This document shows, piece by piece, positions 1 to 64,000 of a stretch of DNA of 64,000 nucleotides (its first letter is position 1; each line of letters starts with the position of its first letter). Source of the DNA: Amyelois transitella. Lineage: Eukaryota; Arthropoda; Insecta; Lepidoptera; Pyralidae. Below the pieces are notes generated by a model. That model had not been told where the DNA came from. It saw only the letters and a list, made by a program, of their open reading frames with translations, and did no database searches. The position numbers were made by a program, and so were the translations under genes. Location: NCBI RefSeq assembly GCF_032362555.1, contig NC_083522.1:6302001-6366000 (forward strand), read 5' to 3'.

Positions 1-74
1 TAATCAGCTGGACGGATAGTAACAGGTTACTAGCCCATCGCCTAAAATAAGAATCACAAGTTTAGAAGCCTTTT
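1..74 (+). repeat. R1 interspersed repeat, partial copy
   Basis: Matches the right part of the R1 family (CAGGTTGCTAGCCCATCGCC core, then the 'gaatcccaagtttataagcc' block). The left part is missing or lies outside the window. Confidence 0.6.
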
Positions 75-104
75 AAAAAGCTAGGATCTTTAATCAGTAA
101 ACCC

Positions 105-435
105 TGCCGGTGCTCACTTACGAAGCCGAAACCTGGGTAGGTTTTTACCAAAGAATAAATTAATAAATTGATGGAGCACAAAAAAAAAAGTCTTCGACAG
201 CAAAGCAAAGTAGCAGATGTGACGAAACGAAATCCCACTTCAAATGGAAATGAGCTGGACATGTAACCCGGAAGAAAGAGCCGTCAAAAGTCCCCAGGTA
301 AGACCACAAATGCGGTGGAAAGATGTCAAATTGGATCCAGAACGCTCAATGTAGAAAGCAATGCAAAAAGTTGACGAAAGCTTATACCAAAATGGTTGAA
401 AAGGACTAAGGATGAAGATGATAATAATAATCAAT
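105..435 (+). mobile_element. Decayed 3' end of a LINE reverse transcriptase ORF
   Basis: Conceptual translation across frames shows the usual carboxy-terminal landmarks of RTE-like LINE proteins: a YEAETW stretch near 117-135, KWK(stop)AGHVTR near 240-270 and RPQMRWKDVK near 302-331, then a short ATG-rich tail. Several stops and frameshifts make it a dead fragment. Assignment to the RTE group is inferred from motif spacing only. Confidence 0.55.
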
Positions 436-699
436 TTGGCCGTAAATTGAAGTATGGATATTTAAATCGAAATCGTACGCACGTGGTGTATGTGCCAACA
501 TTAATTTATTTTCGATGATTTACAAAGATATACACGAGTGTGTTGATAGGGTCAACAACCGCCTGGCTCCGGTCCCCACTTAAATCATATTCAGCTTTAT
601 TTGCATTTCTACCACTGGATTTAATGCTGATACGACAGCACAGACGACAGGTCAAACTAGCTTCGTTATTTTTATTTGTAGGTTTTTATTTATAGGTTA

Positions 700-900
700 T
701 CTGTTTTTATGGTGAAGGAAAACATCGTGAGGAAATCTGCACATGCAGGCTACTGGATGACCAAAACGAGTTTGATTCTTCTGCAAACGTCAAGAGTCAC
801 TTCGTGTAAATTTATTACTCCAGGATTGTGTTCACAGGCTTACACACCGGTCCTCTCCAAGAGAAGTGATGTGAGGAAGGATGAATCTCACAACTTTCGT
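700..900 (-). repeat. R3 interspersed repeat copy
   Basis: Reverse-strand copy of the family seen at 7425, 14195, 24255, 38345, 56190 and 60365. It contains the 'aaacatcgtgaggaaatctgcacat' type block (capped here) and the 'gtcacttcgtgt' block. The 112-codon open frame across it is not a gene. Confidence 0.55.
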
Positions 901-2339
901 TCGATATTCTTGATACTTAATTTCTCAACGTTAATAGAGGTAAATAAAATAATGCGTGTACGTATAAAAAGTTACAAACATTCGCAAAGTTTAAAACAAT
1001 ATATTTTACCACCGTACCGCATTACGATAGAGCTTCACTATGCCTAAAACTTTAATAACTTTATTCATATACATATATTTATAATTTTCGTTTTGGTTAC
1101 TTGTTTATTTATATAGATCCGTTTGAAGCCAGCCAGACTATTTTTTAAAATAAAAATGTTATTTAATAATAACAATCTTCGCATCGAACGAAACCGGATT
1201 AATATTTTGCGCAGTAAACATCTTTCGAATTCAACATTGTGCCCAAAAGGATCCAAAATAACGTTACTATTTAAAAATAAAAAAACTTGATGGACGAGAA
1301 AAATGAAATCGCTAAAATTGAGACGTCCATGTTTGGTTGTGGCTCGCAGTCGCAGGCGCATGAAAAGTGGCGTCTGGTGGTCGTCTAGCACGGCCGGCGA
1401 GTCGTGACTCATACACTGGAATCCGACCGAATACGGGTCTGGTACCTTCACTGTTAGAAGTCTAAATGCCGAAAGTATTTTGTAGTTTTCTATGAAAAAT
1501 GTCAAAAAAGGAACGAAAGTCATGAAAGGAGGATCAGTTAAAAAACTGTATTTTATTAAGTTATTTAAATCACTTTATATACTTACGTAAATAACCTAAT
1601 AAGACATTTTTTCATTACATTTAATTACTTAACATTTAATAAAAGAATTGTCAAACGTCCAATTACCTAATATTCTCTTAAGAGGAAAATAATATATCAA
1701 AACTAAACAATCGTTTTACCTTGTGAGTAGCACTGTACGGATCTGCTCCAGCGCAGCGCATAATTATGATATTACTTTTAATATTTCAAAAGTAAATCAC
1801 GGGAAGGCTTATAAAACTTGTGATTCTTATTTTGGGCTAACTAAAACGTGACCTTTGAGACTTAACATGTCACTGAAAAATTTATCATACTGCTTAAATT
1901 ATCAATACTTTTACCTAAAATGTTTCTTACATTATATGTACTGATATATATAAATATACAAAACTCCATCAGGAAAACATGAAGTGTAATCACAGTATTT
2001 TTTTTCACATTTTGTTTATGTACTTTTCTAAGCGATTATACCGCGCAGGCGCATCTGCTCTAATGTTTAGTCTGCGAGTGAACATTTTATTACATAGTAG
2101 ACGAAGGTTCCGCTTTCTGAGATGTATTTTTGAGGCTAGCCGACTGGAGTAAATATACACCTAGAATTAGTATATATGGTCGTTTTATGACGCTGGTGGA
2201 TGTTTTCGTTTATTAAGTCCGATTTAAATACGTTTTCCCGATTGATTGAGAGCTGCGTTGCTAAAAATGTTAGCACGCATTTTTCTTTGCTCTATAATGA
2301 AGGAGTTGCCAGACCGACACACGGGGCAAAAAAAAATAT

Positions 2340-2405
2340 ATAAAAATAATATTTATTGTCAAAATAGAATACATGGTATCACTTATTGATGTCAAACTTC
2401 ACATA
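2340..2405 (-). repeat. R6 repeat fragment
   Basis: Shares the 'gtatcacttattgatgtcaa' block with copies at 60067 and (opposite strand) 51600. It resembles a short 3' end of a retroelement. Confidence 0.45.
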
Positions 2406-2794
2406 TAATTAAAGATAGCGAACTCTATTTGTTGGCCTTTCGCTGGCCCTTAGTGTACCCGGACTGAAACTAACTACGATCATTCCCATTTTACCAGTTG
2501 AACCTCTCTTCTCTCTTCTGGGCCTGAAGTATTCTTACCTTCATTTTTCTTTCCACTTTGTCCAATCAACAGCAATTTCAGTTTTAAGACAATTGGCACG
2601 CATATCATCTACAGCGACGTCAAGATTGTCTTCTGCCTACAGGCATGCATACAAGATACATCTTCATCACGATGACGTACATATCCGAATAAACTTTAGC
2701 TGTTTTAACAGGGGTTTAAACAGGGAAATAATATGATTGATGTCCGCCGATTACTACTTACTACCAAATCATCCTTGGAAATTTTATGGATGAA

Positions 2795-2850
2795 ATGAAG
2801 TGTGAATTAGAAGTGAAAGATAGGTCTTTCGCTTCTAATTCACACTTCAT
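2795..2850. repeat. Foldback: 26-bp arms, 4-nt loop, one mismatch
   Basis: Arms 2795-2820 and 2825-2850 are reverse complements with one mismatch, around a TAGG loop. No repeat family or coding exon accounts for it. Confidence 0.9.
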
Positions 2851-3096
2851 TGTGTAGGACTACCTAGACATAATAAAATTTCATCAAAAATGTGAAAAGA
2901 AGTTTTTAGTACCTACCTACGTTACATAATATCCCTCAGTAGCGCTAATGCTAGTCGCAAAACATCATGAGAGCATGATATAAAATTCTTGAAATCGATA
3001 TGGATATAGTCATCGTCCTTCGGGTGTTAGTAACCTAGACTATAAGCAGTATGTTCTTAATTGATTCATTTATTTAGTGAATTATTTTGTCAACAG

Positions 3097-6000
3097 CCGG
3101 TATCTGCTGGTCGGGGATGGAGCGCGGCGGGCGTTGCAGTTCGGTGGTGGCGCTGCGCGTGGGCCGCGCGGAGTGCTGCGCGGGCGCCGCTCGCTCGCCC
3201 GCCGCTTGGAGCCCGCGCGATCTCGACAGTGGCGAGATCTTCTTCTACAAGGCGCTTTCTGGAGGCGTGCCGTGTACAGCATGCGCTGGTTAGATAAGCT
3301 TAATTTAAAAAAAAAATCAAGTGCTTAGCAGGCCACGTGCATTGTAGGAGCCCATATAGGACGATGGTAACTAAGGAAATATTATTTTCAATCAAATTTG
3401 TATGAAATTTTACTTTTCCGAGTACATTTTATAAAGTTCACAAAAGTTACATGTTATTCAGCTCTTATAGTTTTCCTTTAAACTTTATTATATATACTGT
3501 GGCTGTAATTATAATACTTCTAAAAGTGATGTCCTCCTTTATGAAGAGGTCTCCAGGTCACAACATTACCCAGACATTATTTCAATTACTATCCATGGCT
3601 TATAGTATTTATACTTTTCTAGCGCAATATGTGCTACAACCAAAGGCATTATGTAAAAAAGGTACAGTCGTAAAACAAAAGATAAGGACATTGAAACGAA
3701 ATTGAGGTACATTACGTAAGGAAGTGATACGGTTAGAATACAGTGTAATCCATATTAAAGCATGCAGTGTTAGACAAACTGATAAATCGTCATAACAATC
3801 AAGCCAGGGCATCGACCGATAAATGAACGCTGTGAAATCAAGAGAAATGTTTGGCACACTGACAAAAATGTGATTTTAAAGAATACCTACACAAATAATT
3901 TAGTTTTTCTTGGACTAGTCAAATTTTACAACAATATACTTGGTTCTCTTTACAAATATGGTGTTTCATAAGCATTTTTAAAGGACTGATGAAATGAAAT
4001 TAATCTCAGTATAATTTTATACATATCCCAGCCCAGATTCTTGGCAGAAAAATTTTACTTCCAATACTCAGACCGATCAGCTCAACCAATTTATATGGAG
4101 GATTAAAAGTTTTTGTTAACTTACGAATAACAAATCACCTGTTTTTAAACGGTCAAAGAACTAATGACAAGAACTGAACCCATTATACAATAAACGCAGA
4201 ATCAGTCAAAAATTAACAAACGTACCACATGTACTTGTTACGGAGTAAACAGAGTCAAAACTCTCGCAAAGACTGAAAGGGCACGTTCAGGCCAGTTGTA
4301 TGTCTTAATGATAGAATTGAGATGGAAATAGTTCCAAAGTTGGACCACCGCCCAAACGAAGAATCCCAAGATTAATAGTAGGTATATCCCTTAGTCGCCT
4401 ATTATTATCATCCATGGGGTGAGGGTGAGTGATTTTGTTCTAAAGTGTCGGAAACCATACCGCAAAATTTACAAACTTTTCAACAATCAACAATGAGACG
4501 GAAATAGCGTACAAAATGAAATTCATTGGAACCTATTCTCAAACCAAATCTTCACTAATATTTGTGTTTGTGCGTCAAAAGGAAAATCCGTATTGAATTC
4601 ACCTGAAGCTATTGAGGCTTGTGCCAAGATGCATCGGGAGCTGCGAAATTTAACGTGAAATTGGAACAGAATTTTACGTAGGCAGCCGGAATTTCTGCAC
4701 ACAAATATAACAGTACCGTTTGTTTGCTATGCATGAATGAATTCGTCCACATGAGATTCGCAAACATGCGTTGTTTACTAAAATTGTGGAAAAAAAGTAT
4801 AAAAATAATGTGATGCACAAGTGAAAAAGAAGCGACGCAGATATTCGTTTGTAGCAAGAATGAATAAGTTACCTTAGAAATAAAATGTCATGATAGAATA
4901 GAATGACATAAGGAGAGATAGAGTTATTCTATTGTATTCTCTGCGTAAGCACATCCCAAACTGCCTTGGTAGTGACGTGCATTCCACAAAGATAAATAAA
5001 TAGTACCTAGTTACCCTGAACTTTCCTAAACTTATGAATTTAACTAGTAATCAATCATGAATTTCTTACACACAATACGCCTCTTTCCCTGAGACAAAAG
5101 CAGAGACTATACATCTCACTTGCAACTATTCTTACATACTACTTACTTATTTGATCAAAGTATGTAAGTTTGTCAAGGCCTTCCCTTCTAATGATTCCAT
5201 TTACATCAAAAGTTTATCAACTTTTTAATTTCTTTCAATAGAATCTTGCGCCGGGGTATCGTGTGGCTCCGGCCGGCGGTGCGTAGTCCGGGGCGGTCGA
5301 GCGCGGTGCGTGTGCGCAGCGGCGTGCCGCCGTGTGGGTTCCGTGTGCGGCACCGACGGCAAGACCTACCCGTCTCTCTGTCGTCTCCGACGGCGGGCCT
5401 GCCGGAGACCGGCCAAACATCTCAGCATGGACTACCCTGGACCGTGTCAAGGTTTGACATAGATCTTTATAATGTATGTACGTCTTCTATTCTTGAAGGC
5501 TTCCGTGGCGCAGCGGTAGTCCCGGTTTCGAATCTCGGCCGGAACATGATGAGAAACGAACTTTTTCTAATTGGTCTGGGTCTTGGATGTGTATCTTTAT
5601 AAGTTTTTTTTTTAAATAAAGTATCTCGAAATATGAGACTCGAGACTAAGGTAGAGATTTGGTTATGGACCTGTCTCCTTTTTCGGTCATTTATGCATCG
5701 CGCACGCGCGGCTCTGTTTTTATCACGCAAAAAACTAGCTGTTTCGCTTTTTAATATGACGTGGAACGGGCCAAAAATAATGGGGTCTGGAGAAAATTAT
5801 ACTATTATCTTTTCTTCGTGCTGTTGTTCGTTTATTAGCCAACGTATGGAATTAAATTGAACTTACTGTTACCACCATGAGGTCTCTTTTACTGCCGCAA
5901 GCAGAGTGTGAACTTAATCATATAAGACTATTTTATTTTATAAGTAAGCCCACTTACTGTATTTCTTACTAAATATATATAGAGATACTGCCGATAAAAC

Positions 6001-9000
6001 AACAATCACATGACTTTTCATTCAAGAAAATGTGTGGGATTAAGTGACTGATGTGATCACCTTTTATTATTATTCTCATATAATGTATTCGTTTTCCAAG
6101 ATTTGTCATGGAGTAGTCAAGACTAGAATAAACAAAATAATTATTTTCATATCTACTAGACTTACATCGACGATCAGCGTTTTTCACGGCATCATTAAAG
6201 ATGCATTAGGTGACTGCACACGTTATTACAGCGCCTAATACAAGATGAGACAATGAGTTTTATTTGTGTACTTTGTATAATGGTTTTTCTGAGACTTTGT
6301 ATGTGCAATATTCTTTTTTAATTCGCGCAGGAATATCAGGATTACTTGTTGCTTTTCTTCATTGGCCAAGGAAAACACATAATCTAGTAGTTGAAAAGTT
6401 TACACTGACAGAAGAGTTTCGTCATTTTAACGTGTTTCTAATTGCGCCTTCCCCCACTGTTCTTCGGGGCCTGGGGCCAATAACTGCAAAGATAAAAACG
6501 TTTATAAATATATAAAAATAGAAAGCATAGATTCAAAAATAAATTTTTAAAACATATTTTTCTAAGATTTGCATTATGAACTTTCTCCCACCTTGTAAAT
6601 TATTTAGTTTTCTTATGGTTATATAGTATTAATTGATTTTAAATAATGTAATTTAATTATAGTGATTTTTTAACATAATTACATTATATTTTGATTTAAT
6701 AAATAGGTTTTGTTAATATTTTATATGGATTAACAAATCTAACAAGGTTTTTTTTAATTAATTTATTTAACGCGTTGATATCTTTTGTAGGTCGTAAAAT
6801 ATATTATCTCATTTTAAATTATCATACATTTTGACGTAATTTTTATTTACCTTGCAAATTAAGATATGAAGAATAAAAAGAAAAAAAATTAAGAACTTCT
6901 TAGGTTAAAAAACGTATACAATGATATCACGCTAAATCAATTTTATATAAACCTCTTGCGTTACTGAAGACAATGTAAAACCGAAAATTTTGGACATAGT
7001 GGCATCCATAAAATGTATACTATACCTTTGGAAGTGTACAAGACCTACAAATATAACATTTCTCATACTTTCGCATAAAAGTATTTCAAATTGGTATTTT
7101 AGGTTTTAATTGTGAAAGGTTAGTATAACTATTATATTCACTTGCCTAGCAACTATATCGGCCTAGCAACATGGCAATAAAGCCCGCCAACTGACGGCTG
7201 TTTAAAGCCCATCAAACTTAAAGCTAATGAAACTTTACAAGCTCATTAAGGCTGGTTTGAGCCACACACTTCTTGAACTTTATCTAGGATTTTGTAAGCA
7301 GTAACTGTTTTTTCTGTGGCGACTTGTTCTTTTCTATTCTTTTCTTAAAGATTTTTCTTCTCTCACAATTCAAGAATGGTACCTATAAATATACATACCT
7401 ACCTACATTCAAAAACGTAATTAAGTATTCTTCCTCCTGGCTTAAGTCCCGGTTGCATCCTCACCACTCTGAAAAGGAGTCAGGAGTATATCTTTGACCA
7501 TAGATCCTGGATCCGACCTCCGCAACCTTTGCAGTTAAACCTAACCCGTATTAGATCGATCATGGTTACACATACAGTTACCTGAATGTGCAGCTTTCCT
7601 GACGATGTTTTCCTCGTTTTTGTACCGTACCTCACTAGAATGTTTGGGTATGTATGTGGCAGACTGTACATGGGTACATGTAAATATTAGCTATATAAAT
7701 ACCCTGGTATGTGTTCACAATGATTGCCCGTGGCATAGGATGGCAATGCTCAGGCGAGTCACGAGCCTCACGACCGCACTATCGCCCGTCTAGCCGAGCG
7801 TCTGCGCATGTGCACACAATGGCGCCATTTTCATTTTCGCGTCACACATGCGTCACATGCTTATTTCCCACGATTGGCTAGGCGGGAATAGTATGAGACC
7901 ATAGAAATGGAATGATTGTAAAGCAACAAAAGATTTGAAATAATGTGTCGTCGTCTTGAATTGAACACCGCTTTTTCGCACTGTCAAATAAATCTCATAA
8001 TTGGGATAGAATATATAAAGATGTGACAACCATCAGTTACGACCAACACGTACCACTTTGTAGTCTTAGATATATCATTCCGAATTTTAAGGATAAGAAA
8101 GACATCCATCTGAATAAACGTAAACCATATAAGTATAGTCTATTTCCCTTGTGGGGCAGTCCGAGCCAACAATCTCGAAAAGACTAAAAGGCCACGTTCA
8201 GCTGTATGGCTTCATGATGGAATTGAGATTCAAAATGTGGCAAGTTGCTAGCCCATCGCCTACAAGAGGAATCCCAAGTTTATACGCCTTTTACGACATT
8301 CATCGGAAAGACACATGTTTAAACGTTGGCTCTTTGATAACTGGTGACTTTATTTAATCCAAAATAAACAAATTCGGTTACAAGCATCGCTAGTCAGTAC
8401 TTTGTTTGTGTAAAATGCGGAGTCGGGCGCCTCGGCCCGCAGTCGCCGCTGCAGCCGCCGCTTCCACACCTATCTTTCTCCACGATTGTTTTCCACCGGA
8501 GCATTAATCGTAGATGCCTTAATGACTGGCCACTCCCCTACTATCGTATAGCTTTGTAAATGGCTCGGTTCGCTACATCTCTATTGGAATCAGGACTCAG
8601 TAATGGCTCATTGCGATGCCCGATACGTCTGGCCGTCTCGCCTCGGGTGCTCGCATGTGAATGAGAACTCATTACCATAAGTTTTCGAATACTATCTTAA
8701 CGGCCTTTTTGAAAATTCGAAAGCGTAAGGAAATAATAGAGATAATGCGTATTTATGGATGTACTTACCGAGAGCGGATGTATTCATATTAATTGTGCAT
8801 TTAAATAACAAATGGGAATAAGTACAGAAAACGTTACCGACGTGCCTGCAAGTAGATTTGGAATACGGTATTCCCAGCACGTCTGTCTTAGGCGTAATAT
8901 TTATGCCTAGGTGAGTTCGATGCCTGGGTGGTCATAGAATTCACTTGTAGTTCAACAACAAATCAAATGGATTGAAATAAATTATTATAACTTTTTTGTA

Positions 9001-12000
9001 TATGACATCTTATAGTGACGTTTGTAATAAGCATTTCGCTTGATTCGAGTCATGTCTGTTTGATTTATCTAAATTATTACCTGTTAAACTTCACCACAGT
9101 GCTGTATTTTAGGTGATTGCTTAAAAAGCTGAAGAACTGTTGTGATAGCAACCTAATCGGGCGCTGTAGTTATTTAATTTGTAGATTTACAAATCTCAAA
9201 AGTTCCTTTACGACTTGAATCTTGTATTATATTATTGCAGTAATTGTTTTTATCCTTTCCCACCACACAACAAACCGTAAGTGCACATGAATATTTTAAT
9301 TAAACGCCGTCAATTCAGAAACGATATTGCGTCAGTAAAGACGATAGCGTCGCGTCATAATTTTCGCAAACTCGTTCCATTATTAAACTTACTAAAAAAA
9401 TATTAAACTTATGTTCGAGAACCGCTGGTAAGCGCCAGCAGGATGTCATCGGCGAATGCAGAAGAGTGCAATTACGCGGCGGACGCAAAACCGGCCTGGG
9501 ACGTGCCGAGCTCGAATCAATGGGGATATGTTACGAACTTACGAGTAAAAGTCACTACCCTTTTCATAAACGACACTCTATCTCGAAATGCGCTTGTAAT
9601 TTCGAGTTCGGTGCACGAGTTATCGCGGTATTTAAAATCGATTCTGAGTGGTTATGTTATTTCTAATCATCCTATGTACTAGAATATTATTTATTCCTTA
9701 GCTTCATGTTATTGAAGAGCTCTTTCAGACACACTTGATCATGATTGATATGATCTGGTCGTGACAAAACTGCAGTTATAAGGACGCCAATGTACTACAA
9801 TGTACTTTAGGTTACTTTTCCGACTTTGTTCCCTTGTGATTCTTAAGTAAATATATAAACTACAAGTTAAAATAACAGAACAAACTCTTTAAGATTAAAA
9901 GTACATGAAATGGTAACTGTAATCTAAGATTTTTTTCTCATTTATTTTTATTACGTCAATCAAGTTCTTAGCAGATAAAACATTCATTATAATTTATAGA
10001 TTATGAATCAAGTCTATAACTTCACTTGCTAATCTCAACTTGCATTCATGAGTTGATAAAGACACGTCTTGCATTTCAAGTTTCTTTTGAGTACCTATGA
10101 TTAGATTTTTGCATATAAATTCTACATCACCATATACCTTAACACGTGGTTGCGCATTAACATGCATATTGTTTTAATAGGCACTGTTGTCTCTAAATTA
10201 TGGGACTTCATTTGCAATAACTCCTGAGAAAATTACGGTTTTAACTATACAAAATGTTGTATATCACATGACTGTCTGATTTATATGGTCATAAACAAAA
10301 CGTTGAAGACAAATCAATGGACTCGATAAAAATAATGGTTTTTAAATATTCATAATCCAAGGTAGGTTAGGGACCTCATCATCAGGGATGTGAGACATGA
10401 GTCGCGTCGAGTAATTTTAAGTCTATCCAGGAAAGTGTAAGTCAGGTACTTACACTCTCCTGGATAGTGGAGATTTGCGGATTTCGGACACTCCAGGAGG
10501 ACACATTCGGGACTAATACCATGAACGCCCTTCGTAACCACAGCTGCGTAACTTCATTCGTTTCTTCGAAATCTATATACTAAGATTATAAAGCTGAAGA
10601 GTTTGTTTGTTTGAACGCGCTAAACTCAGGAACTACTGGTTCGAATTGAAAAATTCTTATTGTGTCGAATAGACTATTAATCGAGGAAGGTTAAAGGCTA
10701 TATAACATCACGCTGCAACTTAAGCGAAGAAACAATGGAAAATGTGAAGAAAAAAAAACGGGGAGAATTATTCACTCTTGAGGGCTTCAAAGATGCCCAA
10801 AATAACTATTCCTCGCGGACGAAGTCGCGGGCCCAACTAGTTTAAAATAATGATATAGGATTAAAACATCGGCATCTAATCAGAAATCAAAATCGGGTAC
10901 TATCATATCGAAATATTGAAGTTACGAGATAGGTACCGTATTCATCCTACAGTCATCAAGACATTAATTATTTTTTTAAGTATAGGAAAGGAAAAGAAGG
11001 AAAGTGGCAAGTATAGGAAAACAATCAATTTGAATTCACCAAGAGTTCAAAAGACATTTTTAATGTTTGAAGAAAAATATTAAAGAAGCCTTATGCAAAA
11101 CAAAGGATGTTAAGCTGTTTAATTAGTTCATTTAGTAACCGTCTAACAGTATATTGCAAATCTCCTCGTACGGAATGAGGTCTCAGCCGTAATTTCATGA
11201 GATTATGTTATTAGCAAGGCGTCGCTATCTAAATTATTCCTCAAGTATGTAAATGTGGTAAGGTATCAGTTCTATTCTAATCGCAAAGTGTGAAGGTGTC
11301 ATAACCGCAGTCGGTCCTTGGGGCCAGACGTCCTCATTCCATGTTATGAATAACCGACACGATAATACCTCGGACCCATCGCTGTTTATGAGCTAAGGTG
11401 ACCACGAAATCCTATTTTCGTATGCTGCATTCCAATATTAACGTTTTTGTAAAATGATTAGCGTAGGCAGTACCTAGCTCAACAAGAAATTAGCGCGTTC
11501 TACAAATATTACATCAATACTTAATAATCAGTATACCTATATTTTAACAATAATTGGTAATATTGTTAAATTATGCACTTTAAATTAATAATCTAAATAA
11601 AGCAATTGCAAAAAGTTTTAGATTTATTATTATATTTATAGGCAAGTATCCCTGAATCCTAACTTTTCCGACAGGATTTGATTTGTAAAAATAAGCCAAA
11701 TTTTGAGAACCTAGCTGTGTATAGGCTTGGTGGCTTGCAAAGGTAAGTAACTTATAACTTCGACTGGTGTTCAAACTTGCTCCGCAAAGTATCAAGTCAC
11801 GAATATTTGTTTAGAATGTTGAACGTGTGGACTCGAGTGGGCACAGAGGCACAGAGCGATTGACGTGGCATAGACAAAAAGTGTTACTTTGTTGGATATA
11901 TAACATGTAAAATAAGTCTTAAAAGGCATTAACTGTAATGCACCCATTTTGTTGTCGGCCATTGTCAATCGCCTGATAAAAGGGAAATAATATAAAACAA

Positions 12001-15000
12001 CGGGCCCTGCCGGCGGCTTCGATTTAGACGTGATAAATTCCCTGTAATCTAAACCTAAACGCAGGCACTTGATCGCTGTCTAGACTAGACTAACGTCGCT
12101 CTTTAAAACCGCAATACGATACAATCGGGAAAAGCGTTGGATATTTACAAGCCTCGCTGGACAAAATAATGAGGAAGCAGAAGTATATCCTTTATTCAAA
12201 GCAAGGTATTCAAAAGTTTCCTAAAAAAAATTAACCGTTATAAAATCCCAAGAGAACTCGTTCATAATATTTACAAGTTAAAATGTTTTAGACCTTTATT
12301 TTCGTTAATTAATTACTTATTTGAGAATAAACTGAGCTGAAGAGATATTTTTTTGGGGAGAAATAACGCAATGAAAAATGATAATTCAAATAACTGAAGA
12401 CAGAAGATAATATGCATATTAAATAATAATGACCTAGCTGATTTCAATTAATCATATTTTGTTTATTAGGGGGCTCTCGTCCAATCGAATACATATGCGG
12501 CACGAGGTGTCGTTTCTATGCCCACCATAATTTTTTCTAGCTGCTTGTTTGTCTGATTTCTACTCCGTTATTATGTTACATTAGGCCTCGTATTTCCTAT
12601 TTTACAGCCACGCCGTGTCAGTAAACTTTTTATCTGGCTCGAAGGACCAGCTATTATCGTTATTATAGGCGTTACGGTAACTTTATAGCGACTTTATTGC
12701 TTTGTCTATAGTAACTAAGTAGGGTTTCACACGCCCTACTATCTATTGGCAAATAAAAAGGCATTTTGAAATTATTGCATAATAGGTATCTTAGCGACAC
12801 AGACATAGTTGCTAATATGCATCGGTATCGTTAATATCAGAGTTAATCTGCAGTTAATCTCATTTAGTTGCGGTACTTTAATTAGTAACGGTCATTTCAA
12901 TATAGCTCCATGGCTTACTACATTCTCATAACTTTTAAGTAATGGTACAAGCAGTTATTTAAATGAAAACTTACCTCACTGGAACAATTATATCAACTGG
13001 CTTGTGTCCCGGAGCTCTATTATATTCTCATAACACAGGGGTTACTGTGTTCTGTGGTTACAATCAGGTAGGCAGTACCGGACACTCTGTACTTGTGTAT
13101 GCAATATGCATGCAAGTTTACTATGATTGTGTCGCACTTGTATAAAAAAGACACCCAATGTTTCATTCGATACAATGTTAGCAGAATTACAGCTGTGTGT
13201 TACATACACACAGCTGTAATTCTGCTAACATTGTTTGTAAAAGCTAGTACTTTTCTATTTAAAAACATTGTTTTCAGAGGGTAGCTGCGATCTAGTCCGT
13301 TGCGGCGGCGAGAAACGCTGCGTGTTAGACGCTGAGCTGGGCGCACATTGCGTGCGCTGCGGCTCCTGTAACGTCGCCGGCGCACCCGTCTGTGCTGTTG
13401 ATGGCAAGACGTATGCGGGCGCCTGCGCGCTCAGGAATGCCGCCTGTGAACGCGGCAAGGCGTTGCCGCTGGCCTATAGAGGGTCTTGCATTGGTGAGTT
13501 TTCAAAATTAAATTAAAAATTTATAATAGTTGTAATGGGACATTTCAACAATACTTACAATAATTGTCATATATTTTGGTTTTTACAACATTGGTTGAGA
13601 TCAAATAAATTACTTAAAACTAAGTTTACCAACTGCCGCTTCCGTTACTTGCGTCAGTGCAGAAGAAGCAGTAACAAACTGCACTGCAGAATTTCTTCAA
13701 TAACGTCATCTTCACAATTATCCAAACGTAGAATAGAAATGTGGACGAGAGAATACATTGTTATAATTAATTAGTTTATATGAAATTTAGATAATAAAAA
13801 ATATAATTTTAATTTCGAAACTTTTTTTCACATTTTTAATCATTTTTGTGGCAACGTTACATTTCTGGCTCCTTTGTATTTTTGTTTACTTTGTTTAACC
13901 AAGTTTTTATTTATGATCCGCGGTATCATGACCTCGTGACATTGCTTTGTCATTAATCTAGAATTCAATTCAAAATTTCAGCTCAATCCAACAACAGGTC
14001 AAATTATGACTTGCAACATTTGATTGCAGACAGGTTGAACTAAATAAAAGATCGCAAATAATAGTATGACGTAGCTCAGGAAAAAAGACGGCGCAAAAGA
14101 GAATAATTGAAACAAAATAGTAAAAATCCTTGAGTATTCGGCTACTGGACATTGATATGCCAATCATATGATCAACTTTATAACGTTAATCACAGTTGCG
14201 TCCTCACCTCTCTGAAAAAGAGCCCGGGGTGCGCCTATGACCATGGTCCTGGACCGGGTAAATAGGGTTTTTTCACGAAGCGTCCTCCATCTGACTTCCA
14301 CCACCTCCACAGGGAAACCTTATCCATATTGGATAATGGTTACAGATCCAATTAAATTAATGTGCAGGTTTATTCCGGGTTCTTTTCCCACGCTGTAAGA
14401 GCATTGGTTAGCAAATAAACCAATATACATAGAAATTTTATTTACCTACGCTTGATTTGATCTTTCCCAGCGAACGCGACATGCGCATCTATAACTTGCG
14501 GTGCCGGCCAGCGCTGCGTCGCTGGCGGCGCTAGTGGGGCGCGGTGCGTGTCTTGTGGATCTTGCGGTGGGGGAGCACGACGGCAGCTGTGTGGCACTGA
14601 CTCGAGGACGTATTCCTCATGGTGCCGCCTACAGAGAGCAGCGTGCCACGCCGGGAGGGTAGTGGATCCGTTACACCCTGGACCTTGCAAAGGTAACATT
14701 CTAAAAGTTGATATCAGAGCGCGCGGTCACTGTTTTGTGGCTCTTGCAGGGCCACGAAGGCAGCTCTGTCCAAGTCAAGGACGTACTCATCATGGTGCCG
14801 GCTGCAGAGAGCGGCATGCTACGCAGGGAGGGTAGTTGAGTCCCACCCTGACCTTGCGTGTGTTCTAGAACTTACTAGAGATTAATAAATGAACGCGTGG
14901 GGCGTGTATTTTGAAGAAGGCACGACAGCAGCTGTTTGGGGACAAGTTTAGGCTATAAAGCGTAGCTACGCAACAACACGGAGAAAAAAAAGTGCACCTG

Positions 15001-15350
15001 TTGATGTTGCTGCGACGTTGTTTCAGCATAGTCGATTGAAAACGAGCCATTGTATTTGGTGTATGCATCAATTCAAATAAAAACATTATCTATCAAGCTA
15101 TTCTTGACATTAGATCCAGTCTGCTTCACAAGTACAAGAATTAACTTCTAGTCTCTTCTTATGCGTTACACTCTTGTCAGAGTGGTCGTGGTCGTACAGA
15201 AGGGTTAGTTCTCTAGTAGTTGAAACGTTTATCTGTTGCTAAGGCATTTCTTACTTAATTTTCTTTTCAGGCAACAAGAACATAACGGACAACAGCGTCG
15301 CTCGCGAACGTGAACGACATGGAGGCGACATCGACACACGCGTCCTATAG
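3097..15350 (+). CDS. Fs: Follistatin (5' end outside window)
   Basis: Secreted antagonist of activin/BMP-type TGF-beta ligands. Five coding exons are visible: 3097-3288, 5242-5451, 13278-13493, 14471-14692 and 15271-15350. Every junction is phase 1, and they encode 305 residues plus the missing start. Exon 1 is the follistatin N-terminal (TB-like) domain, with GICWSG, GGRC, ECC and GGVPCTAC. Exons 2, 3 and 4 each encode one complete follistatin domain (EGF-like half plus Kazal half, with CGTDGKTYPSLC, CAVDGKTYAGAC and CGTDSRTYSSWC). Exon 5 is a short polar tail ending at TAG 15348-15350. One domain per exon with uniform phase is typical of the family. Domain 1 is very Arg-rich (RLRRRACRRPAKH), like the heparin-binding domain of vertebrate follistatin. 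The exons are GC-rich islands in AT-rich introns. The exon 2 donor (GTTTGA) is weak. The signal peptide exon is not visible. Downstream of exon 4 lies a broken copy of domain 3. Confidence 0.95.
4241..4425 (+). repeat. R1 interspersed repeat in follistatin intron
   Basis: Diverged but nearly full copy, running from 'acagagtcaaaactctcgca' to the 'cccttagtcgcc' and 'atccatgggg' blocks. Confidence 0.6.
5085..5180 (-). mobile_element. Possible R4 (LINE 3' end) relic
   Basis: Weak match to the reverse of the R4 family: 'cctctttccctgaga', 'gcagagactatacatctc' and 'tatttgatcaaagtatg' occur in the right order. It lies 60 bp before follistatin exon 2. Confidence 0.35.
5497..5640 (+). mobile_element. 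tRNA-derived SINE, internally deleted
   Basis: Starts with a tRNA-like head: A-box-like TGGCGCAGCGGT and B-box-like GGTTTCGAATCTC. It then follows the same body as the copy at 33948 ('catgatgagaaa.gaactttttct', 'gggtcttggatgt', 'agtatctcg'). Bases between the two boxes are deleted relative to that copy, so it should not be transcribed by Pol III. Confidence 0.75.
7425..7640 (+). repeat. R3 interspersed repeat copy
   Basis: Contains the family blocks 'ccggttgcatcctcaccact', 'gtattagatcgatcatggtt' and 'gatgttttcct'. It is one of the better copies. Confidence 0.65.
8148..8312 (+). repeat. R1 interspersed repeat copy
   Basis: Runs from 'tgtggggcagtccgagccaa' through 'ggccacgttcagct' to 'cttttacgacattcat'. 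It is in a follistatin intron. Confidence 0.7.
10423..10467. repeat. Foldback: 20-bp arms, 5-nt loop, one mismatch
   Basis: Arms 10423-10442 and 10448-10467 around a CAGGT loop, in the long follistatin intron. Confidence 0.9.
10563..10843 (+). mobile_element. Non-autonomous Helitron-like element
   Basis: Begins near 'ctatatactaagattataa' and ends in a GC hairpin ('cgcggacgaagtcgcggg') followed by a CTAG end before T. This start and end structure is that of the abundant lepidopteran Helitron-like repeats. It encodes no protein. Confidence 0.7.
13172..13234. repeat. Perfect foldback: 29-bp arms, 5-nt loop, 43 bp before follistatin exon 3
   Basis: Arms 13172-13200 and 13206-13234 are exact reverse complements around a TACAT loop. 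The splice acceptor is at 13276-13277, so the hairpin could form in the pre-mRNA over the branch-point region. Confidence 0.95.
13625..13710 (-). repeat. R6 repeat fragment
   Basis: Diverged relative of the 60150-60230 part of R6 ('aacaaactgcactgcag' against 'aacaaactacactgcag'). It lies in the follistatin intron between domains 2 and 3. Confidence 0.4.
14195..14435 (+). repeat. R3 interspersed repeat copy
   Basis: Has 'gttgcgtcctcacctctctg', 'catctgacttccaccacctc' and the 'gtaagagcattggtt' end. It abuts the acceptor of follistatin exon 4 at 14470. Confidence 0.65.
14722..14862 (+). pseudogene. Broken tandem copy of follistatin domain-3 exon
   Basis: Parallels 14533-14690 of the real exon: 'tgtggctcttgc' against 'tgtggatcttgc', 'ggacgtactcatcatggtgc' against 'ggacgtattcctcatggtgc', then the same GGGAGGGTAGT run. 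A deletion removes the CGTD region and shifts the frame, and a stop follows at 14836. The reading frame of the real exon stays open across its donor into this copy, up to 14835. A 16-bp echo ('gcacgacagcagctgt', 14920-14935) may be a third remnant. Confidence 0.75.
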
Positions 15351-15986
15351 TCATAGACTTAGTTTTAGCGCAGTTTAGCTTCGTAGGTTCGGCACGCGGC
15401 GGTCTGGATTATTATTATGCAGGAAATTAAATTAAACTTTAAAAAAATACTTGTTAGAAATACTACGTGTCCATTAATTTGTTGTGTTATTCCTATGCTA
15501 TAAATTTTAATTGTTTTATAAAAAATGTCGTGTTAAAAAGGTACATACCCAAGACCGCCGCGCAGTCATTCTCGTGCCAGGTTAACCGAAACAGATCAAA
15601 CATTTCTTAGTTAGCGTAGATTTAGACGATTTATTGAGATGCACGTATTTTCGAACTTTGTAGATAAATAATAATTCTTTAATAGTTTTTAATAATTATT
15701 AACACTTACCTTATTAAATTTGAGCACCAAATCGTACTTAATATTTAGTCAAAATATTTCTAGGGTCTTTGTAGTTAGCACAATATTTGGAACCTTAGAA
15801 TATTTAATGAAATTCTTATATCTAGTTGTCGTTCGGACACACGAAGCTTATAATTGATGAAATTATTAACAGTTTCATCGGACTGACATTGTTCTTAAAA
15901 TTTGATTAACTCTTAGTACTTTAAGACTTAATTTTACTTCAACATGGTTAACGCTTATATGCAATATTTATTATTATTAAGTTACA

Positions 15987-15992
15987 AATAAA
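15987..15992 (+). terminator. Possible follistatin polyadenylation signal AATAAA
   Basis: About 640 bp after the follistatin stop. Position and hexamer only. Another candidate lies near 16470. Confidence 0.3.
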
Positions 15993-16872
15993 AGTTTAGT
16001 GCAATAATTTTATTGAAAATTGTATGAAATTTATGTTACATGTTTTGTTTTGTTTGTTTAAAATTGAATCGTGTTTCGCATAAGTCAAATTTTAATTCGA
16101 AAATATGAAGTGTTATCGAATACGTTTTCAGTATTACGTGGATGTAAGATTTTAGAATATCTTTATTTTCGAAACATTTTACATTGGAAATTAAGTGATC
16201 TTTATTAGACTGTAGATAAAAGTAATTTATTGTTACTTACGAATCATTTCCAAAATGTTTTCCAATATTATTTGTATGTGAGTTTACATTTATGTGGTAG
16301 CGCAGCGTGTCACTAAGTAGATTATTTCTTGGCGTCCTTTTTAGCTTTAATTAAATAGTTAGTTTGTCTGTACTTATGTTTCAGTACCTACATTGTTAAC
16401 ATGTTTAAACGTTCGGACATAGTCTAGCTAGTGAATATCCATGCATACATATTTGATTTTGTTTTGTTCCTAATAAATTAGCCAGCTCTTGTTTTTTTCT
16501 ATGAATAATCGTTTCAGATCAAACTTAAAACTTTTGATACACATTCGGGATAAAAAAGAACTTTAATGTTATTATTTTAATGCCAAGCCATAGATTTTTG
16601 TGTTAAGATCAACCTCGCTTATTTGACACAGGTACACTGAGTTCCTTTGTAATTAAAAATCCAAAGATTCAAAATTGCAAATAAGCGAAGCTAAATCATA
16701 ATAAAACCATAACTTGAGGCCGATTTTGGTAAATAGGTCCCATGATTTTGATAAACAAAGTCTTTAATGCTACAAGCAACTTATGCTAAATAGTCTTTTT
16801 CTGATTATCCACACCCATACATCATCAAACTAGGAAAATACGATTACTTACATTTAAAATCGATCATACATA

Positions 16873-16992
16873 TTCTCAATTCTATCTTAAAGCCAAATAG
16901 CTGAACGTGGCCTATCAGTCTTTACAAGACTGTTGGCTCTGTCTACCCCGCAAGGGATATAGACGTGATTATATGTATGTATGTATGCATAC
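16873..16992 (-). repeat. R1 copy with ATGT microsatellite tail
   Basis: Reverse-strand copy ending in 'atatgtatgtatgtatg'. The 'gttggctctgtctaccccgc' core is perfectly kept. Confidence 0.75.
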
Positions 16993-17554
16993 ATATTCCT
17001 AAAGTTCTTATGGGGTTCAATTAAAAAAATTGGTTGTCAAAATTTAACGTTTAGTCACTTTTAAAACTACAACGGCCTTCTCATGTTGATAATAATGTGA
17101 CGAATGTTTTTAATTTTATTCTTATGTGGATGAACGCCTAGGCTCCTGTCAATTACGTTTTAATGCTAATCAAGTTGTTATCTGTACCCGACTGTAATAA
17201 TACTAAATTGTTGTAGTTGAACTCTTTGCAAACTTAGATGTATAATATATTGTCCTTGTTTCTTCATAAATATTTTACATTGAACTTGGTTGTTTTATTA
17301 ATAACTTGCGATTTCGTGAGCACGGTTTGTATTATTACAATTTTATTAAAAAAACGGAAAAGAAAAATAACCCCTTTAAAAAAAACTATGAGTCAAGTTT
17401 CTCTTGTCATTGTCTGCAGGAAATCTGACTTAAAAACCGTTATTTACATCATCTATTTAAACTAATACGATAAAATTGAAAAACTGCATCACTTTGATAC
17501 ACTTTATTCAATTGCTGGTCATTAAACTTATGTTTTATAAAATCACACTTACTA

Positions 17555-17645
17555 TACAGGGTGACATTTAAAACAACTGCATCCTTTTAAACATAGACTA
17601 TACCCATGCTTCTGAGCTGTTTGAGCCTATTTTTATTTAAATTAA
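17555..17645 (+). repeat. R5 MITE-like fragment
   Basis: About 80 bp that recurs as its reverse complement at 59835-59932. It begins at an ACAGGGTG end, suggesting a terminal piece of a DNA transposon. Confidence 0.5.
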
Positions 17646-19309
17646 ACGTCATCATTTTCACATTTAAAATACCCTCAAAAACTACGTCACACGCTTTATT
17701 AAAGACCAATACTACAAAAAGAAATTAAAACTTAACATGTAAATAAATGTCTGAAAATAACTTATTTTTCTAGTATCAAGATCAAGTACAGAGTTGTCGA
17801 GATCGCTCAGCTGAATGAATTGTGTCGTTGACCTCTGAATCTTACGCGTCGCTTTTCCGCCGGCTGGGGTGATATGACGTATTAAGGATCGTGGATTTTG
17901 ATACTTTTTTTTTTTTGTACTTTCTGAAATATGAACCGATATTTTTCTTTTAACGTTTTTAAATATCCTTTAGATGAGTACACTAACAGTTAAATTTATG
18001 CAGTTGAATTAAAAGTCACCTTGTATAAGATATTCCGTTTTTAAACAAAAAAGTTTTGCTTATAGCACACTCCAGCCAATCCACTCATTACTTATTTCAT
18101 AACTTATAAAATAGCATTTTCAAAATTACCTATAGTTTATTTTTCTGTCTTAACGATTATTAGCCATATGCTTGGTAAAGGCTTTTTATTTCGGCAGAAA
18201 AAAATTGAACTGTCTGTTCTGTTATTTTTTTTTAAATAACTCTTCCAAAAGTTTGAAGGTGGTCATGATGTTTTATTCGGATCTACAGTTAACTATTATA
18301 GAATTCTCTATAGTTCCTTTGTATAGGTACTCATAAAGGTAAACAATTTGGATAGATCTCTTTGTCGAAAAATAAATTTCTAAAATTATTTATGGTTAAT
18401 AGTAAAAGTTATTCATTGGAATTGTTATTTAATTTTGATTTATCTTTTCATTGTGATAAATTAATTTATGTAAATGTATTTTTCAACAAAACTACGTATT
18501 GTTTGCCTTTACTGTACAACTGAAACTGCCGAACCGAAAGTCTACTACCTACTTATTGGAATGTTTTTTTCAGTTTCAGTTTGAACTTAACATGACAAAA
18601 AAACAGGAAAGTACAAAATAAATGTTTATTTTCATATCATATCTGATCTAACACTTTTATGTGAATTTTGTATATACATTTTATTATTGACAGAAGATTA
18701 TTTGGACTATGTAACATATTAACCTTTAAATTTTTGAGCAAAAGTACGCTGGATGTAACAAGGAAGTTGATTATAGCGCTGGTGTTTGTATGAACATCCA
18801 CAGAATTAATATTACACATAATAAAAATCCATGTATCAATCCATTTAAGGCTGTTATTAAAAAAAATATTAATAAGTAATAATAAAAAAGTAAACAAGAA
18901 GTGCCCTTGTACAAAGCTTTTCTTAAGTCTAAGGTCTTGTTGTATTTTTTCCTTGATGTACATAAATAAATTAAAATAAAAAAAATAAAGAATTAGTCAT
19001 TTTCCAAAATCGATATATTGCAACACTACAACAAATGTCAATTTTATTACCCAAGACGCTCTTTGTTTCAACGAAGGTGCTATGCATCTCTACAAAATTT
19101 TGAGTCATTTTGTATTCTATAGCCCAGCGTACTTATATTCTCTGCATAACATATATCAATGGAATACTATTTTATTGCATATTACAAAATTTGTTCATAT
19201 GAATAAACAATATACAGCAAAATCGATACACACTTCACTCGACATAAGTATAAAAGTCCACAATTTTTAATGCATTTTTTCTTGCGAATACTATAAAAGA
19301 CCATTTATC

Positions 19310-19500
19310 TATTTAGAACCTTAACATTTTATGTGTTTGTTGCTACATAGTAGTTAGTCCTTGTGAAGAGTTCTGCTAGTTCTTCTACTAGCTACTTAGG
19401 CGACTTAGAAACACTACTATAAATCTATGGTGTAGTAGATTCAGTTCTAAATCTTTAATTTTTTTTTTGTGTTCCATTTGTAGCTATAGATAAAAAGTCC
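19310..19500 (-). pseudogene. Broken tandem copy A of the Mad1 last exon
   Basis: On the minus strand it follows the real exon through 'gatttagaactgaat', 'caccatagat', 'gtgtttctaagt' and 'gaactcttcacaaggact', ending at the same 'ctatgtagcaa' position. An insertion with stops interrupts it. The 3' flank ('tataaaagaccatttat') also matches the real exon's flank, so a unit of about 250 bp was duplicated. Confidence 0.7.
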
Positions 19501-19552
19501 ACAAAACATTGTTTTTGTGCATTGGAAAGCAACATCTTCATAAGACACCTTA

Positions 19553-19735
19553 TTACCTATTTAGAACCTTTAGAGTCTTTTGCAACATAGTATTCATTTT
19601 GAAAAGTTCAACAGTGAGGGCACTTAGGAACACTGCTAAAGATCTGTGGTGTTGGAGATTTAGTTCTAAATCTGTCATTCGCTTTATGGTATTATGTATT
19701 CCATTTTTAGTCGTCGACACAATATATTTTTTTGA
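19553..19735 (-). pseudogene. Tandem copy B of the Mad1 last exon, frame still open
   Basis: The minus-strand frame reads MTDLELNLQHHRSLAVFLSA then LTVELF..NTM, against TDLVELHLHHHRSIPVFLSA then LTMELF..TTM in the real exon. The 61-codon frame has no internal stop. The left part of the exon (CDEDIEM region) is lost or rearranged, and no matching phase-2 acceptor is obvious, so I treat it as a decayed copy rather than an alternative exon. Confidence 0.7.
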
Positions 19736-19818
19736 CACATCAATTTTCTTATTTATATATCGTCTTACGAGAATTATAAAAGACTACTTATTTCCTATTA
19801 CTCATAACCAGATAACGT

Positions 19819-22800
19819 CTAATTTAACTGAGTTTCTTGCTGCATAGTAGTCCTGGTGAAGAGTTCCATAGTAAGGGCACTAAGGAACACTGGTATAGAT
19901 CTATGGTGGTGAAGGTGTAACTCTACGAGATCTGTGAGGGTGGCCGAATAGTCTGTATGCACCATTTCTATGTCTTCGTCACACAGGTTGAACGACAAGT
20001 ATTCTTCTGACGATTCCGCGTACATGTTTGATATTCTGTGGGTAGAAAAATGTTTGTTAGGACAATTTCTTTTTTTTTTCGCAGCTTTTTACAAAAGTAG
20101 AATACATAAAAATCATGGATGTTCTATAGAGACACGGTGTGATTCATATGAGCAGTGTATTTTTTATACACAAAATCGAGGTCTAAATATGAGAAGGATC
20201 TAATATTTCACGACTGGTGAAAAACCGTGCATTTGCAAATAAATCGACATTTTTGGTCAAATTAAATGCATAAAAAATGTATAACAAGCGTGCACGTTGT
20301 TCCATCAGTTTGAGAACCAAATAAAATTAATAATAACCATGCAGCAAAAATAACCCAAGAGTATTTCTTAGAAAAATATTTTATTCAAATGAAATATAGT
20401 CAACTTACTTATAGTTCTTGTGTCCAGTTCTATCAATTTTATAACCTAATAGCATGTATACGACATTCCGATACTCCTGCGCAGAGGACGTAAATTCTTC
20501 TTTCATTCTAAAAAAAATAATAATATTGACTTTACTAGGAAAAAATTTAAATGCCTTAAATAGAATGATACGTCCCAAATCTCAAGATTGAGCTTCATCA
20601 GAATATATAGAATAAGCCTTGAATGTTGAAGACGAGAATATATGTATGTGTGTTTGTATGATTCGTTCGTATCTTAATAGTTTCGGAGCAATCATAAAAC
20701 TCTTCTTGTGGCTCTGCACTCAAAATCCCGACCTTTGCTGTGGGAATTTCCAATAATTCTCTGAAAATTCATATTTATACCCAAGACTCACCAATGAACA
20801 TAGATATTCCATCGTAGCTTTCTGCGCCATTGACAGACAACACACAGCCGTAACTATATGTAATTGACTAGCTATGCGCGGGTCTAAGCTCCCGTGGAAA
20901 AATCCAGAAGGTCTATTCTTTATCTGTGCTTAATTTCGTTAATATCAATTCAAAGTTTATTAGTTACGATCATACAAAAATACAAATCTTTACGCTTTAT
21001 TAATAGTGCGGATAAGTACCGTGAGGTAGGATCGGATCTCCACACTACATGCCCTTATAAAGTCACAAGTTATCTAATAAACAGCACATACCTTTTTAGT
21101 TTGATCCGGCTATTCTCTAGCTGTTGTTTCATTTGCTGCAACTCCTCAGGGTCGGTGTGAGATCCGCCCTCGCGCAGTAACGCCTTCAGCCTTTTTATCT
21201 GCGTCAGAATAAATTGTTTTAAATATTTTAACGTTCAGTTTTATATAAAATACTGTTGTGCACTAAATAGACAGAAAAATAAAGTATAAAATGAAAATGA
21301 ATGGTTGGATAAGTGTGATTAAATTTCAAAAGTCTATCAACTAAGCAATATTGATAAAATATCTTCAGTGCAAATACATCGGATTGAACGTATTTTTATC
21401 ACACAATATATGTACTTGATAAGATGTCAATAATTCAGCAAACGTAATAAAAATAAATTGAATACTAACCTCTTCCTGAGCATTGTCTAAATCTAACTGG
21501 AACTGTTTCTGCGCAGCCGCTGCAGGATTTTCAGTTAAGTGAAGCACCTGCAAATTTAATCAAGAGAAGGGCTTACAAACTTGGTATTGTTATTTTAGGC
21601 CATTGTCTAGTAACTCTCACTATCTGAATCTCAATTCAATTATTAAGCCTGATCGACAACTCTTGTATCAGGATATAATATTTTATTCTTCGGCTTTCAC
21701 CCCATGTTCCTTGGGAAAAGTTGTTTGATTTCATGGGCCGATTTTATCCTATCCGAATTGGTACCACCTTTCCGTTACACCCTGTATGTATCATCATCAT
21801 TTTAGCCTGTTTTTTAAGTATGTATTTGTATGCATAGACTTACACAAAAAAAGGCGGACGGAATGTAGCTTGAATTAATGTGAAGCATTGTAATGGCGGC
21901 GTTGTTCGCATGTACGAGTGACGTTTCGTGAGATAATCTTCGACGCATCTTTGACGTACACAATAGCGGCCGACTATCAAACTATTGGTGAGAGTGTTTT
22001 TTTTTTTATGTAAAAACTTATTACTTTATATTATAAATTTTTAATTGTTGCCTGAACGGCTTTACAACTTAACCGGACTTTTTAGTGGCGGGGCCTGAAG
22101 GGCCTCCTGCCGACGCAGTGGCTGCTAAAAGGGTTCCCAAAGTGGGACAAACCTCGGCTTTGACGCAACCCGAGTAGGTTGAACCTAGTGTTCAACTGCC
22201 ATAAGGGCCTGACTAAGTGGCGGATCCACCGGGGGCCGCCGCGGGGCGGTACCTAGTGAACTGGCGACTATTCCTACTTCTTCGCGTTCGCCGGCGAACG
22301 CGGTGTATGTACGCGAGAATGTCGGCACGGTGCCTCTGCTGGGACGGTAGGGGGTCTGAGGGGGGGACGGCGGCCGTAATGGGGTCGTCCGGATCGGTGA
22401 GGTGAGAGTGGATACGTGAGGCGTGTATATATAGAGTGGTGCATACTATTGGTGCTTCTTCTTGGTGTATAGTAAAACTCCGTCCGCCTCTATTTCTTCA
22501 CGTATGCATGTACGTGCCTACCTTAGTGAGCGGCTGGCGGTCGATGCGCTCGAGCTGCGCCTGCAGCGCGTCCCGCTGCGCGCGCAGCTTGCCCGCGTCG
22601 CGCCGCAGCGACTCCGCCTCCGACCGCCATTTGCTCACTTCGCTACGAAGGCCTTCCACCACTACGACAAGGAAAAATAAATTATTTTATTTTTAAAACA
22701 TAACATGAACACCATCTTTACATACATATAATAAAACAGTAAACGATCAATGTCTGTGTTGCCCAAAAATCGATATGGGGGATCTATAAACCTAGGTATG

Positions 22801-25800
22801 ATTTTTTCATCAGCCAGTATGTTTGTGTCTAGTACACAAACATACTAACATTACGCGAAAGTAATTACCCCTATCTTAATACGGTTTTCTAAGATGTGCT
22901 TCGCTTAGTTCAACTTAAACACTGGCAATACATTTAAAAAAACATAATAAATATAACTCGCTCTTATCTTGCCGCTGCGTGGCCCAAAGATCTCAATAAA
23001 ATAGCAAAAATTTCTGCAATTCGGCAACATTAGTTACAGTTACGTCGTTCAACAATATAATGTTATTGGACTGTTTTCAGGGGCTTCGCTATCGTGGAAT
23101 CCCAATATTATAAATATTATATGTATAGATGCGAAAGAAAGATATGACAATTATTAAGTATTGTTGAAGTCAATATCCCAAAATTTTGAATTTTTTAGTT
23201 TGTCTGTTTCCTTTTTACGCGTTATCTTCATATCGAAAGTCCCGATGCATTTGCAAAAACCCTGTATTCTTTTGTAAGTGGCGCGCGGACGGGTAAAAGC
23301 TAGTTGTTCACAAAAAATCTCTTTATAATATTATCTTTGAAGTATTTACTCTTGGCTTGCCCCTGTGTATCCTGCGTGGCCAGTAGGTCGCGGTAAGACT
23401 GCAAAGACTTCTCGAGTTGTGCTACTCTAGTGGACAGTAAGGTGGCTCTGTCCGTCCCTGGCTCGCCCGACATCGTCACTGTCAGTTCCTTTTCGTAACA
23501 GTCTAGTTGTTGTCTGAAAAAACATATGTAATTCAATTCAAAATCTTCATACCATAACTTTATAATAGAAGTTAGATATATTGTGTCACGGGCTTTTTTA
23601 TAGATCTTTTAATAACCCATATTTTTGTTATACATTATATGCGTATATAATTAACCATGTGGCCAGCACACGCTGTAGAAGGATTTTTTTGCTGCTTTTT
23701 TTCCAGATTATAAATATTTATTTATTTATCTGAAATCTAATATAATTTGTAAGTTGTTGTATAACCCTTATGAATAATGGAACTTTCTAATGATGAAGAT
23801 TTTTTAAATCAGTGAGTCACAGTAGTTATTTAGTTTATTGGTTACAAACATACAAAAATATAAATTTTTCTCTTTATTAATACTGTGGATTAGGTATCTA
23901 AGAAAGATAATTACTACTATGTAACTTTCAAAAATTTACCTATAGCTATCTCTTTCCCTCGTAACGAGCAATAGCCTCTTCTGCAGCCTATGTATATGTG
24001 TCTCCTGGTTTTTCTTAACCGTCATCAAGTCTTCCAGCTTCGAAGTGGCCTTGTCACGTTCGAACTTCAATGTAGCTAATTCCTAAAAGAAACATATACA
24101 ATATTAATAACTAGCCTTTACCCGCAGCTTCGCCCGCGAAAATTTAGCACCACTTATATATAATACAGGTTCTTCGCAAATCCCACAGGAACCGGAATAA
24201 AAAGTACGCTATGTCTTTCGCAGACTCACGTATAATTTCAAAAATTACAGAAAATCGTGAGTCTTGGGTTGCGTCGTGGCCTCTCTGGAGAAGCCCGGGG
24301 TGGACCACGATCCTGGATTAGAGAAGTCAAGTTTTACATATAGCGTCTCCCGCCGTATGTTCTCCGATATATTTACGAGTGCATCCAAAATTTGATACTA
24401 TCACTGAGATGTCACAACTGGGATAAGCCAAGCGGATGAAAAGTACTCTGGCCATCCTGTATGATTTAAACGTGTCATTAATGTACATGTGTACCCGAAA
24501 CCGCCGAGCTTGCATGAAGAGAGTTATGAATGTGGATGAAGCGAAGCAAGTATGCAGAGATCGTGGCAAGTAGAAAGAGGTAGTCTCTGCCTACCCTCCG
24601 TGAAAGAGGTGTGATTTAATGTAATGTAATGTACTCCATACCTCATTGTTCTGCGCCAGCTGCGAGTGCGCCTGCGAGCAGCTCTCGGCGGAGGCGAGCT
24701 GGCCGGTGAGCGCGGCGTCCAGCGCGGCGCCCAGCGCGCGCGCCTGCTCCACGCCGTGCCCGCGGGCCGCCGCCTTCCACTCTTCCAGGGAAGCCTCAAG
24801 GTTTGCTATTTTCACCTGCAATTATATTGTTATGAACGAAACTGTATCTATAAACAGAAGATATCAGTTGCTATGAAAGCGTAGCCAAATTTCAGGCTTC
24901 CTGTGCCTTTTGATGCCGGTTGTATGTTGTAGTGAGCACATTCAGTAAAGCAAGAGTAAGTAAGAGTACTTAATTAAAAAACGTTAGAAATATTTTGACG
25001 TCAACCAATGTTGTTAAACCATACATTTTGACAATTATTAAGCGATACGAAGTATCCTATAATAATGAATAAAAAAAAATTTTGCATTTGAATTGAATTT
25101 TATTTATATTATAAAGAGAAAAAAAACATGTTTGTTACAAGTAAAAAATTAAAATAAATCTGTACTTTAATTTAAAACTATAGGAGTAACATAATTAATT
25201 TGTGGAAATTTCCATGAAAACAAACCAAAAGAAATTTTTTTAATAAAAGGAGACTCAACAAAGCCTAATGATATGTGTTAAGCACGTATCATTACACTTT
25301 GTTGCCATGCAAAGACGGTTTATTATCATCAACCTTTTAAAAGAAATGATGGAATTAATCACCTTAGCTTTATGCAGTTCCTGTTGCACCGGTTGCAATG
25401 CCTCGACCCTATTGGTCAGCACGTGCACCTGCTCCTCCAATAACAACTTGTTGCCCACCGCGTCACGTAAACCTCTCTCGTTGGCCCGGAGTCTCGTTAC
25501 CTCCTTCTCTAGTTCCGCCATATTGGATAGACGCTTCTGGGCTGTCTGTGAATGAAAATTGGATAAACTAATTCAAATATCTGTTTATTATAGAAATTTA
25601 CCTTTCGTGAATGATTGCCACTAGGCAGCAGCACTTTCATCAGCTTGTTATCATAAAAATATTACTGATTTCTGATATAATTCCAAAACATATCTGGAAA
25701 ATCTTGTTTTGCTGAGTCCAGATAAAAGTGGCAGAAAGAAATATCCTTGCAGTTATCAGGATTCCTTGTTAATCATAATGTATGATGCGTAAATCCGATT

Positions 25801-28204
25801 TAGGGAGAAAACTCGTAAAGTATGAGAACTACATGGGCAATAGACTTGTTCAACCACCTTTTAAAAAGCCACAGAAAATACTGCAATATTCATACTAGAA
25901 TACCTAAATCCTTGAGTAACATAATTAGTACTTTTATTCACAAGCACATCGAGCTAGAAAATAAAAAAAACAATCACCTTGGCCTGTTGTTGCCAGTCTT
26001 TATACGAGTCCTTCTCATACTCCAGCTCTTTTAACTTGTTCGTGACCTGTTGCAACTCAAATGTCTGCTTCTCCAGCTGTGTGCGTAGCGAGGTGCACTG
26101 TTCTGCCCTGCTGGTCTGTTTGGCTACCTCTTTCTTTAAGATCTCCACTTCTGACTGGTAGCTTTCTATCGCCTGTTGGTAATATTTAATCAATTCAAAT
26201 TTGTTTAAAAATAATAGGGAGGTTAAGGTACTTAATTTCTTCAGCAATGATTCTGGTTCAAAAAACCACATTAACTATGTATTACCAGAAACATGGCATT
26301 TTGTAATGCTCAATAAAGTGTTGATGGTTAACCTTTTAAAACACAGCAAGTTAAATTATGATTATTGTCCATGATACCGTGGCCACAAGTTGCCTATTTG
26401 AGCTACTTCAATGAGAGGTTTAAGGTTTTTTACTTTGTGCATTGTACAGAGTGCATAAACTGTTAGGGTATCAAGCCAGCAACAGTGGCTAGTAAGCTAC
26501 AGTAATTAGTGATCTGGAGTAGTGACTTACAAGCTCAGGGTTCAGATTCAGTTACAACAGTCAGTTTGTTCTTTTTTATATTTAAAAGAGTTTCTTACCT
26601 AGTTTGGTAAACACTTATGCAGTCATTTCAATATATTAATGGATTGTGGCCATTACCATAGGAAGTTAGTATCACCATGATTAAATACTTATATAAATTC
26701 ACATCCACACAAAGATAATCTTAATTATACTAGCATACCTGTTGCAGTTCATTCATGTCCTTCTTCATTTCTGACACCTGCCCTTTACTTTGCACCTCGG
26801 CCTCTAAAAGCTGATCTTTCAAGTCTGCTACTTGCTTGTGTAATTCTGACTTGTCTTTGTCCCAGTTCGCCTTGCTTTCTTGGTAATCTTTTTGCACCTG
26901 AAAGATCACATTTACTTCAGAAATAAAGGTAAACTAAACAATCAAAATACGTCTTTTGGTGAAAAATACATTTTAAAATTTATTAATAGCCAAAGACAAA
27001 ATTAATATAACAAATGCCATTATTAATTACTTTAGTTTTTAACAATACTTAAGCAATGTATTTTTCAACAAAAAGACTAATCAGCTTGTTTACTTTCATT
27101 TTAGTACATACAGAAAGAAATGGACTATATTATTGTTATTGTAACCCAAATCATATTTTTCTTAATAACACACATAGGACTTTTCCATATATATGAAGGT
27201 TATTACCTGAGCGAGCTCATCTTTAAGCTCTTGCTCTCTTCTCCTGATGACCTGCAGCCTATCCTCCATATCTGACAGAGCACGCTCATCCCGCTTATGT
27301 TGTTCTTCCAGTGAAGCCTTCTCTTCCTCAAAAAGAATCTGCATTTCTTTGCGAATAGTATGCTGATGGGCTACCCTTGCTTCTAATTTTGTTATCTACA
27401 AGAGAATAAAAATAATGCTCAAAATGTGTACCATGAATATTTAAAGGCACATAAATTTGAACACCCCAATCAACAGCAGGTTATTTTTTATTGCTTACTG
27501 ATTTTCAATTTTTGTTTGTACCTTTATAGTAAGACAAAGAGAACATAAAATTTAAAACAAATAAATATAAAAATCAATTGCTTATGTAAAATGAAGGCAC
27601 AAGGTAAATATATTGACCTAAGTAAGTTAGAACCAATATTAACAACAAGTTATTAAAGTAGTGGTGTAGTACTACACTAACTCTTCATAATTCTGTGCTT
27701 ATATGCAATACAGAACAAAACTCTGGATGATATATTGGCTATTACAAACGTAGTTTAAAGTTTGATTCGATAACTAATGTTACAAAAAAGACCTGACCTG
27801 TGCTTTAGCAGCAATCAAGTCTATCTTCATCCGTTTAGCTTCCCAAGGAGAAGGAACAACCGCCGTTGAATTCGAAGTAGAACCAGTTCGAGTTCTTTTT
27901 TCTGGAGTAACCCCTTCTGCAGCTCCGATACTCGACTTCCTTTTGCCAAACGACAACATGTTCGAAAGACCTACAAAAATTTTGTAATAACATTTAAAAA
28001 GAAAGACACAATTTCGAGCAGATCTGTCTAATTAAGTCTTGAATTTGAAAACATAAAATTACCTTCTTTTAAAGACTGATTACTATCAGAAAAATTAAGT
28101 TTAGTAGACGCCGATAGCTTGTCCTTAGGAGGATCAGTATTTATGACCCTCCTGAAGGGTTCCAATACATCGTTGAAAAGAGACATATCTCCTTCTTTTG
28201 CCAT
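19819..28204 (-). CDS. Mad1: Mitotic spindle assembly checkpoint protein Mad1
   Basis: Kinetochore coiled-coil protein that binds Mad2 and drives its conversion to the closed, APC/C-inhibiting form. Fourteen exons (minus strand): 28204-28063, 27970-27798, 27395-27207, 26897-26739, 26172-25978, 25545-25363, 24815-24642, 24082-23940, 23513-23350, 22661-22522, 21547-21470, 21198-21092, 20507-20409 and 20035-19819. All phases agree and give 720 residues, close to human MAD1 (718). Residues 100-540 are nearly all coiled coil. The Mad2-interaction motif KVLHLTENP is at 554-562, split so that exon 10 ends on its Lys. The Bub1-contact RLK motif of other species reads RMK here (616-618, followed by EEF). 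Exons 13-14 form the C-terminal RWD-like domain (YMLLGYKID, MYAESSEEYLSF, HRSIPVFLSALTMELF). The gene converges on follistatin and is divergent from Art8. Two decayed copies of the last exon lie downstream. Confidence 0.95.
20870..21020 (-). mobile_element. Helitron-like fragment in Mad1 intron 12
   Basis: Starts with CTAGCTATGCGCGGGTC (a reversed CTAG end) and has a block 'catacaaaaatacaaatctt' shared with 23815-23890. It is degenerate. Confidence 0.4.
22010..22440. repeat. GC-rich block of unknown origin in Mad1 intron 10
   Basis: About 430 bp with strongly higher GC than the flanking intron, including 'ggcggatccaccgggggccg' and long G runs. It lies just before exon 10. I see no intact ORF of known type. 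It looks like an internal or 5' piece of a retroelement, but I cannot name the family. Confidence 0.45.
22816..22846. repeat. Perfect foldback: 13-bp arms, 5-nt loop
   Basis: Arms 22816-22828 and 22834-22846 around a CTAGT loop, in Mad1 intron 9. Confidence 0.9.
23085..23312 (+). mobile_element. Helitron-like remnant in Mad1 intron 9
   Basis: 'tattataaatattatatgta' at the start and 'gcgcgcggacgggtaaaagc' before CTAGT at the end, as in the element at 10563 but with a different interior. It ends 38 bp from the exon 9 donor. Confidence 0.5.
23815..23892 (-). mobile_element. Helitron-like 5'-end fragment
   Basis: 'ggttacaaacatacaaaaat' followed by 'tctttattaatactgtggat' matches the reversed start of the Helitron-like family and the fragment near 20940. 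Confidence 0.4.
24105..24250 (-). mobile_element. Helitron-like remnant in Mad1 intron 7
   Basis: Begins with CTAGCCTTTACCCGCAGCTT and a GC hairpin, the reversed 3' end of the Helitron-like family. It is truncated by the R3 copy that follows. Confidence 0.5.
24255..24370 (+). repeat. R3 interspersed repeat fragment
   Basis: 'tgggttgcgtcgtggcctct' and 'gaagcccggggtgga' match the start of R3. It is nested between a Helitron-like remnant and an R4 fragment. Confidence 0.55.
24455..24625 (+). mobile_element. 5'-truncated LINE 3' end (R4)
   Basis: Closely matches 54290-54430, the 3' end of the LINE at 53575: 'aaccgccgagcttgcatgaa', 'atgtggatgaagcgaag' and 'gtagtctctgcctaccct'. Its tail is an ATGTA repeat ending about 15 bp from the donor of Mad1 exon 7. 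Confidence 0.7.
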
Positions 28205-29718
28205 TTTCACTTGATCAAAATCTTTCTTACAATTAAAACAGTTTCATTTTCACAGTAAAATTTAAAAACAGGCAAGAAAACTATAACTCGGCTAACATCA
28301 GTAAAAAATGCGAAATGAGAACCACAGATAATAGTCTAAAATGTCTAAAGATGCAACCAAGCAAGCGCGTGTGATAAACTGAACAGTGTCACTGATATGA
28401 GGGAATGATGTCAATTACACTGATGCCAACTCCCTCCGAAGAAAAGGCAAATACTTTCTAAAAAAAAAATGTTCAATTGCCAAAAAAAGCGACAAAATGT
28501 TTTTATTCATCAACTTCAATCAACTGTCACAGTTGGGGACATGGACCTAATAAATTACGTCCATGGTTGGGGACAAAATCAATTAAAGTAGTCAACAGTT
28601 ATAGTAACAGTAGTAGTAGGTGGTCAACAGTAGTTGAGGAGTTTTACGTTGATTTTTACAAATTATTTCATTCAAAAATGGATCGAATATTTTTAATGTA
28701 TGGACGCATTATTTGTTTCAGACATTTTTATAACAGGATTACGTATATAATAAATAAAAAAGCGTAGTAATACAGTACCCAGTTTAACCTCAAAATTGCT
28801 TAAATTAAGGCATTTTAAATAACAATTATTTGTTAGAAGAAAAAGTATTAGATTTGAAAAATTAATGGAAGGCAGTAGGAAGCGCTAAATTCCAAATTAT
28901 TTAGCGCTTTTTATGGGAATTGTGATGATGTGACGTAAAAGAGAATGAATGGTCAAAGATCACTTAAACCCATACGTCAAACCACGGATTGCAAACAATG
29001 TTTACTGTGGATAAGCCTTCCTAATTAAGTTCATATGAAGCCTCTGTCGCTAATAGTTGCAGTGTGATGTAATAAAGCCTAAAGCTAATATAGATTAATG
29101 GTCTATTCAACATAAAATAATTTTTCAATTGGAACCAGTGGTTCCGTCCAGTAGGTCTGTAATGCTTCCTTGCAGACTTAAGCAGTCTTGGGCCCTTTGG
29201 GTCTAGTTAAGACTCTTGAATGTGAACTTTGGTTCGCTGGCCACTTACACTAACATTTTCTTTATTGCCTCAGATATGTCTCCTCTGCTCGTAGATATCC
29301 GTGCCTTGTCAATGTTAATAGTCTGGTCAGATGTCATATCGAATTTACATTATGTCACGCTAAGCATCTGACAAGCGCAGAGGCATAAGCGTAGCTTTGT
29401 TAAAAGGTAGTACCAAAAGGTAGTACCGACCGAATATCCTTATTGCAATTTGTTCTTTATTACAAGGTCACTAAAATAACACCACTATTTCTTAAATTTA
29501 TTTATGAAATCTGTGAATGAGTCTCTCTTCACCCTTCACTTCAGTCCCCCATCCCAACCCAACAAGTAGAATAGAGAGGTTATCTAATCCACGCACCGCA
29601 CTACAATATAAAATAAACTGACGAATTTACAAGGTTCTACTTATATTACTTCATCAAACAACTTGAATTACATTTAATCTGTTACAAGTTACATCTCTAG
29701 TTATTGCTACGTTAAAAC
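28205..29718. other. Divergent intergenic region, Mad1 / Art8
   Basis: Head-to-head gap of 1.5 kb that must contain the promoters and 5' UTRs of both genes. I recognise no TATA box at a convincing distance from either start and no repeat family. A 96-codon frame at 28477 lacks any domain. Confidence 0.5.
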
Positions 29719-32872
<3,154 letters not shown>

Positions 32873-33401
32873 AACCAGTTGTCATATTATTGTAACTTTA
32901 TTATGACATGCTTTGCATACAATATTAAGCCCAACAGTTTATATATTTATTTGACAAATTATAAACTACAGGCTCCCCATTCCCTGTGACATAAAAATTA
33001 TATTTACAGTTGTTAATACATTGAGTATTAAAAGTATGTTGTTTAACTTTAACATTTTAAACACAAATCCTTTGCTCGTTGGTTGTGTATTATTATCAGA
33101 AATGTTGATGATGGAGTTAATCATCCCTTTCAATGAAGTTAGCTTAATGTTCTGTGACGATTTTCAGTCGTCAACTCTTCTTTCGAACATACATTATATA
33201 TTGAACTTGGCATACTGTATAGTAACAGAGTCAAACCAGTTTCACTTGGAACATCATCAATATATTCATAGTTTCATTTAACATTGTGAATGCCTTACAA
33301 ATGGGAGTTAAAATCTGCTGTCTTTGTTTTCACTAGATTATTCTTTTGACACCTGAGCAGTTTTTGTAGTAGTCATATCAATTGGCAATTCTGTGCATCT
33401 T
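32873..33401. other. Convergent intergenic region, Art8 / Grip75
   Basis: Presumed Art8 3' UTR and flank. An 86-codon frame at 33021 has no recognisable domain. The right side runs into the Grip75 exon copy. Confidence 0.45.
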
Positions 33402-33552
33402 CAATAGATTCTTTCTCCACATTGGTCACTTATTATCGCTTGCACCTCAGCAACTTCCGGACAGACTGAATAAGCCTAGCCTTGACGCTCAGCGAGCGGT
33501 TGTAGTGGAGTGTCGTCAACAACCTCGCGAGGAACATGTGCTAGATGGAAAC
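33402..33552 (-). pseudogene. Tandem copy of the Grip75 last exon
   Basis: The minus-strand frame reads MFLARLLTTLHYNRSLS then KARLIQSVRKLLRC and a stop, against VFLARLLMRLDYNRWLS then EAMLTQSVTNMLRC in the real exon (33669-33831). The frame is kept without indels. The 5' third of the exon is absent, and the nearby CTAG acceptor would join in the wrong phase, so it is not a usable alternative exon. Flanking 'ttcttttgacacc' sequence is shared too, indicating a tandem duplication of roughly 250 bp. Confidence 0.75.
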
Positions 33553-33668
33553 CATAATTTCAACATCTGCATCTTATTGCCGGTGTAAAACAATATTCAC
33601 TTGATTTTTCTTTTGACACCACATCACTTTCACTTAGCACAACTTTAATACACTATTAGTTCGCTCCA

Positions 33669-36600
33669 CTAGCATCTCAGCATATTGGTGACAGACTGAG
33701 TGAGCATGGCCTCTCCGCTCAGCCAGCGGTTGTAGTCGAGTCTCATCAACAGCCGCGCGAGGAACACGCCGCACGGACGGTCGCGCAGAGACACCAACAG
33801 CTGCATCAGTTGCTTTACTAGTTTGTTGAACCTGCAAACATTTCGATTTGTTAGAGTTTAACATTATGTATTTTTTTTTTTATTTCCATGCAATGAGTGG
33901 CTTTTGATACTATTTTAAAAATACTTATGGTTGAATAAGAATTGACAGCCTCTGTGGCGCAGCGTACTACGCTTGTCTGTGACACCGAAGGTCCCGGGTT
34001 CGAATCTCGGCCAGGGCATGATGAGAAAAGAACTTTTTCTGATTGGCCTGGGTCTTGGATGTTTATCTATATAAGTATTTATTATAAAATATAGTATCGT
34101 TGAGTTAGTATCTCGTAACACAAGGCTCGAACTTACTTCGAGGCTAACTCAATCTGTGTAATTTGTCCCGTATACATTTATTTATTAATTTAATAGATTT
34201 ACTTTAAACGAAAATGATCATTAGATTTCATTAAAATTCAAAGAAAACATGAATGAACATGACAAAGGCTGGTTTAATTTTTACCAACGCACAATCGCAT
34301 GTAAATGATAAAGCGCTGTGAAAAGTTTAAAGGAAGTCTGCCTACCTATCCGAATAACCTCTTAGGTGGTATTCCTCAGCATCTCTGTCAGCCTCGAAGT
34401 CCGTGATGCTGCAGAACGAGTGGCACAGTTTGAGGAGCTCCATGATGTTGCAGAACACCGGGTTGTTGATGTAGTCTGTGGCGTCGCCTGAACAGTCGCT
34501 GTCTGATGACTGAAACGCGGGGGGAACTTTGCATTTTATACATACCTACATAACATCACGAGAAGCTATGAGCAATGGCTTCAGTTAATTGGCTTGACGT
34601 TGGAGACATAAGAGTAAGTTAGTGAAAGTTTATTATTATTTAAAACAAATGCAAGTGGTTATATTCTGAATTATCGGGAATCACTCGGAAGATAGTATTG
34701 TGTGTCCCGCTACAGTAGACAGAAAGATAGAAAATTTATTTTGTTCTGTTCTGTAGAAGTAAATGTCATGAATTCTTACCGGAGTAACAGTCAAAAACGA
34801 CTGACTCAACACATCAGCCAAGAAGTTAGCGTGCGCCTTCTTCAGCTTCTCAAAATCGTTGGTCTTTTGTACAGCTTCCATGAGACGTGCGAAGTTTGTT
34901 TCTAGGACGTCCGCTTGTAAGTAATGCTGGAGGTTGTCCATTAAGAACATGAGTTTGTTGTGGAGTTGGCACATTGAGAAACTGAAAATATAAATTAAAA
35001 AACTGTAGAAAATACGTTTTTTAAATGAGAAACTAAAAGCTTTACGACCTGTCACTGACCCATCTCTTATACGTTACCCTAATCATCTTCTACAGGGTAC
35101 ATTTTCATTTAGTGGTGCTATTCTTTTCTGCTGGATTATATAAAGCTAATACGTATCCATTTTAAATTTTTGTTACAGTTTATTATGACAGCATAATAAA
35201 ATATGTGGGATTGATTGAAATCGAATCCCACTGCTATCACCAATTATTAATGAAATACCGCGAGACAAGAACTGATTTAATTTGATAATACTTCTGTGGC
35301 TCGTTTGGTTTGTCACTTTATATTGATATGCCAACTGTACAGTAAAATCCCCACATTCTTCCTCGATAAATGCTAATCAGAAACATAATCACAGAGAGCC
35401 TTGTTTTAATTTAATGAGGATATTAACCTTGAAGACAGTTTATACGTCTTCCACAGCATATGCAAGTCGTGCTGCGTCTGTTTGATTCGCAACAGCAACC
35501 TGAACATGTCGTTGTACCGCGCGAGCACTTCCGGGGTGAACAACAAGTGTAGAGGCCATTTGAACTCGTACTTCAGTATTATGGTGGACCAACCGTCGGC
35601 CACTGAAAATTTGAGAAATGTATATTATTATTATTGATTGAGAAGAAATACGGAATACAAATGAGTTGAAGTAGATATGAAAGGCACAAATGAGTGAAGA
35701 TGACATCAGGACGTGGCGGGCACCAAATGGATTCTTACATTCCAAAATAGAATACAGTGGAAGGATTTGAACAAAACCTACATCAAACATTTGATTTTAA
35801 AAGACACAGAACAAAAAGCTCCATCTTTAATTTCTTATTTGTAATGTACCCATGAGCGCGAAATAACTACGTACCTTTTACGCACGTGATCGTATCCTCC
35901 TTTTTGTTAGCTGTCACGATAAGGATCCTTCACAATAAGGACCCTAACTAAAATTATGAATGTGAAAGAAGGTTTGTTTGTAACCTCTTCACATTTAAAC
36001 CATTTAACACTGCATGGAGTGTTGCATTCCTATAGTGCTGTTTGTGGGCTAGTACAATAATCAGCATTCGTATAGACACGGCAAACATTTTAGTTCTTTT
36101 TAATTTCTTACCTGTGCTGCTATCATCTTCGAATGAAGAGTTATTTGACAGATTGGGTTTCACGTACGGCAGTTCAAAGCTGAATTTCTCAATGTCAGCG
36201 CTGTTACTGAGAAGTACCGCCCTGGCTGCTAACTGGAACGCGTGGTTCATATCTGTTGTATCAAGTAGAAGGTCATAATACAGAGCCGGATTCAGTTCAA
36301 AGAACTTTTATATTAGACAGAGCCCACATACACTCATAGAATATGTGTGCAGTTAAACTGTAACTAAATAATTAAGACCTATTGTTACCATATTAAAGGA
36401 ATAAATGATTATGATTAAGAGTTACATATCTAGAAATCTTCCTGAATATGTAGGGTATTTGGAAATCACCATGGTAATAGAAATATAGTGGTGACAAGAT
36501 AATTACCCGAATATTATTATAAAAATTAAAGTAAGCATGAACATAAACTTTTTAACGTATAAATAATGCTGTAAAACAAATTATAGTATGTACCTCTTGT

Positions 36601-39600
36601 TGAAGTTCTGTTAGTAGGTTTATCGAGAATATGTGCGGTCAGTCTAAGTAATTCCAAGAATAGTTCACCGCGCCCAAGCAAGTAGAAATCCTTCATCAGT
36701 TTTAATTCTTGTAGTAATTGTGCCTCTTCCACTGCCACTGTCCATAAATGCTGAAAAATCAATAAGTATATTACCGTGAACATTGCAAAAGCCAATCAAG
36801 GAAATAGCTATCAAATTGGATCTCAATTTCGTCAATCCATTCTGCTGAACGTATTTTCGAGACTATTGGCTCTGTCAACACAGTTACGGATGAATACGTG
36901 ATGTATTATCTTTTTTTTCCTTTTGTCTGTGATCAGACATAGATATTTTCATCGTATTAATAAGGGTTTTCAGTCAACACGGTAGTACAAGCTAGTTTAA
37001 AATAAAAAGGCTTTAATCATTTGTTTCGTAAATGTTAAATATTTCTTGCTTATATTCTGTTTGTGTGCAATTGTTACTTGAATTGATATACGGTTCTCTA
37101 TACATTCTATAATTTCTTCATAAAATTATTAATTCCGTATGTGTTTTACCTTAGTGACACACTCCTTAATATCTCTGATGACTCCCCTAAAGTTACAAAA
37201 CTCAAATCCCTCAAGGTCCTTCAGCTTTTGCAGTTTCTCGTGAAACTCCGCCTCCTTCTCTTCCCAAATAGTGAATCTTAAAAGTGTAAAAAGAAATTAC
37301 TTTCATACTTCAAATGGAAAACGTTACTTCGATCACTTGCGTGTCTGTGTGTATGAATATTTTAAAGACGTGAAAATTCACAAACATTTACTATAGTAGT
37401 AGTCCTTCTGTGTAAATTAAGAAAGAAACTGAATAGAACTTTGAAAGAAGCTTCCATCTTGGTCTTGTAGTGGGAGGAAAACTTAGTGTGTGCCAGCAGC
37501 TTCTCTTCATGTGCAGATTACAAAAATCAATCAAGTAAACGTGGGATTATTCTTTGAGGCGATTGGGTAATTATTTGTATGTCAATTCTATCATTAAGCC
37601 ATACAGCTGAATGTGACCTTAATCTTTTCAAGACTGTTGGCTCTGTCTACCTATAGACATACATACATAAATCATGCCTCTTTCCGGAGTTGTAGGCAGA
37701 GACAAAAAGTTTTCATTTGCCAGGATCCCTGCATAGGAACCCCCTTCCCTTTTGTTACATCCACATTCGTAAAAGCTCGTCAGTTTTAGGTACTCTTGAC
37801 TTGACCTTTTGCCAGAACGTCTCCTATTTGATCAAGGTACGTCACATTCACACTCTCTTTGTATATCTCTCGATGTACCCAAACCATCGAAGCATTCCCT
37901 TTCCTATTCCTGTTACTATATTTTTTTCACATCACAACATCACCTATAGACGTGATCATATGTATGTAAAACAACAATTCTTTACCTCCTAGTATCGGCA
38001 CCACACTTCTGCAAAGGCAACATGGTTCTATTATTCAGAAAACTGTGCCTCTTCACCTTCCGAGGGTCGAACCCGAACAAAATGACAGTTTTACCAATGA
38101 ACAGTATTTCCTGGGCCAGGGATAAAGGCACGAAGTAAGGAATCATGTTGGCGTTCAACATGTAGCCACAATCAAGAGTTGTGTCTTGTAGCTGAAATGA
38201 TAAAATACATAATATACAAACATATATTAGATAAATTTACCACGTTTAAAAATTGGAGGGGTAGGCAGAGACTACCTCTTTCCACTTGCCACGATCCCTG
38301 CATTCTTCCTTTCCTACTTACTTGGGAAAGAGGCGTGAGTTTATGTATGTATGTTAAAAATTGGCTAGGATCTCCTGCAAAGGTTGCACAGGTCAGATGG
38401 GAGTCGGTTCGTGCCGCCAAACTATATCTAGAGTCATGACAGTAAAGGTCTCCGATGATAGAAACACTTACTGTAGAAACAAGTGACTTATCACATGTAT
38501 TAGTTGAAGGCGACGACAGGAATGTATCGGAGTCCCCTTCGTGGTTGCGGCAGATAAAGAACTCCTGATATGGGTCCCTTAGCTCTCCATATAATAACCA
38601 AGTGCATAGCTGATTTATGAACACCTTGTTAATATTGGTGAATATTCTGGAATGGAAACAAGCAGATTAAATTACAAATGTGAAAGTTATTTCTTCCACA
38701 GTCAGATAATGCTTTTATCATTTACTCATTTTGATGAAATTTGGCACAGAGATTATCTACAAGTCCTCGCGGGAGTTAATCCAGGGCAAAACCTTTTTAT
38801 CAATTAAAAGATAATTTACAATCAAAAGGATATGTGATTGGAAAAAACAAGAACCGCATGTTTATAAATTTCCTAGAAACTTCATAAACTTTCGTAGGAT
38901 TCTTGAATTGTATTATTTTACGTCCACATTGCCGTAAATTGAAAAACTTACAGTTATTCAATTTATGATTCCATTGTAAGATTCTTAAAGGATTACAATT
39001 ACAAGAAGCTTTACATTTTCCTAAGGAGTTCATACACTTGGGGTTCTTGTTATTTTCCAATGACAGATATAAGTCTTATCAAAATTGTGGTAGTTTTTGC
39101 AATTTTTTTGTCACCTTGTCCTCAATTAACAGCTGCCCACATATTCTATGAACAGGTCAACCTCAGTGCAATATAAACTTACTTAACCACAGCTCCATGC
39201 ACCATCTCATTCCCGTTTAGTATATATTGGTGTGTTAAACTCAAGATTTGACAGCCAGCAAGTCTTCGCTCCTTGATTGTAGAAATTATTTTGTTCAAAG
39301 TGTCGAATAGACCTCTATACTTTTCGACATAACTGTACACAAACGAGAGAGTGTAGTTATGGTTGCCTATGACCAAGCTCTCTACTTCTAGGAGTGTTTT
39401 CTTATAAGACTGAAGAACCTCCGTAATGCCTTCACTCAAAGCTTGCAAATATAAGCCAGAGTTCTTGTGTATTGTAACTGAAATCAATAAAGAATAAAAT
39501 TGCTCAGTGTGTCAATTTGTTTGAATGAATAAATTAGCTGATTACAAAAATAGTAAAAACATAAATAAATTAATTAATTCTATGCATGACGTAAAGTTTT

Positions 39601-40240
39601 TATTACCACTGTGAGTCTTCCTAGCATGAAATCCTGTTTCTGCTACAAAGTTCTGAATTTTATGATGACTCTTTGCAACATCACATATTCTTTGGTATAT
39701 AACGGAGTCCCCCTTTTCAACGTAATTTTCAAAATTCACCTGTTAAAGGTGAGAAGACACCTGTAGTATTTAACATTAACTACATATGTATAAATATCTT
39801 CACTGATGTTATAGAGGTTTATTTTAAAGTTTATTCATGAAACAAAATCACAGATTTCAATATTGATTTCCCTAATCAGTCTCATTAACCAGATACATTA
39901 TATATACAATAGTACATTAACAAGACTTATTATTTTCATCGCCATAATAACAGCTTGTTTGTACATATATATATATTTTGAAAAGAAAATAAAGTTCTTG
40001 TTTAATGTGATGGGCTAGCTATTTGTAACTATCTGAATCTTAATTCTATCATTAAGTCATCCAACTGAATATGGCCTGTGAGTCTTCAATACTGTTGATT
40101 CTGTATATGTACCTAATAGGTAATAAAATGTGATATTAAGTGAATTTAAAATAAAAAGGAAAAGTAATCAAACCAACATTTTTTGTTTCTTCTGTATCAT
40201 GTGAGCAGTCCCAGAGAACAAGTAAAGCATCATGAATCAT
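33669..40240 (-). CDS. Grip75: Gamma-tubulin complex component 4 (GCP4 / Grip75)
   Basis: Structural subunit of the gamma-tubulin ring complex, which nucleates microtubules. Twelve exons (minus strand): 40240-40178, 39739-39607, 39477-39183, 38646-38472, 38191-37986, 37276-37150, 36750-36594, 36252-36112, 35602-35428, 34981-34780, 34509-34346 and 33831-33669. They give 666 residues, one fewer than human GCP4. Recognisable blocks in order: N-terminal MIHDALL; YLQALSEGITEVLQSYKK; AGCQIL; WLLYGELRDPYQEFFI in GRIP1; IPYFVPLSLAQEILFIGKT; LKLMKDFYLLGRGELF; WPLHLLFTPEVLARYN in GRIP2; LMDNLQHYLQADVLE; LARLLMRLDYNRW near the end. The exon 1 donor (GTTGGT after codon 21) is weak and the least certain junction, although the total length supports it. 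A SINE sits in intron 11, and a copy of the last exon lies downstream. Confidence 0.94.
33948..34190 (+). mobile_element. tRNA-derived SINE in Grip75 intron 11
   Basis: Well-kept copy. The A box is near 33955 (TGGCGCAGCGTA) and the B box near 33998 (GGTTCGAATCTC), both correctly spaced. A unique body with 'gggtcttggatg' follows, then a ragged 3' part. A tRNA scanner may call the first 75 bp, but the element is the SINE of 5497 in fuller form. Confidence 0.8.
36815..36905 (-). repeat. R1 fragment in Grip75 intron 6
   Basis: Diverged: 'gatctcaatttcgtcaatcc', 'tattggctctgtcaa' and 'gaatacgtgatgtatt'. Confidence 0.5.
37520..37680 (-). repeat. R1 copy in Grip75 intron 5
   Basis: 'ttctttgaggcgattgggta', 'agctgaatgtgacctt' and 'gactgttggctctgtctacc', then an ATAC/ATGT tail. 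It is followed at once by R4. Confidence 0.65.
37675..37925 (-). mobile_element. LINE 3' end (R4), reverse strand
   Basis: Reverse complement of the 54220-54430 type: 'gtaggcagagac', 'ggtactcttgacttgacctt', 'ttgccagaacgtctcc' and 'tttgatcaaggtacg'. It is truncated and mutated. Confidence 0.65.
38250..38350 (-). mobile_element. LINE 3' end (R4) short copy in Grip75 intron 4
   Basis: 'gtaggcagagactacctctt' and 'ccacttgccacgatccctgc' match R4, with an ATGTATG tail on the right. Confidence 0.65.
38350..38430 (-). repeat. R3 fragment next to R4
   Basis: 'ggatctcctgcaaaggttgc' and 'cagatgggagtcggttcgtg' are reverse R3 blocks. Confidence 0.5.
40010..40120 (-). repeat. R1 copy in Grip75 intron 1
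   Basis: 'gatgggctagctatttgtaa', 'tcattaagtcatccaactga' and 'tactgttgattctgt'. It is old and diverged. Confidence 0.6.
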
Positions 40241-41385
40241 TGTAACTAAGAATTAAACCTGAAAAAATAGACATATAACACCACAAGTAACTATATAAAC
40301 TTATTTATAAATTTAAGATGAAGATAATATAGGATTCAAAAATCAATTCAAAATAGGTACAATCTAGGTTTGTCAAAAAATAAATGCCTAATGCTAACAG
40401 TCAACAGCGAATCTAGTCTTACAGGCAACTATTGAGTAAGCAAAAGTATATTAATTCCACTTTGGGTATTGTTATTGAGTACATATAATTGTATGAACTG
40501 TTGGAAATGTACAAACAAGTTACGTTGTATTTTACTTAAAATTGGTTCTGATAACTAAAATAAATTTTATTAGAGGTAGATTATGTCTAAGAGAAGTTCA
40601 TGAAGTTTCCACTATATTAAACGCCAATAATAAAGAATCGTTTTACTGTTTAATTTAAATTTTGAAAATTACGCTTTTTACTAAAAAATTATCGTGCGTT
40701 TTCGTTATTTTCTCTTGCTACATTATTTATTTTTATTTTATAGATTGGCATTTGCAATTTTGCACTGGTTTCTGGCAGTTTTTACTTTTTGTTTTAGTGA
40801 TTGTGACAGAAAGAACAAAATAAACAACTATAAGTTGCACCAAGCCTGACCACCAAAGCAAGCATGTCTGTGTCGTAAAAGTCAACATCAACCCGTCAAC
40901 GTCAGTCAACAATTCAACATCGAACTTTAAAAACGAATGAATGAAATTAACCCTTAGATTTCCACCAATATGGGTTCAAGATTTTCGAATTAAAGGATAG
41001 ATACGGGATATTGCGAAAATATTATGACAAAATCTGTAGTGAACGAATAATCAATCACCTACTTACTTACAGCTATCTGGAACTGATACTTTTTTCATTC
41101 AATTTTTTACAATTAAAATAATGACCAATCAAATCAAACATGAGCTTTTAAAAAGCTCTCTGTGTTGCGCTTGCGCTGCTACCGGTAGATACTGAAACCT
41201 GATTGGTTGGTTGGAAAAGCATTGTAGTGTAGATGCTTCATGTGATTTACCTCAACAAATCCAATCTTCCGTCTTGGTTAAGATCTATTATTTTAAAGAT
41301 ATTTAGTGTTTATGAGTATAGTAAAATATAAATGAAAATGAATAATATTTTGAATCAAAAATAATCTACATCAAAATATTAAATA
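40241..41385. other. Divergent intergenic region, Grip75 / XK-related gene
   Basis: Contains both presumed promoters. AT-rich. No repeat family or motif that I can place with confidence. Confidence 0.45.
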
Positions 41386-44300
41386 ATGGCTGAAGCTTAC
41401 AGATTCAACGTGAACAATGTAGAATATAAAGAAACAAGAAACCAAGATGAAAATTACTGCATATTGAATGTTTTGTGCGTGTTTATTTCTCTTGTTACGA
41501 TACTCGCAGACTTGACGACAGGTGCGTAAAACATTTTTTAAATGTATTTTCAAATATGTGAAGCGCTTATTAAATATTACGATCATTAAGTATTTTAATA
41601 AACCATTTTATTCATTAAACTTATTTCTTGATAAAATTACATTCTAGCATTTATCTTTTATCTTACCTTGATTTCACAAATTTATGTACAAATTTCGTCT
41701 AAAATTTTTGATTAGTGCTTCAAGTAGAGACATAATTATGCGGAACTCAGAAAACAGTCATAGTTAGAGGCAGGTACCTATATAATGATTGCAATTAGAT
41801 CGAACACGGTATCTCTTAATATTTTTACCACGCCTGTTCGTCAATGTTTTATGTTTTAGTTACTTGGGTCATCATTACATTGATAATTAAAATTATCTTA
41901 TTTAAAATATAACCAAAAAGTATGAATGTTTTTTTCAGATATCCTTGTTTTTGCTGAATATTGCCATGATGGTCGATTAAATTGGGCCTTGGCAACAATT
42001 CTTTTTATTTTGTTACCGAACGTTATCGTCAATATATTTTCATTACGATGGATCATAAGCGATGGGAAAGTTGATCTTCATCATTGGATTACTCACGGGT
42101 TACTAATAGGCTCAATTGAAAGGTGAAAAAATAAAATACCTGAAACTACAACCATTTAAATTGAAATTATCCGATTATAACGATTTCATACGCGTTTCTT
42201 ACAGGTACTCCGTGTTTCTCTACAAAATATTTTCATGTAAAAATCTTGAAGCAGTTAAAACTAAAAAATGTGTAGCTCAAAGGAATGACCTGAGTTTGTT
42301 ACACTTTTTGTATGTATTTTCTGGAACAATACCTCAGATAATTTTACATTCATATGCAATAGTAATTTTAAATGGGAATTTTTACACTAAAGGTAAAATT
42401 TTATTATTTTTAATTGAATAAACTATGCTTGATGATTGATGACATAATGTTACAGTTATTATTTTTTTAAAGATAGTATTTAATTTTTTTTTTATTTTTC
42501 AGTATTTGCCCTGAGCGCATCAATAGCATCAGTTACGTGGGGGTGTACTTATTACTTTTATAACAACGCAATGATGTCAAACAACAATACAATATGGATA
42601 TCGTTGTTACTGAAATCAATATGGCATTTCAGTACACTAATAGCTCGAATATGTAGTATTTTGTTGTTTTGTGTAATATTTAGAATATGGACACTTGTTC
42701 CTATAGGTAAGTATACATTATGTTTTATATTTGCTTTAATTTTCAAAAAATGCAATTTGATAATAAATATTTTTCTGTAACAGGTTTACACTGGGTGGCT
42801 ATTACGACATGGATTATTCTACAGAAAAAAAAAATATGTTCGAGCAGATTTGAGCAAACACTGTTTAACATCATCATGGGATTTGTTTACTGTTTTTGTT
42901 ACGTAAATTTGAACGAGGTCAACATGAGATATAGATTATTGATGTTTTATACTTTTATGCTGACCCAAAATTTTGGTAGCTTACTTTTGTACATTTTAAT
43001 ATCCGACTCAGTTGTTATAAATAAGGCATGGTCTATGGGTTCTACAATTTGTATAGTTGCAGGAACCATACTAGGTAAGCTCCGTCAAATAATTACATAT
43101 TATATATATGTGTCAAATATTTTGTGTATGTTTTATTTGAATGCTAATATAGGTATGTTACCTATCAATTCTAATAAATTATAATTTTGGCACACAAATT
43201 TGACAAGGACAATGCATCTTTTGTTAGCAATTTTATCTGAAAGTATTGAGCCAAAATGAATATTCCCTTTTTATCATTTTAGGTGTCGGTGCATTAGTTT
43301 TGTACTATCGTTGTTTTGCTGTGAAACAATTAAATGAAGATAAAAATTCTCTAGACGATATTGAATTGAACAACAAAAAAAGCAAGGATACATCTGAAAG
43401 CAATAATACTTCAAAGGAACGTGATCTCTCAGATCCAAATGCAAGGTATTCTGTTATTTGTTTATATCAGAATATGTATAAGTGAAAACAGCATAATGTT
43501 ATGAAATTAAATTGGTTATAAAATACCAATTCGATTGGACTTTCTTGATAGACGATCTTTTAACTGAAGAACTGCTGGACTGATTTTATAGATTTTAATG
43601 AAATTTGACACAGATATAGACGATAGATTATAAATAAGCATAGATAACTTTTGTACTGAAAATAACGCGGATGTGAAATTTAAAGGCATAAGGTGTAAAT
43701 AATGGGACTTACTTAACAAGTATTAGCCAACTTTTGTAGTTTTTATTAATTCTTGAATGTTTGTTTGCAGGATTAAAAGACATCGAAAGAAAAAGAACAC
43801 GAAAAAAATAACACCATTTAAACCAGGTCCTGTAAATGATAATCAAAATCTTGACAAAAAATTCTTATTGGATCACTGGATAGGTGTGAAGACTCAAAGT
43901 TTCACTTCTGCTCCTGCAACAAATACAAGTATGGACACTTCAAGTATAGAAGTATATACCGTAGAAAATACACCACAGGCGGGGCAAGCCACGTGCGATG
44001 AAATCGAATACAGAAGTAATAATACATTTATAAAGAAGTACAAAACTGTTTGTTCACCAACAGAATTAATGTTGAAATTATCTGCAATAGAAAATATAGA
44101 AAGCTCGATTGATGAAATAACTTCAAATAATTTAAACATACAAAAAAGAAGAGGTATATGTTCGTCAGATGAATTAAGAGATGAATTAGTAAATGTAAAT
44201 ATGGATATAGTAAATGAGGCTTTCATGAAAACTTTGAAAACAGATCACAGTTCCGAAATTAGTCATGATACAGATGGCTCTAACAAAAAAACTTCTTCAG

Positions 44301-45913
44301 ATTCTATAGATATGGATTTAGATTTAAGTTTTAGTGATATTAATAGTTCTGATATAAATAATTTCAATGAAAATATTGTTCAAAAACTATGTTTAAGCGC
44401 TTTAAAAAATATCAAAGTAGGAAATCAGGATGCAGACATTGAAAATATACAACGTATAGCGTTGGACATCTTAAAGGAAATGTATACAAAAAAAGATAAA
44501 AGTAAAAGTAAACTAGCAAGAGATACATCAAGTACAAAAAATCGTGATTTAGACACTCCTACAGAAATTTTATCTGTTCATGATTATGAGAACATTTGTG
44601 CAGTCAATATAGCTAGAGAAGCTTGGGGTTTACGTTCATGGAATGGATATTCAGATATTGAAAATTGGCAACATGATGGAAGTGTAGTTAGAGATAGAAG
44701 AGCTGACACATTTACTTCAGAGAGTTCTGAAATAAGTAGTTGCTTGTCACAAGAGCTGAAAAATGCTATTTTATCTGCACCGTCGTTTCCTAAAAAAGTT
44801 CCAACTTACTCTAATATATCAATGAAAATCGAAAGATGTAATCAAGAAGATTATGTCAATTCAGCAATTTGCCAGTCAATTGATGAAACTTTCTTAGCTA
44901 AGCCATGTGTTATTGATATTCATAAGGATCCAAATCATCTGGAACCTATCTTAGAAGAATTAGACGACATATGTGATATTGATTCTCCAACTAAGAAGAG
45001 ATTAAATTCTGAAAGTTCTCTAGTAGCTACCATTGATGAAATTCGGAAAGCATTCGTCACTAATTCACCTAGACATGTTTATCACAGAAGAGATCATTTA
45101 TGGGATTCTCCTCAGACTGGAACGTCTGTTACTATAGAAAATACGTTGAAAAAAGCTCTGTGGAAGGAACCATCTAAATTTGATTCCAGTAATATTATGG
45201 ATTCTTTGCCCGAAAAGGAAAATATTTGTAACATATCTCATGGAACTAAATTTGAATCCAATAAATTATCTAATAAAATAGAAACCACTTCTCCTATGGA
45301 TATGATAAGACCTGAACATGAACAAACTCTATTGAGTAATTCAACAAGACAAACAAAGTCGTTGGAATACAATGTAAAATTACAGAATAAGAAAATCAAT
45401 TATAGACCTGAACATCTCAAAGACCTTTCAAATAAAGATATCGATATATTGTGGCAAATTGTGACAGAAAATTCACACCAACCACATAGTTCCATTGAAG
45501 ACCTTTCAACGAATCGGATATCAACTTCTTTGCAGTCATTAATACATAGCGATTCTTCTGTGATACCAACAGCACCAAAAATTACTAACATAAAAAAGAA
45601 TGTAAGAACGAAACCCAGGCGAAAGTTTTCAATTTTGAGGGAAAGATTTGAACCAAAATTGAACTGTAATTCTGATAAAGAAATTCTATGCCACGGTACA
45701 GAAACTTCTTATTCTTCCGATTTAAACGTTGTCAAAGTGAAAAACGATTTGGATAGTAATGGTGAAAAATCAATCATGGTTAGAAAAACAAGCAATTCAA
45801 ATTCTATTAAATTAGATGTGCCTGCAAAAAATATCAAAGAAAAGAGATCTCTTTTTATGAAACAAGTATTAAGCCCACCGAAATTTAATACAAAATTAAG
45901 ACATAAAATGTAG
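41386..45913 (+). CDS. XK-related (XKR / CED-8 family) membrane protein with long tail
   Basis: Seven exons: 41386-41521, 41939-42122, 42205-42392, 42503-42706, 42784-43074, 43283-43445 and 43771-45913 (1102 residues). Exons 1-6 encode the multi-pass core, with hydrophobic segments such as NVLCVFISLVTILADL and ATILFILLPNVIVNIFSLRW, and the family-like DILVFAEYCHDGRLNWALAT just after the first segment. XK family members include plasma-membrane lipid scramblases activated by caspase cleavage (CED-8, XKR8). Exon 7 alone encodes about 714 residues of polar, Ser/Asn/Asp/Lys-rich, low-complexity tail with no domain that I recognise. Activity and any caspase site are not shown. Short introns and a single large last exon support one gene. 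It converges on the LIM gene. Confidence 0.88.
43515..43660 (-). mobile_element. Helitron-like interior fragment in XK-related intron 6
   Basis: 'gaactgctggactgatttta' and 'tgaaatttgacacagatata' are the common interior of lepidopteran Helitron-like repeats. Both ends are lost. Confidence 0.4.
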
Positions 45914-46211
45914 GTTCTTAGCTCAAATTATGTGATTAAAGTTTTAAAAAAAGTCAATAGTAATTACGGTAACAAAGATCTCACGACTTACATAGTCATT
46001 ATGCTTACACTTTTAAATTTAAAAGAAAACAATACATTCTCGAAGACCTTCATTTACTTCGAATAACTTGTGTATTTTATTTGTCAAAATTTTTTTGTCT
46101 AAAGATTTTATTTCTTAATTAGCTTTTTCTAGCAAGCCTAAAATAAGAAAAAACTGTGATGTTCGTGCCTTTTACTTGTTGACAGGAAGTACTTGCCAAT
46201 TCTTTTTATAA

Positions 46212-46271
46212 CGTGTTTTAGTTTTTTAAATCGTGTTTTAGTTTTTTATATCGTGTATTAGTTTAGATAAA
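46212..46271. repeat. Three-copy 20-bp tandem repeat
   Basis: Units begin with CGTGTTTTAGTTTTTTAAAT; the third copy is diverged. It lies about 300 bp after the XK-related stop, so it is probably in its 3' UTR. Confidence 0.7.
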
Positions 46272-46359
46272 ATGTATAAGTATAAAATTAAATATGGTTT
46301 AGCAGGAAAGCGACTTTTAAGTCATGAAATATTACGTGATGTAATGTACCTTTACCTAA

Positions 46360-46365
46360 AATAAA
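46360..46365 (+). terminator. Possible polyadenylation signal of XK-related gene
   Basis: AATAAA about 450 bp downstream of the stop codon. Hexamer and position only. Confidence 0.35.
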
Positions 46366-46927
46366 AAGATCTTTAATCGGGTTTTTAAATAAAACCACTT
46401 CTGTATTATAATACAACTTTAATATAATTCATAAAAGGATTTAAATGCGTAGCTGTCATTACACTTTAACGGCCCAGGCAAAGACAAAAATCTATTATTT
46501 TCTTAATGTTAGTACATAATTAATTGTAAGATATATCTCTACGCTAGATGTCACAAATTATATTGTGAAATTTTTAAATTACATTGTTTACCTACAGCAT
46601 TCATAATGCATTTTTATAAATAAGTTGGTAGCGATAAATATTGTATTCTTAATTATCACATTTTATTATTATAATAACGAAAGTAATAAATATTCTTATT
46701 GTCATTGGATAACTACTGAGTTTTTTTTTACAATTACTTATGTTTTACTTTAAAATACATACGCTTTCAAGAAAAACATTGTATAAAAATATTTTTTTTT
46801 TAAAATGTCATTATAGTACCCATTAAATAAGGTTTTGAATACCTATTGCAAGATTCTAACATTTTAGAGACTACGTCATAAATACCTATTGATATGAATA
46901 ATATGCACATAAAAGAAATTCGCAGTT

Positions 46928-48316
46928 TTATAAATCTGTTGTCATGACATTGGTAAGCATACGAATCTGGTGAGCGTTGCAATTTTTGCAAAGTATTCGG
47001 CCATCTAGCGGATAACAACCTCTACCTGCAGCTTCTGACGACAATAAGAGACCACAGTCTTCACACCTATAACACCGTACATGAAAGCTACGATCCAAAG
47101 CAACTACTCTTACTGTTTCTTCTTCACCTTCTTCAGGCATTATAGGGAGCTCACAAACGCAACAGCGAGGAGCAAATTTTTTATGGAAATCATCTATGCA
47201 ATGTATTTGGTTCATAGCATCAACAGTAAATGGTATTCCATCAAGGCTTTTTCCGCAAACAACACAAGTAAAACAGGACGGATGATAAGGTTTTCCAGTA
47301 GCTCTTAAAATTCTGTCCAAAATAGGTTTATAACAAACAGAACATTTTTCTAATGTTTCGTAATAATCAGCTTCGCAGTATGGTTGCCCTTCTACAGCGT
47401 AAAACGGTTTGCCTTGTAGATTAGTGTTACAGTGATAACAACAAAAACATTTTACGTGGTACATATTACCCATAGCTGTACAGCCTGAACTTTCACCTAT
47501 TACTTTTTCATTACATTTGATACATACACCAAATACATCTAAATCTTGACTATCGGCAATTGATTTAACGAGAAGATTTGTAAGTGCATCAACTTCTTCT
47601 TCCTTGGGTAAAGGAGACTTATTTGTCGTAGGTATATTATTTCGAAAAGCTTGTGTTCCTAATGAAGTTGATAAATTACTTTGGGGGCGTGGGTTAATTG
47701 GCTCGTATATTGATTCATACATAGAAGCCTGGGAAACTCCATATTCTGGATATTCATTTTGATAAATATGTGCATAAGGTCTCTCTTGCTGAAATGGCCT
47801 TTCTTGTATATAATTTATATTTGCTGTAGCTCTGGCTAATTCGCTGTAGTTAGAGCTGACTGGAGATGGCGGTGGTAAATATTCTTCATTATCATTAAAA
47901 CATTTAGATGGCAAGTTTTGAAGAGAAGGTGGAGGGGGAGGTGGAGGAGGTGATGGTACATTATTGCCATTTTTTCTGAATGGTGGCACATTGCTATAAG
48001 TAGGGTTGTAAGTTTTTGATGGTGTCCCCATTGGATGCCTGGTATTTGTGAAGTCTTTATAAGTTTGTGGTTGATTGGAAATAGTGTTACTGTACGTATG
48101 AGGGTTATTATTTAAAACAGGAGAAATCTTTGCAGAAAACAATGGTTCACGAAGTGTGCTAACAACAGCACTATGAGGAACTTGTGGTTGGGCCTTCTTT
48201 TTGGGTGGCACAGCTGGTGGTACCTTCTTGATTTTTCCTTGAACATTGGATTCCTTGCTCATTTGGAGATTAGCTAATTGCTTTTCCAATGCATCTGCAT
48301 TATCTGGTCGTGACAT
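46928..48316 (-). CDS. Zyxin / LPP / TRIP6 family LIM protein, single exon
   Basis: Focal-adhesion and actin-linked adaptor that in this family also shuttles to the nucleus. One uninterrupted frame of 462 residues. The first ~260 residues are a Pro-rich, disordered region with an eight-proline run and EYLPPPSP, suited to binding Ena/VASP or SH3 partners. A leucine-rich VDALTNLLVKSI stretch before the LIM domains sits where family members carry a nuclear export signal. Three LIM domains follow (about 265-324, 325-384 and 385-450) with all Cys/His ligands apparently present: CIKC..HVKC..CYHC, CSVC..HPSC..CVVC and CCVC..HVRC..CEDC. The protein ends in TTDL, a class I PDZ-type ligand as in LPP. 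Lack of introns is unusual beside intron-rich neighbours. Non-coding 5' exons cannot be excluded. Confidence 0.92.
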   Translation of the reverse strand: MSRPDNADALEKQLANLQMSKESNVQGKIKKVPPAVPPKKKAQPQVPHSAVVSTLREPLFSAKISPVLNNNPHTYSNTISNQPQTYKDFTNTRHPMGTPSKTYNPTYSNVPPFRKNGNNVPSPPPPPPPPSLQNLPSKCFNDNEEYLPPPSPVSSNYSELARATANINYIQERPFQQERPYAHIYQNEYPEYGVSQASMYESIYEPINPRPQSNLSTSLGTQAFRNNIPTTNKSPLPKEEEVDALTNLLVKSIADSQDLDVFGVCIKCNEKVIGESSGCTAMGNMYHVKCFCCYHCNTNLQGKPFYAVEGQPYCEADYYETLEKCSVCYKPILDRILRATGKPYHPSCFTCVVCGKSLDGIPFTVDAMNQIHCIDDFHKKFAPRCCVCELPIMPEEGEEETVRVVALDRSFHVRCYRCEDCGLLLSSEAAGRGCYPLDGRILCKNCNAHQIRMLTNVMTTDL

Positions 48317-49053
48317 TTTATGATAATTGCTCTTGACCTGATTGATATATTGAAAAATATATATAGTACTTACAAATTACAACTTTGTCATTAAAGATAA
48401 TCAAAAGTATTTTAGTAATTTCACAATAATAAAAAAAAATGCTGTTTCTTCATTTGTTTCGTACGTATAAAATATCACTTTAGCACCACCAAAGCAACGT
48501 CATGAAATGAAATGAACGATTAAACTGTGACTGATGGGTGACACATACTTACACACTCATGCGACGATACCATTAAGTTATTTATTTCAACTTTTAAGTA
48601 TTGTATAAATATATTATATAATTTAGTTGTTTTATTTGAAAATGATTAAAAATCGTTATTCATTTGATTAGTAAATATAATAAGATAAAATATTCGATTA
48701 CTTAATTCCTGATTCGTTGCACAAATCAACGAAACAACACTATGCTACAATTTCATTCGTTCAAATTTGTATCTTATCTCTGTGCTGTCACCTAACCTGA
48801 CATCTGACTTATCAAATGATGTCTTTCTTGTTCTGTCACTGTTATTGCTATCCTGCCTCAGAGTTTAATTTAAACTTGGATTGGTTGGATTCTGCATTTT
48901 TTTGTAGATTTCTTGTGTAGAAAAATTTTGTCGTTTTGTAAGCTTCATTATAAACAATTTGGTTTCTGTGACATCCCAACTTTTATCTCAGTGTATAATA
49001 AACATATTAGTACATTGATTGGAGTGGACTTGCACATACTTTTAGTTAAAAAC
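48317..49053. promoter_or_regulatory. Divergent promoter region, LIM gene / SECp43 gene
   Basis: 737 bp between two start codons on opposite strands, so both core promoters and 5' UTRs must lie here, or a 5' exon of the LIM gene must overlap. No TATA box in a convincing place. Confidence 0.55.
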
Positions 49054-52000
49054 ATGGCAATGCAATGTCAGCTTTGGATGGGGAGTGTAAGTAAATTTAT
49101 TGTTCTAAACCAACTGTTCCATAATCAAAATGTTATAACCATCAAAATGCATTTTTGTAATAGTCTACAATGGTCAGCCGTGGTGGTGGTCACTACTTGT
49201 TAGAAGGATACAATTTGTTTATATTTATTTTTACCATTTTTTTATTTGCAGTTGGAGCCTAACATGACAGAAAGCTTTATTATGGCAGCCTTCCACCGAT
49301 TGGGGCAGCGCCCACTTGCCGTAAAGGTAATGAGGAATAAGTTTACAGGAGAACCAGCAGGTTATGCATTTGTGCATTTTCAGGTAAGTTTGTTTTTAAA
49401 TTCAACTCATGTCCATACATGAAGAAATGCATTCTTTAAAAATCTTTTTTTTTCATTATTTTACATGGGTCTACTACCACATAGTATTTGTCTGCTTCCA
49501 TATAAGTAGTTGATCTGAGTAAATTATATTTCCTGGCAAACATATTCATCAACATTCCTACTTAAAAAAATTTAGTCTGGCACTATCATTGCATGGTGAC
49601 AACTTCTGCTCATTGAATATAAGTAAAAAAATTCTAAATCTGAACCGTCAAACTTTCTAGACTGATGAAGAAGCTATAGACTCCATGCACAAATTGAATG
49701 GCAAACCAATTCCTGGCACATTCCCGGTGGTGAGGTTCAGGTTGAACACGGCATCACGTGAAGCCCGAACTAGCATGCAGCTGGAGAGGGAGTTCTCAGT
49801 GTGGGTCGGGGACCTCAGCCCTGATGTAGATGACTACTCCCTGTATAGGGTATTTGCTGCTAAGTACAATTCTATCAAAACTGCTAAAGGTATTACAGTC
49901 AGTGATTGCTAATAAATAAATTTAAAGTACTATTTGAAAAAAAAAATTAAACTAAGCCATTGAAAATTTTTACATCAAATTATTAATTATAGAAAATCCT
50001 TTGATAAAGTATAAAGAAAATCTTATGTTTTATACTATGGCAATATTTCATCAAAACCCAGAACATTTTTTTTTAACAAATCATCTTATAATATTTTCAG
50101 TGATACTGGATAATAGTGGTTACACCAAGGGCTATGGTTTCGTCAGGTTTGGCAACGAAGAGGAACAACGTAATGCCCTATACGCAATGAATGGGTACAC
50201 AGGTTTAGGCACCAAGCCTCTTAAAATATGTACTGCAGTACCGAAGCCCAAAGGACTGCAACAAAACCAAGGAGGCCCCGCTGGGAACGCAACATATAAT
50301 AGCGGGACGGTACGGTGTTTGATGCTATAGATGAGCATAAATTCGGTGAAACTGTTGAATGGGTTGGATCATAAACGTAGCATATCTATTAAAATTATAT
50401 AATAATGTAATATGTAATATAATTAATAAGAATAAAAGAGCCATTACATAAGTTATGATGATTGAAATATAAAAATGATTTTCATCTTGTAATTACAAAA
50501 CTGATGCCCTTTCAATAGTTTCATCTAATATCTTGGTGCTTGACTAGCTTGCATTTTGGCTTTGCAAGTTTTCTGGAGTTTATTAAGGCTGAAGTAGGGT
50601 TTGAAATGCACTGGATGGTATGAACCCGTGCAAAATTCATGTCATTCATGTTCATTTATTCTATAATATTTTTTTTTATTCTACTAATATTTTTTTTAAT
50701 TAATTTTCTTATATACAGTTCTTAGAAAATATGAAGCAAAGTATACATTGAAAGTAATGTTAATTTATGCAAAATTTCAGCCAAGTTATATGAACCCAGA
50801 ATACTTGAAGCTTGTGGAATATTTTCAACTGACTACTAATATGCTTATTTTGTTAACCCAAACATGCTTGCATATCTAGAACCAATTAAATGGCAAAATC
50901 TCGAAATATTTTATAGGAACGAGATTTAGCTTCCACAAGATCTAGATTATACTTGAAAAAATGCTTGTGCTATGACTATGAAACATAGTGTAATAACCCA
51001 TTAGACAATTTAAATGTGTGATAGCCTGTAATCAGCTAAAAATTGCGCTTTATCACTGCACGAGTCAGGCTTACAAATATGAAATATTTAACGCTCGCGG
51101 AAATCTAGCTTGAAGGTAATGAATCTAGCTTAGCGCTAATCTGGAGAGGAATGGCTTTGAGAAAACGGGTTAATACTGATGAGCAGTTATCATTATAGGA
51201 GTACAACCAATATTATGATCCGTCTGCCTACTGGCAAAATTATTCAGCCTGGTCTGGCTACTATGGGCAGGGCGAGGCGGGCGCCACGCAACAAGTTCAG
51301 CCGACGCAGGCGGCGCCGGCGCCCGAGCCCCCGCAGCCCACACAAACCAAGACTCAGGCCGACGAACTCGCATTGGTTGGTGAGTACGATGAAGGGGATA
51401 ATTAAATCTATTCTTAAATTTGCAGTGTTTCTCCTTAATTATGCTCGGGCCACAACTCTTGAAAATGCCCTTAATTACAGGCAGCAATCAGACGTTTATT
51501 CAAACATAGACATTTTTTTATTTAGCGTGATGGCTTCGTGATGAAATTAAGATTTAAATAGTGACGACATCTATGGGAAGGAGATGGAATTGTTACAAAA
51601 CCATTGGTGAAGCCATAAAAAACAAAAACTTACGCTTTGAAAGCGGTAGTAGATATACCTAATTAGATTTAAGTGATGTCAATAAGTCATACCTTGTATG
51701 CAATTTGGAAGAGAAATCTATTCTGTTTTGGCGATGACCGCGTTAATATTATGGCTATGACGACCATTTCCACTAGTGTGGCCCCAACATAAGTAATTTT
51801 TATACCTACAAGTTTTTGCACGAGTTTAAATTTCTTTCTCTAAGAAAACATGAATTCTTTGTTTTCATTTTATTTGTATTAATGTGCTCCTCACGTATTA
51901 TTTACCAGCTGTTGCCCGCCACTTCGCTCACGGACGTCGTTGTTGGTATAATTGTAATTACACGCTTAGCAGCAGCAGGGAGCGAAAGTATTTTGAAGCA

Positions 52001-52798
52001 AGCTGCATATTCAAACAAAATTGGAACATTTGTTCTCATTTTCCTGTGGTAGTTTTATAGATTTGCGATGAACATATTTATTTATCATTAACTAACGACC
52101 TAGCTTTATAAATATAAATCTTCTTCTTCATCATTAAGCCGAGCAGCTGAACGGGGCCATTTAGTCTTTTCGGGACTATTGGCTCTGTCTACCCCTTAAG
52201 GGATATAGACGTGACTATATGTATGTATCATCTTCTTGAATCACTCTATTAATAAAACTGCATAAAAATCTGTTGTGTACATTTTTAATATACATATCTA
52301 CTGATATAGCGACGGACGCGGAAAGCGAATTTGCTTTTACTATGTAGTGATGACTGTTATTGTTTCTTAACATTTTTGAAGTAGTTTATGTTAACATCCA
52401 TTTCATTTGGAAAGAATTTTAACAGATTGCAGATATGGCTGGCTATCATTATTTCAGAATATTTGGACTTTTATATGATTCGATGTGATAGTAGTATACC
52501 TATGCTTTTTAAATCTGTATTATGCGGGTCACGCGGGCGACATATTTCTAGAAATTGGAAGTTTAATTTAAAAGTTGAAAACAATCAAATATGGCGAAGC
52601 GCACTGTAAGAAAAATTCCCGCTCTCGATTCGTATTCATTATGTTCACTCTTGAAGTAAATAACTTTGTGTTTCAGAACACAAGAAGAGTGTAGACGTTG
52701 AGCGGCACAACCAAGACTTCCTGGACACCGAATTAGGGCTTTGGGACAGCCTGGAGGCCTCCCACTGGTTCCCGAACGAGGGCATCGAGGCTCACTAG
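49054..52798 (+). CDS. TRNAU1AP: tRNA selenocysteine-associated protein 1 (SECp43)
   Basis: RNA-binding protein first found with selenocysteine tRNA in vertebrates. Six exons: 49054-49086, 49252-49383, 49661-49889, 50101-50309, 51199-51379 and 52677-52798 (301 residues; human 287). Two RRM domains: RRM1 (about 6-85) with LWMGSLEP and AGYAFVHFQ, and RRM2 (about 103-185) with VWVGDLSPDVDDYSLY and GYTKGYGFVRF, which are the RNP2/RNP1 pairs. The phrase GDLSPDVDD is diagnostic for SECp43. Exon 5 encodes a Tyr/Gln-rich stretch (NQYYDPSAYWQNYSAW), matching the Tyr-rich tail of the family. Exon 6 gives a short acidic end with LWDSLEASHWFP. The start is the first ATG of two (MAMQ), in good context. 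It converges on Bdp1. Confidence 0.93.
51522..51590 (+). repeat. R1 fragment with internal deletion, SECp43 intron 5
   Basis: 'gtgatggcttcgtgatgaaa' joined to 'gacgacatctatgggaagga', so the middle of R1 is missing. Confidence 0.5.
51600..51735 (+). repeat. R6 repeat copy, SECp43 intron 5
   Basis: Reverse complement of 60067-60180: 'gatttaagtgatgtcaataa' and 'aaatctattctgtttt'. Confidence 0.55.
52120..52230 (-). repeat. R1 copy with ATGT tail, SECp43 intron 5
   Basis: 'cagctgaacggggccattta', 'actattggctctgtctaccc' and a 'tatatgtatgta' tail. Confidence 0.7.
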
Positions 52799-53014
52799 AC
52801 TTATTTCTGATTTGACTGTGTAAATATAGAAATTAATGATATATAAATATAAAAATGTATGGGTAACTGAATTTTTATTTATTTATTGAATGGCGTTAGT
52901 CTTTTTACCCCAATCAGTTTTTGTCCCATGGATTCACTTCCGTGGTAGTTATAGGAAAATCTTTTTAGCGAATGCCTACATAAAATGCTATTCATCGTAT
53001 GTACAATTTTTGCG

Positions 53015-53145
53015 AAGTACGGTCATACATACACATAATCACCGTCTATATCCCCTGCAGGGTAGACAGAGCCATTAGTCTTGAACAGAATGGTAGGTCA
53101 CGTTCAGCTTTTTGGCTTAATGATAGAATTGAGCTACGGTCTACT
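53015..53145 (+). repeat. R1 copy
   Basis: 'gtctatatcccctgcagggt', 'agacagagccattagtcttg' and 'ggcttaatgatagaattgag'. Confidence 0.7.
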
Positions 53146-53574
53146 GTAAGTGTACCCACGATTGTTGAATTTTGATTGTTAACGGCTGTATCTTTAAGTT
53201 TGTACTCAAAATGGTCCTTCAGACTCAATCAGACATCTGGTAATGAAGAAGGGCTTGACAATAATATTTTTTTCTGCAAAGGACAAATTACAAGGCAGTA
53301 TTATAAAACAATAATTTACTTTTTTAAACTACAACAGATTACAGCATCTTCAGCAGATCCTTGATTGGATATTTTTAAATAAAATTTTAGTTTAAAAAAT
53401 ATTTAACAAAAAAATTACAGAGACTCAAGAAATGGCCATCACAGTAAAAACACAGCGTACTTATTCGTAAGCATTCGTATAGTTGAATTTATACACATTA
53501 TTATGGTGTTATGGTTTCTTAGTATTTCTGCTGTTCAACCTACATATTTATGGATAGTTGTTTGACAGATTTGA

Positions 53575-54430
53575 AAGAGTGAAAGTGGATTAAGGATGAA
53601 TGTTACTCGTCTAATGTCTGCTCTATGCCGACGATCAGGTTATACTGGCGTCATCAGCGCAAGAGTTACAGGAGATGGTAAACTGTATGCATAAATATTA
53701 GAATGAGAAAGGAATGAAAGTAACGTAAGTAAAACTAAAACATTGGTTTTTGAAATGGAGGTAGAAATGATAGCATGTAATATTTTGATTGGAGGAGAAA
53801 AAGTTGGGCAAGTGAAAGAGTTCGTATATCAAATCCTTCATCAGATGGCAAGTGTGATAGTGATATTGAAAGGAGAGTTAATGCGGGGAACATGGTGAAT
53901 GGAGCTTTGTATGCCTTTATGAGCAGTCAGAAACTGTCCAAAAAGGCTCGCCTGGCTGTGCATAGGGGCGTGTTGTTCTCGACATTAATGTATGGGAGTG
54001 ATCGATTAATAATGAGAAAGTTGTGTGTGGCAAAAGAAGCACGAAATAAATGCGGTGAAAATAAGAGCGTTAGGAGTATGATGGGTAATTGAGTGACCGG
54101 ATAAGGAACAGCATGATAAGGGAATGTTGTGATGTGAAAGAAGATGTAGTTACAGGAATAGAAAAGGGTACCTATGTTAAGATGGTTTGGTCATGTGGAG
54201 AGGATGAATGAAAGCAGGTTGACTAAGCAGATATATAAGGAAAGTGTGTCTTGATCAAATTTAGGACGTCCTGGCAAAGTGTCAGGTCAAGAGTACCCGC
54301 AACCGCCGAACTTGCATGAAGAGAATTATAAATGTGGATGAAGCGAAGGAAGTATGCAGAGATCGTGACAAGTGGAAAGATGTAGTCTCTGCCTACCCTT
54401 TCGGGAAAAAGGAGTATATATGACTTTATC
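53575..54430 (+). mobile_element. Decayed LINE: reverse transcriptase 3' half and tail
   Basis: The RT active-site motif LYADD is at 53621-53635, followed by QVILASSAQELQEMV, then in shifted frames VEQ/GQVKEFVYQ, RRVNAGNMVNGALYAFMSS and TLMYGS. LRWFGHVERMNESRLTKQIY appears in pieces near 54180-54235. Several stops and frameshifts. The last ~200 bp are the R4 sequence found separately at 24455, 37675 and 38250, which identifies those as 5'-truncated copies of this family. RTE-like or related clade by motif order only. Confidence 0.75.
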
Positions 54431-55212
54431 AATTGATATTTGTAGCCGATCTCTTTAATAAGATACAGATAGACTTAGTGCTTATAGTAAATATGTACCG
54501 TTGCTTTTATCTTTTTGTTAAAAAGTAAATATTTACTGGAATAAATTGCAAATATCACGGAGATACGGCCTTTTTACAGTAGATCGGAACATCTCTAAAT
54601 TATTAAGAGCTTCAAATATGTGTCGATAGATAAAATAATATAATGTGCTAAAAAAAAGGATATTGAGGGTTCAAATTACATCGTAAAATAATTTTTCATA
54701 AAATATTATAAAAATATTGTTTTACGTTGCATTAATATGTTGTATTGCAACTAACAGTATCAGTAAACCATTACAATAAATAAAAATATGTAACTCTATA
54801 GCTTTTTTAGGATGTTGATTTTTTTCAACAAATAATAGATATATTTACACTTTCAGGCATAATTAAAAAAAATATATAACTACAACACATACTAAGGTTG
54901 TATTTATTGAAGGGGGATGCTAATTACTTAGTTAGTTTGTTAGTTCATTCAGTCTTTGAGCGCAGTTTTAATAAAAAAAAACTAAAAACTTTTAATAAAT
55001 ATTTGTGGAACCCAATGACTACTATTAAAACTCATAGATCGTATTTTCTTTTGCGCCGAGCCATATAAGCGACTTTATGACGTCATTACAACTGCATTTT
55101 TTTTTAAAAAGAACCTCAATATTATTGTGTTATCGAAACTATACCAATACAATGTAATCTTAACCTTATCGTCTTAAACATATACCTATATCAAACGACA
55201 ATATCAATCACA

Positions 55213-58200
55213 CTAAAGGGACGTGATATTGAAAGAGTTATTCCTCTGCCTTTTCCTCGGGCACGGATTAATTTGTATAACACTTTGCATATTAGTCCTG
55301 CTATCTTGGCTTCCCACACTAGTCGATGACGTCAGAAGAGGCGATGACGCCTCCCCACTTTTGGAATTGGTCTTTTTCATGTAGCCAATCACAGAGTTCA
55401 AAAATACAGGTGGTAACGCCACAGGAGATAGTTGCCCCGGACCTCTGGAGATGTATGTTTGTAACATCTTCTTTGACGGAGAACTCGGGTCGTTCACTTG
55501 GAGTACCACTAAGGAGCCGGCTTCGATGTTGGCGGGGATAGAAGTGCTGTTGCCCACTTGCGGGTCTATTCTGGAGATGGCCACGTCTGCGCCTTGCCTG
55601 CTCTGTGGATGTTTGGCGCTGTTCAACAGTGTCAGTGTTGCCATACTCGATTTGGGTGTTGCCGTACTTGATTTGGGTGTTGCCGTACTCGCTTTGGGTG
55701 TGGATGGTACTGTTATTGTTTCTGGAGATTTCTGTGTGTTTGTATCTGAAAATCACAAATTTATTCATAGATATATTACGTACATGTTATTAAACATATA
55801 AAATTCAAATAAAAAAATCATTATTATAGGATATCCTTTGGTGTCACAACATATCACATTTATCCCTAATGGGATGGACAGACTCAATAATCAAATTAGA
55901 TTGCGACTTCATCCATACTTTTTTACTGATACTGTTAATATGCCTTCATAACAGACACACAGATTAATAATTATTATGAAAGCATGGACAAACCGCTGGA
56001 CTGACTGATTAATTATTGTACATATTTATACAAGTTCAAGTTAAGTAGAAATTTTTCTTCTGATTAATTCAATGAGACGACGAATCTGTGGGTAGCTAGC
56101 TAAGCTAAGGTATATGTTAATCCCTTGGTACTAGACAACACTAATGAAATAGCAGTTGCGATTATAAAGATCCATGAAGAAATGCGTAGCGCGCAGAAAG
56201 TCAGGTTCAAATCCCATCTCGGCCGTGTACTGACTGTTTTCAAAGTTATGTTCATTAGTATGAAAACTAATCGATGCTCTTATGGTGAAGTAAAAACATA
56301 AAGAGGAAACCTGCACATTCAGGCAACTAGATGTGTCAGATGGGAGTTGCTACATGTAAAAACCTCACTCATCAAATTTAGCATGCATGGTCATAGGCAT
56401 AACCCAGGCTGCTCTCCAGAGAGGTAAGGATGCAACCGGGAATAATGCCAGGAAGAAAATTTTGTTTTTGGATTTTAAGTGAGAGGCTGCACTTCCTACA
56501 CAGAATTTGTCACAAATAGATTTACTACAGAAGAAGTAGTTGCGCTATTTTGCGCCATTGAATATTGTCGAGGCGACATACATATAAACGTGGTAGAAAC
56601 GTACCGTTAGTAGCAGCATCCTTATTTCGTCTTTTGCCTTGCTTCCTAGCCGCCAAGGCGCGTTCCACTAGTTCGTCGACAATATTTGTGTTCTCTTCTG
56701 TGGGGATCGCCGAAGATTCCAGCACTTTCATGCTTCGACCTAAAAAAAATATACAATCCAGAGTTCACAATACAGTAAGTAAATTTCCTTCTAAACTCGA
56801 TTATTATACAAATAGACGTAGACCATTATCATTATTTTTGTCCATTGGTTTATCTTCTTTTTGACAGCTGCCGCTGAAATCACGTTCGACGTAACTGTTT
56901 GACGTTTTGTGAAAATCATATTTATGTCTGCCTGTATATTACACTAGAACACGTTTTGGTCTTAGCAGTTTGGGCTATGCTTTTATATGTCAGTCAATCG
57001 GTCAGTCAATGTTATGCCAAAATTTAGAAGATAGTCTTATTGGCGTGACGTTTGAAGCGCTTACGCATATGTCCTCACTTGGACAGGTGATCTCAAGTGA
57101 AACAAAATTTTCTTAAGCTCCTCCATATTTTGAAAGACACTAGATGACTTGTCCTTATGATGATTACTGTAGTTCTGTATATAACATCCTCTATGTGTAG
57201 GTTAAAATTATTTGTTACAAACAGACAATAACTTAAGTAACAAGAATAGCCTCCAATCGATATCCTACTTTTTTGAAGTCAGTAAAATTTTCAAGTTCCT
57301 GAAAACCGTATCAAAATAGGTTCAGCGAAAGGCGAGATAATCGCGAGGCAAAACGCAGATGTGAAGGCGTTTAAAAATACAAATCTTTTCCCTTGGTCAC
57401 TAGTACGGCCGTAGATGCGGTACTCACTCTGGCGCGGCAGCCACTGGGCGGCGTGCGCGGCGCGCTGGCGCTCGGCGCGCCGGCGCTCGCGCAGCCGCGC
57501 GGCGTCGCGGGCGGCCGCGGCGGCTGCTTCCGCCCTTTCTTTGGTGAATTCCTCCATTAGTCTCGTCACGTCCCATCGAGTGACGGAACGGAGGGCTTTG
57601 TCCACTAGAGCGCAGTTTATTTTCTCTTCCTTTTTGAACTGTAAGTATGCAATAATGTATTTGGTTTAAATATGGTTTATATCCAAAGTTTTTATTGGTT
57701 CACTAGAACAGTAAAGTTAGAAAATTTTAGCTCTTTGTTGCATTATTTTACTATGAAGCAATTCGATCCAAACATTTGTTTTTAATACCTTTACAAGGCA
57801 ATGTATAATAAGGTATGCACTCTTAAAAAAAGAATGAAGAAGAATTTACTCACTTTCAAATACAAATCTCTTCGTTTCCGATCGGGGAACAGTGGCGCCA
57901 TCAGGCTGAAATCAGTCCCGATTGCGGCGAGCGCTCTATAAAAGCGGACAGTTTCCGCTTCGTTCCAATCGCCAGTGCGCGGCGTGCGGGTGTATCGCCC
58001 GCCTGAACCGCTCCAAGAACCTTCATGGACCACTGAAGAAAGTTTGCGCTTGCTCTCCGTTTGTTTTATTACCTATGAAAGAGAGAAAAGATAAATAAAA
58101 TGTGCAAGTGATGTGGATGTCGTAAAAGGCGACTAAGGGATAGGCTTTTATAAGCCTATCCCTTAGTCGCCTTTTATACTTGGTTAAGTTTATACTTGGG

Positions 58201-61200
58201 ATTCTTCTTTTAGGCGATGGGCTAGCAACCCGTCACTATTTGAATCTCAATTCTATCATTAAGCCAAACAGCTGAACGTGGCCTATCAGACTTTTCAAGA
58301 CTGTTGGCTCTGTCTACCCCGTAAAGGATAAAGACGTGATCATATGTGTGTATATATGTATGTATGTAAAATGTGAAAGTATTGTTAACTACTAGGCATT
58401 CAATTTCTTTAAGTGCTTTATAAAGCAAACGGTTTCAGCTTGGCCCTAATCGCTAGTTCGCGGCCTGCAAGTGACAAAATGTCTACTGGGGCTAATTTTT
58501 TTTTTCTGTGGCATGTTCATCGCGTTGCCTACTATTTTTAGATCATTTTTATTTCTTTTCTCTCCTATGCTTATTGCATCAACCTCTTTTTGTAGCATAC
58601 TTAGTCATATAGACATGTCAACACCCAATCGCAGTCAAACACGCTACGCCATCAGCCAATAGCAACGAAGAGTTTAAATCGGGTTATTACGGTTTGTATG
58701 GATTAGTTAGAGCATAAATGCAAACTTTGCTGGCGGACAAGCCGTGAAAAAACATTGCTCTAGCTTCTACTACAATAGGGTCATCTGGTTTGTTTTTGTT
58801 TTCTTTTGCTTTGTTGTTTCTGCGTATTTAGTCCTGTTTGTTTTATATCTGTGCCTAGTGCCGTGTGGTTCCCGGCACCAATGAAAAAAGAATAGGACCA
58901 CTCCATCTCTTTCCCATGGATGTCGTAAAAGGCGACTAAGGGATAGGCTTACAAAATTGGGATTCTTTTTTTAGGCGATGGGCTAGCAACCTGTCACTAT
59001 TTGAATCTCAATTCTATCATAAAGCCAAATAGCTGAACGTGGCCATTCAGTCTTTTCAAGACTGTTGGCTCTGTCTACCCCGCAAGGGATATAGACGTGA
59101 CGATATGTATGTATGTTGTTTTATATCTACACTCACCAAGCTCTGTTCGTCGATGACAATCTCTCCATTAGGGCCAAGTTTGATTTGCGGCACGGGCGCG
59201 GCTGTAGCTTCAATTTCGGGAGGGTCGTCCACTTTCTCTTCACTCTCCTTAGCTTGCCTCTCCGCCTCTTTTTCATTGGCCTCATTTGCTATGATTTCGT
59301 CTTCTGTTTGACTGAAAAAAAAAAACGATTTAATCCACATTTACAATATAAGTTTATACTATTCATAGGGATGTGACCCATATGGTATGTATGGATTAGT
59401 CTAAACCTCCTTTACAACTAGTTTCCGTCCGCATTTTCGTCTACGACAAAAAAACTTAAATGTCCTTTCTGGTACTCCTTACTACACATATTTATGCAAG
59501 GTTTCATAAAGATCGGTTCTGTGGTTTGTCTGTGAAAAAGTAACTTACAAAGAAACTTAATTTCGCATTTATAATACTAGGATTTATATTAAGAGATTAA
59601 ATTTATTTACACAAAGTAAAGTCAGTTCGCGTCACTGGAATTTCGCAAAAAGTACTACTCTACTTCATGGCAATAGTAGTAAACTAAGATACATAAATTC
59701 ATATAATCACGTCTATATCCCTTGCAGGGTAGACAGAGCCAACAGTCCTGAAAAGACTGATACAGCCACTTTCAGGTGTTTGGCTTAATGATAGAATAGA
59801 AATTTCTATAGTGACAGGTTGCTAGCCCTGCAAATTTAAAGAAAAATAGGCTCAAACGGTTCAGAAGCATGGGTGTAGTCTATGTTTAAAAGGATGCAGT
59901 TGTTTTAAATGTCACCCTGTATATACAAAAAAAAATACTCACACAATAGGATTGGTGGTGGGATTGTAGAATATGAGGTCGTACATGGTCAGTTTGTCTC
60001 TTTGTACGTTCTCGTATCGCCGCCGCATCGCCGACATCCGGCGGCTCATGTCCTGACGCCGTGATCTGTACCACAGAATAGAATAGATTTATTTTCAAAA
60101 TTGGATACAAAGTATCACTTATTGACGTCACATCACTTAAATCTTATTATAACTACTACCACTTCCAAAGCTCGCGCTTAGAAGAAGCGGCCGAACAAAC
60201 TACACTGCAGCATTTTCATCGGACGTCAATTTACAATATGTTAAACATATTAGGCATAAGACTTGAGTTCTGGGCAGGTGTCATTGGTACATGGACGCGG
60301 TAGTAATTTATTATACTAGATCATCGAAGCTCTTTACCTAGGTTTACTATTGACATTATCTACATCTCCTTCTCTCTCGTATAGATCAGGGTATGCCTCT
60401 GACTATAGACCCTGGATTGGGCGAGTCAGGCTTTTTGCAGGATCTGTCCGCCATCTGACTTCTGCAATCTTTGCCGGGGAATCTAACCTGTATTAGATTG
60501 ATCATGGTTACACACCCAGTTGCCTGAATAGGCATGTTTCGTCACGATGTTTTCCCTCACGATAAGAGCATCGGTAAGTATTCAGAATAATGTACATCAC
60601 TTCAAAAATAGTCATCGGTACATGGCCGAGGTGGTATTTGAATTTGTCTTTTATGCGCATCATGCACCTGGCACCTTACCGATTTGACCACAGACTCTTG
60701 ACAAAACATTATTACTGTGCATGTGAAATGTTAATCTTGTGACCTGGCTACAAGGAGATTCTCTTTGACTGGTGAAGTGGGCGGCGGCTGTGTGGTTAGC
60801 TGACTGACACTCGAGCAAATAGAGTCATTGCGTGTGCGGTTAATTTCTCTGTAACAAAGTAACAATATTGTATGTTTTGGCATACTATCGTTGAAGATTG
60901 ATAAAATGTTACGCAGTGTGAATGAGAATGTTTTCCTGGACAACCAGACTAATAACATGAATTTGAATCCTATTCGAATCTTGGTCCACATCTAAAGGTC
61001 TATCATGATCGAAATGGCTTGTCTGGAGCGGAAATAAAATGTTGTATGCACTATTCTACAGTCCCTGTCTTTCATAACAGATGAGTGCCAATTCATAGAA
61101 AATGTATGCAACAAATGTTTCAGTTACAGCTTTGACATTTAATATGCAGATTGAGGTTTTTAACATACTTACATACATATACTCACGTCTTTATTCTCCG

Positions 61201-62828
61201 CGAGGTATAAAGAGCCTACAATCTCGGAAAAGATTGAAAGGTAACGATTAGCAGTATTCATCTATAATTCAGATAGATGAATTGAGATTCAAATATTAAG
61301 AGGGTGCTAATTAACTTGGGTTTTTATAAACTCGCCTGGAATAAAGTCAGGAGGTTGATGATGATCAATAAGAACCATCAACTTTATGGACTTTGAACTA
61401 ATTTGGTGCTTGTAGGAATATGTCTTCTTCCCTCGGGACTAACACCAAAAGTTTATGTACTTACTTGGCTGGTGCGGAGAGTAGCGTGCTGAGAGATGTG
61501 TGTGAGTCATGCCTCTGCCGCGGTGGCGCCGGCGTCGCCGCACCTGTGCTGAGGAGCGCCCGACGACTTTCATCCTCTGACTCACTTGCACTGCCCTAAA
61601 GAGGAATGTTCGATGTATTGTAAATAACACTGATTTTAAAAATTTTAATTCTGTCAGGTTTGAACCACATTTAAATAATACTCTTGTGTAAATTTCTTCA
61701 CCAAAAGAACACCAATTCTATTATTAATAATGAAGCTTTAGTATTAGAAGAATTAAAGGTAAATTTTTACCTGTATACTGTTCCTCCGAAAGGGACCCAA
61801 TCTTGGTGCAGGTCTAAGTTTCGGACGTACTTTATTTGGCGAAGGTAGTGGAACAATGGGATCAAAGAGAACCTCAGCATTTTCCGATATGATCTCATTT
61901 TTCAGTTGGTCAATAGGTTTGGGGGCTGAGCTGGTTGGTTGGAGAGGAACAATGCCATCCATGGCCTCTTCGGTGATGCTTTCAGGTTCAATTGGCACAT
62001 TGTATTCTGTTAGAATAATGGTTATGGTTATGGTTAATGTTCAAAGCTTCTCAAGCTACAATTGGCATTGAATAGAATAAACCACCTTCTGGCAGGATGC
62101 TCACAGAAAAGATTTTAATTCAATGAAAGATATACAGTTCTTTATTTGGCATGCACAGAGGTTTTCTATAGGTTTAAATAGAAACAAAAAATATTCATTT
62201 GTGATTTATTAATTGCCGAGATATTGTTGGGTTTATTATTTATTGAGGGTAAAAGTGTTTTTTAATACAATGAATAATTGAAACAGAACTTACCATCTAT
62301 ATTATTACTGTTATTAGCTTGAGTATTTACAGTATTATTGCCTGTAAAGGCTTCAACAATCGTATCAACAAATTTTGTATGTGGTGGGGTAGACTTGAGA
62401 GCATTTTTACTTAATCCAGAAGTTATAAGAGGTGACACAATTTTGCGCCTGTCTGGACTGTCAGTCCTTAGTTTAGGAGAAGCAAAAACACAGGATTTAC
62501 TAGCTGATGTGATAACTGCAACCTTTTCAGAAATTTTCGGTGTTCCTGGCAGATTTTCTTTGGGTGTTGGTATTTTATCTTGAAAAGTAGGCACTTTAGG
62601 AGTTTTGGGCGAGTCTGACCGTAAATGTAAAAGACCAGGTGGCGGCCTGGATAAACTAGTGGGATTTTCAGAACTGTCGGCCTTAAGAAGAGATCTAGGA
62701 GTTTTAGGACTTTTCAGAGATTTTTCGACATCTTCCTTGGTAGCAGTTGATTTTTTGTCTGAGTCTGTGTTTTTCCTTCGTGGAGGCAATGATGTAACAG
62801 CTTTTATTCTTGCTCTTCTGGTCGCCAT
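55213..62828 (-). CDS. Bdp1: TFIIIB subunit Bdp1 (B'' component)
   Basis: Subunit of RNA polymerase III initiation factor TFIIIB, with Brf1 and TBP. Ten exons (minus strand): 62828-62294, 62006-61771, 61595-61465, 60848-60744, 60065-59943, 59311-59137, 58072-57854, 57638-57428, 56739-56605 and 55745-55213 (800 residues). Exon 1 is a Ser/Pro/Lys-rich disordered N terminus. Exon 5 holds the conserved DKLTMYDLIFYNPTTNPIV block. Exon 6 ends in IKLGPNGEIVIDEQSL. Exons 7-8 carry the extended SANT domain (DWNEAETVRFYRAL, GTDFSLMAPLFPDRKRRDL, then FKKEEKINCALVDKAL), about residues 466-525. An Ala/Arg-rich helix follows, and the C-terminal exon has three 7-residue Thr/Ser repeats. It is much shorter than human BDP1, whose C-terminal repeats are absent. 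The exon 4 donor (GTCACA) is weak but the only one keeping frame. Confidence 0.93.
55636..55698 (-). repeat. Three 21-bp coding tandem repeats in Bdp1 exon 10
   Basis: Units 55698-55678, 55677-55657 and 55656-55636 encode PKASTAT, PKSSTAT and PKSSMAT. Confidence 0.9.
56190..56460 (-). repeat. R3 copy in Bdp1 intron 9
   Basis: 'ggtgaagtaaaaacataaag', 'cagatgggagttgctacatg' and 'gaggtaaggatgcaaccggg'. It is close to full length. Confidence 0.65.
58105..58375 (-). repeat. R1 copy with built-in foldback, Bdp1 intron 6
   Basis: Near-complete R1 with an ATGT tail. Compared with the copy at 58857, the block 'ggcgactaagggataggctt' is followed by its own reverse complement, making a 25-bp perfect hairpin at 58123-58176. 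Confidence 0.8.
58123..58176. repeat. Perfect foldback: 25-bp arms, 4-nt loop, inside R1
   Basis: Arms 58123-58147 and 58152-58176 around TTAT. Confidence 0.9.
58857..59120 (-). repeat. Longest R1 copy (reference copy), Bdp1 intron 6
   Basis: Runs from 'gtgccgtgtggttcccggca' through 'ccatggatgtcgtaaaaggc' and 'gactgttggctctgtctacc' to 'gatatgtatgtatg'. About 260 bp, no ORF and no visible tRNA head. The tail ends only about 16 bp from the exon 6 donor at 59136. Confidence 0.8.
59402..59585 (-). mobile_element. Helitron-like element in Bdp1 intron 5
   Basis: Reverse orientation: ACTAGTTTCCGTCCGCATTT at the left, interior 'aaggtttcataaagatcggt', and 'cgcatttataatactagga' at the right. Confidence 0.65.
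59693..59830 (+). repeat. R1 copy in Bdp1 intron 5
   Basis: 'cgtctatatcccttgcaggg', 'gagccaacagtcctgaaaag' and 'gtgacaggttgctagccc', then R5 follows directly. Confidence 0.7.
59831..59932 (-). repeat. R5 MITE-like fragment
   Basis: Reverse complement of 17555-17645: 'ggttcagaagcatgggtgta', 'gtctatgtttaaaaggatgc', ending CACCCTGTAT. It abuts R1 and lies 10 bp from the exon 5 donor. Confidence 0.55.
60067..60240 (-). repeat. R6 repeat, fullest copy, Bdp1 intron 4
   Basis: 'agaatagaatagatttattt', 'tcacttattgacgtcacatc' and 'ggccgaacaaactacactgc'. The simple AGAATAGAATAG end suggests the 3' tail of a retroelement. Confidence 0.6.
60365..60690 (+). repeat. R3 copy in Bdp1 intron 4, fullest copy
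   Basis: 'tgtccgccatctgacttctg', 'tgtattagattgatcatggt', 'gataagagcatcggtaagta' and 'gtacatggccgaggtggtat'. Confidence 0.65.
61168..61345 (+). repeat. R1 copy in Bdp1 intron 3
   Basis: 'tacatacatatactcacgtc', 'ctacaatctcggaaaagatt' and 'gaattgagattcaaatatta'. Diverged, with a small local inverted duplication near 61259-61285. Confidence 0.6.
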
Positions 62829-63529
62829 CGTGCAGTTCTGCGTGCGTGGTATTTAATCAATTCAAATACACCATGTGGGTAGCTCAAACATTTATGGTAC
62901 CTTTTTTAATATTAACTGATACACACTACATTTTCATGTTAATTGTACGTTTTTTTTTAATTTATAGTAAATAAACCGAAACAAAATAATGATTGAATTT
63001 GCATCGGTTCGCAAACGCAAGCTGCATTAGGCAAGTACAAAGCAAGCAATGCAAATGCAAAAGAAAATACAAATATTGACAACTGACAAGACAACAATTA
63101 GTGATTTTAATTGTGCCGTGCGAGACATTGACAGTTTCACTTGACAGACATGGAATGTAAAATGGGCGATCTTTTTTTTTCACTTCGTTCTGGCAATCAA
63201 ACTTGTGCTAAATGAACTTTTTTTGCCAGTGTCGAGATTAAGTCAGTTCTTGTAGAATAAGTATTCATCATAATATAGTGGTCGAGGTGTGGATGCTTAA
63301 TTTCGCCCCTTCTCGAGACTTATTGGAACCTCATTAACAGTCACGAAATCGAAACGCTATTATAATAAGACATATCAATGCTATTTTCTCTTTGGTGGTC
63401 TAACATTTTGTAGAATGTAAAAAGGCCAATTTAAACAATTCAATAGCATAAGAAGGAAATGGCCAAAACCTGTTTAAGCTATCTTGTCATGTTTAGAAGT
63501 CTGCCACGCAGACAGGACGCAGGTTGTAA

Positions 63530-63695
63530 AAGTCAATCAAGTGAAAGACCTTATAAACTTGGGATCCTTGACAATGGACAAATTCTCAGTATCTCAAATC
63601 ACAATGCAACATGCGACCTCTGTGACTATTGACTCTGTCTCCTCGGAAAGGTAGGTAAGGACGTGATGTGTGTGCGTAGGTATGTATTGTGCATT
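63530..63695 (-). repeat. R1 copy, diverged
   Basis: 'aaacttgggatccttgacaa', 'gactattgactctgtctcct' and 'ggacgtgatgtgtgtg'. Confidence 0.6.
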
Positions 63696-63832
63696 ATTTA
63701 TATCGCACAAAGTTATCTGTTATGATATTAAAAAGGTATCCTAATTTCTCAAGGTAATGAGATTCGTTGAATACCTAATATCGATACCGTTCATGTTGCA
63801 TCCAAGTGGGTTGAAGTCAGGCAGCCGAAAGT

Positions 63833-64000
63833 ACACATACACATAATCACGTCTATATCCCTTGCGGGGCAGACAGAGCCAAGTCTTGAAAAGACTGATA
63901 GGCCACGTTCAGCCGCTTAGCTCCATGATGGAATTAAGATTCAAACAGTAACAGGTTGCCAGCCCATCGCCTAAAAGAAGAATCCCGTGTTTATAAGCCT
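63833..64000 (+). repeat. R1 copy cut by the window end
   Basis: 'cacgtctatatcccttgcgg', 'gcctaaaagaagaatcccgt' and 'tttataagcct' at the last base. Confidence 0.75.

Follow-up and report, generated by a model that had tools for sequence, protein, structure and literature searches.

A real but ordinary tandem repeat of the Mad1 exon end in Amyelois transitella, most likely a relic today

The last coding exon of Mad1, a checkpoint protein, is represented three times in tandem and in a single orientation in the stretch of 64,000 nt of Amyelois transitella contig NC_083522.1 that was analysed (hereafter the window), as the initial annotation had observed, with all pairs of copies scoring far above shuffled sequence. 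The array is a real but ordinary duplication of a terminal coding-exon end, and most likely a relic by now. It is considered probable (roughly 0.86) that the coding end and its 3' flank were duplicated in tandem twice, giving rise to two additional copies, here called B and A, which are probably located in the 3'UTR and are decaying. A local tandem duplication would have copied the last ~165 nt of the Mad1 coding sequence and ~80 nt of the 3' flank, with the left breakpoint inside the last exon, and a further duplication of the extra copy would have produced B and A. Since the copied piece would have lacked a splice acceptor and lain behind the stop codon, the Mad1 protein would have been left unchanged and the copy tolerated. 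Both copies would have decayed since, with A losing its frame and B remaining open by chance or under a weak constraint that was lost only lately. We infer the location in the 3'UTR, the neutrality and the order of these events. Decay had already been judged more likely than an alternative terminus, and this judgement is favoured by the tests. The ground given for it, the missing 5' part of B, is refined to a breakpoint that seems to fall within the exon, so that the acceptor was not copied.

The repeat array at the end of Mad1

The last Mad1 exon matches the Pfam MAD profile (PF05557) with an E value of 1.7e-19 (positions 593-661 of the 661 in the profile), as well as the C-terminal Mad1 structures PDB 7b1f/4dzo with an E value of 2.3e-10. 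The exon bounds previously assigned, 20035-19819, agree with the acceptor and the stop codon (Table 1). In the titles and abstract openings of the literature on Mad1 and Lepidoptera, nothing was found on the structure of this gene.

Table 1. Coordinates of the Mad1 array, the first canonical poly(A) signal beyond it, and similar exon copies
Feature	Position	Strand	Evidence
Final Mad1 coding exon, C-terminal part of the RWD domain	19819..20035	-	Stop codon 19819-19821; acceptor CCCACAG just before 20035
Repeat unit inside the real gene: last ~165 nt coding + ~78 nt 3' flank	19741..19984 (borders approximate)	-	Homology to B from ~19984; flank matches that of A to 19741
Copy B, 5'-truncated, open frame, one codon deleted	19490..19722 (borders approximate)	-	77% over 96 nt; score 136
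Copy A, 5'-truncated, interrupted, with the codon deletion of B	19245..19488 (borders approximate)	-	Scores 110 (exon), 130 (B)
First canonical AATAAA 3' of the Mad1 stop, past both copies	19171..19176	-	642 nt past the stop codon in a hexamer scan
Gamma-tubulin-complex-like (GCP-like) last exon, then a diverged open copy of its tail	33439-33536 + 33669-33766	-	79.6% over 98 nt; 3' flank in common
Kazal-like exon, then a 5'-truncated broken copy in the next intron	14471-14693 + 14718-14857	+	74.7% over 150 nt
L007: exon-like open frame, acidic (TDLAGGPLTDNTVS), whose end recurs as a copy 295 nt downstream	2273-2337 + 2568-2632

The exon and B are spaced by 257 nt, and B and A by 219-240 nt. 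Gapped local alignment yielded scores of 136 (exon/B), 110 (exon/A) and 130 (B/A), compared with maxima of 41, 51 and 52, respectively, among 1000 dinucleotide shuffles of each pair. The array thus resembles the exon far better than shuffled sequence does. The exon and B share an ungapped core of 96 nt with 77% identity, and B and A one of 58 nt with 83% identity, while exon and A align with 70% identity over 108 columns, including 18 gap positions. The best-kept part of B spans positions 19574-19678. Its open frame (HHRSLAVFLSALTVELF) is confirmed and, compared with the exon as protein, shows 67% identity over 36 columns (E 2e-10). In a protein search of the animal's own genome B was retrieved with an E value of 3.7e-6, and its match to PF05557 (profile positions 635-661 of 661; E 0.002) scores 17.1 bits, under the curated cut-off of 30. 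The interruption of A is likewise borne out by insertions, frameshifts and stops in the alignment. At least two adjacent exon copies in the same orientation and above chance, which define a tandem exon duplication, are present here as partial copies, and the disabling changes that define a relic are seen in one of them, in the frameshifts and stops of A. An assembly artefact is not plausible as the source of the array, because the copies diverge from one another by 17-30%.

Homology to the copies starts ~52 nt into the 217-nt exon, and B therefore lacks about a quarter of the exon rather than its 5' third, as had been stated. The region from ~19990 to 19926 is weakly alike among the three (exon/B p 0.002; B/A p 0.019; exon/A p 0.28). 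No homology could be detected between the first 51 nt of the exon and the parts upstream of the copies (B p 0.30; A p 0.93), or between the preceding intron and the array (p 0.47). The left end of the duplication seems to fall within the exon, and a breakpoint at this position would explain why the 5' part is missing in both copies without any later loss. A unit that starts inside the exon would not include its acceptor, and the copies probably never had one from this source. On the other side, the 3' flank reported as common to the copies is present and makes them longer than had been indicated, reaching ~19493 for B and ~19252 for A. The flanks of the exon and A score 44, which is reached by 0/2000 shuffles, and those of B are alike at p 0.0135 (with A) and p 0.0175 (with the exon).

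Both B and A have a one-codon deletion in common, and among 63 aligned sites in gap-free blocks, nine unite B and A against the exon, five are changed in B only, five in A only and one differs in all three. On the basis of the common deletion and these nine sites, B and A look more closely related to one another than either is to the exon. Duplication of the exon probably came first and was followed by a doubling of the additional copy. A fourth copy was not found in 18700-19250 (p 0.91 and 0.93), nor was a copy found in the intron preceding the last exon (p 0.48).

When DNA of the array was searched against the 327-Mb assembly it matched only itself, and the protein of the exon retrieved only the exon and B from the same genome; both results hold for the best candidates scored, with common words skipped; the counts are lower bounds, and a lack of matches is no proof of rarity. 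The suggestion of an exon fragment carried by a transposon is unsupported, a single place having been found in the assembly at these lower-bound counts, and a mobile element is disfavoured because the array occurs at one place only, within the sensitivity of the search.

Selection on the copies and their possible use

Copy B is open over ~35 codons and free of gaps across its 96-nt core. Under neutral substitution, with indels outside the simulation, the probability that 35 codons acquire no stop is 0.54-0.77 at 0.25-0.10 substitutions per site. The pairwise dN/dS of the exon and B is 0.23 (dN 0.175, dS 0.76), and 0.18 within the segment HHRS..ELF. With branches of equal length, a dN/dS of ~0.5 would be expected between a constrained exon and a neutral copy of it; the value for the exon and B is lower than this and lower than that of the GCP-like copy described below (0.50). 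A three-branch codon model in which the omega of B was free gave an omega of 0.23 with 2dlnL of 3.64. This improvement was reached in 9/150 neutral bootstraps (5/150 with omega <1), and an omega that low was obtained in 4/150. Purifying selection on B is thus suggestive and falls below significance. The same codon test gave an omega of 0.23 for A, though this copy is visibly broken, and the log likelihood rose by 2.6 when omega was freed for both copies. The gapped part upstream of the common ACA codon was omitted from the model, and in A the stop codon was masked together with two columns in which the frame is broken. The polarised changes are alike in the two copies, with two synonymous and three non-synonymous changes found only in B and the same numbers found only in A. 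The low omega is read as a weak sign that there was once some constraint, or as an effect of the small sample, and not as a sign of present function.

The initial annotation had raised the possibility of an alternative terminus, which would change checkpoint behaviour. Copy B would then serve as an alternative C-terminal exon, spliced to exon 13 or to a donor within exon 14, and would supply a variant last helix. This is highly unlikely. The open frame of B, its likeness to the exon as protein and to the MAD profile, and its weakly low omega are in keeping with such a role, but A, which has diverged to a similar degree, is broken, and neither the real acceptor nor the intron can be detected in the repeat unit. 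Acceptors and donors were scored on matrices derived from nine Mad1 introns picked by eye, with the exon 13 donor in phase 2. The in-frame acceptors available from exon 13 (19763, 19643 and 19622) score -0.6, -0.1 and -5.5, respectively, whereas the nine real Mad1 acceptors reach 8.7-13.2 in sample, falling to 2.3-10.5 under leave-one-out scoring. Even on the latter scale the in-frame acceptors into B remain under the lowest real acceptor, by a narrower margin than the in-sample scores would imply. A chimera with a donor after 19983 and an acceptor before 19632 would keep the frame, but the two sites sum to only 2.2 and the donor (-1.3) is lower than all nine left-out real donors (0.7-9.3). 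Among the best eight of the 93 frame-matched donor/acceptor pairs collected, one reads into B, and the remainder either run into an early stop or use an acceptor located before B. The best acceptor in the 5' 160 nt of B scores 3.5, compared with a median best score of 4.5 for 500 random stretches of the same length from the window.

Splicing that would read B in frame, whether it started at exon 13 or inside exon 14, was rejected, good signals being absent by the nine-intron matrices. By the same small matrices, the copies do not each possess an acceptor of their own in the right phase, as would be expected of alternative exons. Nothing in the sequence appears to favour splicing into B, and scores from matrices of this size are an indication and no proof. 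The proposed effect on the checkpoint is unsupported, given the weak in-frame acceptors and the fact that B corresponds to the last 27 profile positions only. Bub1, by contrast, is reported to bind the coiled coil and the beta-sheet of the head (PMC8391104).

Copies B and A probably lie within the Mad1 3'UTR, because the first canonical AATAAA comes after both of them. As non-canonical poly(A) hexamers occur nearer to the Mad1 stop in the hexamer scan, two ATTAAA among them, this placement is stated as probable only. A location upstream of this canonical signal would also suit a role in which B and A are kept as repeated regulatory sites of the 3'UTR, bound by RNA-binding proteins or microRNAs, and not for their protein. 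The 3' flank was copied along with the coding part and is clearly alike in the exon and A, as such sites would predict, but in B the flank is worse kept than the core derived from coding sequence, and a regulatory role is considered highly unlikely.

A start codon is unfavourable by the usual vertebrate and insect rule when C occupies position -3. The ATG at 19678 opens 41 codons that span the copied core, and B could be conceived as a separate ORF, translated from the 3'UTR or from a transcript of its own, whose product is a helix mimicking the C terminus of Mad1. This ATG has C at -3, however, and the span of the profile covered by B would be too short for an RWD fold, making this a highly unlikely role and the least probable of those considered. 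Decay of a duplicated exon end behind the stop codon remains the preferred reading of both copies.

Exon copies beside other genes

Comparison of the window with itself yielded eleven rows within 2 kb at an E value cut-off of 1e-4. Four of these are located at the Kazal-like exon, Mad1 (two) and the GCP-like exon; the others are an inverted pair at 52-53 kb and six rows from a repeat cluster at 58.1-61.2 kb. In the interval 58114-59828 what looks like a repeat element is clustered in both direct and inverted copies, mostly with 85-92% identity and with two short stretches of higher identity. Similar stretches also occur in two Mad1 introns 2.8 kb apart (20953-21021 and 23831-23899; 65% identity over 23 residues if translated), and this pair is probably an interspersed repeat.

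The GCP-like assignment is derived from a PF04130 match in the neighbouring exon (E 2.7e-12), with the last exon itself at E 0.0024, below the cut-off, and its copy without a match. A 13-nt match (p 0.033) is a hint that this copy may extend nearly to the start of the exon. Farther downstream there is another weak match (score 41, p 0.008; highest shuffle 48), which may represent a third copy or be due to chance. The Kazal-like exon at 14.5 kb shares 34% identity with the Kazal exon at 13.3 kb, which matches Kazal_2 with an E value of 3.3e-11. No homology was found between its copy and the first 65 nt of the exon (p 0.41). Of the eight genes recognised by eye in the window, three thus have an exon with a diverged copy of part of it lying directly downstream.

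When the search was extended to 264 kb (the window and 200 kb of flank), seventeen near direct pairs were found, of which seven were dropped for having more than two other copies within the 264 kb and ten were kept. Four of the latter are those of Mad1, the GCP-like exon and the Kazal-like exon, and six occur in L004, L007, L009, L012, L013 and L022. Judged by eye from open frames, the L007 pair looks like another exon end copied downstream and the L022 pair is tentatively exon-derived; the L004, L009, L012 and L013 pairs look non-coding by eye. A search of near pairs at the protein level added one short pair, in L018. The L013 pair (395-521 and 676-802) is a degenerate, apparently non-coding tandem duplication with 74.8% identity over 127 gap-free nt, and the L004 pair (3573-3723 and 3722-3872) is a head-to-tail duplication of 151 nt with 98.7% identity, which is probably recent.

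Relation to known duplications and a possible polarity

Duplicated, non-processed pseudogene fragments decay beside their parent gene and accumulate stops and frameshifts. The Mad1 copies resemble these in decaying, with stops and frameshifts, next to the parent, but comprise part of one exon and its 3' flank and no whole gene. With the known short tandem duplications that create introns they have in common a breakpoint inside an exon. Those duplications crossed an intron-exon boundary and supplied the splice signals of the new intron, whereas no usable signals were found in the Mad1 array. As in tandem exon duplication, exon-derived sequence is repeated in or beside its own gene. In a survey of this phenomenon (PMC9013439), copies are also reported for UTR exons and unannotated exons, and the search extended 15% of gene length past gene ends. 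Measured against that account, the Mad1 unit differs in starting mid-exon without a detectable acceptor, because of which the copies could not be mutually exclusive exons as they stand.

Exon fossils may be polar, with partial tandem copies surviving mainly downstream of the intact exon and without its 5' end, which is put forward as a doubtful but possible generalisation. A downstream copy without an acceptor would be invisible to splicing, whereas an upstream copy with an acceptor would disrupt the gene; 5'-truncated downstream copies would survive because they have no acceptor and splicing ignores them. All near copies taken as exon-derived in the 264 kb lie downstream of their exon, namely Mad1 B and A, the GCP-like and Kazal-like copies and, tentatively, those in L007 and L022, the last two being counted by eye and on position. 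The rule is an idea devised after these cases had been seen and is not statistically established, and there is an ascertainment effect, in that an exon and its copy are recognisable for longer than two non-coding copies. It is not stated in the abstract openings of the exon-duplication literature searched.

For Mad1 the array is of little consequence, and what might have passed for an alternative end of this checkpoint protein is removed. Annotators are warned that copy B should not be called an exon. Small tandem duplication over exon ends looks common in this region, and the polarity suggested here offers a simple prediction as to which copies selection spares.
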